Assembly (NCBI GenBank): GCA_017510405.1
Contig: JAFWNG010000017.1
Span: 1 to 51,415, forward strand
Direction of reading: 5' to 3'
DNA: 51,415 nt
DNA from: Solobacterium sp.
GTDB lineage: Bacteria > Bacillota_I > Bacilli_A > Erysipelotrichales > Erysipelotrichaceae
Positions 1 to 51,415 of the stretch are shown piece after piece (position 1 is the stretch's first letter; each line of letters begins with the position of its first letter). The translations under genes were made by a program, and so were the position numbers. The notes beneath the pieces were generated by a model. The model had not been told where the DNA came from and searched no databases. It saw nothing but the letters and a program-made list of their open reading frames with translations.

Positions 1-2
1 AA

Positions 3-242
3 GAGTGGCGATACAGACATGGAATATCAGTACGACATATCCAGGGATATATCGACTGGCTGGTGTATCTGAAAAACCTGAAGTATCAGGTTGAAGGAAT
101 GTATAGGAAGCACAGGGCATATATCGATCTTATGGCAGAAAAGGTTCCCTTTATCAACAGGTTGATCTGCCGTCTTCCGTTTCCGGTAGACGTAAATGAA
201 GTATATGGGGATAAATACAACGGCATTTATGCCTTTTCATGA
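3..242 (+). pseudogene. C-terminal fragment of a probable transposase (5' end outside window)
   Basis: An open frame enters from the left edge and stops with TGA at 240-242, giving about 79 residues. The segment GISVRHIQGYIDWLVYLKNL resembles the C-terminal tail of IS1595-type DDE transposases (a small basic residue run, then Y-L-Q-x-Y-L-x-W-like spacing), but no catalytic residues are in view. The downstream decayed hydrolase at 244-432 and the IS fragment at the other window edge fit a transposon-scarred region. Family assignment is tentative; it could be any basic DNA-associated protein tail. Confidence 0.35.
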
Positions 243-243
243 T

Positions 244-432
244 TTACCGAAGCAGTTCACACAGCTCCTTAACAGAAGAAACCTACATTGCCGCAAGCGT
301 CCGTTTTGAGATATCCGCAAGGACAGAACAGTTTTTCTGATACAGGGACTCACAGAACCGGGTTATGTTTTCCCGCCAGCCGTCCGTCATCTCTTCTTCT
401 CTGTGCAGTGAAATAAAGACAGTACTCCTGCC
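244..432 (-). pseudogene. Remnant of a DUF871 / MupG-like 6-phospho-N-acetylmuramidase
   Basis: Reading the minus strand from about 432, the frame gives STVFISLHREEEMTDGW, then a stretch ending in VLADISKRTLAAM, a TAG stop at 285-283, and in the same frame SSVKELCELLR before TAA at 246-244. The order 'VF-SLH-(acidic)' followed about 30 residues later by 'DIS-x-x-T/L' is the start of the TIM-barrel half of DUF871 proteins, whose characterised member MupG hydrolyses MurNAc-6P-GlcNAc. No start codon or N-terminal beta-strand precedes it and the rest of the barrel is missing. It lies just downstream of murQ-murP, where mupG-like genes commonly sit, so it is best read as a decayed third gene of that operon. 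Confidence 0.5.
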
Positions 433-460
433 GGCACATTACATCCGGCAGGAGTACTGT
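419..460 (-). terminator. Strong inverted repeat behind murP
   Basis: A perfect 16-bp stem (419-434 with 445-460) encloses a 10-nt loop. Read on the minus strand it is followed by CTTTATTT, so it can terminate the murQ-murP transcript. It overlaps the first recognisable codons of the DUF871 remnant, so it may have arisen with the rearrangement that removed that gene. Confidence 0.6.
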
Positions 461-495
461 CTGATTCACTGAGATAAAGAGATCTTCCCAACGCC

Positions 496-1938
496 TCAGG
501 CATTGGCAACATCCTCACTCTTTACCACCGCATTTGTGATCAGGTATGCGGCGATGGCAGAAATGACAAGACCGATCGCGTAGTAGAGAACGCTCATGAG
601 TCCGCCGTGCGGGCCTGCTGTCATAACGAAGCAGCCGAGGATTCCGGAAGGGCCCCAGGTGGTAGCCGCCACCTGCATGGCCATTACGAATGCGCCGCCG
701 AAGCCAGCCCCAAGGCCGGCTGTGATAAACGGTCTGCCCATCGGAAGCGTAACACCGTAGATCAGCGGTTCACCGACACCGAGGATACCTGCAGGAAGCG
801 CACCGCTGATGACAGACGCCAGGCGGTCGTTCTGCAGTTTCTTTGCCTTGCGGTAGATCGCGATCGCTGCGCCGACCTGACCGGCTCCTGCCATGCAGAG
901 GGCGGGGTAAAGCGTTACATAGCCGATCTGGTTAAGCTGTACGGTATAGAGCGCAACCAGTCCGTGGTGCATGCCCATCGCAACCATCGGAAGGAACAAT
1001 GCGGCGCTGATATACCCGGCGATAATACGAACCACTGCGCTGGAGGACATGCAGAAGTACTGAACTACTGCACACAGTCCGCTGGAGACCAGTCCGCATA
1101 CCGGCATGACGATGAAGATATACGGAATGATGCAGAAGATGAGTGTGAGGATCGGAGTAAATACGATATCGAGCGCCTCCGGCATCTTGCTGCGGATGAA
1201 CTTCTCGACTTTTACCATGATCAGTACGCCGAGCACTGCCGCAAGCACGCCGCCTCTTCCGCTTCTGAGAATGGAATTCAGCGGGGAGTCCGCGTTGAAC
1301 CAGCCGATCGTCTGGGAGATCGTATTGATTCCTTCAAGACCGGTGATGAGACCCAGCATACCGCCGAGAATCGGAGTGCCGCCGAAGCGTTCTGCTGCGC
1401 GGTAACCGGCCCATGCGGTGAGGTAGGTCATGAAGGAGGTGTTGATCAGACCCAGAAAGCTGCAGAGAACACTGAGGAACTGGTTGTCCGCCCAGCCCGG
1501 ATTCAGCTGCTGAATCAGCGTGTTGAGTCCGGCGCAGATACCGGCTGCGATGACACCCGGAATCAGCGGTACGAAGATCTCGCCGAAGATCTTCAGCGCA
1601 TTGCGCACCGGATTGGATTTCTGATTCGCTTTGACCGCTTCCTTGTTTGCTTTCCAGCTGTTTTCAGTTGTTGCTGTTCCGGTAGTCGGGATGCCCATTT
1701 CCGCACAGACATCTGCGCATTTGCGTACTTTGCCCGGGCCGACTACAACTTCCACATAACTAGGGCGGTCATGCACGACTCCCATGACGCCTTCAATGGC
1801 TTTGAGGCCGGCTTCGTCGATTGCCGCGTCGTCTTTGACATTGATGCGGAGCCGTGTCATACAGTTGGTGATAAAAATTACATTGTCCCGTTGTCCGACT
1901 TTTTCAAGTACTGCAGTTACTAATTCTTCGTTTGTCAT
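496..1938 (-). CDS. murP: PTS MurNAc-type EIIBC permease (MurP-like)
   Basis: Sugar-specific PTS component, 480 residues, expected to import and phosphorylate N-acetylmuramic acid, delivering MurNAc-6P to the etherase encoded just upstream in the operon. The EIIB domain is at the N-terminus (residues 1-90) with phospho-acceptor cysteine in TNCMTRLRINV; the hydrophobic EIIC domain fills residues 115-470 and contains the PTS-Glc-type segment GVGEPLIYGVTLP. No EIIA domain is attached, so a separate EIIA must serve it. The start is set by AAAGGAG 7 nt upstream. It follows murQ by 14 nt, so the two are co-transcribed. Substrate is inferred from the murQ and RpiR neighbours; a beta-glucoside permease is the alternative. 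Confidence 0.85.
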   Translation of the reverse strand: MTNEELVTAVLEKVGQRDNVIFITNCMTRLRINVKDDAAIDEAGLKAIEGVMGVVHDRPSYVEVVVGPGKVRKCADVCAEMGIPTTGTATTENSWKANKEAVKANQKSNPVRNALKIFGEIFVPLIPGVIAAGICAGLNTLIQQLNPGWADNQFLSVLCSFLGLINTSFMTYLTAWAGYRAAERFGGTPILGGMLGLITGLEGINTISQTIGWFNADSPLNSILRSGRGGVLAAVLGVLIMVKVEKFIRSKMPEALDIVFTPILTLIFCIIPYIFIVMPVCGLVSSGLCAVVQYFCMSSSAVVRIIAGYISAALFLPMVAMGMHHGLVALYTVQLNQIGYVTLYPALCMAGAGQVGAAIAIYRKAKKLQNDRLASVISGALPAGILGVGEPLIYGVTLPMGRPFITAGLGAGFGGAFVMAMQVAATTWGPSGILGCFVMTAGPHGGLMSVLYYAIGLVISAIAAYLITNAVVKSEDVANA

Positions 1939-1952
1939 GATTTTAATCTCCT

Positions 1953-2849
1953 TTATTTAACGGCATTCCTTACATGCCCGTTTGCCTGTTCCAGTCGATT
2001 GCGTGCTTCTTCGGCATCACAGCCTCCAAGGATCATCGTGATCGCGACCTTGCAGGAACCGTTGGCTGCTTCAAGACACTTCTCAATCGTTTCATCATCC
2101 GCTTCGGTCGCAAGCCGTACGATGCGCCGTGCTCTTACGCGGAGCTTTTCGTTGGACTGCTGCACATCCACCATGAGGTTCTCATATACTTTTCCCGCAC
2201 CGACCATTACCGCGGTGGAGATCATATTCAGAACCATCTTCTGAGCCGTTCCGGCTTTCAGCCTGGTCGATCCGGTCAGTACTTCCGGACCGATGACGAT
2301 ATCGATGCCGGCCTCTGCCGCCTTGGAAAGCACGGAGTCTGCGTTGCAGGTGATCGCTGCGGTATGACAGCCGATGGACTTTGCGTATTCCAGGCCGCCC
2401 AGCACATACGGTGTTCTGCCGCTTGCCGCAAGGCCGATCACAAGATCCTTTCCGGTCAGACCGTGCTCTTTCAGGTCGCTGATGCCGAGATCATAGTTGT
2501 CTTCCGCGCCTTCGACCGCCTGGGTGAATGCTTTCTGTCCCCCGGCGATGAGACCGATGACGACATCCGGGCTTACCCCGAAGGTGGGCGGGCATTCCGA
2601 GGCATCAAGCACGCCCAGTCTTCCGCTTGTTCCTGCACCCATATAGAAGATCCTGCCGCCGTTTGTAACAGATTCCGTTCCCCATGTCACGACCTTCGCA
2701 ATCGTCTCAAGATGCGGCTTGATTGCTGCCGGTATCAGAAGATCTTCCTGATTCATGACTGTTACAATCTCGAGCGGACTCATCATGTCGAGATTCATCG
2801 TGTTCTCGTTGCGCCGCTCGGTTACCATCTGTTCAAGTTTAAGTTCCAT
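1953..2849 (-). CDS. murQ: N-acetylmuramic acid 6-phosphate etherase
   Basis: Cleaves the lactyl ether of MurNAc-6P to give GlcNAc-6P and D-lactate in the cytoplasm, the key step of peptidoglycan amino-sugar salvage. The 299-residue product is the normal MurQ length. The SIS domain is clear: GRIFYMGAGTSGRLGVLDAS near residue 60, the ECPPTFG segment right after it, and GLAASGRTPYVLGGLEYA near residue 140. The ATG at 2849 (MELKLEQM) is preferred; an upstream in-frame TTG would overlap the AGGAGG. First gene of the murQ-murP unit, divergent from the RpiR regulator. Confidence 0.95.
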   Translation of the reverse strand: MELKLEQMVTERRNENTMNLDMMSPLEIVTVMNQEDLLIPAAIKPHLETIAKVVTWGTESVTNGGRIFYMGAGTSGRLGVLDASECPPTFGVSPDVVIGLIAGGQKAFTQAVEGAEDNYDLGISDLKEHGLTGKDLVIGLAASGRTPYVLGGLEYAKSIGCHTAAITCNADSVLSKAAEAGIDIVIGPEVLTGSTRLKAGTAQKMVLNMISTAVMVGAGKVYENLMVDVQQSNEKLRVRARRIVRLATEADDETIEKCLEAANGSCKVAITMILGGCDAEEARNRLEQANGHVRNAVK

Positions 2850-2921
2850 ATGTTTTTTCCATCCTCCTGACAAAACTGTGCACTGTTTTGAACGTCTTCA
2901 AAGTAGCATTGTAAAAATTTA

Positions 2922-2950
2922 ATTTCAAGTTTACATGCATTCTTTGAAAT
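2922..2950. promoter_or_regulatory. Inverted repeat in murQ/rpiR divergent promoter
   Basis: ATTTCAA (2922-2928) and TTGAAAT (2944-2950) form a perfect inverted repeat with a 15-bp spacer in the short region between two divergent genes. A related CTTTGAATGAAAT lies about 15 bp further right. RpiR/MurR proteins bind such dyads, so this is a reasonable operator candidate; binding is inference. Confidence 0.4.
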
Positions 2951-3045
2951 AATGTTTTATACTTTGAATGAAATCACGCCGATATAAGGCAGTTATGCAT
3001 ATGAACGAAACAAAATAAATACTTTTTTATACAGGAGGAGAGACA

Positions 3046-3882
3046 ATGTCAGATGCACTGGTAAGAGTAAAAGAACATCTCAGCACACTGAACCCGGCAG
3101 AACGGGCAGCTGCCGAATATATTCTCGGCAACCCGGCGGAAGCAGCGCGGATCAGCATTTATGTGCTGGCAAAAAACGCATATGTCTCTCCGTCTGCGGT
3201 CGTGCGCCTCTGCCATACGGTCGGGTTCAGCGGGTTTAAGGAATTCCGCCGGTCACTGCTGACAGAACTTGCGGCAGAAGAAGCGGAACAGCGCATTGCC
3301 GCAAAAGAAATCGTGAAGTCCGACACCATTGAAGAGATCATTCCCAAGATCACATCGATCAATATTCAGTCGCTGTATGAGACCGAACGGTTGATGAATC
3401 CGAAGGTCCTGAATCAGTGCGTTGATCTGATTCAGAATGCGGACAAAGTGATCTTCTTCGGGCTGGGTGCTTCCTGGCTTGCCGCAAGAGATGCCTATGA
3501 GAAATTCCTTCGCATAAACAAACCGTGTGCGCTGAATGAGGACTGGCATCTGCAGCTGTTAAGTGCATTGAACAGCACAAAAAGGGATGTCGGCATTGTG
3601 ATCTCCTACAGCGGACAGACTGCGGAAATGATCGAATGCATGAAAGCGATGAAGGAAAACCATACTCCGATGATCGCGATTACGCGGAGTGTGAAAAGCC
3701 CGGTCTATGACCTTGCGGATTACCGTCTGTATACGACTTCAAATGAATCCCTGTTCCGCAGCGCTGCCATGAGCAGCCGTATCTCGCAGCTGAATATCAT
3801 TGATATTCTTTATACGGCTTATGCCAACCGGCAGTATGATTACAGCCTGAAACAGCTGCGCAAAACACATATAAAAAAATAG
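3046..3882 (+). CDS. RpiR/MurR-family transcriptional regulator
   Basis: A 278-residue regulator with the RpiR architecture. The N-terminal helix-turn-helix domain (residues 1-75) contains NAYVSPSAVVRLCHTVGFSG, the typical 'S-x-S-T/A-V-x-R' recognition region. The C-terminal SIS sugar-phosphate-binding domain (about 110-270) has FFGLGASWLAARD and VISYSGQTAEMIE. It likely senses MurNAc-6P or GlcNAc-6P and controls the divergent murQ-murP operon, as MurR does in enterobacteria. Start chosen from AGGAGGAGAGACA upstream of ATG. It ends in TAG and is followed by an intrinsic terminator. Confidence 0.9.
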   Translation: MSDALVRVKEHLSTLNPAERAAAEYILGNPAEAARISIYVLAKNAYVSPSAVVRLCHTVGFSGFKEFRRSLLTELAAEEAEQRIAAKEIVKSDTIEEIIPKITSINIQSLYETERLMNPKVLNQCVDLIQNADKVIFFGLGASWLAARDAYEKFLRINKPCALNEDWHLQLLSALNSTKRDVGIVISYSGQTAEMIECMKAMKENHTPMIAITRSVKSPVYDLADYRLYTTSNESLFRSAAMSSRISQLNIIDILYTAYANRQYDYSLKQLRKTHIKK

Positions 3883-3901
3883 ACCAAAAAAGGCAGACCG
3901 C

Positions 3902-3927
3902 AAAAAAAGGATTGATATCCTTTTTTA
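3902..3927 (+). terminator. Intrinsic terminator of the RpiR gene
   Basis: AAAAAAGGAT (3903-3912) pairs with ATCCTTTTTT (3917-3926) across a 4-nt loop, about 20 nt after the stop codon; the T-rich arm provides the U tract. Confidence 0.75.
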
Positions 3928-4023
3928 TTGTGTGAACAGTAACGATTTACCAACTGTATCGTTGAACATGGCGCTTTTTTTGTAATGGCTATTATCTACT
4001 ATTTGTATAGAAAGAAGGAGTTT

Positions 4024-4136
4024 ATGTTTCTAATTAGTCTCTATCCTGGGGAATAGACGAAACACCAGCCAGGATTCCATTCTGTTGCTCTAATTATCGT
4101 GATTTGCAAGTTATAAGCGCCCTTTTGCGCTTTTTT
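4024..4136 (+). promoter_or_regulatory. Leader with tiny ORF, hairpin and terminator before a sigma-like gene
   Basis: AAGGAG at 4015-4020 is followed closely by a 10-codon frame (MFLISLYPGE, 4024-4056). ATCCTGG (4043-4049) can pair with CCAGGAT (4069-4075), enclosing its stop codon, and AAGCGC/GCGCTT (4115-4132) plus a T run forms a short terminator before the next gene. Tiny ORF, stem and terminator in this order is the layout of translation-coupled attenuators, as known for some mobile resistance genes. The spacing of the ribosome-binding site is short (3 nt), so expression of the leader is uncertain. The rest of 3928-4195 shows nothing else I recognise. Confidence 0.35.
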
Positions 4137-4195
4137 CTTTTTCGGAGGCTAATTTTTGCCGTTTTCGGTGGCTACCTATGGGGAGGTTAGCGAAA

Positions 4196-4876
<681 letters not shown>

Positions 4877-6274
4877 TCAGACGTGTGCTTCATCCTGATC
4901 GAATCCAAGCACGAAGGTTACAGCTGCGGATACAACGATTCCGACAATGATCGCAGTCAGCATGGAGACTGCTGTTTCCATGAAAATCGGAAGCGCCATG
5001 ATCGTTGAGTAACCCATGACATATGCCTTGACATGCAGCAGACCTGCAACAATTCCACCGGCCAGACCGCCGGCCATGACACCGATCATCGGTTTCTTCA
5101 GTTTGAATGTAATACCGTAAATACACGGTTCAGATACGCCGGCAACGATGCAGCCGAATGCGATAGAGAGTGCCTGTGATCTGTATTCAGGATCCTTTGC
5201 GCGCAATGCAACACCAAGAGCCGCGCCGCCTTCGCACATGTTATGAAGAATAAAGGAAGGACGGATGACTGCGTCATAGCCAATGTCAGCAATATTGGAT
5301 GCCATGAACGGTGAGAGACCATGGTGCATGCCCAGCATGATAAGCCACGGCAGCAGTGCCGCAGTAACGCCGATTGCCAGCGGTGCCGCTGTGCCGCCGA
5401 GGAAGAGGAAGGCACCGGCAATCATATTGCCGACATAATCACCGAGCGGACCAAGAATTGTGAATGCCAGAATACCTGTAACTGTGATTGTGCCAAGACC
5501 TACGAGCAGGCTTTTGAAGATGCCCGGAACGATTTTATTGAAGAATTTCTCTGCATATGCCGCAACAAACGCTATCAGCAAAGCCGGCAGCAGAGAGTTG
5601 TTATAGGTGACCGCAAGAGCCGGAATACCGATCACGGAAGTAGCTGTAGATCCTGCTTCCTTGAGAGAAGAAACCATGGATGCCCAGCCCGGAGTCAGCA
5701 AGGATGCCGCAACGATCATCGCATATGCCGGTGTGGAATTCAGTTTTTTGGAAGCGCCATAGGCCACCATAATCGGCATGAAGTAGAACGGTGCATTTGC
5801 CACGTAGCCGAGGATCGTATTTGTCGGGGTTTCTGCAAAGGAAGGAATGGCCATACCAATCAGCAGCAGGACCACCTTTAACAGACCGCCGGCAACCAGC
5901 GCCGGAACCATCGGGGAAACGGAAGCCGCAACATAGTCCATAACCATCTTCAGATATCCCTTGATACCTTCCGGCTTACCTTCGTCAAGATTTTCATCGA
6001 TGGCGCCGCCGTCTTCGAAATTATTCTGTCTGAGTACTTCGCTGTATGTATTGATGAGATTTTCACCAAGTACGATCTGTGTCTGTCCGCCTGCTTCCAC
6101 AACGCCGAGAACACCGCGGACTTTCTTCAGTGCTTCTTTGTCCGCTTTGGAAGGATCTGCCAGAGTGAACCTCAGACGGGTCATACAATGGGAAACTGTT
6201 TTAACATTATCTGCTCCGCCGACAAGCTCGACCAGAGTTTTCGCTGTTTCAGTGTAGTCAATCTTAACTGCCAT
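4877..6274 (-). CDS. PTS beta-glucoside-type EIIBC permease
   Basis: A 465-residue membrane permease of the glucose-glucoside PTS family. The N-terminal EIIB domain (1-90) carries the phospho-cysteine in SHCMTRLRFTLAD; the EIIC domain follows with conserved GVSEPCIYGITFKLKKP near residue 380. There is no C-terminal EIIA, unlike full-length BglP. AAAGGAGAG precedes the ATG by 7 nt. The gene stands divergent from a LysR gene and upstream of a truncated 6-phospho-beta-glucosidase, which points to an aryl- or disaccharide beta-glucoside as the original substrate. With the hydrolase broken, the cell would need another phospho-glucosidase to use what it imports. Confidence 0.85.
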   Translation of the reverse strand: MAVKIDYTETAKTLVELVGGADNVKTVSHCMTRLRFTLADPSKADKEALKKVRGVLGVVEAGGQTQIVLGENLINTYSEVLRQNNFEDGGAIDENLDEGKPEGIKGYLKMVMDYVAASVSPMVPALVAGGLLKVVLLLIGMAIPSFAETPTNTILGYVANAPFYFMPIMVAYGASKKLNSTPAYAMIVAASLLTPGWASMVSSLKEAGSTATSVIGIPALAVTYNNSLLPALLIAFVAAYAEKFFNKIVPGIFKSLLVGLGTITVTGILAFTILGPLGDYVGNMIAGAFLFLGGTAAPLAIGVTAALLPWLIMLGMHHGLSPFMASNIADIGYDAVIRPSFILHNMCEGGAALGVALRAKDPEYRSQALSIAFGCIVAGVSEPCIYGITFKLKKPMIGVMAGGLAGGIVAGLLHVKAYVMGYSTIMALPIFMETAVSMLTAIIVGIVVSAAVTFVLGFDQDEAHV

Positions 6275-6368
6275 ATTCTCTCTCCTTTTCGTAAATCAGA
6301 TCCTGCAGGGATGCTTTCTCTTTACAGCTTTACTATAGCAATCCGTTAATTATTCTAAAAATTGTATT

Positions 6369-6397
6369 TTGACATAATAAAAAGTCTAAAATAGACT
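6369..6397 (+). promoter_or_regulatory. lysR promoter with palindrome over the -10
   Basis: TTGACA (6369-6374), a 17-bp spacer and TAGACT (6392-6397) make a promoter towards the LysR gene. AGTCTA-AAA-TAGACT (6383-6397) is a perfect palindrome covering the -10. It has LysR T-x-A dyad character and suggests autoregulation and control of the divergent PTS operon. Confidence 0.5.
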
Positions 6398-6421
6398 ATT
6401 TATAAAGGGAGGCTGTTCTTT

Positions 6422-7312
6422 ATGATCGACAGCGAAAAAATCCAGGCATTTCTCAGTGTCGTTGAATACGGGAATATCACCAATGCGGCGAATGCTGTAT
6501 TCACTACACAGAGTCACCTTTCAAAGCAGATCCGATCCCTTGAAGAAGAGGTCGGAACACAGCTGATTATTCGTTCCAAAGGCCACTCGGAAATATCACT
6601 GACTCCGCAGGGAATAGAATTTCTCGGAATCGCACGGAAATGGGAAGAAATCATGGACGATTTTAAACAGGTGCGATATACGTCCAGTGTTACAGAAGTC
6701 TCAATTGGTGCATTGGAACGTTTTAATTCTTTCACGCTGCGTGATTTCTACCGGGATATCCTGAAAAAACATAAAAATATTCGAATTGATTCCCATACAA
6801 GACATTCGCGGGAGATTTACACCATGATGGAAAACCGGCAGCTTGATCTCGGTCTGGTCAGTCTGATTTATCCTGTTAACAACATCAGGATCAAACCGCT
6901 TTTCAGCGAAACAATGTACGTGATCAGTTCACCGGCCAGCAATCTTCCGCCAATCATAAACTCTTCTGATTTAAATCCTGAACTGGAGATCTATTCCCGC
7001 TGGTCCGATGACTTTGAAGTATGGCATGATCAGCTGTGGCCCGGAAAAGAATACAGGCTTTATGTCGGCACATGCTCAATGACACCATTCTTCCTTGATG
7101 AGCCGGGCCGCTGGGCAATCGTACCGGTCAGTGCCCTTCACAGCATGAAGGAGACCTGTGATTTCACTGTTCACAGGCTGGCGGAACCTTATCCGGCTCA
7201 CAAAGTGTATCTTCTCGAGCAGAAAAATCCCAATCAGTCACGCCAGGAAGCTGTCAACCAGTTCAGGGACAGTCTGATCGAATACCTTGAAAACAGGCAT
7301 CTGAAACTTTGA
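6422..7312 (+). CDS. LysR-family transcriptional regulator
   Basis: A 296-residue LysR protein. The N-terminal winged HTH shows the standard pattern: FLSVVEYGNITNAANAVFTT, then QSHLSKQIRSLEEEVGTQL at residues 27-47. The remainder is a periplasmic-binding-protein-like effector domain. GGGAGG lies 9 nt before the ATG. It diverges from the PTS EIIBC operon and probably controls it; sugar PTS operons are more often governed by antiterminators, so a LysR partner is slightly unusual. Confidence 0.85.
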   Translation: MIDSEKIQAFLSVVEYGNITNAANAVFTTQSHLSKQIRSLEEEVGTQLIIRSKGHSEISLTPQGIEFLGIARKWEEIMDDFKQVRYTSSVTEVSIGALERFNSFTLRDFYRDILKKHKNIRIDSHTRHSREIYTMMENRQLDLGLVSLIYPVNNIRIKPLFSETMYVISSPASNLPPIINSSDLNPELEIYSRWSDDFEVWHDQLWPGKEYRLYVGTCSMTPFFLDEPGRWAIVPVSALHSMKETCDFTVHRLAEPYPAHKVYLLEQKNPNQSRQEAVNQFRDSLIEYLENRHLKL

Positions 7313-7559
7313 GTTCTTCATTGGTTTGGTTTAGAGATTGCGGTGCAGAATTTCTAAAATATGAATAAGATGCAGTTGGAAAGCAGCCAGAAGAGTGAAA
7401 GGAAAATCTAAAAGAAAGGCAGCACGGCACAGCAGGCACAGATTAACTCCCGTTAAATGCACGTATTACAGATACAAAAACTGGAGAAGAGTCATGAACC
7501 TTCTCAGCTGCGGTCAGCCATGCACACTCAAAATCAATTTGGATTACTCGGAAAACAAA

Positions 7560-7594
7560 GAAGCCCGGGATTCGATCAGGAACACCAGGGCTTC
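7560..7594 (-). terminator. Terminator behind the thiaminase-like gene
   Basis: GAAGCCC (7560-7566) pairs with GGGCTTC (7588-7594); on the minus strand the stem is followed by TTTGTTTT. It sits about 30 nt after the stop codon at 7624. The rest of 7313-7559 shows no convincing gene. Confidence 0.55.
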
Positions 7595-7623
7595 ACGATT
7601 CAGATTCAGAACATTTCAAAAGC

Positions 7624-8730
7624 TCATGACTCAGTTGAACCTGAATCGAAGCATTGATTTTCAGAACATGATTTCTCCGTGTCATTCGTCTTCAGAAGAA
7701 CTTTCTTTTCTCGCTGCTTTTGTTTCAGCATTTCAAGAAGTGCGTCTCTTTTCGCATAAAAATCCTCATAGAATTTCGCACCATACCTGAATACGCCGTT
7801 TTCCTCCTGACTCACCATTTCATACAGCCTGCTGTAGAGCGGATCCAGTTCAGCAAGGCGGGGATATACGCTCCTGCACGCCGGCAGCATATACTGCAGT
7901 TTCTGGTTTGCAGTGCATAGCTCATAGATAAAGTCACCGTCGCTCATAATCTCGAGCAGATCCAGACAGTCGAGCATTTTTTCTTCCGCCACATAGTTTC
8001 CCATGGACGCAAAGTCAACCATGAACAGCGGCATCTGATCTTCTTCATAATCCGAGAAATTGGCAAAGCGCACGACATAGTCATCCGGTTTGAACAGACG
8101 CAGGCTTTCCGTGAAGCCGAGGAAATAGCGGCATTCTTCCTCATTAAATCTGCGGATACCGTCAGAATCGGAAAGATCTGAGTTTTCGAGATCCGCATAT
8201 TCCCCCATCAGATCCGTCAGATGCAGCATCACTTCAAGACTTCTTCCGCTCTGATCCTGGAAGTTGCAGAGTGCCTGCAGGTAATAATTCATCAGCATGC
8301 TCTTGAGCGGGATGACTGCCGGCTAATGAAGATCCATGATATTGCAGATATTCAAATCATCCTTCCGGCGGCAGATCAGCGCATTTGCACAGATCATCAG
8401 CGGAATGCCATATGTTTTTTTCTTTACTTTGCTTCTGTCGATCGTCCAGGGAAGCATGCCGTCTGTATTTATGACATCCGGAAGCTGATGCAGATATCCT
8501 TTCTCTGCAAGCGCACTGATCACAACCGCATCGTATATAAAGAGATCGCCATCCCTGCCCGGCTCTTCCTTATAACAGTTCCATTCGATAAAGCGAAGAT
8601 GCCGAGTATGGCCGGTTTCACGAAACCGCTTCTCGAGAAGCGCACAGAAAAGATCCGTATCGGTGAAATCGTAATAGTAATAGATCGTGATGGGAGAATC
8701 ATCTCCGCACATTAATGCATGTTTTGTCAT
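7624..8730 (-). pseudogene. Thiamine pyridinylase (thiaminase I)-like protein, interrupted by in-frame TAG
   Basis: Two collinear segments, 8730-8326 and 8322-7624, are in the same reading frame and separated only by a TAG at 8325-8323. Together they give about 368 residues, the size of thiaminase I. The first half holds GDLFIYDAVVISALAEKGYL and KKKTYGIPLMICANALICRR, which match the substrate-binding-protein-like fold of thiaminase I, including the Y-G-I-P...C region that carries the nucleophilic cysteine in characterised enzymes. The second half (NYYLQALCNFQD onwards) continues that fold. Thiaminase I cleaves thiamine using an amine or thiol acceptor. No signal peptide is evident. The stop makes it a likely pseudogene unless it is a sequencing error. 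Family call rests on motif memory only. Confidence 0.5.
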
Positions 8731-9067
8731 CTGTTAATTAGTATTGTACAGTATTTTCAGAGGAAGACGATGAGTTTCAGGAGAAAGCATCGCTTCTGCC
8801 GGGACGGGGACAGTCTGCTGAAGCTGTCCTGTATACAGACACATTGGATACTTAGTTTTCCTTCAGTATCCGTCTGTACTGCTGCGGAGCTGCCGGCATA
8901 TTAAAAGAGTGCATCCTGCAGGATCATGCAGCGTCGGCAGAAATCGTGATAAGATAGCTGTTTGCATCCATGTGCAGACAATGCAGGTACCCTTTTATCT
9001 CCGGAAAAAAATGGGGGTTCCAGGTACTCTGAAGTAATACTGTCCAGAACTCTGTATCATATCTGCC
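8731..9067. other. Non-coding stretch with hairpins and a possible AraC-tail scrap
   Basis: No intact gene seen. On the minus strand 8899-8852 reads MPAAPQQYRRILKEN followed by TAA, which resembles the last residues of AraC regulators ('P-x-x-Y-R-x-x-L'), but nothing upstream supports a gene. GGATACT/AGTATCC within ACAGAC/GTCTGT (about 8834-8877) forms a long imperfect hairpin. Confidence 0.3.
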
Positions 9068-9098
9068 CTGAAATCATGGAAGCGTTTTCTGATATAAT
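9068..9098 (+). promoter_or_regulatory. Promoter of the symporter gene
   Basis: A perfect TATAAT (9093-9098) with a weak CTGAAA -35 about 19 bp upstream. The ATG at 9116 is only 17 nt beyond the -10 and has no ribosome-binding site, so the message would be almost leaderless. Confidence 0.5.
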
Positions 9099-9115
9099 TA
9101 ATACGGTATAAGATT

Positions 9116-10702
9116 ATGAAAAAGACATTTGAAGCAAAAGATACAGCCGGAATACTCTCCTTTATTCTGGAAAGCATTCAGAAATACAAGCTGAAAAAAA
9201 GCGAGGAAAACAGAGCTGCGCTCATGGCGGAAGAATCCCTTCTGATCATGCTGGACCACACCACTGACGAGGAGATTACTGTCTACATCAGATTCCGCAG
9301 CGGAAAACTGACGATCCGCCTTGTCGCAAACGGAGAACCTTTTGATTTCTTTGAATCTTCCGATCCGATGCAGGCTGCGCTCATGCAGTCATTTGCGGAT
9401 GACATTCACATCAGAAACTGGAGAAAACACAATGTCGTTACGATCACGGCATACAAGTCAAGATATCTTCTGCTGATCCGTCTGGTAACGGCGGCTGTGC
9501 TTGGCGTGGTGCTGTCCTTCATGCTGAAAAGCGTCCTTCCTCCTGCTTTAAGCGCGAAGCTCGCATCCGCATTCATGACGCCGGGCAAGGAGATGTTCAT
9601 GAACTGTCTGAACATGCTGATCCCGCCGCTTATATTCTTCTCCATCTCAAGCGCAATCGCAGGCTTCGGCAACACTGCCCAGCTCGGACGCATCGGCGGT
9701 AAGATCGTTGGAATTTACACGATGACAACAATGTTTGCGACAGTGCTTGGATTTGCACTGGTCGAACTGTTCAAACCGTATCAGTTAGGTGCTGCTGCAG
9801 TGTCTCAGGTCATACCCGAGGCATCAATGGATCTGTCCTTCGTCGAGACATTCATGAAAATAATACCGGATAACTTCGTCCGATCATTTCTGGACGGAGA
9901 TACCGTACAGATCATCTTCCTGGCAGTCTTTCTGGGGCTGGCGGTCACAGCAGTCGGCGCCAAGGCAAAGCCATTCCAGGATTTTATCAATGCCGGAAAT
10001 GAAGTGTTCCTGAAAATGACAAATATGCTGATCAGTTTCATGCCGGTCATGGTCTTCTGCATGCTGTCGGAAATGATCCTGTCCGGATCCGGAAACACTG
10101 CCGGAATAGGACTGCCGGTTCTTGCAGGCATCGCAGTCTACCTGCTGGCAATCGTCATACTGATCACCTTCTATCACCTGCTTCTCAAATTCCTCGGGAA
10201 ACTCAAACCGCTGACATTCACCCGCAAGTATCTGCCCTTCCTGCTTCAGATCATGGGCATGGGTTCCAGCAGTGCTGCAATTCCTCTGAATATGAAAATC
10301 TGTGATGATCTGGGCGTACACAAGAAAATCTATTCCCTTTCCATTCCGCTCGGCGCAACCATCAACATGGACGGCACAACGGTATACATGTCCGTCTTCG
10401 GACTGCTTCTGGCAAGGGTATACGGTCTTCCGATCACCTTCTCCACCTATCTTATGATGGTATTCGCCATCCTGATGCTGTCCGCCGGCGCACCGCCTGT
10501 AATGGGTGCTTCCATCATCTGTCTCTCAGCCCTGCTGAAAACTCTGGGCTTACCGGTATCGGAAGCGATCACGATGGTACTTGGTGTTGAAGTGATAGCC
10601 GGACTGGTCAGAACCATCAATAATGCCATCTGCGATATGGTCGGCACCCTGATCGTGGCAAATCAGGAAAATCTCCTGAACAAAGACAAATATTATTCAT
10701 AA
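9116..10702 (+). CDS. Dicarboxylate/amino-acid:cation symporter with N-terminal HATPase-like domain
   Basis: A 528-residue protein of two parts. Residues about 117-525 are a complete sodium:dicarboxylate symporter (DAACS/GltP-DctA fold): serine-rich hairpin MGSSSAAIPLNM, the cation-binding NMDGTTVYMS, hairpin 2 LSAGAPPVMGAS, and RTINNAICDMVGT in the last helix. Residues 1-115 are soluble and unlike any transporter part: EENRAALMAEESLLIMLDHT resembles an N-box helix and VANGEPFDFFESSD a degenerate G1 box of GHKL ATPases such as RsbW-type anti-sigma kinases. Ordinary family members are about 400-430 residues. The extra domain may sense nucleotide or regulate transport; that is inference. Transported substrate (glutamate, aspartate or C4-dicarboxylate) cannot be read from sequence. 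Confidence 0.85.
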   Translation: MKKTFEAKDTAGILSFILESIQKYKLKKSEENRAALMAEESLLIMLDHTTDEEITVYIRFRSGKLTIRLVANGEPFDFFESSDPMQAALMQSFADDIHIRNWRKHNVVTITAYKSRYLLLIRLVTAAVLGVVLSFMLKSVLPPALSAKLASAFMTPGKEMFMNCLNMLIPPLIFFSISSAIAGFGNTAQLGRIGGKIVGIYTMTTMFATVLGFALVELFKPYQLGAAAVSQVIPEASMDLSFVETFMKIIPDNFVRSFLDGDTVQIIFLAVFLGLAVTAVGAKAKPFQDFINAGNEVFLKMTNMLISFMPVMVFCMLSEMILSGSGNTAGIGLPVLAGIAVYLLAIVILITFYHLLLKFLGKLKPLTFTRKYLPFLLQIMGMGSSSAAIPLNMKICDDLGVHKKIYSLSIPLGATINMDGTTVYMSVFGLLLARVYGLPITFSTYLMMVFAILMLSAGAPPVMGASIICLSALLKTLGLPVSEAITMVLGVEVIAGLVRTINNAICDMVGTLIVANQENLLNKDKYYS

Positions 10703-10707
10703 AAAGA

Positions 10708-10739
10708 GCAGTGTGTTCCGTCACTGCAATGTGTTTTTT
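10708..10739 (+). terminator. Terminator of the symporter gene
   Basis: GCAGTG (10708-10713) and CACTGC (10722-10727) form a stem, followed by a T run ending at 10739. Confidence 0.65.
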
Positions 10740-10836
10740 GCGGCCATGAAGCGACGCGGAAAAAAATCCCGGAAAAACACGAAGTAAATGAGAAACGCGG
10801 CGATTCATACTGGTTCTGTGTATCACACTACTTGTC

Positions 10837-10860
10837 AGGCTCTTATACAGGAGCCTTTTC
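10837..10860 (+). terminator. Second small terminator
   Basis: AGGCTC (10837-10842) pairs with GAGCCT (10851-10856) and runs into TTTTCT. It separates the symporter region from the small ORF at 10934. Confidence 0.55.
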
Positions 10861-10933
10861 TCTTGCCAGATTACAGCCTGCACATGGATACCGATGATCT
10901 GCAGGCCTTATACTATCCTCAGGGAGATGCTTC

Positions 10934-11089
10934 ATGAACGACAAATACCAGCCCGGACAGAATGAATTTCTGACCGGAGAAAACAGGAATCTGATCAGGT
11001 AAGCGGCCGTTCTGAAGTACACCGTTTTTTTTACCGCACTGTATCTGTTAAAACGCAGAGAAGCACATGTATCCGCATTATGCAGCTGA
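10934..11089 (+). pseudogene. Small ORF with internal stop, unknown
   Basis: AGGGAGA precedes an ATG at 10934 that opens 22 codons (MNDKYQPGQNEF...), stops at TAA 11000-11002, then continues in frame with AVLKYTVFFTALYLLKRR to TGA at 11087. The two pieces read like one small membrane-associated protein broken by a stop. I do not recognise the family. It could also be chance. Confidence 0.3.
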
Positions 11090-11120
11090 GGGCCGGTATC
11101 ATTCTTCAGAACAGAAGATA

Positions 11121-11126
11121 TATAAT
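11121..11126 (+). promoter_or_regulatory. -10 box of the esterase-GH31 operon
   Basis: TATAAT at 11121-11126, 34 nt before the esterase ATG, with a weak TTCTTC-like -35 about 17 bp upstream. Confidence 0.45.
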
Positions 11127-11159
11127 GAAACTGCAGCAGCCATAGAGGACAATTATCAT

Positions 11160-12509
11160 ATGAAAGAGATGAGACAGATCGAGATCCATACACCAGTGAT
11201 CCATGTTGCCGGCACAGAAACAGAAGGATGCCGTCAGTTTCTCGGCATACCGTATGCCAGGGCAGAACGTTTCCGCTATGCGAAAATGATCGATCAATAT
11301 GAAAACACCGTAGACGCATCATCTTTCGGCAATTCCTGTCCGCAGTACAGACAGTTCTTTCCGCAGCTGGACAATCCCGAACGGCTGTTCTATCACAGAG
11401 AATTCCGGGAAGGACTTGCGTTCCGTTATGATGAAGACTGTCTGAATCTGAATATATTTACACCATTGAACGCACAGAAGTGTCCTGTCGCAGTGTTCTT
11501 TCACGGCGGCGGCTTCAACTCCGGTTCCAATCAGGAAGAACCGTTCCGCGGCTATGAAATGGCAAAGCGCGGAATCATTACCGTCTTTGTCAATTACCGG
11601 GTGGGTATCTTCGGTTATCTGACCCATGAGGATATTCAGAAAGAATACGGACGTGACGGCAATTTCGGTCTGGATGATCAGCGGACAGCATTATTGTGGG
11701 TGAAGAAATACATTACAAACTTCGGAGGTGATCCGGACAATATCACATTGTTCGGACAGAGTGCCGGTGCCATTTCCATACAGTATCTGTGTCTGAATCA
11801 TGACAATAGCGGTTTATTCAGCCGTGTATTCATGATGTCAGGTGCCGGTCTGTTTCCCAGGTTTGCCCTGCCGCGCAGAGCGGAAGATACAAGAGAATAC
11901 TGGCTGCAGCTGATGGCGAAAGCCGGCTGTTCTTCTCTGGAAGAACTGCGCCGTCTGGATGTAAAAGCCATTCTAACTGCCGCTCAGGATATGAAGAACG
12001 AACGGAAAGACACGGTTTACTGCACAATGCCGGTCATCGACGGGGTCCTGCTGAAAAAGCCGGTAAATGAACTGATTGGACACCCAGTCAGAACCGGCTG
12101 TATGATCGGCTTCACCAACAACGACATGTATGCCCCGCTGATGGCATATATCGGCTGTAAATACGGGCGTGACAACGACGCATATATTTACTGTTTTGAC
12201 CGGGATGCGCCGGGCGATAACAACGGTGCATTTCATTCGTGTGATCTGCGCTATATCTTTGGCAGACTGGCACAGTCCTGGCGGCCGTATACAGAGCGCG
12301 ATGAAGAGATCTCCTGCCAGCTGATGGATTATTTCGCATCCTTTGCAAAAACCGGAGATCCAAACGGGGACGGCAGACCGGACTGGCAGCCCTGCAGAAA
12401 CGGCAGGCTTCACGTTCTGAAGATCACAGATAAAAAGACAGCGATGGGCAGAGTCCCCTACCCGAAACTGTGTATGAATATGATCAGGAAAGGAAATCCA
12501 AAAGCATGA
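11160..12509 (+). CDS. Type-B carboxylesterase
   Basis: An alpha/beta-hydrolase of about 449 residues, likely cytoplasmic since no signal peptide is seen. The carboxylesterase signature is complete: EDCLNLNIFTP, oxyanion loop FFHGGGFNSGS, nucleophile in LFGQSAGAISIQ, and a late GAFHSCDLRYIFG supplying the catalytic histidine. The ATG at 11160 (MKEMRQIEIHTP) has GAGGA upstream and starts where family homology starts; an in-frame ATG at 11067 lies before the promoter-like TATAAT. The stop overlaps the GH31 start in ATGA, so the two are coupled. A role in removing acyl groups from a glycoside before GH31 action is a reasonable inference. Confidence 0.85.
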   Translation: MKEMRQIEIHTPVIHVAGTETEGCRQFLGIPYARAERFRYAKMIDQYENTVDASSFGNSCPQYRQFFPQLDNPERLFYHREFREGLAFRYDEDCLNLNIFTPLNAQKCPVAVFFHGGGFNSGSNQEEPFRGYEMAKRGIITVFVNYRVGIFGYLTHEDIQKEYGRDGNFGLDDQRTALLWVKKYITNFGGDPDNITLFGQSAGAISIQYLCLNHDNSGLFSRVFMMSGAGLFPRFALPRRAEDTREYWLQLMAKAGCSSLEELRRLDVKAILTAAQDMKNERKDTVYCTMPVIDGVLLKKPVNELIGHPVRTGCMIGFTNNDMYAPLMAYIGCKYGRDNDAYIYCFDRDAPGDNNGAFHSCDLRYIFGRLAQSWRPYTERDEEISCQLMDYFASFAKTGDPNGDGRPDWQPCRNGRLHVLKITDKKTAMGRVPYPKLCMNMIRKGNPKA

Positions 12510-14518
12510 AATTCCATCATGAATTCCAGTCAGCGAACTACGGCGGCACATTTGCGGAATATGAAGCGGACGGCATCACCATGCGTCTGGATTTCTTTGA
12601 ACATATTCTGCGCGTTTCCCTGATCCGCGACAGAGAGAATCTCCTGCCGACCTGGAGCGTGGATCCGGACGGTAAGTGTCCGCAGTCCGGCCGCAGCAAG
12701 CTTTCCCAGGAAGCCTTCTCTGCCCTGTCACCGGTTCTGCACGAAGAAAACGGTACTGTTTCGTTTGAACTGTATGGTCTGCATTTTCAGATCGAACTGC
12801 TGAACTTCCGGATCACCGCAGAAAATGAGAAAGGCATTCTGTATCAGGACCGCAATGGTCTGGCTTATAACTTTGCCGGTGAACTCGGGGACGGATCGGT
12901 GCATTTTACCAGACGCACACCGGAACAGAAGATCTTCGGTCTTGGTGACAAGAGCGGACACGTTAACAAGAACGGCCGCAGTTTTGAACTCGGCACCGAT
13001 GACGCCATGGGCTTCAAGGCGGAATACTCTGATCCGCTGTACAAGCATTTCCCGTTTTATATCTGCGTCAATGATGCCGGCTCCTATGGTCTGTACTATG
13101 ACACATACAGCAGCGGCCGGGTGAACTTCGGGGAAGAGCACGACAATTATTTTGAACCGTTCAATTCCATCCGCTATGAAGAAGAAAACATGGTTTTCTA
13201 TCTGATTACCGGCAGCCCGGCTGAAATCATTCAGCGATTCAATGCAATGACCGGCGGTATTGCCCCGGTACCGGAATGGGCATTCTCCTATTGCGGCAGT
13301 ACGATGGAATACACCGACGCGCCGGATGCGGATGCAAGACTGCGCGGTTTCGTGCGGCAGTGCGAACAAAACGGAATCAGAGCCCGCGGCTTTTATCTGT
13401 CCAGCGGCTATACGCAGATCGGCGATTCCCGGTGTGTTTTTCACTGGAACAGAGATAAGATCCCGTCTCCGGAAGCTCTTGCGGAATTCTTCCGCAGTCA
13501 TGGCATGGAGATCATGCCGAATATCAAACCGGCATTTCTTTCCGTTCATCCGCTGTATCAGACGATAGCGGAAAACGGCTGGTTCCTGCATTACAAAGAC
13601 GGGTCCCCGGCTGTGTTCCCCTTCTGGGGCGGCATGGCCAGTTATCTGGATTTCACAAATCCCGGCGCCTATGCCTTCTGGCAGGAATGTGTCCGAGACA
13701 GCCTGCTCCGCTATGGCTTTCATAATCTCTGGAACGACAACAATGAATATGATGTCTGGGACAAAGATGTATATGCCTGCGGATTCGGCAGAGAAGTGCC
13801 TGCCCGGCTGATCCGTCCGCTGTTCTCCCTTCTGATGGCAAGAGCCGGCCGGGAGATCTGTCTGAAGGAAGCGGATCTCCATGGTGACGTTCCCTTTATG
13901 ATTTCCCGCTGTGCCATTCCCGGGACCCAGCGCACGGCGACGACATGGACCGGAGACAATTACACAGATTTCAGGGATCTGCGCTTCAATCATTACCAGG
14001 CAATGACCATGGCACTTTCCGGCTTTGCCTTCTTCGGTCAGGACATCGGCGGTTTTGCCGGTCCGAAGCCCGGCAGGGAACTGTTCCTGCGCTGGCTCCA
14101 GTACGCGGTATTCACACCGCGCTTTGTCCTGCATTCCTGGAAACCGGGGGAACCGTCCAACATGCCGTGGCTGTACGAAGACCGGATGCCGGAAGTCAGA
14201 AGACTGTTCGCCTTCCGTGAACAGCTAGTCCCTTATCTCTATGAACAGATGCAGCGATGTGTATCGGAGAATCTTCCGCTGATCTGGCCGGTTTTCCTGA
14301 AAGAACCCGGCTATGATACAGAAGCAGACTGCTTTATGTGCGGGGATTCCATTCTGGCGTGTCCGGTCTTCGATGAGGGAAAAGAATCTGTTCATGTCAG
14401 GCTTCCGTCTTTCAGTGCATGGAAGCTGCGGGGCGAGGGAGACATCATAAAAGGAGGCACGGAACTTGAAGTTTCCTGTACCCCCAGTGACCTGCCTGTA
14501 TGGTTTGAAAAAGCTTAG
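12506..14518 (+). CDS. GH31 family alpha-glycosidase
   Basis: A 670-residue retaining glycosidase of family 31 (alpha-glucosidase/alpha-xylosidase type). The N-terminal beta-sandwich is followed by QKIFGLGDKSG, typical of the GH31 galactose-mutarotase-like domain. The barrel has the nucleophile region LWNDNNEYDVWD (about residue 410) and the acid/base region TTWTGDNYTDF (about 475). No signal peptide, so substrate must be imported. Start at 12506 chosen from the 4-nt ATGA overlap with the esterase and AAGGAA upstream. Its TAG and the TAA of the opposing transporter share two bases (14516-14517). Specificity cannot be decided from sequence. Confidence 0.88.
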   Translation: MKFHHEFQSANYGGTFAEYEADGITMRLDFFEHILRVSLIRDRENLLPTWSVDPDGKCPQSGRSKLSQEAFSALSPVLHEENGTVSFELYGLHFQIELLNFRITAENEKGILYQDRNGLAYNFAGELGDGSVHFTRRTPEQKIFGLGDKSGHVNKNGRSFELGTDDAMGFKAEYSDPLYKHFPFYICVNDAGSYGLYYDTYSSGRVNFGEEHDNYFEPFNSIRYEEENMVFYLITGSPAEIIQRFNAMTGGIAPVPEWAFSYCGSTMEYTDAPDADARLRGFVRQCEQNGIRARGFYLSSGYTQIGDSRCVFHWNRDKIPSPEALAEFFRSHGMEIMPNIKPAFLSVHPLYQTIAENGWFLHYKDGSPAVFPFWGGMASYLDFTNPGAYAFWQECVRDSLLRYGFHNLWNDNNEYDVWDKDVYACGFGREVPARLIRPLFSLLMARAGREICLKEADLHGDVPFMISRCAIPGTQRTATTWTGDNYTDFRDLRFNHYQAMTMALSGFAFFGQDIGGFAGPKPGRELFLRWLQYAVFTPRFVLHSWKPGEPSNMPWLYEDRMPEVRRLFAFREQLVPYLYEQMQRCVSENLPLIWPVFLKEPGYDTEADCFMCGDSILACPVFDEGKESVHVRLPSFSAWKLRGEGDIIKGGTELEVSCTPSDLPVWFEKA

Positions 14519-16005
14519 ATCTCGATTTCCCTGTTCTCGTAGGATTCTCTGAGCTTCAGCTCTTTCTGAGCCTGGAGCTCTTCTGTTTTTTCCCTGGACA
14601 GCGGATAGGAAACAAACAGCAGGATGGCCATGATGCCGAACATGACAGCCGGAATCAGGGTTCCAAGATCATACATGATCTTCAGATTGGCCAGTGTCTG
14701 AACTGCGCCTTTTTCATATTTATACTGCATGCCGAGCAGCGCGCCGTTGACGCAGATCGCAGCCAGCACCTGACCTACTTTGCGGAACAGATTGAACACG
14801 GAATATGCTGTACCGTCATCACGGCTTCCGGTTTTGACTTCGATATCATCGATCGCATCAGCGACCATTGCCCATAACTGCATGACCAGGGTCGTCAGAC
14901 CGCAGCCGCTGATGAAATTCATTGCCAGGAAAATCCAGAGAAGCTTTGAAGGATCCATGCCGCGCAGGAAGAACAGGACAAGGTTCGCCAGAGCAGCAAC
15001 CGTCATACCGATGGCAGTGACTTCCTTTTTCCCCTTTTTCCCGGTCAGTTTCGGCAGGAAGAACATGAAGATGATCATCGGTGAATACGTACATGCCTGG
15101 GTTGCCAGGTTCATCCAGTTGGCATGGAAATAATCGTTAAACAGATAGGTATAGAAACTCTGGGTGAACATCTGGCCGGCAAGCAGCAGCATCGATACCA
15201 TGGTGATTGCGACAAATGCGCGGTTATGGAACAGCATGGTGATAGCTTTCTTCGCTGCCCCTTTTTCCTTTGGCTGAGGCTTTGTTTTTACGCGCTCTTT
15301 ATTCATCGTGAAGCTGATCAGCAGCATCACGCACGAGATAACAGCCATGATCATAACGCCTTTGATGACGGGACCATACTGCATATCGGTGATCACTTTT
15401 CCGTTTTCACCGATCACCGGATTGCCGGCGGCATCCATGCGGTCAGCATAGGCAAAGCTGGCGATCAGCAGTACCGGAATCGATCCCAGAGCTGCACCGA
15501 TGGAGCGGAAAACAGAAAGTCTGGAGCGTTCGTGAGCATCTGTGGTGACAACTGACGCAAGCGATCCATAAGGGATCTGCAGCACTGTATACGCCATACC
15601 GAAGAAGATATATGTGCATGTGGCGTAAACACATGTGGCTGTATAATGACCTTCTTCCCCGATGCCCGGCAGTTTAAGAAACATAAGAACAGCAGATACT
15701 GCCAAAGGAACTGCAGCATACAGGATCCATTTCCGATAGCGCCCGTGCGGCCCGGGTTCCACCGTATCGCAGATACGTCCCATGATCGGATCATTGATGC
15801 CGTCCCATACTCTTGCGGCAATAAACATGATCATGATGAACAGCGGACTCAGATGGAAAATATCGGTATAGAACTTCTGAAGCAGTGTGGTGACCAGCGC
15901 AAAAACAAGACAGCCTGCCATATCGACCATGGCATAGCCGATGTAGTCCTTCGCTTTCAGCCCGCTGGTCCGGCTGATATAGCTTTTTTCATTATCCTGC
16001 GGCAC
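14515..16005 (-). CDS. GPH-family sugar:cation symporter (MelB/XynP-like)
   Basis: A 12-helix MFS-type transporter of about 496 residues. The glycoside-pentoside-hexuronide hallmarks are present: KFYTDIFHLSPLFIMIMFI in helix 2, then RVWDGINDPIMGRICD (about residues 65-80), whose two aspartates bind the coupling cation in MelB. It imports glycosides with Na+ or H+. The GTG at 16005 is preferred over the ATG at 16011 because AGGAGG ends one base before that ATG but 7 nt before the GTG. It converges on the esterase-GH31 operon, a natural partner set: uptake, deacylation, hydrolysis. Confidence 0.85.
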   Translation of the reverse strand: MPQDNEKSYISRTSGLKAKDYIGYAMVDMAGCLVFALVTTLLQKFYTDIFHLSPLFIMIMFIAARVWDGINDPIMGRICDTVEPGPHGRYRKWILYAAVPLAVSAVLMFLKLPGIGEEGHYTATCVYATCTYIFFGMAYTVLQIPYGSLASVVTTDAHERSRLSVFRSIGAALGSIPVLLIASFAYADRMDAAGNPVIGENGKVITDMQYGPVIKGVMIMAVISCVMLLISFTMNKERVKTKPQPKEKGAAKKAITMLFHNRAFVAITMVSMLLLAGQMFTQSFYTYLFNDYFHANWMNLATQACTYSPMIIFMFFLPKLTGKKGKKEVTAIGMTVAALANLVLFFLRGMDPSKLLWIFLAMNFISGCGLTTLVMQLWAMVADAIDDIEVKTGSRDDGTAYSVFNLFRKVGQVLAAICVNGALLGMQYKYEKGAVQTLANLKIMYDLGTLIPAVMFGIMAILLFVSYPLSREKTEELQAQKELKLRESYENREIEI

Positions 16006-16296
16006 TCTCATCCCTCCTGAGAATAGTTGTTACTACTATCGTACCACAATACGCTTTTGCAAAAGAAAGAAAGTCAAACAGAAAAACGTTCAGCCTGCAG
16101 GTCCGTGATCCATGAGAGACAGGCCCACATGACAGCGGATCGGATCCCTCAGCAAAGCTCTGCAGCTGAGCAGCAGTGTTTCAGCTGGCAATACTGCTCT
16201 CATTTTGCCCGGATTATGCCGATACTCATGTTGTGTCCTGTATATTCCAGCATTTCCTGACGTATGATTGACTCAGCCAGTACAGGAGGTGCTCAC

Positions 16297-16803
16297 ATGA
16301 ACCAGGAAGATATCGGCGCATTCATTCAGCAGATGCGTAAACAAAAGGGAATGACACAGGAACAGCTTGCCGAAATACTTGGCACAAGCCAGAAATCCAT
16401 CTCCCGCTGGGAAAACGGAAAAACAATGCCGGATCTGTCTCTTTATGAACCGCTGTCTGATGCATTGGGAATTCAGATCTCGGAACTGCTGTATGCAACA
16501 CACAGAGAATGGAAAAGGAACCGGCAATGCCGGTTCCCAGCTGGCTGGAATACTATTTCCTGTAGTTCTCCAGGTCCGGACGGTATTCAATGTTTCCGTG
16601 CAGCAGATTATACAACAGTACACCGGCTCCGTAGAACAGTTCCCAGAGGCTGCTGCCGATCTTGTGGATCTCCGGAATGTATTTTTCCGGTATGTACTTT
16701 CCGATGCATTCTTTCAGTTCATCCGTATCTGTCAGAAGGTCACAGTATACCACAAGCGTATCCGGACCGATGGAAGCGATCATCGGAACGGTTACCTTGG
16801 TGA
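16297..16803 (+). CDS. XRE-type HTH protein, C-terminus probably lost
   Basis: Begins MNQEDIGAFIQQMRKQKGMT after GGAGGTGCTCAC; residues 1-70 are a complete Cro/C1 HTH with SQKSISRWENGKTMPDLS. In related regulators a transmembrane or coiled region follows after ISELL. Here the frame passes through the terminator stem of the opposing gene (16517-16537) and then antisense through its last 250 bp, giving low-complexity, cysteine- and arginine-rich sequence. The domain is real; the tail after about 16510 is probably not native, so the gene is likely a truncated remnant or a short DNA-binding protein with a junk tail. Confidence 0.55.
   Translation: MNQEDIGAFIQQMRKQKGMTQEQLAEILGTSQKSISRWENGKTMPDLSLYEPLSDALGIQISELLYATHREWKRNRQCRFPAGWNTISCSSPGPDGIQCFRAADYTTVHRLRRTVPRGCCRSCGSPECIFPVCTFRCILSVHPYLSEGHSIPQAYPDRWKRSSERLPW
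16513..16537 (-). terminator. Terminator of the IIB-ROK gene
   Basis: GGAACCGGC (16517-16525) and GCCGGTTCC (16529-16537) make a perfect 9-bp stem with a 3-nt loop; on the minus strand it runs into TTTTCC. Confidence 0.7.
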
Positions 16804-17983
16804 CATATTCCGTGATTCCTTCCGGTGTTCGTGCAAGGTCAAAGCGGTCTTCACTGAAATTCAGCAGTTTGATATAACTGATGACTTCCCCGGCGAAATC
16901 ATTCTTTCCCACATGCAGTTTTCCGTCAAGGACGATGCCGGCTCCGCCGATTACATTCCCCAGAGGATGATAGTACAGCAGAAGGTCACCGCAGTCCCTG
17001 TGATTTGCATAGTAGCCGACTGCAGCCGCATTGGCGTCATTGCACAGGATGAATGGTCTCCTGTACTTCTCTGTAAACCGGCCGACGATATCCACGTCCA
17101 GTATGCCGGCAGTCGGCAGTGTCAGATGTCCGTTGGTAACAATGCCCGGCGCGGCAATGGTAACGCCTTTGATTTTCGGATATTTGATAAACATGACGTC
17201 CAGAACATCTTCGATATCATTCAGTGACAGTGTTTCCTTTACGATCTTGCCGCGCTCCAGAGGAGCTTCCTGCTCTGCCCCGCGGTAATGAATAATATAT
17301 TTTCCGTTTTCTTTCACAACTGCCAGGATCATGATCGTACTGTCCCATTCCGGGTCATGGATATCTTCTATGATCTCTGCCGGTTTTTCTCTGGCTTCGA
17401 TTTCTTCTTTGAGAATGTCCATAACTCTGTTGGTGTTGTATGTTGCAAAGACATCTGTCGGGATCTGCAGGACGATCTTGTCTTTCAGGATCTCTTTTGC
17501 CTTTTTCAGCAGATAACCGATCTGCGGGGCAAGAAGAATGATGTCCTGATCTGCAGCAGCTTCAAAAAGCTCATTATAGCTGACTGCGGAAAAGGCGTAA
17601 TCCAGATCCAGGGTCTGCGCCGCGGTATTCAGCTTGTCGGCGAAAAAACTCGTCGTAAATCCCGACGTACAGCTCAGCAGGACTTTATACGTAACACGGG
17701 ATGCTGCGTTTTTCAGAGACTGGATCATTTCGTTAAACAGCTGTTTGGCGTGATCCAGATCTTTTAATTCAAAATGCAGGAAAAAGAGCGGTTCTTCCGA
17801 CTTCGGACTTTCAATTGTGAAAGATACGATCTCATACTCCAGATGGAAGAATTCCACATGTGCAGCTGCGGCATCTGTCACATAATCAATTTTGTCCTCA
17901 TTGATTTCTTCGATTCTGTATGCAGGATCTGTCTGGCTTATGATCCAGCTGCGGAATTCCATGAACATTTCCTTATCATTCAT
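16553..17983 (-). CDS. Fusion of unknown domain, PTS IIB (Lac/Cel)-like domain and ROK-family domain
   Basis: A 476-residue cytoplasmic protein with three parts. Residues 1-97 are unrecognised. Residues about 98-200 match the lactose/cellobiose EIIB fold: YKVLLSCTSGFTTSFFADKL, with Cys105 where EIIB carries its phospho-cysteine, and DIILLAPQIGYLLKKAKE. Residues about 215-476 are ROK: IAAPGIVTNG, catalytic NDANAAAVGYY, and GGAGIVLDGKLHVGKNDFAG. The ROK zinc motif C-x-C-G-x-x-G-C is absent. ROK proteins are sugar kinases or repressors; there is no HTH here. A PTS-phosphorylation-controlled kinase or sensor is my inference. AAAGGAGG precedes ATG 17983, one base after the upstream gene's stop, so the two are translationally coupled. 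Confidence 0.75.
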   Translation of the reverse strand: MNDKEMFMEFRSWIISQTDPAYRIEEINEDKIDYVTDAAAAHVEFFHLEYEIVSFTIESPKSEEPLFFLHFELKDLDHAKQLFNEMIQSLKNAASRVTYKVLLSCTSGFTTSFFADKLNTAAQTLDLDYAFSAVSYNELFEAAADQDIILLAPQIGYLLKKAKEILKDKIVLQIPTDVFATYNTNRVMDILKEEIEAREKPAEIIEDIHDPEWDSTIMILAVVKENGKYIIHYRGAEQEAPLERGKIVKETLSLNDIEDVLDVMFIKYPKIKGVTIAAPGIVTNGHLTLPTAGILDVDIVGRFTEKYRRPFILCNDANAAAVGYYANHRDCGDLLLYYHPLGNVIGGAGIVLDGKLHVGKNDFAGEVISYIKLLNFSEDRFDLARTPEGITEYVTKVTVPMIASIGPDTLVVYCDLLTDTDELKECIGKYIPEKYIPEIHKIGSSLWELFYGAGVLLYNLLHGNIEYRPDLENYRK

Positions 17984-17984
17984 T

Positions 17985-18536
17985 TTATCGTCCTCCTTTT
18001 GCAGTAATATAAACAGATTTTGACAGTTCGGGATCCAGATGGGAAAAATCATGTTTCACGATCTCTTCGCACATAAACACGACACCGTCATAACTGTATT
18101 TGAAGATCGCACAGTTGCCGATCCCCGGTTTATGGGGAACCAGTGAATAATCCTGCCATTTTTTGGCAAACTGACCACAGGCAGCACCATGAGCAACGAT
18201 AAGCGTCGTGGTATTATCTTCCGCATGCTTCATCAGTTCGGTGACCGTATTCACAAACCGGTCCTGGAATTCTTTTTCCCCTTCTCCGCCGTACTGTTTG
18301 AACTGATCCCCGTACGGAAACGAAGGATTCAAAGATTCATCATGCCCTTCCAGCTTGCCGAAGAACCATTCTTTCAGTCCCCAGATCCTCTCATAAGGGA
18401 TCTGTCCGCCGGTCACGATCTCGAGCGTATCTGCAGCCCTTTCCGATGTGGAAGACCATGCATAATCAAAATGTACTTCATGATCCAGAAACCACTTGCC
18501 GGCTACTTCTGCGATGCCGGATTCCCATTTCGTTCT
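17985..18536 (-). pseudogene. Histidine phosphatase (phosphoglycerate-mutase-like), N-terminus missing
   Basis: From 18536 the frame reads GIAEVAGKWFLDHEVHFDYA, then SSTSERAADTLEIVTGG, the helix and 'S-S-x-x-x-R-A-x-D-T' strand of the PGM superfamily, and later LIVAHGAACGQF with the second catalytic histidine. The first catalytic 'R-H-G' strand, which should lie about 35 residues before GIAEV, is absent: an in-frame TGA stands at 18539-18537 and the preceding DNA is unrelated. A GTG at 18416 could start a 143-residue product but it would lack the phospho-histidine. It is one base upstream of the IIB-ROK gene. Confidence 0.65.
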
Positions 18537-18539
18537 TCA

Positions 18540-18869
18540 GGACTCTCTGGAAGCTTTAAGTGCTGTCATAAATGCGTCCACCCTGCCTGCTTTTGCCTCT
18601 GATCTTACGATCCGTCTTTTCCGCAGCAGGGAAAACAGTGGGCGTATCTTCATTCGAATCTTTGATCCGGAAGCCACCATGCACTACCACTGCGTCATAC
18701 TGAAAAAGAACTGCGATCGATACGCTCGGTGGATCAGTTTTCTTGAAGAACGATATAAATAGTAAATACACTGCCGGACATCGGCATATGCTGCAGATAC
18801 CTGGGCGTTATTCATGCGGCTGCCCCTCATAAGGAAGCAAACAGGTTTCCACGTACAGATTTTCCGGAG
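18540..18869. other. Stretch without recognised gene
   Basis: Short frames on both strands, including a plus-strand run ending RWISFLEERYK at about 18760, show no family I recognise. The region likely replaced the 5' end of the histidine phosphatase gene. Confidence 0.3.
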
Positions 18870-18897
18870 TTGAAGTATAGTAGACACTTTGTAAAAT
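18870..18897 (+). promoter_or_regulatory. Promoter of the RimJ/RimL-like gene
   Basis: TTGAAG (18870-18875), 16-bp spacer, TAAAAT (18892-18897), about 35 nt before the ATG at 18933. Confidence 0.5.
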
Positions 18898-18932
18898 GAA
18901 GATATCGATTCATCGGCGAAAGGATTATGACC

Positions 18933-19475
18933 ATGGCTCTGGCAGACTATATTATTAATAAACCGATCATTGAAACCGAACGGCTTATTCTCCGTCCGAT
19001 GACATCTTCCGATATTCCCGCTCTCAGGGAATGGATGCCGGACAAAAGAATCTATACTTATTGGGGCAAAGGTCCCGCCAAAGCAGAGAAGAACCCCGAA
19101 CTGATGTTTGAAAAAAAAGAGAAGCCAACCAGGAGTTTCCACCTTGGTATTGCCGGGAAAGAAGACAACCGGGTCATTGGTGATCTCTGGGTCTATCTGA
19201 TTGAAAATAACCGGATGGCATCGGTAGCGCTGCGTCTGGCAAGTTCCTGCCAGGGCAAGGGATACGGGACAGAAAGTCTGTCAGCAATCACGGATTTCTG
19301 TTTTGAACATACGGAACTGAAAAGACTATGGGCAGAAGTCGATATCCGAAATATCGCTTCCTGGAAGATGATGGAAAAATGCGGTTATACCAGGGAAGGC
19401 CTTATACGTCAGGGGAAGATGGTCAATACATGGTGTGATTATTTCATCTATGCAAAACTGAAAGAAGATGATTAA
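18933..19475 (+). CDS. GNAT N-acetyltransferase, RimJ/RimL type
   Basis: About 180 residues with the RimJ/RimL layout: IETERLILRPMTSSDIPALR at the N-terminus, acetyl-CoA-binding RLASSCQGKGYGTESLSAI (Q/R-x-x-G-x-G/A) in the middle, and VDIRNIASWKMMEKCGYTRE near the C-terminus. It should transfer acetyl from acetyl-CoA to a protein N-terminus or small amine. ATG 18933 is preferred over 18927 because AAAGGA lies 8 nt before it. Acceptor unknown. Confidence 0.85.
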   Translation: MALADYIINKPIIETERLILRPMTSSDIPALREWMPDKRIYTYWGKGPAKAEKNPELMFEKKEKPTRSFHLGIAGKEDNRVIGDLWVYLIENNRMASVALRLASSCQGKGYGTESLSAITDFCFEHTELKRLWAEVDIRNIASWKMMEKCGYTREGLIRQGKMVNTWCDYFIYAKLKEDD

Positions 19476-19672
19476 TAGCACTTCATCCGGACCAGCTGTC
19501 TTTATTGATGTAAGCTTCTTTCACATTTTCGAACCGGACGGTTAATACCGGATACATACCAGTCTGAATGTCTTTCTGTATTTCACATTTTACGAGCTTC
19601 CACGTCGGGGGCAGTTCCGGAATCCGGCAGCTACAGCAAAACGGATTCTTTTTTTGAGGAAACAAAAAAAAA

Positions 19673-19698
19673 AGAAGAGAACTGCTGCGTTCTCTTCT
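19673..19698 (-). terminator. Terminator of the rha operon
   Basis: AGAAGAGAAC (19673-19682) pairs with GTTCTCTTCT (19689-19698); on the minus strand ten T residues follow. The remaining 19476-19660 contains a minus-strand frame ending ENVKEAYINKDSWSG that I do not recognise. Confidence 0.8.
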
Positions 19699-19709
19699 GA
19701 TGAGACTCA

Positions 19710-21131
19710 TTATCTGGTAATGATATCGATCGGTACATTGAATATTTTTGCAACTTTGATCAGTGTATCGATGTGTCTGCCGACAGCCGCTGCCATGTGA
19801 TGGGTCGGGCCTGCTTCGGACCATCTGTTGACAAAGTCCCTGGCACCGCAGGTAAACCGTGTGCGCATGTTGGTATCGCCGAACTCGAAGATCGGTCCTT
19901 CCTCGTTGACACCTTCCGCGACAACGAATTTGAAGTGCCCGTCCCTGTCCTGGGTTATACCAAGATACGTGACAGGTCCTGCCGGCGGATAGAACTGGGT
20001 CAGATAGCCGCCGCCTGTCTTGCCATGGAAAACAGGAACGATCTTCATGGAAGGCTTGCGTGCCTTCGAGATGTCCGCATCACCTGATCCGGAGTGGCCG
20101 ATAATGCAGATGTCTTCCGGGAAGTCGATGGAATACATTTCGGAAAGCTGGCCGGTACCGGCAATGGTCTTGAGGATGGACATCGCCATGGCAACCTTGA
20201 TATCCCCTTCGACTGCACAGGCTGTGCCCTGCTTGATCAGCATGGAGAATGCCGGGATCAGCATACTGTCGAGCTTGCCGGCAACTCCCTGGGCAAAACC
20301 GTCGTAATGGGAAGCGACAAAGCCGAGCTGTTCGTCTTTGACCCACTGTTCAAAGGCGACAACATATTTTGCCATATCCCAGACGGTTTCAACTGTGGCG
20401 CCGCCTTCAATCTCGAATGTGTCGAGGATATCCTCTGCCTTTGTGCGGATTGCTTCTTCATCGGTGATATTATCTGCAATCGCCCACATCTTTTCCCAGT
20501 CGAACTGTTTTGTATAAACCCACATTCTGTGGTAGAGGTTTGTTTCATCGATGTAGAGATCCATCATGCCCGGATACGGTCTGCCGATCTGGGCAAGATT
20601 CGTATCGCGGAATCTTCTTCTGACCTGGGCAGCTCTGCACCATTCAGCGATTTCCTTTTCAACATAGGGATCTCCGCCTTCGACAACACCGGTAATGACC
20701 GCATGGCGCTTTCCTGCTCTTTCCAGATCAGCAACCATTTCGCCCACCGCACCGCAGGCGTAGAGTTCACCGAGCCATTTGGCATTGTCCGTGTTGGCAT
20801 AATCAGGAGCTTTGAGCTTCTGGACATTGACCAGGACGACCGGTACGTCAAGATCCCGGACTGCCGGCAGCATATTGTAGCTTGTTGCGTATGTCAGCAG
20901 CTGCATGATCACCAGATCGACATCCGCTGCACGGAATTTGTCGCCGGCAGCCTGGGAGAGTTCCTTGGTGGTGACGATGCCGCCGTCGATCAGATCGACC
21001 GTATCGGGAAGTGTTTTCTTGAATGCTTCATACTGGCCTTCAAACTCAGGAACCAGGGACGGGAACTGCGGTAAGTATGCTCCTAAGGCGATGGCGAATA
21101 CGCCGACTCTTGCACGGGTATCAACTAACAT
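19710..21131 (-). CDS. L-fucose/L-arabinose isomerase family protein in rhamnose operon
   Basis: A 473-residue aldose-ketose isomerase of the FucI/AraA superfamily. Recognisable parts are VDLVIMQLLTYATSY in the N-terminal Rossmann-like half, and the metal-site region in the C-terminal half with ACAVEGDIKVAMAMSIL (glutamate and aspartate ligands) and GPTHHMAAAVGRH. It is the last gene of rhaB-rhaD-isomerase, where a rhamnose isomerase is needed, but it is not the TIM-barrel RhaA. It probably interconverts L-rhamnose and L-rhamnulose or a related 6-deoxyhexose. AAAGGAGA precedes the ATG. True substrate needs assay. Confidence 0.75.
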   Translation of the reverse strand: MLVDTRARVGVFAIALGAYLPQFPSLVPEFEGQYEAFKKTLPDTVDLIDGGIVTTKELSQAAGDKFRAADVDLVIMQLLTYATSYNMLPAVRDLDVPVVLVNVQKLKAPDYANTDNAKWLGELYACGAVGEMVADLERAGKRHAVITGVVEGGDPYVEKEIAEWCRAAQVRRRFRDTNLAQIGRPYPGMMDLYIDETNLYHRMWVYTKQFDWEKMWAIADNITDEEAIRTKAEDILDTFEIEGGATVETVWDMAKYVVAFEQWVKDEQLGFVASHYDGFAQGVAGKLDSMLIPAFSMLIKQGTACAVEGDIKVAMAMSILKTIAGTGQLSEMYSIDFPEDICIIGHSGSGDADISKARKPSMKIVPVFHGKTGGGYLTQFYPPAGPVTYLGITQDRDGHFKFVVAEGVNEEGPIFEFGDTNMRTRFTCGARDFVNRWSEAGPTHHMAAAVGRHIDTLIKVAKIFNVPIDIITR

Positions 21132-21143
21132 GATCTTTCTCCT

Positions 21144-21974
21144 TTACTTCTTTTCGTATAAGAATTCTTCCGGAAGTGTGACATTGAAGTCTCTTGCCAG
21201 ATCTCTGAAATTCTGCGGTGTGATGGTCTGCAGCTTTGTCGGCGACATGCTTAATGTCTTGACCAGGATCTCTGCGCTCTTTTCAACAGTATGCATGAGG
21301 CCGAAGGTCAGATCGAAGTCCGGACCGCTGGCAAACATGCCGTGGTGAGCCCAGATCGCTACATCGTATTTCTTCATCAGTTCACTGGTCGCAACCGCGA
21401 TATCGCGTCCGCCGGGAACCATCCAGCCGACGACTCCGACACCATCCGGGAAGACGACCGGGCACTCCGTAGCCATTTCCCAGAGTTCTCTTGTAAAGAC
21501 CTTGTCTTCCAGAGGAAGCACGAATGTCAGAGCGATGACATTGGTCGTATGAGCATGGTAGATGACTCTGTGTGTACCGCTGCTTGCCTTCTTTTTGACC
21601 TCATGGTTCATCAGATGGGAAGGCAGTTCGCTGGTCGGCCTGCCGCCGCTGCACAATCCCCACAGGACTCTGTAGTTTTCTCCCTTATCGTCAAGTTCGA
21701 TGATCGCAGACGTGTCTTCCGGATCAAGGATAACATTGCGGAAATACTTGCCGGAGCCGGTGACCATGAAGTACTCATTGGCAAGATCCGGTACACTGGT
21801 TCCGATCTCTTTCCATTCACCGGGTTCATGGAAGTACTGTCTGACTTCTTCCACTTCTTCCGGTCTGATTCTGTAGGAAAGATTTCCTCCGTTTCTTTCG
21901 TGCCAGCCCTGCAGCCAGCCGTCATTGCACATACGTACAAATCCGTTAACAAATTTAACATCCATGATACTCAT
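21144..21974 (-). CDS. rhaD: Rhamnulose-1-phosphate aldolase
   Basis: Class II aldolase that splits L-rhamnulose-1-P into DHAP and L-lactaldehyde. The 276-residue length matches RhaD. Motifs include GWHERNGGNLSYRI, the phosphate-binding FMVTGSGKYFRN, the catalytic glutamate in GRPTSELPSHL, the zinc pair in IYHAHTTNVIAL, and the third zinc histidine in IWAHHGMFASG. Its ATG overlaps the rhaB stop codon in ATGA, with GGGAGG about 9 nt upstream, so translation is coupled. Confidence 0.92.
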   Translation of the reverse strand: MSIMDVKFVNGFVRMCNDGWLQGWHERNGGNLSYRIRPEEVEEVRQYFHEPGEWKEIGTSVPDLANEYFMVTGSGKYFRNVILDPEDTSAIIELDDKGENYRVLWGLCSGGRPTSELPSHLMNHEVKKKASSGTHRVIYHAHTTNVIALTFVLPLEDKVFTRELWEMATECPVVFPDGVGVVGWMVPGGRDIAVATSELMKKYDVAIWAHHGMFASGPDFDLTFGLMHTVEKSAEILVKTLSMSPTKLQTITPQNFRDLARDFNVTLPEEFLYEKK

Positions 21975-23395
21975 TGCGGCTTTACCTCCCTGATTTCAAA
22001 GCTCTCTTTGATTAAACTTCTCGCATCCTGAAGCGATGCGGTTTCTTTTGACGCGATCATCTGCACAAGCAGATTTCCAAGTGCGGTTCCTTCCGTCGGC
22101 CCGGCATAGACGGTTAAGCCAGTGGCATTGGCACTCATCTGATTGAGATACATGTCCTGGCTTCCGCCGCCGACAATATTCATGCTGGTATATGTTCTGC
22201 CGGTCAGCTTTTCCAGTGCTTTCACTGCCCTTCTGTAATCATCTGCCAGCGAGCGGTAGACCACCTGCATGACCTCTCCGGTCGTCTGCGGTATCGGCTG
22301 ATCTGTATCAGCGCAGGCTTTCTTAACTTCCTCAATCATAGAAGACGGCGCCAGGAAGCGGTCATCATCGACATCCACCATGGACGCAAAGTCCTTTGCG
22401 CCTTCCGCTTCTCTGATCAGATCCGGGAAGGACGGCCGGTTTCCGTTCTCATCGGCGAGTTCCTTACGGATGTTCTGAATCATCCAGAGACCCATAATAT
22501 TTTTCAGATAGCGGAATCTGTATTCATAGCCGCCTTCGTTGGTCAGGTTCTGTTCCATACTTTCCATGCTTGTGATCGGCTCCATATTTTCTACGCCAAG
22601 CAGCGACCATGTGCCGGAGGACAGGAACACAGCATTATCGTCCTTTGCCGGTACCGCCAGGAAGGCGCTTCCGGTATCATGGGTCGCGGGAAGTATCACT
22701 GTCATGTTCAGTCCCAATTCTTTCTGAACTTCTTCACTGAAATCGCCCAGAACCGTTCCAGGCACTGAGATCGGCAGGAAGATTCTTTCCGGAAGCCCAA
22801 GTTTACTGATCAGTTCTCTGTCCCAGTCTTTTGTATACGCATTGACCAGGGCAGTCGTTGTCGCATTGGTGTATTCCTGTGCTTTCTTCCCGGTCAGCAG
22901 ATAACCGAGATAATCCGGAATCATCAGCATAGCTGCTGCCTTTTCAAATATCTCCGGATTTTCCTTTTTCTGGGCATACAGCTGATAGGCTGTATTGAAC
23001 TTCTGAAACTGGATCCCGGTACGGGAATAGTGTTCCGCAAAGGCAAGTTTTCCTTCTGCCTCGAGTTCTTCCCGCATTCCGTCTGTTCTTTCATCCCGGT
23101 ATGCCACCGCATCCGTCAGTCTTCTTCCAGCTTCATCCAGAAGAACATAGTCAACTGCCCAGGTATCGATTCCCATTGTTTCAGGCCTGCAGTCAAGCTT
23201 TGCGCATTCCCGTATGCCTGCCTTCAGTTCCGAAGCCAGATGATCAATATCCCAGCAGAGATGACCGTCTTTTTCGGTCAGCTTATTTTCGAAACGGTAC
23301 ACTTCTTTCAGCCGGATCTTTCCGTTTTCAAGCCAGCCAAGGATGTGACGTCCTGAGGACGCGCCGATGTCGACAGCCAGGTGACAATTTGCCAT
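21971..23395 (-). CDS. rhaB: Rhamnulokinase
   Basis: FGGY-family carbohydrate kinase of 474 residues that phosphorylates L-rhamnulose at C1. N-terminal ATPase motif AVDIGASSGRHILG, sugar-binding MGIDTWAVDYVLLD, FLSSGTWSLLGVE, and the C-terminal adenosine motif NIVGGGSQDMYLNQ are in the usual places for RhaB. It is first in the operon, preceded by AAGGAGGGG before ATG 23395, and diverges from an AraC-family regulator. Confidence 0.93.
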   Translation of the reverse strand: MANCHLAVDIGASSGRHILGWLENGKIRLKEVYRFENKLTEKDGHLCWDIDHLASELKAGIRECAKLDCRPETMGIDTWAVDYVLLDEAGRRLTDAVAYRDERTDGMREELEAEGKLAFAEHYSRTGIQFQKFNTAYQLYAQKKENPEIFEKAAAMLMIPDYLGYLLTGKKAQEYTNATTTALVNAYTKDWDRELISKLGLPERIFLPISVPGTVLGDFSEEVQKELGLNMTVILPATHDTGSAFLAVPAKDDNAVFLSSGTWSLLGVENMEPITSMESMEQNLTNEGGYEYRFRYLKNIMGLWMIQNIRKELADENGNRPSFPDLIREAEGAKDFASMVDVDDDRFLAPSSMIEEVKKACADTDQPIPQTTGEVMQVVYRSLADDYRRAVKALEKLTGRTYTSMNIVGGGSQDMYLNQMSANATGLTVYAGPTEGTALGNLLVQMIASKETASLQDARSLIKESFEIREVKPQ

Positions 23396-23438
23396 ATCCC
23401 CTCCTTTTTTTTGATTTTCCTTTTGCTTACATAAACAG

Positions 23439-23444
23439 TATAAT
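23439..23444 (+). promoter_or_regulatory. -10 box of the rhamnose AraC regulator
   Basis: TATAAT between the divergent rhaB and AraC genes, pointing to the AraC gene at 23519; no strong -35, as expected for an activator-dependent promoter. Confidence 0.4.
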
Positions 23445-23518
23445 GAGCATAAATACAGTTATCCATTAATGATAGTCTTATGTTTTTTTGAAAAAGTCTG
23501 ATGTTCTGGGAGGCATAT

Positions 23519-24379
23519 ATGCTTACTTACAATCTTGATATTGAACCCGGCAGTCTGTGGCTGCGCACAACACCCGGTGAAACCGCCGTCAGCCAGCCTT
23601 TTTTCTGCTCGGAAGCCGGTGTTTTCTATGCCCGCAAAGATTTCAACACAGCAAGAAGTTTTAAGGACAACTACATTCTTTTCTGTACGATCGAAGGCTG
23701 CGGCCTGATCACGCAGAATAACCAGACGGTGGAACTGCATCAGAATGAAGCACTGTTAATGAACTGCCGCTATCCGCAGTCCTATAAAACACGGGATAAC
23801 ACATGGAAGCACTACTGGATCCATATCGACGGTGACGGCGTCAGGGCAATGGAAAAGATTCTGATTCCGGAAGGCAGACTGACCCCTGTATCGTTGTCCG
23901 CAAAAAGCGTTCACTTCCACTTCGATACCATTCTCAAAAATCTGGAAACAGACTCGGTACAGGCGATCCTGACCGACTCCCTCGAAGTACATCAGCTGTT
24001 AACGATGATGGCGGCCGGCCTCATGAAAAAGCAGACGGAAAGCACCGGAACTGTACGGCTGATCCTGGAAGCGGCGGACCATATCCGTCTTCATTACCGG
24101 GATGAACTTAACGTTGACGATCTGCTGGAACTGACCCATCTATCCCGTTCTTATTTCCTGCAGATGTTCAAACGGGTCATCGGCACTACACCCCATGCTT
24201 ATCTGCTCGCCTGCCGCATCACCCGCTGCAAGCTTCTTCTGGAAACAACAGACCGCTCCATTGCGTCGATTGCCGAAGAGACCGGCTTCCGGGATTCCTC
24301 TTCCCTGAGCGTCCGGTTCTCTGCCATGGTCGGCCAGAGTCCTCTGAAATACAGAAACAACGCTCTGCGTCAGCAGTAG
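23519..24379 (+). CDS. AraC-family transcriptional regulator of the rha operon
   Basis: A 286-residue regulator with an N-terminal cupin sensing domain (arm and barrel up to about residue 150; MNCRYPQSYKTRD) and a C-terminal double HTH: LNVDDLLELTHLSRSYFLQM for the first and SIASIAEETGFRDSSSLSVR for the second, ending GQSPLKYRN. Divergent from rhaB, it most likely activates the rhamnose genes with the sugar as effector. ATG 23519 is chosen since GGGAGG lies 6-7 nt upstream. Confidence 0.88.
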   Translation: MLTYNLDIEPGSLWLRTTPGETAVSQPFFCSEAGVFYARKDFNTARSFKDNYILFCTIEGCGLITQNNQTVELHQNEALLMNCRYPQSYKTRDNTWKHYWIHIDGDGVRAMEKILIPEGRLTPVSLSAKSVHFHFDTILKNLETDSVQAILTDSLEVHQLLTMMAAGLMKKQTESTGTVRLILEAADHIRLHYRDELNVDDLLELTHLSRSYFLQMFKRVIGTTPHAYLLACRITRCKLLLETTDRSIASIAEETGFRDSSSLSVRFSAMVGQSPLKYRNNALRQQ

Positions 24380-24540
24380 CGGAAGAACAGAATCATGCAT
24401 TTTCTTCAAGAACATCCCACGTGATACGGAACGACAGCATATTGAGCAGCAGGTTCTGTGTTCTGAATCCCATAAGAAAACACTGCGGATTTCTGCTGTC
24501 CATATCATGGTTAAAGAACATAAAAGCCAGGAGGGAAACA

Positions 24541-24891
24541 ATGCATTACTATCCGAAAACTGCAGGGCTGAAAATCGTGACGGATACAATTCCTGCATCT
24601 TTGATCAGAATTATCAGAAAATACCGGCCGGATTCTATCGCGGAGATAAAAAAGGATATTGAAAACGGTTATTACATATTATCCTGCTCTTATGCGGGAG
24701 AACCGGAGAAGTTTAATGCGATTATTCAATGCTATAACGAATTGATCGGCAGCGGATTTTCTGCGGAATTGTATGAACATGGACGCAGATCCACGATCGA
24801 ACTCTTCAATAACTGGTCCAATACCATGAAAGAAATCCGGGAAGAGATCGAAGCTGAAGATATTGATGACGGCTCAGATGAATATTCCTGA
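24541..24891 (+). CDS. Hypothetical acidic protein
   Basis: 116 residues starting MHYYPKTAGLKIVTD after AGGAGGGAAACA, a strong translation signal. The middle (GYYILSCSYAGEPEKFNAII, then QCYNELIGSGFSAELYEHGR) looks like a small mixed alpha/beta domain; the C-terminal 25 residues are very acidic (EEIEAEDIDDGSDEYS). No membrane segment or signal peptide. I do not recognise the family. It stands alone between the AraC gene and a terminator at 24930. Confidence 0.65.
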   Translation: MHYYPKTAGLKIVTDTIPASLIRIIRKYRPDSIAEIKKDIENGYYILSCSYAGEPEKFNAIIQCYNELIGSGFSAELYEHGRRSTIELFNNWSNTMKEIREEIEAEDIDDGSDEYS

Positions 24892-24928
24892 CAACGAATA
24901 CTCTGGAATACGGATGTATGAACAGACA

Positions 24929-24960
24929 GGATCCTGACAGTGTGAGCAGGATCTTTTCTT
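24929..24960 (+). terminator. Terminator of the hypothetical gene
   Basis: GATCCTG (24930-24936) pairs with CAGGATC (24947-24953), followed by TTTTCTTCTTCC. Confidence 0.65.
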
Positions 24961-24980
24961 CTTCCTGCGTACAGTCAAAG

Positions 24981-25015
24981 GAGAGTTTCACTCTCGTTTT
25001 ACATGGCGGTATAAT
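24981..25015 (+). promoter_or_regulatory. CPBP gene promoter with overlapping palindrome
   Basis: GAGAGT-TTC-ACTCTC (24981-24995) is a perfect 6+6 dyad lying over the -35 position; TATAAT is at 25010-25015 with about 18 bp from TTTCAC. An operator overlapping the promoter is likely. Confidence 0.5.
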
Positions 25016-25098
25016 ACTCTCATGGAGCTGTCTTCCCCGGAAGACACGATCCTGAAGCGAATAAAATATACAGATCAGAGTTTTAGGAAGGGAAAACA

Positions 25099-26016
25099 AT
25101 GTCTAAAATTACTGCTGTGCTGTCCGGTTTGAAAAAGGATTTGTCTGATTCATGGAAAAGCAATCGTACACGAAGAGAGATCATTGAGACGATCGTTACC
25201 GTCTTTGTGACGGCGTACGGACTGGATTTTCTGGGTTACTTTCTGCGTGTGAGGTATTTCAGATGGCGGGACAGTTTAGCCGTCAGTGCGGAGATCTCAC
25301 ATGTGCTTCTGTATCTTGGACACGTGTGCTTTCTGGCTGTCATGCTGCTGTACGCATGGGCTGTCCGAAAGGATCGGCGGTACTTCACCGATATCCTGCA
25401 TGGAAACAGACGCAGGAATGCTCTGTATGCCGTACTTGGCGCATTGACAGGATTTGCTTCGATGGGGATCTGCATTCTGGCAGCGTCCGTCCACGGCGAT
25501 TTTGCGGTTGCTTCCCCGTCCGGCGTACAGATTCCCATTTTCCTCTTTGGACTGGCTGCGGTGCTGCTGCAGGCTTCTACAGAGGAGATCGAAAGCCGCG
25601 GCTTTGTATTCGGCAGATTGAAAGCCGAAGGAGTTCCTGTTGGTATTGCGGCGGCAGTCAGTGCGTTCTTCTTCACTTTCCTCCACGCGGATAATCCGGG
25701 TTTCTCGATCATTCCGCTTCTCAGTATTTTTGTTGTCGGAATCGAGTATGCCATCAGTTTTCATTACTTCGGAACGCTCTGGTTTCCCTGTGACGCGCAC
25801 ATGATGTGGAATTTCACACAGGACTTTATCTTCGGCCTGCCGGACAGCGGGAATCCAGCCGTCATATCCATATTCCATACGACAGTAAGCGGATCCAGTT
25901 TCTTCTATGATGAAGTATTCGGCATTGAGGGAAGCTGTGCTGCTGTGATCGTAAATCTGATTGCCTGCTGTATCATCTTTCTGATCGGCAGGAAGATGCA
26001 GAAAAAGGAAAACTGA
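25099..26016 (+). CDS. CPBP-family intramembrane metalloprotease (CAAX/Abi)
   Basis: A 305-residue polytopic membrane protein with about eight hydrophobic segments. The three CPBP motifs are present in order: STEEIESRGFVFGRL (E-E-x-x-x-R, about residue 170), FFFTFLHADNP (F-x-x-x-H), and AHMMWNFTQDFIFG (H-x-x-x-N). Such proteases process prenylated or bacteriocin-like peptides or give immunity; substrate is unknown here. GGAAGGG precedes the ATG. It is followed at 41 bp by the lipoprotein reductase gene, possibly co-transcribed. Confidence 0.85.
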   Translation: MSKITAVLSGLKKDLSDSWKSNRTRREIIETIVTVFVTAYGLDFLGYFLRVRYFRWRDSLAVSAEISHVLLYLGHVCFLAVMLLYAWAVRKDRRYFTDILHGNRRRNALYAVLGALTGFASMGICILAASVHGDFAVASPSGVQIPIFLFGLAAVLLQASTEEIESRGFVFGRLKAEGVPVGIAAAVSAFFFTFLHADNPGFSIIPLLSIFVVGIEYAISFHYFGTLWFPCDAHMMWNFTQDFIFGLPDSGNPAVISIFHTTVSGSSFFYDEVFGIEGSCAAVIVNLIACCIIFLIGRKMQKKEN

Positions 26017-26056
26017 GCTGCAGTTTACAAGTGAAACTGTTTTTGAGGTGAAGAAA

Positions 26057-27040
26057 ATGAAAAGACTATTGATCTTTGTCACGGTCCTGATCTTTCTGTC
26101 CGGTATGACTGCCTGCAGTATTCAGAACAGGGAACCGGGATCGGACAGCGAAGCAAATACCGATACAGCTGCGGACAGCGCCTCTGCAGCAGAAGGAGGA
26201 TCTAAGGTGGGACAGTTTGATCTGAAAAAAAAGACCGTACTGCTGAACAGCGGATATGAGATGCCGATCATCGGACTCGGAACATGGACATTAAACGATG
26301 AGGAAGCCGAGAACAGTGTGTATTCCGCGCTGAAGACCGGCATGCGTCTGATCGATACAGCGCGATATTACGGCAACGAAAAAGGCGTAGGCCGCGGTCT
26401 TCAAAGAGCGGTCGATGATGGTATCGTGACGAGAGAAGAAGTCTTTATTACAACAAAAATCTACGGCGGCGATCATGAACGTGCAAAAGGAATTATTAAC
26501 GATGCCCTGAAAGACCTGAACGTCGATTACATCGACCTCCTGCTGATCCACCAGCCCGGGGCAGATGATGAAGGCGTATATAAAGCAATGGAAGAGGCAG
26601 TTCATGACGGCCGGCTGCGTTCTATAGGAATCTCCAATTACTATACCCGTGCACAGGTGGATGAGGTTCTGTCATTCGCATCCATCACCCCTGCTGTGAT
26701 ACAAAATGAAAACCACATATTCTATCAGAATAAAGAACTTCAGGAATATGTAAAACAATACGGAATCGTGATCGAATCCTGGTATCCCTTCGGCGGAAGA
26801 GGACATACAGCAGAAAACTTCAATCATGATACAATAACGAAAACAGCCCGTGATCATAATGTTACATCCGCACAGGCAATACTCAGATGGCAGATCCAGG
26901 ATGGATATATAGTAATTCCGGGTTCGTCCAATGCCGAACACATTGCCGAAAACTATGACATCTTTGACTTTGAACTGTCTGAAGAAGAAATTCAGCAGAT
27001 TCGGGAAATTGACATACAGAGAAGATATGAAAACTGGTAG
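26057..27040 (+). CDS. Aldo/keto reductase with lipoprotein signal peptide
   Basis: Residues 1-20 form a lipoprotein signal, KRLLIFVTVLIFLSGMTACS, with the lipidation cysteine at about position 20, then an S/A/D/E-rich linker of 35 residues. From GYEMPIIGLGTWTLNDEEAE onward it is a full aldo/keto reductase: LIDTARYYGNEKGVGRGL (Asp and Tyr), FITTKIYGGD (Lys), LLLIHQPG (His), and IPGSSNAEHIAEN for NADPH. The intact tetrad predicts an active enzyme placed outside the membrane, where NADPH is not expected. ATG 26057 is preferred to GTG 26048 because GAGGTG serves as its ribosome-binding site. Confidence 0.85.
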   Translation: MKRLLIFVTVLIFLSGMTACSIQNREPGSDSEANTDTAADSASAAEGGSKVGQFDLKKKTVLLNSGYEMPIIGLGTWTLNDEEAENSVYSALKTGMRLIDTARYYGNEKGVGRGLQRAVDDGIVTREEVFITTKIYGGDHERAKGIINDALKDLNVDYIDLLLIHQPGADDEGVYKAMEEAVHDGRLRSIGISNYYTRAQVDEVLSFASITPAVIQNENHIFYQNKELQEYVKQYGIVIESWYPFGGRGHTAENFNHDTITKTARDHNVTSAQAILRWQIQDGYIVIPGSSNAEHIAENYDIFDFELSEEEIQQIREIDIQRRYENW

Positions 27041-27077
27041 TATTCCAGCCTGAGTTCAGTTTGAGAGAGGTATAAAA

Positions 27078-27935
27078 ATGCTGCGAATATGCTCAAAAGA
27101 AGAGTTTATTGACTATATTGATTTTGCTTATGAACTGGCTTCCGATCTGACAAAGTCCGGATATCCGACATACTGTGACGGAGTCAAGACAAAGGCAATG
27201 TTTATGGAGCGGTCACTAAAGGCATTTGACCGAGAGACCGAACAGATACTTCTGTTTGAATATGAAGGAAAAGTCGATGGGCTGATCCACTATTATTTCC
27301 TGCCGGAAGACAATTATCTGGATACATGTTTTTTTCTGGCAGATAAAGCGATCGACCGGGCTCTTTCCGAGTTCCGGGCTTATGCCGCGGCAAACTTCCC
27401 CGGATATGACCTGTTCCTGGGATTCCCTGCCGACAATCAAACGGCTGTAAACTTCCTTGCCGGGCATGGATTTGAATGTATTGAAAGTGATTATAACAAT
27501 ACTTCCTTCCTGACTCGTTTCGAGCATATTAAAGAAAACAGGAATGTGATCCGGATCAGGCAGGACAATTACAGACTCTTTCAGATGCTTCACAACCAGA
27601 TCGAAGGCGACATGTACTGGAATTCCGAAAGAATATATGAAGATCTGGATCACTGGACCGTCTATGTAAAGGAAAAGGAAGGAAAACCGCTGGGAGCCGT
27701 CTATTACATGGATGCCCGAGACGGATGGTTTGAAATATTTGGAATCGACATAGACCGTGACGCCTATGATCCGGAACTGTTTAAAGAGCTGCTTGAGGCT
27801 GCGCTGTTTGATGCCAGAAGCAGAAACGGCAGAGTGATGACCTTCTTCTGCGACGAGGAATATGAATGGGCCGCAAAGGAATGCGGATTCGACTGTATCG
27901 GGAAGTATCTCTGCTATAAAACACATCTGGAGTAA
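27078..27935 (+). CDS. GNAT-like acetyltransferase
   Basis: 285 residues with two GNAT-like halves. The N-terminal half contains the DGLIHYYFLPEDNYLD strand pair and VNFLAGHGFECIESDY; the C-terminal half has PLGAVYYMDARDGWFEIFGI and a C-terminal AAKECGFDCIGKYL typical of the GNAT last strand. Clear acetyl-CoA loops (R/Q-x-x-G-x-G/A) are not seen, so activity is less certain than family fold. GAGAGAGG precedes the ATG, 37 bp after the reductase. Confidence 0.65.
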   Translation: MLRICSKEEFIDYIDFAYELASDLTKSGYPTYCDGVKTKAMFMERSLKAFDRETEQILLFEYEGKVDGLIHYYFLPEDNYLDTCFFLADKAIDRALSEFRAYAAANFPGYDLFLGFPADNQTAVNFLAGHGFECIESDYNNTSFLTRFEHIKENRNVIRIRQDNYRLFQMLHNQIEGDMYWNSERIYEDLDHWTVYVKEKEGKPLGAVYYMDARDGWFEIFGIDIDRDAYDPELFKELLEAALFDARSRNGRVMTFFCDEEYEWAAKECGFDCIGKYLCYKTHLE

Positions 27936-28049
27936 TAAGCCAGGCATGTCTGCCTGCTTCAATGCGTTCCCGTGCGGACGCGAGGCCATATTCCGGTGAC
28001 TGTTATTCCCCTTGGGAAGCAGTGACTGCAGATGCATAGATCTTCTGTT

Positions 28050-28200
28050 TGTTTTTGCCGGAATCATTGATAAAATAAGAATGCATCGGAGGACAGTGTG
28101 CCGCAGCACAGGGGATCGTAAATCAGGAAGATTTGCAGGCCGCCTGTCAGATAAGATGTCGGGTGAGCCCGGTAGGATGTTTTTGCATCGCCGGGTTTTA
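28050..28200 (+). promoter_or_regulatory. Promoter and leader with terminator before a GNAT gene
   Basis: TTGCCG near 28050 and TAAAAT near 28073 (17-18 bp apart) form a promoter. The roughly 120-nt leader ends in a terminator: CCCGG (28168-28172) and GATG (28176-28179) pair with CATC (28186-28189) and CCGGG (28191-28195), followed by TTTTATATA. The ribosome-binding site and ATG 28226 come right after, so this is an attenuator-like arrangement. The leader holds a GCATCGG similar to the terminator's 3' arm. I cannot match it to a known riboswitch. It may equally be a stray terminator. Confidence 0.4.
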
Positions 28201-28225
28201 TATATCCGGCAGACAGGAGGTAAAG

Positions 28226-28759
28226 ATGAGCAGAACCCCAGTAACATTAGTCCCTTTGAAGAATGAAGACAGAGAACAGTTTATCAAAGGCAATCAGAAA
28301 GCTTTCAAGTATGGCGCCACCGAAGAGTTCGGAATGAGAGATGAGCATTTCGAAGAAGACGGAGAGATCATTTCCAGAGAAACGATCGAACAGTCGATCG
28401 ATCACGGAGAAGCATACAGGATCATGCTGGACGAGAAGCCTGTCGGAGGCGTTATCGTTCATATCGAGCAGGACAGAGGAGATCTGGAGATCCTGTTTGT
28501 GGATCCTGAGGCCCACAGCAAAGGGATCGGCTATGCTGCCTGGTGTCAGATCGAAAAGATGTTTCCGAGTGTAAAGGTATGGGAAACTCTGACACCGTAT
28601 TTTGAGACAAGAAACATTCATTTCTATGTCAACCGCTGCGGCTTTCACATCGTTGAATTCTATAACGACCATCATCGCGGCCCGGCTGCAGATGATGCCG
28701 GTGACGGCGATGAACATTCGCTTGAAGGAATGTTCCGATTTGAAAAGAGAATGCGGTAA
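28226..28759 (+). CDS. GNAT N-acetyltransferase
   Basis: A 177-residue GNAT protein. Core motif A is clear: LEILFVDPEAHSKGIGYAAW (Q/S-x-G-I-G-x-A), with VWETLTPYFETRNIHFYVNR and CGFHIVEFYNDHH forming the last strands. The start is fixed by AGGAGGTAAAG before ATG 28226. Expression may be controlled by the terminator in its leader. Acceptor substrate unknown. Confidence 0.85.
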   Translation: MSRTPVTLVPLKNEDREQFIKGNQKAFKYGATEEFGMRDEHFEEDGEIISRETIEQSIDHGEAYRIMLDEKPVGGVIVHIEQDRGDLEILFVDPEAHSKGIGYAAWCQIEKMFPSVKVWETLTPYFETRNIHFYVNRCGFHIVEFYNDHHRGPAADDAGDGDEHSLEGMFRFEKRMR

Positions 28760-28777
28760 TTTCCGCTTTAAAACACC

Positions 28778-28808
28778 TTGACTGCACCCTTAGGGGACAG
28801 CTTATGGT
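28778..28808 (+). promoter_or_regulatory. MerR-type promoter with 19-bp spacer
   Basis: TTGACT (28778-28783) and TATGGT (28803-28808) are separated by 19 bp, longer than the optimal 17, with an imperfect dyad (ACCCTTAGG / ACCATAAGC on the opposite strand) inside. This is the standard MerR-activated promoter, directly ahead of a MerR gene, so autoregulation is expected. Confidence 0.6.
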
Positions 28809-28827
28809 TTAAGTGGAGGTGATCAAC

Positions 28828-29682
28828 ATGCTGGTCAATGAAGCTGCTAAGCTGTCGGGAACGACGAAGAAAGCAATTGAATACTATTGTCAGAAAGGTC
28901 TTCTGTGCCCTGCGTTTTCAGAGAACGGCTACAGAGTTTTCACTGCGGAAGATGTCGAATGTCTGAAAAAGATCTCTCTTTTGCGAAGTCTGGGAGTGTC
29001 GGTCGAAGACATCAGAGATCTTCTTAACCGAAATGACAGCGCACCTTTTCAGAGAATCATTGAAGAACGCGAGCGGGAACTTCAGAAAACGAAAGAACAG
29101 AACGAACTACTGAAGGAACTGGCTGTTTCGATGGACTGGAACACAGTACATCGAAAGGCAGCTGCCGCAGTAAGCAGACAGTCTGTTACCGATAGATTGG
29201 TCAAAGCCTTTCCGGGTTTCTGGGGGAAATCTCTGGCTGTTCATTTCGGGCGCTTCCTGCAGGATCCTGTCCGGACCGCGGAACAGGAAAATGCCTATCG
29301 TGAGATCTGTGAATATCTTGACGGCGTACAGTTTGAAGTCCCGGAAGAACTGGAAATCTATCTTGATGAAATGAATACGGAAGCCGGTCAGGAGGCGGTC
29401 CTCTCAGCAGACGCTGCGTTGTCCGATGCCGCAGACGATCCGGAAAACTGGCTGAAGAATAATCAGGAGATCATTGAGAAGTACCGCGAATTCATACAGT
29501 CAGCTGAATATCAGAGTTCTCCCGGCGCGAAGCTGATGGAACTGTTAAGGAAGTTCACGCAGGAACAGGGATACAACACCATATTTATCCCTGCTATGAG
29601 AAGACTCAGTCCTGCTTATGACGAATACATCAGAAAACTTCAGAAAGCAGATCAGATATATTCTCAACAATATCAAGAGTGA
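28828..29682 (+). CDS. MerR-family transcriptional regulator
   Basis: 284 residues. The N-terminal winged HTH reads LVNEAAKLSGTTKKAIEYYC, then YRVFTAEDVECLKKISLLRS and GVSVEDIRDLL, as in MerR proteins, followed by the coiled-coil dimerisation helix (ERERELQKTKEQNELLKELA). The 170-residue C-terminal part is a helical effector domain larger than in metal-sensing MerR, resembling multidrug-type members; no cysteine metal site is seen. GGAGGTGATCAAC precedes ATG 28828. Confidence 0.88.
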   Translation: MLVNEAAKLSGTTKKAIEYYCQKGLLCPAFSENGYRVFTAEDVECLKKISLLRSLGVSVEDIRDLLNRNDSAPFQRIIEERERELQKTKEQNELLKELAVSMDWNTVHRKAAAAVSRQSVTDRLVKAFPGFWGKSLAVHFGRFLQDPVRTAEQENAYREICEYLDGVQFEVPEELEIYLDEMNTEAGQEAVLSADAALSDAADDPENWLKNNQEIIEKYREFIQSAEYQSSPGAKLMELLRKFTQEQGYNTIFIPAMRRLSPAYDEYIRKLQKADQIYSQQYQE

Positions 29683-29697
29683 ACAATACCGCTTCAG

Positions 29698-29753
29698 CAA
29701 AAACAGTCTCCTTTTCACATGGTCTTACGGCCTGGAAAGGCGACTGTTTTTTT
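29698..29753 (+). terminator. Terminator of the merR-like gene
   Basis: AAACAGTC (29701-29708) plus a CCTTTTC extension pairs with GGAAAGG and GACTGTTT (to about 29749), followed by T residues. Confidence 0.75.
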
Positions 29754-30039
29754 ACTGTCGAAATGCCATTCTGCTTCTGCTGTATGATCATGGGATGAAT
29801 ATCATGAATAAGCCTTTTATTCTTAACGGTTCTTTTAGAAGCGCTTCGCGGCACCGGTATTCCTCAGCCTTCTTTATTGCCCCGAGATCGCCTGTAAAGA
29901 TAGTAATCTTCCTGTAACGGTCACCTGCGCTTCCCTGTATAAGCGGTTGTCGGAAGTTTACGATTCCTTTCAGACACGCGACTTTTCTAATTATGAAAAG
30001 TATGCGCCATCTTCTTTCTTAAGAGAACTGCACAGATGC
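29754..30039 (-). other. Gap with an unassigned minus-strand open frame
   Basis: On the minus strand 30018-29788 is open for 76 codons without a usable start (GIVNFRQPLIQGSAGDRYRK, then ITIFTGDLGAIKKAEEYRCR, ending in TGA). It reads like protein rather than noise but I cannot name a family; it may be the tail of a lost gene. TATACT at 30040-30045 is the probable -10 for the CotH gene. Confidence 0.25.
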
Positions 30040-30076
30040 TATACTGAAAAAAATGATTTATGAGGTCATGTGTTTT

Positions 30077-32614
30077 ATGAAGAAACAATTGCGTATGCGT
30101 CCTGTTTTCCTTTTTCTGATCATGGTTCTTTCTCTGTGCATTTCCATCCTGCCGGTCAGTGCGGAAGAAAACGAAGAACCGCAGCCGGACAACGGCATTC
30201 CCGTTGTTTATATCAACATCGATGAATCACAAGGCAGCATCGAGGATATGATCGCAAGCGAGGATCACAGTGTTTACTGCTGCGGCACCATAAGCATTGA
30301 TGTGCCGGAAGGTTTTCATTATTCGGATTTTCCGGACCTGCCGTGCGATAGTGTTTCAGAGCTTTCCATGAGTATCCGCGGCCGCGGCAATTCCACCTGG
30401 GTAAGAAATGAAAAGAAGCCGTTCAAGATCAAGCTGGATAAAAAAACCGAGCTGTTCGGTCTGGGCAAAAACAAGCACTGGGCGCTGATTGCCAATGCAA
30501 GCGATAATTCCCTGCTCCGGGACAGGATCTCCGCCTGGCTCGGTGATGAGGTCGGCTTTGATTTCACGCCCCGCGGTGTGCCGGTCGATCTTGTCATGAG
30601 GGGCCAACAATACGGCGAAAAGTATCTTGGCAGCTATTATTTCACCGAAACGGTGCGCATTGACGATAACCGCATTGAAATCGACGAGCTGGAAGAGGAT
30701 GATACGGAATATCCGGACATCACCGGCGGCTATCTGCTCAAATGCGGCACCCAGGAACCGGAGGACTCACCGGACCGATTCTATACAAAACGGGGAATGC
30801 TGCTGGCTACAGACACCCCCTCCTTCGCCGAGGACGACTATAGCAGCCCTGCCCAGCAGGAATATATCCAGAATCACATCGATCTGGTGGAAGATACGGT
30901 CTATGCGGAAGGCACCGCTTACCGTGATCTGATCGATGCGGACTCCGCTGCCAGATACTGGCTGTTCCAGGACTTCTGCAAAAACTTTGACGCCTGGGTC
31001 ACCGGTTCCACCTACTTCTATAAGACACGGGATACTGGCGGAGTGACAGGAAAGATCTTCTTCGGTCCGTTATGGGATTTCGACTTTGCCTGGGATTACG
31101 GCTACAGCTATACCGGCCATATAAACATGTTCAGCTGGATGGGACCGATGTTCCGTGACAAAGAGGAAGGCGGCTTTGCGGATGAGATCAAAAAACAGTG
31201 GCCGGTATTCCGCGATGCCCTGGAAAGACTCATCGCCGACGGCGGCGTGATCGATCAGTATTATGAGGAAACCAGGCGTTCCGCCGAAGCTGACCGTCTC
31301 ATTAATTATCCCGATGAAACAGACTTTGATTATCTGCAGGCGGTCACACAGCTGAAGGAATGGATCCGAAACAGGCTTGCCTGGTATGACGCAGACTTCG
31401 TCAATACCGATCAGCTCATTCATAAAGTCTGGTTCATGTGCGACGATCAGGAAGTCAGCATACACTATGTAATGAACGGAAAACATCTCGAAACACCTGG
31501 AACAGATCCGGAAAAGGAAGGATATATCTTCATTGGCTGGTATGATGAAGACGGCAGTAATGTAGGTACCGGCCTGGATATCACAAGGGATATGGTCATT
31601 ACCGCACAGTTTGTCGCGGAAAGCGAAGCGACCATTGTTGAGGATATCGCTCTTCGCAAGAACAGTGATTTCATCGTCTTCAATCCCCGGTTCAACCTGT
31701 ATCAGATCATCTATTCCCCGGTGCCGCTCGATGCTCAGGATCAGAGAATTGAATGGGTCTCTTCTGATGAAACCATCGCGGCCGTCGATGAAGAAGGCCT
31801 GGTGACCACTTACAGTCCCGGAACAGTAACGCTGACCGCGGTCATGAAAAACGGAAAACGGAGGGATTTCACACTTTATATTCTGGAGGAAAGAATTATT
31901 CCGAAACCGGAATCCATCTTCCCCGAGGAAGAAATCATTTATATGAAGCCGGGTCAGCAGGTGCCGCTGTATATCGATACCGTTCCCTCCCCTGCCAAGA
32001 TCAATGAATATACGTATGTTACCGGGGATGAAGAAGTAGTCACGGTCAGTAAACACGGTGTGCTGACTGCCGGAAAAACCGGGCAGACGACCGTCAGGGT
32101 CACGGCATTGATATTTAGTGATGATTATACGGAAACAACAGAACTGGAAACAGAAGTGACCGTCATTGTCAGAGAGAAAGAAGAACCGGAACCGGCAGAG
32201 ATCGTCTATACCGCGGTCTCCGGAGACACCTGCAGCTATACAAAAGGAACGTCAGCGCCGGTCGTGATCACCGTAAAGCGCAGCGAGGAGGATGAAAACT
32301 GCTTTGCGCATTTCACCGGCGTCAAAGCCGACGGCAGCGAACTGCGCAGGGATACGGATTACACAGCTAAATCCGGCAGTACCGTCATCACGCTCCAGTC
32401 AGCCTATCTGGAGACACTGGAACCGGGCAGCCATGAAATTCTTGTCAGCTTTGATGACGGAGAAGTCCAGCTAACGCTTAACATCACGGAGAGTGAGAAG
32501 AAGTACACTCCGGACACGTCTGACCATAACCATACAGGTCTGTATGCCGCGATGCTGGGAATATCCCTGCTTTCCGCCGCAGCTGCCCTGCTGCTGAAAA
32601 AGAAGTTCAGCTGA
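30077..32614 (+). CDS. CotH-kinase-domain surface protein with Big-2-like repeats and C-terminal anchor
   Basis: An 845-residue exported protein. Signal peptide: RPVFLFLIMVLSLCISILPV, cleaved after the following SAEE-adjacent alanine. The CotH domain (about 70-430) has SIRGRGNSTWVRNEKKPFKI, WALIANASDNSLLRDRIS and GPLWDFDFAWDYG, the atypical-kinase motifs of spore coat CotH. Then an InlB-type repeat (HYVMNGKHLETPGTDPEKEG; FIGWYDEDG), two bacterial Ig-like (Big-2) domains (IEWVSSDETIAAVDEEG; VTGDEEVVTVSKHGVLTAGK), an X2-like domain, and a C-terminal TPDTSDHNHTG plus membrane helix and KKK tail, similar to a degenerate sortase signal. Likely cell-wall displayed. ATG 30077 chosen for the signal peptide and GAGGT upstream. 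Confidence 0.85.
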   Translation: MKKQLRMRPVFLFLIMVLSLCISILPVSAEENEEPQPDNGIPVVYINIDESQGSIEDMIASEDHSVYCCGTISIDVPEGFHYSDFPDLPCDSVSELSMSIRGRGNSTWVRNEKKPFKIKLDKKTELFGLGKNKHWALIANASDNSLLRDRISAWLGDEVGFDFTPRGVPVDLVMRGQQYGEKYLGSYYFTETVRIDDNRIEIDELEEDDTEYPDITGGYLLKCGTQEPEDSPDRFYTKRGMLLATDTPSFAEDDYSSPAQQEYIQNHIDLVEDTVYAEGTAYRDLIDADSAARYWLFQDFCKNFDAWVTGSTYFYKTRDTGGVTGKIFFGPLWDFDFAWDYGYSYTGHINMFSWMGPMFRDKEEGGFADEIKKQWPVFRDALERLIADGGVIDQYYEETRRSAEADRLINYPDETDFDYLQAVTQLKEWIRNRLAWYDADFVNTDQLIHKVWFMCDDQEVSIHYVMNGKHLETPGTDPEKEGYIFIGWYDEDGSNVGTGLDITRDMVITAQFVAESEATIVEDIALRKNSDFIVFNPRFNLYQIIYSPVPLDAQDQRIEWVSSDETIAAVDEEGLVTTYSPGTVTLTAVMKNGKRRDFTLYILEERIIPKPESIFPEEEIIYMKPGQQVPLYIDTVPSPAKINEYTYVTGDEEVVTVSKHGVLTAGKTGQTTVRVTALIFSDDYTETTELETEVTVIVREKEEPEPAEIVYTAVSGDTCSYTKGTSAPVVITVKRSEEDENCFAHFTGVKADGSELRRDTDYTAKSGSTVITLQSAYLETLEPGSHEILVSFDDGEVQLTLNITESEKKYTPDTSDHNHTGLYAAMLGISLLSAAAALLLKKKFS

Positions 32615-32660
32615 GCATCTGCACATAAACAGGCATCCGCTATTTCCCAGATGCTTTATC

Positions 32661-32698
32661 CCGGATCCTGCTCTGATGACAGAGCGGGATTCTTTCTT
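32661..32698 (+). terminator. Terminator of the CotH gene
   Basis: GGATCCTGCTCT pairs with AGAGCGGGATTC (one G-T pair) around a GATGAC loop, followed by TTTCTTCTTT. Confidence 0.65.
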
Positions 32699-32860
32699 CT
32701 TTCCATCTATTCTGTTTTGGAGAAATATCTGTATAAAATATACTTTGTAACAGGACACAGCATGTCCGGTACGTAAAAACACGGCTTTTTCTCACTTTAT
32801 GTCGTGTTGTCAGGAAACCGGACGAGGCATACTTCAGTTGGCGAAAGGCGGTGGATCTGT

Positions 32861-33343
32861 ATGGATCAGGCAAAGATCGGGACATTGTTAAAAGAACTGA
32901 GAAAGGAAAAGAATCTGACTCAGGAACAGCTTGCTGAGAAGTTCAACGTTGCCGCAAGAACCGTATCCAGATGGGAAACCGGCAGTAATATGCCGGATCT
33001 GTCTGTTCTGGTAGAACTGGCGGACTTCTATGACGTTGAAATAAGGGAGATCCTGGACGGAGAAAGGAAAAGTGAGAGTATGGAAAAGGAAGAAAAAGAA
33101 ACTTTATTAAGAATAGCTGAGTATGCTGATCAGCAGAAAAGGAAGGCAATACTGAGAGCGGTCATTCTGTTTTCGCTGGAAATGATCTGCTGCGGGTATA
33201 CGATCGCTATGGTGATCATGGTACTCAAAGGCGGCGGTCAGATCAGCGCAGGATATGCTGTGGTGCCGGCACTTATCACAATTGCTTTTTCTGTTCTTCT
33301 GGCATTCAACGCAAAAGATTATGTGACATATAAGCAGAAGTGA
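32861..33343 (+). CDS. XRE-family regulator with two transmembrane helices
   Basis: 160 residues. Residues 1-68 are a Cro/C1 HTH (LLKELRKEKNLTQEQLAEKF; VAARTVSRWETGSNMPDLSV). A charged linker with KSESMEKEEKETLLRIAEYA leads to two membrane helices (AVILFSLEMICCGYTIAMVI; AGYAVVPALITIAFSVLLAF). This layout is common in Bacillota and may tether the DNA-binding domain to the membrane. Start from AAAGGCGGTGG upstream of ATG 32861. It shows what the truncated XRE gene at 16297 probably looked like. Confidence 0.85.
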   Translation: MDQAKIGTLLKELRKEKNLTQEQLAEKFNVAARTVSRWETGSNMPDLSVLVELADFYDVEIREILDGERKSESMEKEEKETLLRIAEYADQQKRKAILRAVILFSLEMICCGYTIAMVIMVLKGGGQISAGYAVVPALITIAFSVLLAFNAKDYVTYKQK

Positions 33344-33398
33344 TTTTATGTTTTCGTATCTCAGAGGATGATATTTCTATATTTGCCGAACAGAATTC

Positions 33399-33445
33399 AT
33401 CTTCTTTCTGTATCTTCCTACGGAAATGCAGAAAGAAGATTTTTC
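33399..33445 (+). terminator. Terminator of the XRE-membrane gene
   Basis: ATCTTCTTTCTG (33399-33410) pairs perfectly with CAGAAAGAAGAT (33429-33440), followed by five T residues. Confidence 0.85.
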
Positions 33446-33487
33446 ATTAGTGTATTAATATTTCAAGCCCATATGCAGTATACCGTC

Positions 33488-33535
33488 AAACGGTCAGCTG
33501 ATCATTGAAATGACAATTTTCCTGTAAAACGGTCA
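33488..33535 (+). promoter_or_regulatory. Direct repeats upstream of the molybdoenzyme operon
   Basis: AAACGGTCA occurs at 33488-33496 and again at 33527-33535, 39 bp apart, upstream of the ferredoxin-subunit gene. A TATGAT at 33547-33552 could be a -10, placing the second copy over the -35. Candidate activator sites. Confidence 0.35.
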
Positions 33536-33670
33536 TGTCAGCCGAATATGATGAATAAAACAGATATACTTATGTTAAGAATGCACAGACGGATCAGAAT
33601 CCCATCGTGTATATATGTTCATTCCAGCAAACAGCAACTAATGACTATTGATCCATCAAAAGGAGTTTCT

Positions 33671-34156
33671 ATGAAGCGTTTCGGATTTATCTATGACCAG
33701 AAGAAATGCATCGGCTGCAACGTCTGCCAGATGGCATGCAAGGATAAGAACAATCTGGAAATGGGCCTGTTCTTCCGCCGCGCCGACACGGTGAGCGCCG
33801 GCAAAGACCCATTAAAGTATTATCATTTCTCCGGTGCCTGCATCCATTGCGACGACGCGGAATGCGTGAAGCACTGCCCGACCGGCGCCATGTACCGGAA
33901 AAGCGACGGCACAGTCGGCCACCGGAAAGAAAAATGCATCGGCTGCGGAATCTGTACCAGAGTATGTCCGCAGGCCGCTCCAAAGCTCAGTTTCCGTGAC
34001 GGCCGAAGCGCCAAGTGCGACGGCTGCGCGGACTTACGGGCGATGGGAAAGAATCCGGCATGCGTGGATGCCTGTCTGACGCATTGCCTGCAGTTTGTGG
34101 ATTATGAGACCCTGAGTGGGCAGCAGGAAAGAAAGGCAGAGTACCCATGGGAATGA
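33671..34156 (+). CDS. Four-cluster ferredoxin subunit, DmsB-like
   Basis: A 161-residue electron-transfer protein. Sixteen cysteines form four [4Fe-4S] sites: C13/16/19/23, C57/60/65/69, C89/92/95/99 and C116/119/131/135, the pattern of DmsB/NrfC-type subunits. No Tat or Sec signal, so it works in the cytoplasm. It overlaps the next gene by 10 nt and surely passes electrons to that gene's molybdenum domain. AAGGAG 6 nt before ATG 33671 fixes the start; upstream in-frame ATGs lack one. It is shorter than E. coli DmsB (205). Confidence 0.9.
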   Translation: MKRFGFIYDQKKCIGCNVCQMACKDKNNLEMGLFFRRADTVSAGKDPLKYYHFSGACIHCDDAECVKHCPTGAMYRKSDGTVGHRKEKCIGCGICTRVCPQAAPKLSFRDGRSAKCDGCADLRAMGKNPACVDACLTHCLQFVDYETLSGQQERKAEYPWE

Positions 34157-37100
34157 AATATGTAATGATCGGCGGCGGCATTGCCGGTGTAAGCGCGGCG
34201 GAAACGATCCGGGCAAATTCTTCCGAGGCAGAGATCTGCATTCTCGAAGCAGGAGAAGAAAGACCGTATCTGCGTCCCCTGCTCAGCAAAACAGACATCA
34301 AATATCTGAGTGCGGAACATATCGCCCTGCATCCTGCGGAATGGTATGAACGAAAACAGATCGTGCTGAAAACGTCCTGCCCTGTCACCGGCATCGATGC
34401 GGCGAACCATTTTGTGACATGTCAGGACGGCAGTCAGATCCGGTATGACAGACTGATCTTTGCGGGCGGTGCGTCCCCGGCCGTTCCCCCAATTCCCGGT
34501 GCGGACCTGAACGGTGTGCATACCGTACGCAGTATCACGGATATGAAAAAGATCCACCGTGATATGGCTTTTGCGGAAAACGCAGTCGTGATCGGGGGCG
34601 GTGTGATCGGTGTGGAGCTTGCCGAAGAACTGAAAACAGCCGGTCTGAATGTTGCAGTACTGGAACTTACGCCAAAGCTTCTTGGCCGCTTTCTGGATGA
34701 GGAAAGCGCGGAAGTATTCAAAACACGCCTGGAAGCACATGGAATTCACAGTTTTACCAGTGTTTCAAACATTGTGATCGAAGCCGGCGGCGACGGCCTC
34801 GTCAATACCGTCAAAGCGGAGATCAGCGGCGAAAGCTGTGCGTTTGCGGCTGATCTGGTGATCTTGTCCTGCGGCATCCGCGCAAACGTGAAACTTCTGC
34901 AGGAAGCCGGTGCTGAATGCGGACGCGGTGTGATCGTCAATAACGGCATGGAGACAAGTCTTCCGGATGTACTGGCCGCAGGCGACTGCATTCAGTGGGA
35001 TCCGAATCCCGGTCTCTGGAACTTTTCTGTCCAGAGCGGCATCATAGCCGGTCTGAGCGCTGTCTATGGTGCTGAATCGGAGGAAGTCCGGAATGCCGGG
35101 TTATATAACGGCGGCGAACTGATCTTCTCCGGCAGGAATATGTTTGTGTATTCCTTCGGTGACATCACCGGCGAAGGAATACAGACCACATTTGCGCAAG
35201 ACAATAGAATTCGCTATCAGGTCAATCCGGTCGTTTCGGATGAGCCCTATGAAAAACGTTTTTACCGGGACGGTACACTGTGCGGTGCGGTCCTCATCGA
35301 CGCTCATCAGAATCTTGCGGAGATCCGCAATACTCTCTGTGGCCAGATGGGCATGACGCCCGGTGCATCTGAAAAGCAGCTGCCAAGATCTGTCTATCTG
35401 CTGGCAGCGGACTTCTTCGCCGACCGTGAGAAAGCAATGCAGATTCTGCGGCTTCTGCCGGAGTGGTCCGCACATTCCGAAGAGGAATGGCAGCTCGAAT
35501 ACGATTTCCTGTTCCGGGGCTGCGATGCCGATTTCAAGCCGTCACTGTGGGCGTCAGTCTGCTTTGACGAGCGTGTCCTGTGCAACCAGACGACTCTGGA
35601 GGTCATCAAACGTTACTACGCCGACGGCTGCCGGCCGGTCCGCATGGAAGGCAATCCCCCGGATTATATCGGTGAACAGTACCGTTATCTCTATTATCTG
35701 ACCTGTGCCGGTCTCAAAAAGCACATCGAAGCATTTACCGATGACTATACGCTGGAGAACCAGAAACTTCTGCTGAAGGAATTGAAAAAGCGCGGTACAT
35801 TCAACGCATTCATTTCCGTCTGCGATCACCTTCTCCATGTGCTTGGCGAAAGAAGCGATGCTTCGCTTGCCTCTTTTGCCAAAGCACTCGGCATTGAAAA
35901 CAGAACAGCGGAGCTCTGGGAGATCCTGAAGCCGTCCGCGGAAGAGTTCTCTGAGATCGCGGAAGACGGCGCTTCCCCTGCCATTACACCGGAGGAACCA
36001 AGAGTCATCCTGAGCGGCGGCGGAAACAACTGCGGCGGCAAATGCGTGATCCGGCCGACCGTGCAGGAAGGCTGTATCCTGAAGATCGAATCCGATCTTT
36101 CCAGCAATGATCCGCAGATCCGCGCCTGTGTCAGAGGACGCGGCTACCGGAAGACATTCCTCTCACCGGACCGTCTCCAGTACCCCATGAAGCGCATCGG
36201 TGAGCGTGGCAGCGGCAAGTTCCGCCGCATTACCTGGAAACAGGCAGCGGACGAAATAGCCGAACAGTGGATCCGCATCCGTGACACTTACGGCCCGGGA
36301 TGCCGTTACGTCAATTACGCAACGGGCATCACCGGCGTCATGCGTCCATCCCGTCTTGCCAAACGTCTCCTGGCAGCGGACGGCGGTTATCTGGAATCCT
36401 ACGGCAGCTACAGTTCTGCCTGTGCTTCCTACATTACCCCGTATATCTTCGGTGACGCATATTTCGGAAACAGTCCGGCAGATGTTCTGAATGCCGGCCT
36501 GGTGATCTTCTGGGGTGATAACTCCACGGAAACCATCTTCGGTTCGGAACGGAACTATTACCTCTCGAAACTGAAGGAAAAGAATATCCGCATCATTGCC
36601 ATCGATCCCCGTCTCTCCCAGACTGCCATCACATATGCGGATGAATGGATCCCGATCCGGCCGACTTCGGACGCAGCCCTTGCGGATGCCATGGCATATA
36701 CGATCTTTGCGGAGAACCTGCAGGATCAGGCGTATATGGACAGATACTGTATCGGCTTTGACGAAGACCATATGCCGGAAGGCGTCGGAACAAACGAAAG
36801 CTATCACAGTTATCTCTTCGGTCTGCAGGACGGCATTGAACGCACTCCGGAATGGGCAGAGCCGCTTACCGGCATACCGGCGGATACGATCCGCCGCCTG
36901 GCACGGGAGTTCGCTGCAGCAAAACCGGCCTGCATCATCAGCGGCTACGGCATCCAGCGTACCGGCAACGGCGAACAGGCAGTAAAAGGTATCGCCACCC
37001 TGGCCGCCATGACCGGAAACATCGGCATCCCCGGCGGAAATGCCGGCGGCTGCGGAATGACGCGCGAACATTCCGGACCGTCTCTTGCCATGCCTCCGAT

Positions 37101-38217
37101 TGCCAATCCGTATAAAGGCGCGATCTCGATCTTCCTGTGGACAAAGGCGATCGAACACGGTGCGGAAATGACGGCTCGCAATGACCGTGTCCACGGCATG
37201 GATAAACTGGACGCCAATGTCCGGATGATCCTGAATCTTGCCGGCAACACCCTGATCAACCAGCATTCCAACATTGCGGATACGATCCGCATTCTGAAAG
37301 ACGATTCCAAATGCCAGCTGATCGTCTGCTCGGATATCTTTATGACACCGAGTGCCCGCTACGGGGATTACGTCCTGCCCGGCACCTCTGTGTTCGAGAC
37401 AGACAATTTCAATGCGCCGTGGCGCGGAAACAACTATCTCCTGCGCAACAACAAGGTCATCGAGCCGCTCTTCGGAACACTGTTTGAATGGGAATGGCTG
37501 AAGGATATTTCGAAAAACCTCGGTCTTTATGAAACATTCACTGCCGGTCATCCGGAAGCGGACTACTGGCTGCGGAAGACCTATGAGGCACTTCGTAAAA
37601 AAGAACACGAACTGCCCGATTATAACACCTTCTCTGCCCTTGGCGGCTGGCAGTACAAAGAGCCGAAGATCTACATTGCCTTTGAAAAGCAGATCCGCGA
37701 TCCGGAACATCATCCGTTCAAGACACCAAGCGGAAAGATCGAGATCTTCTCAAAAACACTGTATGACATGCATCTGGAAGACGTTCCGGCAGTCACCCGC
37801 TATATCTCCTGTCCGGAAGGTCCGGATGATCCGCTCCAGAAGAAATTCCCGCTTCAGCTCATCGGCTGGCATACCAGACGGCGCACTCATTCCATGCACG
37901 ACAACAATGAATGGCAGGACGAAGTGGAAAAGCCGGGTCTCTGGATCCATCCGGAAGACGCCGCCGCAAGAGGAATCGCCAATGGTGATGATGTCCGCAT
38001 CTGGAATGACCGCGGCACGGTCATCATTCCCGCTGTCGTCACGACCCGCATCATGCGCGGTGTCGTCGCCATGTCGCAGGGCGGCTGGTATACACCGGAT
38101 GAAAACGGTGCCGACCGCCGCGGTTCCATCAACGTCCTGACCAGTTCCGCGTATCCCACGCCGCTGGCCAAAGGCAATCCCCAGCACACAAATCTTGTGG
38201 AAGTCGCAAAAGCCTGA
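34147..38217 (+). CDS. FAD/NAD(P)H oxidoreductase - TorD-like chaperone - DmsA-like molybdoenzyme fusion
   Basis: A 1356-residue cytoplasmic protein in three parts. (1) Residues 1-410: pyridine-nucleotide-disulfide oxidoreductase, FAD loop IGGGIAGVSAAETI, NAD(P) loop VIGGGVIGVELAEELK, and DVLAAGDCIQW. (2) Residues about 415-600: helical TorD/DmsD-like domain, SVYLLAADFFADREKAMQIL and NPPDYIGEQYRYLYYL. (3) Residues about 618-1356: DMSO-reductase-family catalytic subunit, NNCGGKC and RACVRGRGYRK (C629, C633, C661), YGSYSSACASY with the probable Mo-ligand serine, and C-terminal molydopterin-binding IHPEDAAARGIANGDDVRIW. The usual first cluster cysteine is Gly. No Tat signal. Electrons would run NAD(P)H to FAD to the ferredoxin subunit to Mo. 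Substrate unknown (S- or N-oxide likely). Confidence 0.88.
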   Translation: MGMKYVMIGGGIAGVSAAETIRANSSEAEICILEAGEERPYLRPLLSKTDIKYLSAEHIALHPAEWYERKQIVLKTSCPVTGIDAANHFVTCQDGSQIRYDRLIFAGGASPAVPPIPGADLNGVHTVRSITDMKKIHRDMAFAENAVVIGGGVIGVELAEELKTAGLNVAVLELTPKLLGRFLDEESAEVFKTRLEAHGIHSFTSVSNIVIEAGGDGLVNTVKAEISGESCAFAADLVILSCGIRANVKLLQEAGAECGRGVIVNNGMETSLPDVLAAGDCIQWDPNPGLWNFSVQSGIIAGLSAVYGAESEEVRNAGLYNGGELIFSGRNMFVYSFGDITGEGIQTTFAQDNRIRYQVNPVVSDEPYEKRFYRDGTLCGAVLIDAHQNLAEIRNTLCGQMGMTPGASEKQLPRSVYLLAADFFADREKAMQILRLLPEWSAHSEEEWQLEYDFLFRGCDADFKPSLWASVCFDERVLCNQTTLEVIKRYYADGCRPVRMEGNPPDYIGEQYRYLYYLTCAGLKKHIEAFTDDYTLENQKLLLKELKKRGTFNAFISVCDHLLHVLGERSDASLASFAKALGIENRTAELWEILKPSAEEFSEIAEDGASPAITPEEPRVILSGGGNNCGGKCVIRPTVQEGCILKIESDLSSNDPQIRACVRGRGYRKTFLSPDRLQYPMKRIGERGSGKFRRITWKQAADEIAEQWIRIRDTYGPGCRYVNYATGITGVMRPSRLAKRLLAADGGYLESYGSYSSACASYITPYIFGDAYFGNSPADVLNAGLVIFWGDNSTETIFGSERNYYLSKLKEKNIRIIAIDPRLSQTAITYADEWIPIRPTSDAALADAMAYTIFAENLQDQAYMDRYCIGFDEDHMPEGVGTNESYHSYLFGLQDGIERTPEWAEPLTGIPADTIRRLAREFAAAKPACIISGYGIQRTGNGEQAVKGIATLAAMTGNIGIPGGNAGGCGMTREHSGPSLAMPPIANPYKGAISIFLWTKAIEHGAEMTARNDRVHGMDKLDANVRMILNLAGNTLINQHSNIADTIRILKDDSKCQLIVCSDIFMTPSARYGDYVLPGTSVFETDNFNAPWRGNNYLLRNNKVIEPLFGTLFEWEWLKDISKNLGLYETFTAGHPEADYWLRKTYEALRKKEHELPDYNTFSALGGWQYKEPKIYIAFEKQIRDPEHHPFKTPSGKIEIFSKTLYDMHLEDVPAVTRYISCPEGPDDPLQKKFPLQLIGWHTRRRTHSMHDNNEWQDEVEKPGLWIHPEDAAARGIANGDDVRIWNDRGTVIIPAVVTTRIMRGVVAMSQGGWYTPDENGADRRGSINVLTSSAYPTPLAKGNPQHTNLVEVAKA

Positions 38218-38219
38218 TG

Positions 38220-38267
38220 AAAAGGATCCTGTTCTCTCATCATTGAGATACAGGATCCTTTCTTCTT
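38220..38267. terminator. Bidirectional terminator between convergent molybdenum operons
   Basis: AAAGGATCCTGT (38221-38232) pairs perfectly with ACAGGATCCTTT (38250-38261), extended by TCTC/GAGA, with T-rich sequence on one side and AAAA on the other. Confidence 0.85.
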
Positions 38268-38286
38268 TCCCATGCAGTGATCTGCC

Positions 38287-38775
38287 TTATTCGATCGTAA
38301 TGGTTTTCAGATATCGTACCTGCCGCTTTGCATTGGCGTCGCCGTAAACGACCAGCTGTCCGCCCTGCCCTCCGTCGATGTTTTCGATCATCTCACTGTC
38401 ACAGACAACAGCCGCATACACTTTGCCGGCAGTCATGACTTCTTCACCGGTAAGTTTTGCCGTGTAATTGTCTTCCGATGTCACTGTGATCTTCGTATCT
38501 GCCGTGATCACGATGTTTTTGGCAGTGAACAGTTCGGAAAGCTCCATCCCCTGATATTCATGGTTTGATGTCTCCCCTTTGCCGTTGATGATCTCGCCGG
38601 TAAACACCGTCTTTTTGAGGTCTTCCCAGCTAACCGTAATCGTTTTCCCGCCTGTCTCCAGGATAAGACCGGATCCATCCGGCGCACTGCCTCTGACGGT
38701 CACTGCCAGAACAACAGCCGCAATGAGCAGAACCGCCGCGATCGCTGTCAGTATGTATTTTGTCTTTCTGTTCAT
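38287..38775 (-). CDS. Membrane-anchored small molybdopterin-binding-like protein
   Basis: 162 residues. One N-terminal membrane segment (YILTAIAAVLLIAAVVLAVT) is followed by a soluble domain of about 130 residues outside the cell. ITVSWEDLKKTVFTGEIIN, then HEYQGMELSELF and GGQGGQLVVYGDANAKRQVR fit the compact sulfite-oxidase-type (oxidoreductase molybdopterin-binding) fold found as a stand-alone domain in Bacillota. The conserved Mo-ligand cysteine of sulfite oxidase is not evident, so it may bind a ligand without catalysis. Third gene of the mobA-THEP1 operon. Start at 38775 (MNRKTKYI) since the upstream residues are not signal-like; GAAGAG lies close before it. Confidence 0.6.
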   Translation of the reverse strand: MNRKTKYILTAIAAVLLIAAVVLAVTVRGSAPDGSGLILETGGKTITVSWEDLKKTVFTGEIINGKGETSNHEYQGMELSELFTAKNIVITADTKITVTSEDNYTAKLTGEEVMTAGKVYAAVVCDSEMIENIDGGQGGQLVVYGDANAKRQVRYLKTITIE

Positions 38776-38809
38776 TTTTCTCTTCTCATTTCTCCCGGAC
38801 CGGTATCGG

Positions 38810-39355
38810 TCATCCACTGGCCTTTTCGCTTCTGTACAGCGGCTGGATCCTCCGTATGATGACTGCCGAGAACAGACCGCACAGACTGCCGCTGATCAGG
38901 CTGATAAGCAGATACAGCCCAAGCACAGCGCCGCGAAGACGGAATACGATGAAATTAGCTGTCAGCGCCGCCGCGATCGAACCGGCCGCATTGGCAGTCA
39001 TCATGGTGATTGGAAGACTGATATCACCGCTTCCGCACAATGCAATAGCGACATCAATGACAATGCCCGGCAGGATATAGCCGATCGGTGACAGCATCCC
39101 CATCGCACCGGTCATTCCCAGCGACATGGCAAGGATGCACTGCACCAGCGCCATCACCGACGCAGCCCCTTTCCGTCGGATCATACATGCGCCGATGACC
39201 AGAAACATCAGCGAAAACGCTGTCCCTATGCCTCCCGGTACACGGAGAAAATCCGTGAGAACGTTGGCAAACGGCGAAATGAGACGTTTTGAAACAAAAC
39301 CGATATCCGCGAAAAAAGCCAGCAAGATCAGATCCCGCACCTTTATGTTTTTCAT
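38810..39355 (-). CDS. ECF transporter S component
   Basis: A 181-residue protein with about six hydrophobic helices and an N-terminal KVRDLILLAFFADIGFVSKR, the short charged start and 'A-x-x-x-A'-like first helix of S components that dock with EcfT. It should bind a vitamin-like or metal-cofactor substrate and work with the shared EcfA1A2T module encoded elsewhere. Its ATG overlaps the stop of mobA-THEP1 (ATGA), so it is co-expressed with molybdenum-cofactor maturation. A pterin or Mo-cofactor precursor as substrate is inference from position only. Confidence 0.7.
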   Translation of the reverse strand: MKNIKVRDLILLAFFADIGFVSKRLISPFANVLTDFLRVPGGIGTAFSLMFLVIGACMIRRKGAASVMALVQCILAMSLGMTGAMGMLSPIGYILPGIVIDVAIALCGSGDISLPITMMTANAAGSIAAALTANFIVFRLRGAVLGLYLLISLISGSLCGLFSAVIIRRIQPLYRSEKASG

Positions 39356-40539
39356 TGCGGATCCTCTTTCCTGTACTGCATTCTCAGCTGTTCATATACT
39401 GCATCGCGGTTTGTTTCATCCAGTTCGATCAGCCGGACATTTTCATGGCTGCGCACTGCGTCAAGAAAAGGTGTTGAGATCCTTCCGGCTTTGATCGCCG
39501 CAAGCACCGGAATACTGCCGTCAAAGGCAGAAAGCACTGCCTTCCGGAAGCGCTCCGCCTTCTCCTCCATAAAGCCTATCTCATCCATGATGATCCGCTG
39601 CTTTCCGGAAGCGGAACGGATCAGCTCTGTACCGTATAGATCAAAGACTTCCGGATGCACTTCCTTTACGCCGTTCATAGTGATCCCGCACAGTCTCCCG
39701 TTTGCCGAGGCGGCGGTGTCCTGATCACCCGGATCACACAGGAAGGAAGCCGGATACATGAACACTTCCCGATACCCCTTCGGACGGTTTATGACCGCCC
39801 GGGTCAGATACCCGCCGACGCTCCACTGCATTTCCTTTACCAGTTTCCGGATCAGTGTGGATTTGCCGGCGCCGCTTTCTCCCTGCAGAACAATGTGCTT
39901 CGGTCTGCGTTCTGTTTTCCTTACCAGCGCTTCGTAATCATCGGGTGTATTGACATTGAACAGCATCCTGTCCTGTTCCGCATTATCTGTTCGGACAGAG
40001 ACTGTGCGAAGTTTCGGATGTCGGATCAGAGACATCAGCCGGTAATTGCCTGCTCTGATCAGCTCTTCTGCCGCACCAATAACACTGGTTCGATAATACC
40101 CGACGGTCGGATGCGTTCTCCCGTCGGAAGATTCCAGAATGACAATATCTGCCTGCGGGTCTTTTCTCACCGCATCTGCGATCCGCTCAAAGAGTTCCCT
40201 TTCAAACAGCGGCAGGTCCACGGGCACCGTATAGATCCCGTCCAGTCCGTCCCGGACACACTGTTTCAGCCCGGTATAGATTCCTCCAAGCGGTCCGATG
40301 TAATCACCCTTCTCATCACGCACCTCATCTTTGAGAGCGGTGAAATCCGCCGGGATCTCTTCCGCGGCGTTTGCCAGTGATACATACTGCGGAAGCCCCA
40401 TGTGCCGGACTTTCTCACAGAGGATCTCCAGAAAACTCTGATCCTGCCAGACCAGTTTTGCCTTATCCTGTTTCATGCGGCCGGATCTCCCGCCGCAGAG
40501 GATCAGGCATCCGGATCTTTGTGTATTGTTCTCATTCAT
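39352..40539 (-). CDS. mobA: MobA - THEP1-type NTPase fusion
   Basis: 395 residues in two domains. Residues 1-200: molybdenum cofactor guanylyltransferase, with LILCGGRSGRMKQDKAKL (the G-G-x-S-x-R-M-x-x-D-K loop), GDYIGPLGGIYTGL and TVPVDLPLF. It attaches GMP to molybdopterin to make the MGD cofactor used by DMSO-reductase-family enzymes. Residues about 210-395: P-loop domain LQGESGAGKSTLIRKLV with later RIIMDEIGFMEEKAERFRKA, which matches THEP1-type nucleotide triphosphatases better than MobB. Start at ATG 40539 is likely; an in-frame GTG 12 nt upstream, nearer to AAAGGA, is an alternative. It heads an operon convergent with the molybdoenzyme, and has a structured leader. Confidence 0.85.
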   Translation of the reverse strand: MNENNTQRSGCLILCGGRSGRMKQDKAKLVWQDQSFLEILCEKVRHMGLPQYVSLANAAEEIPADFTALKDEVRDEKGDYIGPLGGIYTGLKQCVRDGLDGIYTVPVDLPLFERELFERIADAVRKDPQADIVILESSDGRTHPTVGYYRTSVIGAAEELIRAGNYRLMSLIRHPKLRTVSVRTDNAEQDRMLFNVNTPDDYEALVRKTERRPKHIVLQGESGAGKSTLIRKLVKEMQWSVGGYLTRAVINRPKGYREVFMYPASFLCDPGDQDTAASANGRLCGITMNGVKEVHPEVFDLYGTELIRSASGKQRIIMDEIGFMEEKAERFRKAVLSAFDGSIPVLAAIKAGRISTPFLDAVRSHENVRLIELDETNRDAVYEQLRMQYRKEDPQ

Positions 40540-40577
40540 ATCTATTCTCACTGTGTCCTTTACGGATGATCCTCTGG

Positions 40578-40629
40578 AAAAAGAAAAAATCACCGCATGA
40601 AAAACATGTTGTGATCCTGTTTTTCACGC
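40578..40629 (-). terminator. Intrinsic terminator in the mobA leader
   Basis: On the minus strand GCGTGAAAAAC (40629-40619) pairs with GTTTTTCATGC (40605-40595), 11 bp with one G-U pair, followed by GGTGATTTTTTCTTTTT. It lies between the structured element and the mobA start, so it is placed to act as an expression platform. Confidence 0.75.
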
Positions 40630-40643
40630 TCTTTTTTTCAAAT

Positions 40644-40715
40644 GCGGAAGGCTGAAACGTTTCCCTTTCAACCCTTTGGACCGATGTCCCGGCGCAATAC
40701 CGTGCCGCTTTCCGG
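40644..40715 (-). ncRNA. Putative riboswitch aptamer upstream of mobA-THEP1
   Basis: A compact multibranch element can be drawn. Closing stem CGGAAAG/CTTCCG (40714-40708 with 40650-40645). Inside, three adjoining hairpins: CGGC/GCCG (40707-40704 with 40693-40690), GGAC-AUCG-GUCC (40689-40678), and GUUGAAA/UUUCAGC (40672-40666 with 40657-40651) with a GGGAAACG-type loop. The helices abut with almost no linkers, as in folded aptamers. A terminator follows about 15 nt downstream and then the molybdenum-cofactor gene. A Moco/Wco-type riboswitch is the first thing to test, but I could not match its consensus from memory, so a different ligand or a new class is open. Confidence 0.5.
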
Positions 40716-40985
40716 TTTAGGTATTTTTGCTCAAAGAAGTGAATATTTCGTAATGTTGTCCGCAGAATGATATATGTTCTTCGATCGGACTGCGGTATGG
40801 GACGGGCAGCGGATATCCGCAGACGTTCCCGCCATCACCATGATAACACGTACGCCTTCTGACATGGCGGATAAAACAGCCATGTGACGACAGATAAGAA
40901 GTATCCTGCAATGATTGATATGGGAGTACAAAGTCCTCTTCAAATGTTACTATAAAGTCAGAAAGAAAGTGAACGGATCATTATA
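40716..40985. other. Intergenic region between divergent mobA and lipoprotein genes
   Basis: No gene seen. ACATGGC/GCCATGT (about 40862-40885) and CCGCAG/CTGCGG (about 40761-40794) make hairpins. The promoter for the mobA leader must lie near 40730-40770 on the minus strand; I see no strong consensus. Confidence 0.3.
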
Positions 40986-41396
40986 ATGTCTGAAGTCGTG
41001 TCTCATTCCAAATACATCAAAAGAACTGCAGCATTGCTTTCTGTATTGATGATCCTGTTTCTGCCGGGATGCCGGGAAAAATCTTTTTCTTTCGCTGACG
41101 GCATGTATGTTCCGGAACGGATAGAAGCAGATCGTACTGTGGTTCCTTTTCTCCTGATCAAAGACGGAAGTATGAGAGTCATTGATCATCCTGCTGTATC
41201 GTATCAGCCTTCAGGCAGCATAACAGTCAAGGAAAACAAGATCGTTATGGAAACACAGTTCTTAAATGAATCGTGTAAATGGACGTTTATCTTAACGAAT
41301 AACAACACGCTGGATTATTCATCCGGTGAATCCCATCTTCCGGAAGGATGGGAAAACTGGAAAGACGGAATGAGATTCATTCGTGCAGAAGAGTAA
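40986..41396 (+). CDS. Small lipoprotein, unknown function
   Basis: 136 residues. Lipoprotein signal TAALLSVLMILFLPGCREKS with lipobox L-P-G-C, cysteine at about residue 29. The mature part (FADGMYVPERIEADRTVVPF; LTNNNTLDYSSGESHLPEGW) looks like a small beta-rich extracytoplasmic domain with lipocalin-like 'G-x-Y' start, but I do not recognise the family. Ribosome-binding site is weak (GAACGGA). It stands divergent from mobA and 68 bp ahead of the PheC-like gene. Confidence 0.65.
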   Translation: MSEVVSHSKYIKRTAALLSVLMILFLPGCREKSFSFADGMYVPERIEADRTVVPFLLIKDGSMRVIDHPAVSYQPSGSITVKENKIVMETQFLNESCKWTFILTNNNTLDYSSGESHLPEGWENWKDGMRFIRAEE

Positions 41397-41464
41397 ATAC
41401 AGTACGGAGAATTCATTTGTCTTTTGCCGGATCCCCGTCAGATCATACATGAAAAAGGATCACT

Positions 41465-42232
41465 ATGAGGAACAGTTCAGACTACAGAAACAGGGTTTCT
41501 TCCGAAAAGACAGTCGTTGAGGAGATATGCAGACGCGGCATACTGAAAGCAGGTATGACCGGGGATTATCCTCCTCTTTCCTGTCTGGAACATGGAACAG
41601 GAAGGTATATCGGCTTTGATGCAGAACTGGCGAAAGATCTTGCGGACTCCCTGGATGTTGAGCTGGCATTTGTGAAAACATCCTGGACGTCACTGATGGA
41701 AGATGTGCGTGCAGGGAAATTCGACCTTGCCGTCAGCGGCATCACCATCACCGATGTCCGGAAAGAGCAGGCACTGATGTCAGACGGCTACCTGGAAAAC
41801 GGAAAGACCATCCTCTGCCGCGCGGAAGATGCCGGCAGATATACAGGACTTCATGCAGTCAATCAGCCGGATGTGCGCGTCATGGTAAATCCCGGCGGAC
41901 ATAATGAGCGGTTTGCCCGGGAGAATTTCCCTGACGCAGTTCTGATGATCCATGAGATCAATCCGGAGATTCCCTTTCTGGTTGCCTGTAACAGGGCTGA
42001 TATTATGATCACAGAGGTCGTCGAAGCTGCATATTATGTCAGACAGGCTGACAGGCTTGCCGCACCGCTGATCCATAAACCTTTTACGCATGGCGAACTT
42101 GGAATTCTCATGCCGAAAGGCTCGGAAGGACTGGCGAACTATGTGAATGAGTTCCTGCGGAAAGAAAAAGAATCCGGCAGGATCAACGGACTGGCGGCGA
42201 AGTATTTCACATCATCTTCAGCACAGGGATGA
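41465..42232 (+). CDS. Cyclohexadienyl-dehydratase-like protein (PheC family, SBP-bac-3 fold)
   Basis: 255 residues with the family-3 solute-binding fold but no signal peptide. LKAGMTGDYPPLSCLEHGTG begins the first lobe; the second has VNPGGHNERFARENFPDAVL and ADIMITEVVEAAYYVRQADR. 'N-P-G-G-x-N-E-R-F' and the 'A-D-x-M-I-T-E/D' loop are typical of PheC-type cyclohexadienyl/arogenate dehydratases rather than transporters; the usual Thr of N-P-G-G-T-N is His here. A cytoplasmic dehydratase making phenylpyruvate or phenylalanine is the favoured role. AAAGGA precedes the ATG. Alternative: a soluble amino-acid-binding protein. Confidence 0.65.
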   Translation: MRNSSDYRNRVSSEKTVVEEICRRGILKAGMTGDYPPLSCLEHGTGRYIGFDAELAKDLADSLDVELAFVKTSWTSLMEDVRAGKFDLAVSGITITDVRKEQALMSDGYLENGKTILCRAEDAGRYTGLHAVNQPDVRVMVNPGGHNERFARENFPDAVLMIHEINPEIPFLVACNRADIMITEVVEAAYYVRQADRLAAPLIHKPFTHGELGILMPKGSEGLANYVNEFLRKEKESGRINGLAAKYFTSSSAQG

Positions 42233-42307
42233 TCTGGCAAAAACGTTTTGCAGATTCATTGAAATCTGCAGGTTACCGAAAAAATATGTTTTTCTGAGGA
42301 GTCATAC

Positions 42308-42589
42308 ATGAAACAGTATTTTATTGCAAGCATCTGCCGGGAAGGAATCATCGGGGGAGGAATCACAGCCGACGACGAAGGCATCACCTACAAAACAGGA
42401 AAAATAACAGTATCGTCCAAAATCAGAAATCTCGAACTGAAATACAGGAATATTCAGGAGTTTTCCAGTAAATGGGTATTCTGTTTTCCTGTCTTTTCCA
42501 TTGTCATGGATGACGGAGAAATCTATAAGTTTATTATCTTCAGTCCGAAGCGGTTCACCTCTCTATTACAGGAAAAAGTGAAGCAGTAA
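42308..42589 (+). CDS. Small hypothetical protein, possible bacterial PH-like domain
   Basis: 93 residues after GAGGAGTCATAC. Alternating strands (GGGITADDEGITYKTGKITV; NLELKYRNIQEFSSKW; FSIVMDDGEIYKFIIFSP) followed by one C-terminal helix fit a GRAM/bPH-like fold. No signal peptide or membrane segment. Function unknown. Confidence 0.65.
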   Translation: MKQYFIASICREGIIGGGITADDEGITYKTGKITVSSKIRNLELKYRNIQEFSSKWVFCFPVFSIVMDDGEIYKFIIFSPKRFTSLLQEKVKQ

Positions 42590-42653
42590 GCACCGGCATA
42601 TTGTGCCCGCAGAATGAGCGGCACATACGGAACCTTTACGAAAGGAGTGCATG

Positions 42654-43421
42654 ATGATATTTCAGCAGATCCGGAACGCAACAATTAAACTAACGTACAA
42701 TACAGTATGTTTTCTGATCGATCCCTGGCTGCAGGATGTCTGCACCGATGAGGAACGGGAACAGGCAGCCGTAAATAAATCATTTATTGCAAAACCGGTC
42801 GTTCCCCTGCCGATGCCGGTAAGCGGGATCCTGCGGGATGTTGATATATGTATCGTTACGCATTACCATCCGGATCATTTCACACCGGATCATCTGCCGG
42901 CGGATCTTCCTTTCGTATGCCAGAATGCGGCAGATGCCGAAACGATCCGAAGTCAGGGCTTCACAAATGTCCGCTGTTTTGAAGACAGTGAAATGCACTT
43001 TGGGGATGTCACGGTGAAGCGCGTGGACGGCAGACACGGGGATACCGAACAGATGGCGCAGAAAGCAGGTCCTGTTTCCGGCTTTGTGTTCAGCTGTCCG
43101 GATGAAAAGAAAGTTTACGCTGCCGGTGATACCGTATTCTATGGAAATGTGCAGAGAGTCATTTCTGAAGAACAGCCGGACATCGTGATCGTAAACAGCT
43201 GCGACGCGAGGACAAGAAGCGGCAGACTGATCATGAATGCGGAAGACGTTGTCGAGACATGCCGGTGCATGAAGGACGGCATTGTGATTGCAAGTCACAT
43301 GGATGCGGTCAGCCATGCCCATCTCACCAGAACACAGCTGAGAGAATACCTTGAGAAGGAAGGATATTCCCGGCAGGTCATGATTCCGGAAGACGGGGAA
43401 TCGATCCGTTTTACGAGGTAA
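42654..43421 (+). CDS. Metallo-beta-lactamase-fold hydrolase, UlaG-like
   Basis: About 255 residues. The metal motif is VTHYHPDHFTPDHLP (H-x-H-x-D-H) near residue 70, with GRHGDTE, AAGDTVFYG (metal aspartate) and IASHMDAVSHAH supplying later ligands. Overall spacing is that of the UlaG-like/YtkL group of MBL-fold hydrolases. Two ATGs stand in tandem at 42651 and 42654; AAAGGAG favours the second. It is 5 bp upstream of the HD-domain gene, so they form an operon. Substrate unknown. Confidence 0.8.
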   Translation: MIFQQIRNATIKLTYNTVCFLIDPWLQDVCTDEEREQAAVNKSFIAKPVVPLPMPVSGILRDVDICIVTHYHPDHFTPDHLPADLPFVCQNAADAETIRSQGFTNVRCFEDSEMHFGDVTVKRVDGRHGDTEQMAQKAGPVSGFVFSCPDEKKVYAAGDTVFYGNVQRVISEEQPDIVIVNSCDARTRSGRLIMNAEDVVETCRCMKDGIVIASHMDAVSHAHLTRTQLREYLEKEGYSRQVMIPEDGESIRFTR

Positions 43422-43426
43422 TAAGA

Positions 43427-44083
43427 ATGCTTGATCATGAACTGGTAAAGAAAACAGAAGAATTTCTGAAGCAGAAATTCGATGCGGCGATCTATCTGAA
43501 TGAACACCCGAAGGACAAGGCATACCGCATTGAACACTCCTATCGAGTTGCGAACATCGGGCGGGAGATCGCGCAGAACGAAGGCTTCGACGAGACCGAG
43601 ATGGTCATCGCCTGTCTTCTGCATGACATTGCCTACTGCGAAGAATTCGGAGAAAACGGCTGGCAGGACCACGGCAGACATTCTGCCAGGATCGCACGAC
43701 CGTTTCTGAAAGAACTTGGCATTCCGGAAGACCGCATCCATGATATCTGTTACGGCATCGCGATCCACGTTGACGAAAAAGCGGACTTCCCCGGCGAAAA
43801 GACGGCATTCGCCCTTTCGGTCGGCGATGCGGACAACATCGACCGGTTTGATGCCTGGCGCATCCACGAAACGCTGGCGCACGATGCTTTCCTGGAGATG
43901 CGTTATGAAGAAAAAACGGAATATCTCCGGAAAAGACTGACAAGACTGCGTGAATTAAGAGAAGTGCCGTTTGCCACAAAAACAGCGGATGCACTGTGGC
44001 GATCCAGAGTGGACTTCTATATCGATTTTCTTCAGAAACTGGCCGTTCAGATGGAACGGAGCTGCAGCGTGATCGATGACTGA
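43427..44083 (+). CDS. HD-domain phosphohydrolase
   Basis: 218 residues. HD motifs: YRIEHSYRVANIGREIAQ (first His), IACLLHDIAYCEEFG (His-Asp), and SVGDADNIDRFDAWR (last Asp) in the correct order and spacing for a metal-dependent phosphohydrolase of the YpgQ/HDIG-like type. Likely acts on nucleotides in the cytoplasm. It begins 5 bp after the MBL gene stop. Confidence 0.85.
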   Translation: MLDHELVKKTEEFLKQKFDAAIYLNEHPKDKAYRIEHSYRVANIGREIAQNEGFDETEMVIACLLHDIAYCEEFGENGWQDHGRHSARIARPFLKELGIPEDRIHDICYGIAIHVDEKADFPGEKTAFALSVGDADNIDRFDAWRIHETLAHDAFLEMRYEEKTEYLRKRLTRLRELREVPFATKTADALWRSRVDFYIDFLQKLAVQMERSCSVIDD

Positions 44084-44209
44084 TATACCGGTCTCACAGG
44101 AAAAATCATGTCAGGATAACAAGATAAATAATTGTACTTGATATTAATTTTTAATTACCTTAGCCTTTCCTTAGGACGTCCAAATCTTAACTAAGAGGAG
44201 GCTTTTATT

Positions 44210-45202
44210 ATGAATCAGGATCAACTGCATACATTTATTTCCAACAGCAGAGGAAACGAAAGCAATATCTGCCAGATCTATGCCGTCCGGAACGATGAGG
44301 CAGTCTATGACGACTGCTGGCACGGCTTTATGACGGAGGACGCGATGAACGTCAATTCCGTGACAAAAGGCATAATGGCCATGCTTGCCGGCATTGCGCT
44401 GGACAAAGGCTTTATCAGAAGTGTCGACCAGAAAGTGATGGATTTCTTTCCGGATTACCGTGTGAAGCGCGGCGAGAAAACGATCTATGAGGTGACGATC
44501 CGGCACCTGCTTACAATGACGGCACCGTACAAAGGAAAGTCTGAGCCATGGAAAAAGGTCTGCACTTCGGCAGACTGGACACTGGCAGTTCTTGATCAGC
44601 TTGGCGGCCGTAAGGGAATCACCGGTGAGTTCCGGTATGCAACGCTCGGCATTCAGATCCTGGCAGGCATCATCGAGAGAGCTTCCGGAGAAAAGTGCAT
44701 TGATTTTGCCAATGAGAATCTTTTCAAGCCGCTGGGACTGCCCGAAAGGATCCTTCACGGCGACAGTTCCAAAGAAGACCAGTTTGATTTCTTCATGAAC
44801 AAGAATCCGCGGAAATACGAGTGGTATTCAGACCCGCAGGATACTGTTACCGCCGGCTGGGGACTGTGCATGTCCGCAAAAGACATGGCTGTGATCGGAA
44901 CCGTCGTGATGAATGACGGCATGTACAACGGCACAAGGATCCTCTCGGAAGAATACTTAAGAGAAATGACGGCACCGCATCTGAAGCTTGGGGAACGGTT
45001 CGGCTCCATGAACTACGGATACTTATGGTACATGCCGTATGACGGCAGAGACGTGTACGCGGCGATCGGCGACAGCGGCAACATCATCTACGTGAACAAA
45101 GAGAAGCGTATCTCTGTCGGAATAACAGGTACGTTCAAACCGCGGATCTTTGACAGAGTTGATTTTATTGAACAGAAAGTACTGCCGCTGATCGAAGGCT
45201 GA
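44210..45202 (+). CDS. Class C beta-lactamase-family serine hydrolase
   Basis: 330 residues without signal peptide. S-x-x-K motif in NVNSVTKGIMAML (about residues 47-50), second motif YATLG in EFRYATLGIQILAGIIE, and a late IGDSGNIIYVNKEK in place of the K/H-x-G strand. Layout is that of the AmpC/EstB serine hydrolase family; cytoplasmic location argues for an esterase or peptidase, not drug resistance. AGAGGAGG precedes the ATG. Upstream, CCTTAG..CTTAGG and GGACGTCC repeats sit just before the ribosome-binding site and could be an operator. Confidence 0.82.
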   Translation: MNQDQLHTFISNSRGNESNICQIYAVRNDEAVYDDCWHGFMTEDAMNVNSVTKGIMAMLAGIALDKGFIRSVDQKVMDFFPDYRVKRGEKTIYEVTIRHLLTMTAPYKGKSEPWKKVCTSADWTLAVLDQLGGRKGITGEFRYATLGIQILAGIIERASGEKCIDFANENLFKPLGLPERILHGDSSKEDQFDFFMNKNPRKYEWYSDPQDTVTAGWGLCMSAKDMAVIGTVVMNDGMYNGTRILSEEYLREMTAPHLKLGERFGSMNYGYLWYMPYDGRDVYAAIGDSGNIIYVNKEKRISVGITGTFKPRIFDRVDFIEQKVLPLIEG

Positions 45203-45228
45203 AATGCAGTCACCGCATAAAAATCAGA

Positions 45229-45234
45229 TATAAT
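45229..45234 (+). promoter_or_regulatory. -10 box of the M50-like protease gene
   Basis: A perfect TATAAT 22 nt before the ATG at 45257; the -35 is weak. Confidence 0.4.
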
Positions 45235-45256
45235 CAGAATCACAGGTAATACGATT

Positions 45257-46396
45257 ATGAATTCAAAAGCAAAGAAACAACAGACGCAGGTCCTCGGCAT
45301 TGTGCTGTATATGCTGATCGGCGCTGCCTGCGGTATTCTTATCATCAGCTACATGGAAAAGCTCGCAGAAGCGGGACTGCCGGCAATCCGGCTGCTGATG
45401 TTTATTCCTCTCATGCTTTCCATTTACGCGGCTTTCCTGCTGCAGACCGTGATCCACGAAGCCGGGCATCTCGTCTTCGGACTCGCCACCGGATATCGGT
45501 TTGTTTCCTTTCGCGTATTCAGCTGGATGTGGATTAAGAAAGACGGAAAACTGCATTTCAAACGCATGTCACTCGCCGGCACGGGCGGACAGTGTCTGAT
45601 GTCCCCGCCGGATCTGAAAAACGGGAAAATACCGGTACTGCTCTACAACTTCGGAGGCGCGTTCATGAATGTGATCGCTTCGGCAGTCTTTCTCAGCCTT
45701 TCCGTTCTGTTTCCGCCGGTTTCCTTCTTCCGTGTTTTTCTCCGTATTCTTGCCCTCATCGGTTTTGCTTTTGCTCTTATGAACGGGATTCCACTCCATC
45801 TCGGTCCGGCCGACAATGACGGTTCCAATGCGCTGGCACTGATGCGCAGCGAAGAAGCGGTCCGTGCTTACTGGATCCAGATGAAAGGCAATGAACAGGC
45901 GGCTGCCGGCATACGCATCAAAGATATGCCTGAGGAATGGTTCGCGGTACCTGACGACCGTTCGATGAACAACAGCATGATCGCCTCGGTCGGCGTCCTT
46001 GCCTGCAGCAGGCTGATGGATGAACACCGATTCGCAGAGGCAGATGCATTGATGGAACATATGCTGTCCATCGAAAGCAGGATCATGCCGCTGCACCGGA
46101 GCCTGCTTGCCTGTGAACGTATTTTTGTGGAACTGATCGGTGAAAATGATCCGGATAAACTGAATACACTGCTCACGGAAGAGCAGAAAAAAAAGATGGC
46201 AGCGATGGAATCGGTCCCTTCCGTTCTGCGTACGGAATATGCATATGCCCTGCTGGCGGAACATGACACAGAAAAAGCAAAGAAAATCGAAAGAGAGTTT
46301 GAGGATACCGCTTCCGACTACCCTTACAGCGGTGAACTCGCAGGAGAAATGGAATTCATGAAGATGATCCGCGGTCGTGCAGGTCTTAAAGAATAA
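45257..46396 (+). CDS. M50 (site-2 protease)-like membrane protein
   Basis: 379 residues. Membrane helices at about 12-32, 42-65, 128-150 and 155-178. The zinc motif HEAGH lies in LLQTVIHEAGHLVFGL (about residue 70), and NGIPLHLGPADNDGS (about 176-190) provides the second conserved loop with the third-ligand aspartate (N-x-x-P-x-x-x-x-D-x-D/G). The C-terminal 180 residues are soluble, helical and TPR-like (LMDEHRFAEADALMEHMLSI). Intramembrane proteolysis is predicted; substrate unknown. A TATAAT precedes it and a small membrane gene follows. Confidence 0.8.
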   Translation: MNSKAKKQQTQVLGIVLYMLIGAACGILIISYMEKLAEAGLPAIRLLMFIPLMLSIYAAFLLQTVIHEAGHLVFGLATGYRFVSFRVFSWMWIKKDGKLHFKRMSLAGTGGQCLMSPPDLKNGKIPVLLYNFGGAFMNVIASAVFLSLSVLFPPVSFFRVFLRILALIGFAFALMNGIPLHLGPADNDGSNALALMRSEEAVRAYWIQMKGNEQAAAGIRIKDMPEEWFAVPDDRSMNNSMIASVGVLACSRLMDEHRFAEADALMEHMLSIESRIMPLHRSLLACERIFVELIGENDPDKLNTLLTEEQKKKMAAMESVPSVLRTEYAYALLAEHDTEKAKKIEREFEDTASDYPYSGELAGEMEFMKMIRGRAGLKE

Positions 46397-46425
46397 ACAA
46401 AAATACAGAAACCATGTAGGAAAAT

Positions 46426-46581
46426 ATGAAAAGCAATGTAAAAACATATCTGATTCTCGGTGTGGTATTCCTTTCCGTCGGAATCACCATGCTTATGACC
46501 GGTGCCGTTTCCAGGACGATCGCGTACGGAGACTTTGTGATTGCGTTCGTCTTCTTTGCACTGTCGCATCGTGCCGTATAA
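46426..46581 (+). CDS. Small two-helix membrane protein
   Basis: 51 residues: MKSNVKTYLILGVVFLSVGI, then a second hydrophobic run FVIAFVFFALSHRAV. An AGG 5 nt before the ATG is a modest ribosome-binding site. It begins 29 bp after the M50-like gene and ends before a strong terminator, so it is probably the last gene of that operon and could be a partner of the protease. Confidence 0.6.
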   Translation: MKSNVKTYLILGVVFLSVGITMLMTGAVSRTIAYGDFVIAFVFFALSHRAV

Positions 46582-46660
46582 GACCTGGCACAGGACTGTC
46601 GTTTCCCGTATGTTTCTTTATCTTCCCTCCATTGCCTGAAATCATGTTCAGTATTCACAA

Positions 46661-46689
46661 AATCAGGAGATCCGCTCCTGATTTTTTTG
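46661..46689 (+). terminator. Terminator of the M50-like operon
   Basis: AATCAGGAG (46661-46669) pairs with CTCCTGATT (46675-46683), followed by T residues. Confidence 0.85.
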
Positions 46690-46696
46690 TGAAGAC

Positions 46697-46729
46697 GAAA
46701 AAACCAGCTTCGCTGTCAGCGAAGCCGGT
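46697..46729 (-). terminator. Terminator of the uxuAB operon
   Basis: On the minus strand ACC-GGCTTCGCT (46729-46718) pairs with AGCGAAGC-TGGT (46714-46703), then TTTTTTCG. Confidence 0.8.
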
Positions 46730-46765
46730 CGATCATAGTTAATACTGTCGGTCTTCTGTCAGGGA

Positions 46766-47611
46766 TTATACACCGGAGTATGCTGCGAAGCCTGCATCGA
46801 TCGGCAGAACAACGCCTGTGATCGCAGAGGCTGCCTTGTCATCGCAGAGGAAGAATACGCCGCCGAGGAGTTCTTCGCTGTCGACGAATCTGTGCATCGG
46901 TGTACCGTTCAGGATCTTGTTGGATCTTGCGGTCGGTGTGCCGTCCGCATTGAACAGAAGCGCACGGTTCTGGTTGGATACCAGGAAACCCGGTGCGATC
47001 GCGTTGCAGCGGATGCCTGTTCCGGCAAAGTGTGTTGCCAGCCACTGCGTGAAGTTGGAGATGCCTGCCTTGGCTGCGGAATATGCCGGGATCTTTGTCA
47101 GCGGGATGTATGCGTTCATCGAGCTGATATTCAGGATACTGCCGCTCTTGCGTTCGATCATATCTTTTGCAAAGACCTGCGTCGGGATCAGTGTTCCCTG
47201 GAAGTTGAGCTTGAAGACGAAGTCAACACCGGAAGCGTCGAGATCGAAGAATGTCTTCTGACCTTCTTTTGCTTCATGCTGGTATTCGTTGTCCGTTGTC
47301 GCTCTCGGATTGTTTCCGCCGGCACCGTTAACGAGGATATCGCACGGACCGAGATCCGCAGTGACCTGACTGTGGACTTCTTCAAGAAGTTCCGGATCGA
47401 GGACGTTTGCCTTGTATCCCTTGAGGCAGAAGCCTTCAGCCTGGCATTCTGCTTCGAGTTTCTTAACTGCGTCTTCGTTCAGGTCGAGAGCTGCGACTTT
47501 CGCGCCTGCCTGAGCAAATGCCTTTGCCATTGTGCTGCACAGGACACCGCCTGCGCCTGTGACGACAACTACTTTATCTTTGAAACTTACATTATAGGGA
47601 AGATTCATCAT
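46766..47611 (-). CDS. uxuB: D-mannonate oxidoreductase / fructuronate reductase, SDR type
   Basis: 281-residue short-chain dehydrogenase that interconverts D-fructuronate and D-mannonate with NAD(H). NAD loop VVVTGAGGVLCSTMAKAFAQ, then LVNGAGGNNP, and the catalytic Ser-Tyr-Lys in LNISSMNAYIPLTKIPAYSAAKAG. This SDR type replaces the long-chain UxuB in many Bacillota. Start at 47611 is favoured: the ATG at 47617 sits only 2 nt from AGGAGG. It is second in the operon, 16 bp after uxuA. Confidence 0.85.
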   Translation of the reverse strand: MMNLPYNVSFKDKVVVVTGAGGVLCSTMAKAFAQAGAKVAALDLNEDAVKKLEAECQAEGFCLKGYKANVLDPELLEEVHSQVTADLGPCDILVNGAGGNNPRATTDNEYQHEAKEGQKTFFDLDASGVDFVFKLNFQGTLIPTQVFAKDMIERKSGSILNISSMNAYIPLTKIPAYSAAKAGISNFTQWLATHFAGTGIRCNAIAPGFLVSNQNRALLFNADGTPTARSNKILNGTPMHRFVDSEELLGGVFFLCDDKAASAITGVVLPIDAGFAAYSGV

Positions 47612-47627
47612 GATCATTACCTCCTGT

Positions 47628-48716
47628 TTACTTTCCTGCTTCCTTTTCCATCAGATCCCATGCGCCAAGCATGTACATGATGCCCAGTGCTCTGTCGTAT
47701 AAGCCGTATCCCGGACGTACCGTACCTGCTTTTTCATCCCAGAGGTGACGTCCGTGGTCCGGACGGATATAGCCTTCATATCCGCAGTCGTGATATGCCT
47801 TCAGAATGTCGAGAATATGCGTCTCGCCGTCGCAGTCTCTGTGGCTTGCCTCAGAGAAGTCGCCGTTTTCAAAGTGCTTGATGTTGCGGATGTGTGCGAA
47901 TGCGATCCTGTCGCAGTGCTTTCTGACGATGTCCGCGACATTGTTGTTCGGATTTGCGTTGAGGGATCCGGAGCACAGTGTCAGGCAGTTGTACGGATCA
48001 TCGACCAGTTTCAGGAAGTAGTCGATGCTTTCCGCGTCAACGAGAAGTCTCGGCAGACCGAAGATATCCCACGGCGGATCATCCATGTGGATGGCCATCT
48101 TGATATCGCATTCCTTACATGTCGGCAGGATGGCTTCGAGGAAGTACTTCAGGTTCTCCCAGAGTTTTTCCTTCGTTACGCCCTTGTACTTTGCGAACAG
48201 TTCATCCAGCTTTGCCATACGTTCCGGTTCCCATCCCGGGAAGGTCATATGATACTTCTCGGTAAAGGACAGGACATAGTCTGCCATTTCCTTCGGATCT
48301 TCCTGGATCATGGAGGCTTCGTAATAGAGCGCCGTCGAACCGTCGCCTACCGGATGGAACAGATTTGTTCTGGTCCAGTCGAATACCGGCATGAAATTGT
48401 AGCAGATGACTTTGACGCCGAACGGTGCCAGGTTTCTGATCGTCTGGATGTAGTTTGCGATGTACTGATCGCGGGTCGGCAGACCGATCTTAATGTCATC
48501 ATGAACATTGACACTTTCCACGACATCCATGTTGAAACCTGCGCCTTTGATCTGCTTTTCCACTGCTGCGATCTCTTCCGGCTGCCAGATCTCTCCCGGC
48601 ATCTTGTCATGCAGTGCCCAGACAATTGTGCTGACACCCGGGATCTGCCGGATATCACTCAGTGAGATTCTGTCATTTCCTTCGCCGTACCAGCGAAAGC
48701 CCATTTGCATTGGCAT
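47628..48716 (-). CDS. uxuA: Mannonate dehydratase
   Basis: 362 residues, the normal UxuA size. Removes water from D-mannonate to give 2-keto-3-deoxygluconate. Conserved MGFRWYGEGNDRISLSDIRQ at the start, VESVNVHDDIKIGLPTRDQY, CYNFMPVFDWTRTNL, MAIHMDDPPWDIFGLPRL and CSGSLNANPNNN follow the family in order and include the metal histidine and cysteine ligands. AAAGGAGG 7 nt upstream sets ATG 48716. Uronate isomerase and KDG kinase/aldolase must lie elsewhere. Confidence 0.94.
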   Translation of the reverse strand: MPMQMGFRWYGEGNDRISLSDIRQIPGVSTIVWALHDKMPGEIWQPEEIAAVEKQIKGAGFNMDVVESVNVHDDIKIGLPTRDQYIANYIQTIRNLAPFGVKVICYNFMPVFDWTRTNLFHPVGDGSTALYYEASMIQEDPKEMADYVLSFTEKYHMTFPGWEPERMAKLDELFAKYKGVTKEKLWENLKYFLEAILPTCKECDIKMAIHMDDPPWDIFGLPRLLVDAESIDYFLKLVDDPYNCLTLCSGSLNANPNNNVADIVRKHCDRIAFAHIRNIKHFENGDFSEASHRDCDGETHILDILKAYHDCGYEGYIRPDHGRHLWDEKAGTVRPGYGLYDRALGIMYMLGAWDLMEKEAGK

Positions 48717-48765
48717 TTGAATTCCTCCTTTCAGATGCTTCTATCCGTTTCTTACTTACATCTTT

Positions 48766-48823
48766 ATTGTATAAACGTGACAGGAAAAAGCATATTGCAA
48801 AATATATCCCTCACATTGCAAAA
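48766..48823 (-). promoter_or_regulatory. uxuA promoter with tandem ATTGCAAAA sites
   Basis: On the minus strand TACAAT (48771-48766) is the -10; the -35 is poor. On the plus strand ATTGCAAAA occurs at 48794-48802 and 48815-48823, exactly 21 bp (two helical turns) apart, just upstream of the -35: the classic layout for AraC-type activation. The same motif recurs before the AraC gene at 50674. Confidence 0.6.
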
Positions 48824-48924
48824 ACTGCAATTTATTGTTTTCCGTATTATTGCGGTATGTGTGAACACCTGTGCCTTTCTTTGTGTCATAATGGAGAACA
48901 TGTAATGAAAGGAGGCAAACCGGC

Positions 48925-49782
48925 ATGATTCTGTCCGACGGATTATTTCTGATCCTGGCAATGGCATGCAGTGCGTCCATGGCTGTTGTCATGCGGCTGT
49001 TCAGGGCCTCCGGAAATAACAGATACGGTATGATCCTGGGCAACTATCTCACCTGTACAGCTGTCGGTTTTCTGCTCATCGATGATCATTCGGTTCTTCT
49101 GCATGCCCATGCGGCGACATATATCTGCGGTATCATTGGCGGATTCCTGTTCGTCCTGTCGCTTGTATGCATACAGAGCGGCATCGCTCTGAGCGGCGCT
49201 ATCCTGACATCGGCTTTTTCCAAGCTCGGTCTGCTGGTCCCCCTGCTTCTCAGCATCGTGATCTTTCACGAAACACCGACGCTCCTGCAGACAGCAGGAC
49301 TTGCGGCTGTACTGGCGTCATTCCTGATCATGAACGGCTCTGCAAAAGAGACCGGAAACATGCACCTTCTGTTTCTGATCATCGTCCTGATCACTAACGG
49401 CATGTCCGATTCCATGGCCAAGATCTACAGCTCGGTCGGCGTTCATGCGGAAGAAACCGTTTATATGTTTCTGGTATTTGCGGCTGCGGCAGTACTGACC
49501 GTGTTCCTGCTGAAGGCGGAAACGGCAAAAACCGGAAAAAAAGCAGATCGTAAAGATCTGGCTGCGGGCATCCTCATCGGTATACCAAATTATTTCTCAT
49601 CCGTTTTTCTGCTCAGAGCTCTGCGTACGATCCCGGCGGTCATTGCGTATCCCGTCTTTTCCACCGGTACCATTCTCATCGTCACTGCCGTCAGTTTCTT
49701 TCTGTTTCATGAGCGTCTGAGCCGCCGGCAGATCGCCGGTCTCTGTCTGATCCTGGTTTCTCTGATCCTGCTGAATCTGTAA
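48925..49782 (+). CDS. DMT/EamA-family transporter
   Basis: 285 residues, ten predicted transmembrane helices in two EamA halves (ILSDGLFLILAMACSASMAV at the start; AVIAYPVFSTGTILIVTAVS and HERLSRRQIAGLCLILVSLI at the end). Drug/metabolite transporters move small metabolites by proton or sodium exchange. AAAGGAGG lies 10 nt before the ATG. It diverges from uxuA and converges on the AraC gene, so uronate or a derivative is a plausible substrate. Confidence 0.82.
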   Translation: MILSDGLFLILAMACSASMAVVMRLFRASGNNRYGMILGNYLTCTAVGFLLIDDHSVLLHAHAATYICGIIGGFLFVLSLVCIQSGIALSGAILTSAFSKLGLLVPLLLSIVIFHETPTLLQTAGLAAVLASFLIMNGSAKETGNMHLLFLIIVLITNGMSDSMAKIYSSVGVHAEETVYMFLVFAAAAVLTVFLLKAETAKTGKKADRKDLAAGILIGIPNYFSSVFLLRALRTIPAVIAYPVFSTGTILIVTAVSFFLFHERLSRRQIAGLCLILVSLILLNL

Positions 49783-49786
49783 GGAT

Positions 49787-50674
49787 TCAGACGTTTTGCG
49801 TCAGACGGGGATCGCGGATATAGACATTCTGATAGTCTCTTGGGGAAATACCGTATTCCTTTTTGAACGCGCGGAAAAATGAAGAATAATCCCTGAATCC
49901 GAAATTATCATAAACGTCACGGATCGGCTTTCCGGACGCGATCGCCGCCGCGCAGCGTTCCAGTCGTTTCCGCAGAATATACTGATGCAGGGAGATGCCG
50001 ATCTCATTCTTGAACACATGTGAGATATGCCCTTTGGAAACGAAGAAGATACCGGCAAGCATATCAAGGGAAAGGTCTTCCTCCAGGTGATGCTCAATGT
50101 AGTCCATGATATTGCGGAACAGATCATCCCGGTCCGTTCTGATCTCTGGGTGGTCATGTTCAAAAGCCATCCTGCTGATCGTCAGAAGAAGATCACTGAT
50201 ACAGAGTCCGGCAAAGGCGTGTTTCGCGTACAGATCGGATCTGTTTTCTTCGATCAGGCGCACCAGTCTGGTACGCAGGGTCATATATTCCGCCTCGCTG
50301 AAATGAAGGATATACTTTCCCTCTTCCGCATTTTTCATCACATATGCGATCTCCGGGATCTCTTTCACCAGTTCATTGTAAAAACGTCTGGAGATCCAGA
50401 AAACATAGCGGCTGTAGGAACGTTCCGAGCTTTGCGTCACTGCCCGGTGTACGGTTCCGGGCGGAACGATCACGATATTGCGGTAGGACAGCGGCGTCTT
50501 TGTACCGGAGATCTCCATTTCGATATGCCCTTCCGCCGGAAAGTAGAATTCATAATAATCATGGGTATGCGGCAGAACGCTCTGAAAATGACGGTCACTG
50601 TAATAATAGACCTCATAGTCTTCTTCGATCATATTCTGCCGTCTGTTAAATTCGGATCGCAGATCTTTTTTCAT
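49787..50674 (-). CDS. AraC-family regulator of the uxu region
   Basis: About 296 residues: cupin sensing domain (SVLPHTHDYYEFYFPAEGHI; IVPPGTVHRAV) and C-terminal double HTH (LSLDMLAGIFFVSKGHISHV; PIRDVYDNFGFRDYSSFFRA, ending GISPRDYQ). The ATG at 50674 (MKKDLRSEFN) is preferred; codons further upstream would cover the promoter. It has no clear ribosome-binding site and lies 6 nt after a -10-like TATCAT, so a leaderless message is likely. Shared motifs link it to uxuA. Confidence 0.85.
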   Translation of the reverse strand: MKKDLRSEFNRRQNMIEEDYEVYYYSDRHFQSVLPHTHDYYEFYFPAEGHIEMEISGTKTPLSYRNIVIVPPGTVHRAVTQSSERSYSRYVFWISRRFYNELVKEIPEIAYVMKNAEEGKYILHFSEAEYMTLRTRLVRLIEENRSDLYAKHAFAGLCISDLLLTISRMAFEHDHPEIRTDRDDLFRNIMDYIEHHLEEDLSLDMLAGIFFVSKGHISHVFKNEIGISLHQYILRKRLERCAAAIASGKPIRDVYDNFGFRDYSSFFRAFKKEYGISPRDYQNVYIRDPRLTQNV

Positions 50675-50679
50675 AGTTT

Positions 50680-50722
50680 TATGATACCGCATTTTTTGCA
50701 ATGTTTCAGAATCTTTGCATAT
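50680..50722 (-). promoter_or_regulatory. AraC gene promoter carrying the uxuA operator motif
   Basis: On the minus strand CTGAAA, a 17-bp spacer and TATCAT form the promoter. The spacer contains ACATTGCAAAAAATGC, 15 of 16 bases identical to ACATTGCAAAAACTGC at 48814-48829. A further ATATGCAAAG lies upstream. A site between -35 and -10 suggests autorepression. Confidence 0.55.
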
Positions 50723-50796
50723 GTGAATGACCATGTTTTCGGGCGGCGGACCTGCGATTCGAAATATCAGCTGCTTCAGTGATCCGATGACCAAAT

Positions 50797-50820
50797 GAAA
50801 AGTTCCCGTTTCGGGAGCTT
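50797..50820 (-). terminator. Likely terminator behind the nucleotidase remnant
   Basis: AGTTCCCG (50801-50808) and CGGGAGCT around a short TTT loop, with TTTT following on the minus strand; one mismatch. Confidence 0.45.
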
Positions 50821-50864
50821 CTGGTATACATACGATATCGAAAGCATTCATCCTGCAGGATGGA

Positions 50865-51190
50865 TCACCGGACTGTGATCCTCCCTTCCGGAGTCCGGTA
50901 GGAATCCGGAACCGTACCGAGATAATTCAGGTAATCGATCAGGACCTGTACATCCGCCGTTCCGTTTGCGATGATGGGAGTGCTGTTTTTGAACGCGGTA
51001 TTTCCGTCGCCGCTGTCCATCATCACATACTCTGTGCAGGCAACGATATAGCGGGCTTCGGGATCCAGCGGTACATATTCCCCGTTCTGCAGAATATACA
51101 CGTCTTTGACCCTGCGTTCGCCTTCAATAGCTGTCATCATTCTTTTCTCATCCAGGATCACTCCGGATTTCACCGAAGTATCTATCAATC
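50865..51190 (-). pseudogene. C-terminal remnant of a 5'-nucleotidase / UDP-sugar hydrolase
   Basis: The minus strand from about 51190 reads IDTSVKSGVILDEKRMMTAI, RRVKDVYILQNGEYVPLDPE, then YIVACTEYVMMDSGDGNTAF, the substrate-binding half of the 5'-nucleotidase C-terminal domain ('T-S-V', 'l-d-p-x-x-x-Y-x-v-a', 'G-G-D/G-D-G-x-x-x-F'). The metallophosphatase domain and the start of the C-domain are missing; homology begins exactly where an IS200/IS605 right end stops. Intact proteins of this family are exported and 500 residues or longer. Confidence 0.8.
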
Positions 51191-51201
51191 CGGCAAGAGT
51201 A

Positions 51202-51230
51202 CCACGCCTGACCGACTGGATCAGACGTGG
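51202..51230 (-). repeat. Right-end hairpin of an IS200/IS605-family element
   Basis: CCACGCCTGA (51202-51211) and TCAGACGTGG (51221-51230) form a 10-bp stem with one G-T pair, starting 11 nt after the transposase stop. IS200/IS605 elements end in such subterminal palindromes that TnpA binds; the right cleavage site should be within the next 10-20 bp (about 51185-51200). Confidence 0.7.
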
Positions 51231-51240
51231 ATGAATTGCC

Positions 51241-51415
51241 TTAATCTTTTTGATGCTGAATATAATGTTTAACAACTGCAGTAGTTTTGTCGCTGACAGT
51301 ACCGATGAAATACGACAGACTCCAGAAATAAGGTTTCCAGTAGTAAGGCTTTAACTGCTCTGAAAAACACTGTCTGATTTTTCTTGACGAAGCCGATTTA
51401 AACGCATTCACGAAA
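51241..51415 (-). mobile_element. tnpA: IS200/IS605 transposase TnpA, C-terminal part (runs off window)
   Basis: The minus-strand frame entering from the right edge gives VNAFKSASSRKIRQCF, YYWKPYFWSLSYFIGTVSD and VVKHYIQHQKD before TAA at 51243-51241. This is the end of Y1 HUH transposases: 'S-S-R-x-I-R', 'W-x-x-x-Y/F-F-x-x-T-V' and the catalytic tyrosine in 'V-V-K-x-Y-I-x-x-Q'. The N-terminal HUH motif lies outside the window, so integrity cannot be judged. Confidence 0.85.

Follow-up and report, generated by a model that had tools for sequence, protein, structure and literature searches.

The window examined here, a 51,415-nt stretch of DNA from Solobacterium sp. (contig JAFWNG010000017.1), encodes a molybdoenzyme in which a diaphorase, a TorD-like chaperone, and a DmsA-like reductase form one chain and, convergent with it on the minus strand, an operon for a MobA-NTPase, an ECF-S-type protein, and a small anchored protein (Table 1). 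The architecture of the fusion enzyme, a DmsA-family variant, is well supported and its evolutionary path clear; the neighboring operon is the more important lead. We consider it probable that this DmsA-family enzyme is soluble and cytoplasmic, reduces S- or N-oxide-type acceptors with NADH, holds its chaperone within the chain, and is probably charged with imported Moco. With slightly less confidence, we favor a reading of the operon as a bacterial Moco salvage system, in which an ECF-type importer, an anchored Moco-binding protein of the sulfite oxidase fold, and MobA, under the control of a Moco riboswitch, would let Moco-auxotrophic gut anaerobes use the cofactor of their neighbors.

Table 1. 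Features of the fusion enzyme locus and the convergent operon, in window coordinates
Feature	Coordinates	Strand	Basis
DmsB-like four-cluster Fe-S subunit, 161 aa	33671..34156	+	TIGR02951 DMSO_dmsB 6e-43 (below model cut-off); Fer4_11 7e-18
Fusion enzyme, diaphorase - TorD-like chaperone - DmsA-like reductase	34147..38217	+	ORF, Pfam, NCBIfam, relatives
NirB/rubredoxin-reductase-type FAD- and NADH-binding module, residues 1-400	34147..35346	+	Pyr_redox_2 5e-56
TorD/DmsD-type chaperone domain, residues about 419-608	35401..35970	+	PF02613 above cut-off; AlphaFold; VIA Z 13.3 to DmsD
DmsA/YnfE-type Mo-bisPGD catalytic domain, residues 616-1356	35992..38214	+	TIGR02166, alignment, fold
FS0 region, residues 625-661	36019..36129	+	Gly625 in place of the first Cys; Cys629, Cys633, and Cys661 retained; additional Cys643 specific to the clade
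Small membrane-anchored protein with sulfite-oxidase-type (PF00174-like) domain, candidate Moco capture protein	38287..38775	-	PF00174 E 0.006; beside ECF-S
ECF-S/ABC_cobalt-type membrane protein, candidate Moco importer	38810..39355	-	PF09819 above cut-off; distribution
MobA guanylyltransferase fused to NTPase domain	39352..40593	-	NTP_transf_3, NTPase_1, molyb_mobA; probable ATG start 40539
Terminator-like hairpin with U tract behind aptamer	40578..40629	-	5' arm overlaps 3' strand of (extended) P1
Moco riboswitch aptamer RF01055, with P3 stem	40615..40748	-	73.9 bits vs gathering 36; model positions 1-135 of 135

Architecture of the fusion enzyme

The initial annotation had read this gene as a single chain with donor, chaperone, and catalytic domains in that order, and both the chain and the order were borne out. 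The gene is one ORF of 1356 codons with an ATG start and no internal stops, and the Pfam matches follow one another along it: Pyr_redox_2 at residues 3 to 298 and the TorD family at 431 to 530, both above cut-off, and, in the catalytic part, Molybdop_Fe4S4 (628 to 668), Molybdopterin (676 to 1123), and Molydop_binding (1236 to 1348). No frameshift separates the parts, and a chimeric assembly or frameshift as the source of the fusion was ruled out by the presence of the same chain in ten other MAGs. An acidic residue past the second Rossmann motif (GGGVIGVE...VLEL) suggests that the diaphorase uses NADH rather than NADPH. The DmsB-like gene precedes the fusion gene and overlaps it by 10 nt at its 3' end; its product carries 16 cluster cysteines, which the relatives checked share, in agreement with the four-cluster ferredoxin partner first proposed. 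We infer that electrons would pass from NADH to the FAD of the N-terminal module, through the DmsB-like partner with its four Fe-S clusters to a remodeled FS0, and on to Mo-bisPGD and an oxidized acceptor.

The catalytic domain matched NCBIfam TIGR02166 (dmsA_ynfE) with 883 bits against a cut-off of 778. Assignments to NasC, thiosulfate reductase, or FDH were rejected on much lower scores (114 bits for NasC). Ser756 aligned with the Ser that ligates Mo in Rhodobacter DMSO reductase, and the closest folds were those of DMSO, TMAO, and methionine-sulfoxide reductases, with no DmsA or YnfE structure among the matches. These folds would point to an S- or N-oxide as acceptor. An oxyanion acceptor (selenate or tellurate, for example) is an alternative that we consider improbable, although TIGR02166 also includes the selenate/tellurate reductases YnfE and YnfF, whose own models gave 674 and 652 bits, close to the 681 of the DmsA model. 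The fold matches speak against an oxyanion as far as their lack of a DmsA/YnfE structure allows, while the sequence itself does not discriminate among substrates.

The first FS0 cysteine was absent in all 25 main-set fusions, and all 25 carried Cys643; among 12 unfused comparison enzymes, a cysteine occurred at or beside the first FS0 position in 11 and Cys643 in none. Alignment thus marks Cys643 as a signature of the main fusion clade. Since some unfused enzymes (L027, L074, and L077 to L079) lack both cysteines, loss of the first FS0 cysteine probably predates the fusion. The idea that Cys643 directly substitutes for the lost cysteine was weakened by the absence of that cysteine without Cys643 in L027, L052, and L074 to L079. 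Predicted secondary structure also counts against it, placing Cys643 where the second strand of a hairpin after Cys633 begins, past a seven-residue first strand.

The enzyme shares with E. coli DmsABC and its chaperone DmsD (and with YnfEFGH) a DmsA-type catalytic domain (TIGR02166), a DmsB-like four-cluster subunit, and a TorD-family chaperone. It differs from DmsABC in having no Tat signal and no DmsC anchor, in carrying the chaperone and the NADH module in the same chain, in the position of the Fe-S gene upstream rather than downstream, and in the loss of the first FS0 cysteine. In NADH-linked assimilatory nitrate reductases of the NasB/NasC type, a NirB-type flavin module feeds a cytoplasmic Mo-bisPGD reductase, as in the fusion; the present enzyme departs from these in the DmsA-subfamily affiliation of its catalytic domain, its fused chaperone, and its separate DmsB-like subunit.

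An internal TorD-like chaperone domain

Residues 415 to 610 do show the TorD similarity on which the initial annotation depended. The Pfam Nitrate_red_del/TorD model (PF02613) matched the full chain at 1.3e-5 (25.7 bits against a cut-off of 22.2) and the excised stretch at 5.6e-7. Modeled with AlphaFold together with 19 relatives, the excised region was all-alpha (pLDDT 86.8, pTM 0.86). The best eleven VIA structure matches to this model were all chaperones of the TorD/DmsD/NarJ/TtrD type, with DmsD first at Z 13.3, followed by YcdY (12.3), TtrD and Archaeoglobus relatives (10.4 to 11.6), and NarJ (10.2 to 10.4), after which the next match fell to Z 5.8. The chaperone is here part of one chain rather than a separate protein acting in trans, and a profile search of the genome returned no PF02613 match beyond the fusion's own.

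We asked whether this domain still works as a chaperone. It might instead be a structural linker that has given up that role and serves to dock the Fe-S subunit or the diaphorase close to FS0. The motif core NPPDYIGEQ is kept, with Tyr in most fusions at the position where TorD/DmsD proteins usually have His, and the TorD-DmsA portion is modeled confidently as one unit (pTM 0.90), which would fit permanent packing. However, the TorD core is among the best-conserved stretches of the domain, L017, L022, and L035 have the TorD fusion without an adjacent diaphorase gene, and the genome has no further PF02613 match; we therefore think a mere linker unlikely. The preferred reading, that of a working chaperone, is compatible with the report that TorD binds the enzyme core and helps Moco insertion even without a signal peptide (PMC10609526). 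By analogy, the domain would bind the core and assist Moco insertion in cis and, tethered at the N terminus of the catalytic domain, would keep the apo-enzyme open for insertion of clusters and cofactor. The literature searched contained nothing relevant on TorD fusions.

Probable loss of Tat export and of the membrane anchor

The FAD-binding fold forms the very start of the chain, and no Tat signal lies ahead of it, as the initial annotation had noted. TatC went undetected in this genome and in 21 of the 22 fusion genomes overall, the exception being G160. DmsC (PF04976) was found neither here nor in any of the 22, and a UbiA-type prenyltransferase, likewise not found in this genome, scored above cut-off in one of them. 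As controls, both DmsABC comparison genomes had TatC and DmsC. Given a chain that starts at the FAD fold and the lack of TatC and DmsC matches, the enzyme is probably cytoplasmic, quinone-independent, and fed by NADH, so that the earlier proposal of a cytoplasmic NADH-driven reductase that needs no membrane chain has good support; the recycling of NAD+ also foreseen there is a putative function. Without Tat export, there is no signal peptide for the TorD domain to proofread. The enzyme illustrates how an export-dependent respiratory reductase could turn into a self-maturing cytoplasmic NADH enzyme after loss of Tat and of the quinol anchor.

Relatives and the path to the fusion

A scan for relatives with one genome per species yielded 56 loci. 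Outside the window, all three domains occur in one ORF in ten MAGs (L002 to L008 and L010 to L012; the L005 copy begins at residue 30), and an eleventh relative, L009, is truncated by a contig end; the triple-fusion MAGs are all labeled Solobacterium or Erysipelotrichaceae. The initial annotation had called the arrangement a striking design. Its central feature, a chaperone set between donor and catalytic domains, holds up, but it is not unique: within one clade of Clostridia and Erysipelotrichia, fusion of TorD to DmsA is common, and in many relatives the diaphorase is a separate neighboring gene. Thus, in Clostridia loci L014, L015, L016, L019, L023, L038, and apparently L057, an FeS gene, a separate diaphorase gene, and a TorD-DmsA gene overlap or are closely packed. 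In G135 and G059, from the window's own family, the diaphorase and TorD-DmsA are neighboring genes, which in G059 lie in the same frame and are parted by TAG AGT ATG. Another kind of fusion occupies this joint in L013, L018, and L020, where the FeS subunit rather than the diaphorase precedes TorD-DmsA in one chain.

In a tree of 47 catalytic-domain sequences, the TorD fusion requires one change, at a weakly supported split (41), and the triple fusion forms one clade (support 100). The diaphorase tree placed the fused copies, the operon copies, and some NirB-like copies in one supported group without internal resolution. Because Clostridia carry the same parts collinearly as an operon (FeS, diaphorase, and TorD-DmsA), we suggest that TorD joined DmsA first and the diaphorase followed, a path from chaperone to electron donor with living intermediates for each step. 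The TorD-DmsA fusion itself is probably old, with the diaphorase and the FeS subunit joined separately in different lines. Among 291 genomes sampled by way of a Lachnospiraceae genome, the TorD profile matched in 4, and in 3 of these the match lay in a frame of at least about 1000 residues. In Lachnospiraceae bacterium MC2017 (L019, 9203-12007), an in-frame TGA breaks TorD-DmsA after residue 709; selenocysteine was considered at this position, but the aligned residue varies (Gly or Lys), and a nonsense change or a sequencing error is likelier.

A Moco riboswitch ahead of the convergent operon

The Moco riboswitch, the sole Rfam family found in the whole window, lies directly upstream of the operon. 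Like those of known Moco riboswitch regulons, this RF01055 aptamer has a P3 stem, the form tied to Moco rather than to the tungsten cofactor in the accessible part of Regulski 2008 (PMC2408646); the targets described there, with no cofactor importer among them, range from moa synthesis genes to molybdate transport and enzymes that use Moco. Since the hairpin behind the aptamer shares its 5' arm with P1, we predict an ON switch, with expression when Moco is bound. As read from the sequence, this geometry predicts feed-forward control instead of the usual feedback repression, and hence not simple feedback on an importer. In the salvage model, the riboswitch ahead of the MobA operon would sense the Moco level.

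Moco riboswitches precede the cassette at nine loci (the window, L002, L004, L009, L010, L092, L093, L094, and L096), and in three of them, those of G135, G158, and G166, the aptamer lies directly before the ECF-S gene itself. The cassettes of G154 and G160 showed no such aptamer; in G148 the contig stops just upstream of ecfS. In all ten genomes with the ECF-S gene, the gene for the small protein is directly beside it. The tentative assignment of this protein to the sulfite-oxidase-type molybdopterin-binding domain (PF00174) comes from a match above cut-off in the homologue L091, with weaker matches in the window and in L092 (E 0.0014) and no match for the most divergent homologues. No cysteine is conserved throughout the family. 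Matches of the small protein to S-layer models were set aside because they look like composition matches. PF09819 narrowly passed its cut-off with the ECF-S proteins of the window and G135; the other homologues matched below cut-off or not at all. In the proposed pathway, the anchored protein would capture Mo-molybdopterin outside the cell, the ECF-S protein with a shared ECF energizing core would bring it in, and MobA would convert the imported Mo-molybdopterin to bis-MGD.

Distribution of the candidate importer and of Moco synthesis

Moco is generally held to be too labile for trade between free-living bacteria. Profiles for MoaA, MoaC, MoeA, and ModA returned no match in the window's genome (96.6% complete) at the thresholds used. 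Because this genome has no detectable Moco synthesis genes, Moco is probably imported ready-made via the adjacent operon, and we infer that the organism salvages it, an unusual form of supply that the initial annotation had left out. Among 28 genomes tested, 10 carried the ECF-S gene; MoaC and ModA were each absent from 9 of these and MoeA from all 10. Conversely, the 18 genomes without ECF-S had MoaC in 15, MoeA in 15, and ModA in 16 cases (MoaA was searched in all but G135, G059, G336, and G417). Fisher's test gave P values of 2.7e-4 for MoaC and 2.2e-5 for MoeA, to be read with the caution that most genomes are MAGs and that Moco genes are often clustered, so that absences within a genome are not independent. 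Contrasts on the enzyme tree gave six independent cases and none in the opposite direction (sign-test median P of 0.06); corrected for the tree, the link between ECF-S and a missing pathway is suggestive, not conclusive. Tree neighbors illustrate the pattern: G160 combines the cassette with a missing pathway, G156 shows the reverse, and the same holds for G135 and G059. G150 has neither pathway nor ECF-S.

A more ordinary supply would leave the enzyme as described and have its Moco made in the normal way, the synthesis genes having been lost in assembly gaps and the ECF protein importing some other vitamin or a metal under co-regulation with MobA. The predominance of MAGs in the data set would favor it, as would the naming of PF09819 for cobalt transport and the coexistence in G146 of the cassette with MoaA, MoaC, and ModA, where contamination was not supported because the Moco contig looks native by composition (tetranucleotide correlation of 0.95 with the genome's own contig). 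However, ECF-S genomes without the pathway span several genera and include Oribacterium sp. C9 (G160), labeled an isolate, in which MoaA, MoaC, MoeA, and ModA are all missing. An aptamer for Moco directly before ecfS in three genomes and a constant partner of the sulfite oxidase fold are also difficult to reconcile with an unrelated substrate, and we regard this explanation as rather unlikely. Under the salvage reading that we prefer, the absence of MoeA and ModA as well makes the imported compound more likely a Mo-containing cofactor than a metal-free pterin.

If true, a riboswitch-controlled importer found mostly in genomes without MoaA, MoaC, MoeA, and ModA would turn Moco into a common resource in rumen and gut, on a par with B12 and queuine. 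It would also be the first bacterial importer of intact Moco, as far as the literature searched shows: no such importer was described there, and the sole mention of Moco uptake was a gap-filling result of a metabolic model, called unrealistic by its authors. A nematode has been reported to receive Moco from bacteria (Warnhoff and Ruvkun 2019, as cited in PMC13337977). A similar arrangement is found in Clostridioides difficile, where the ECF S-component QrtT, used for PreQ1 salvage, is under the control of a PreQ1 riboswitch, again with a riboswitch for a pterin-like or base cofactor before an ECF substrate-binding component in a host unable to make the compound (PMC11477304). The present operon differs from that of QrtT in its Moco aptamer, in its partners MobA and the sulfite-oxidase-fold protein, and in the putative nature of its transport. 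The cassette offers a directly testable gene pair for Moco import.

Its occurrence in G160 between an NAD-linked formate dehydrogenase and MobA shows that the cassette is not tied to DmsA. At that locus (L095, 3707-9861), ecfS, the small-protein gene, and mobA come right after the formate dehydrogenase. Beside the cassette of G166 (L094, 1142-6502) lie a 1348-aa Cas9-like protein and repeated peptide frames that resemble a CRISPR array, as judged by eye.
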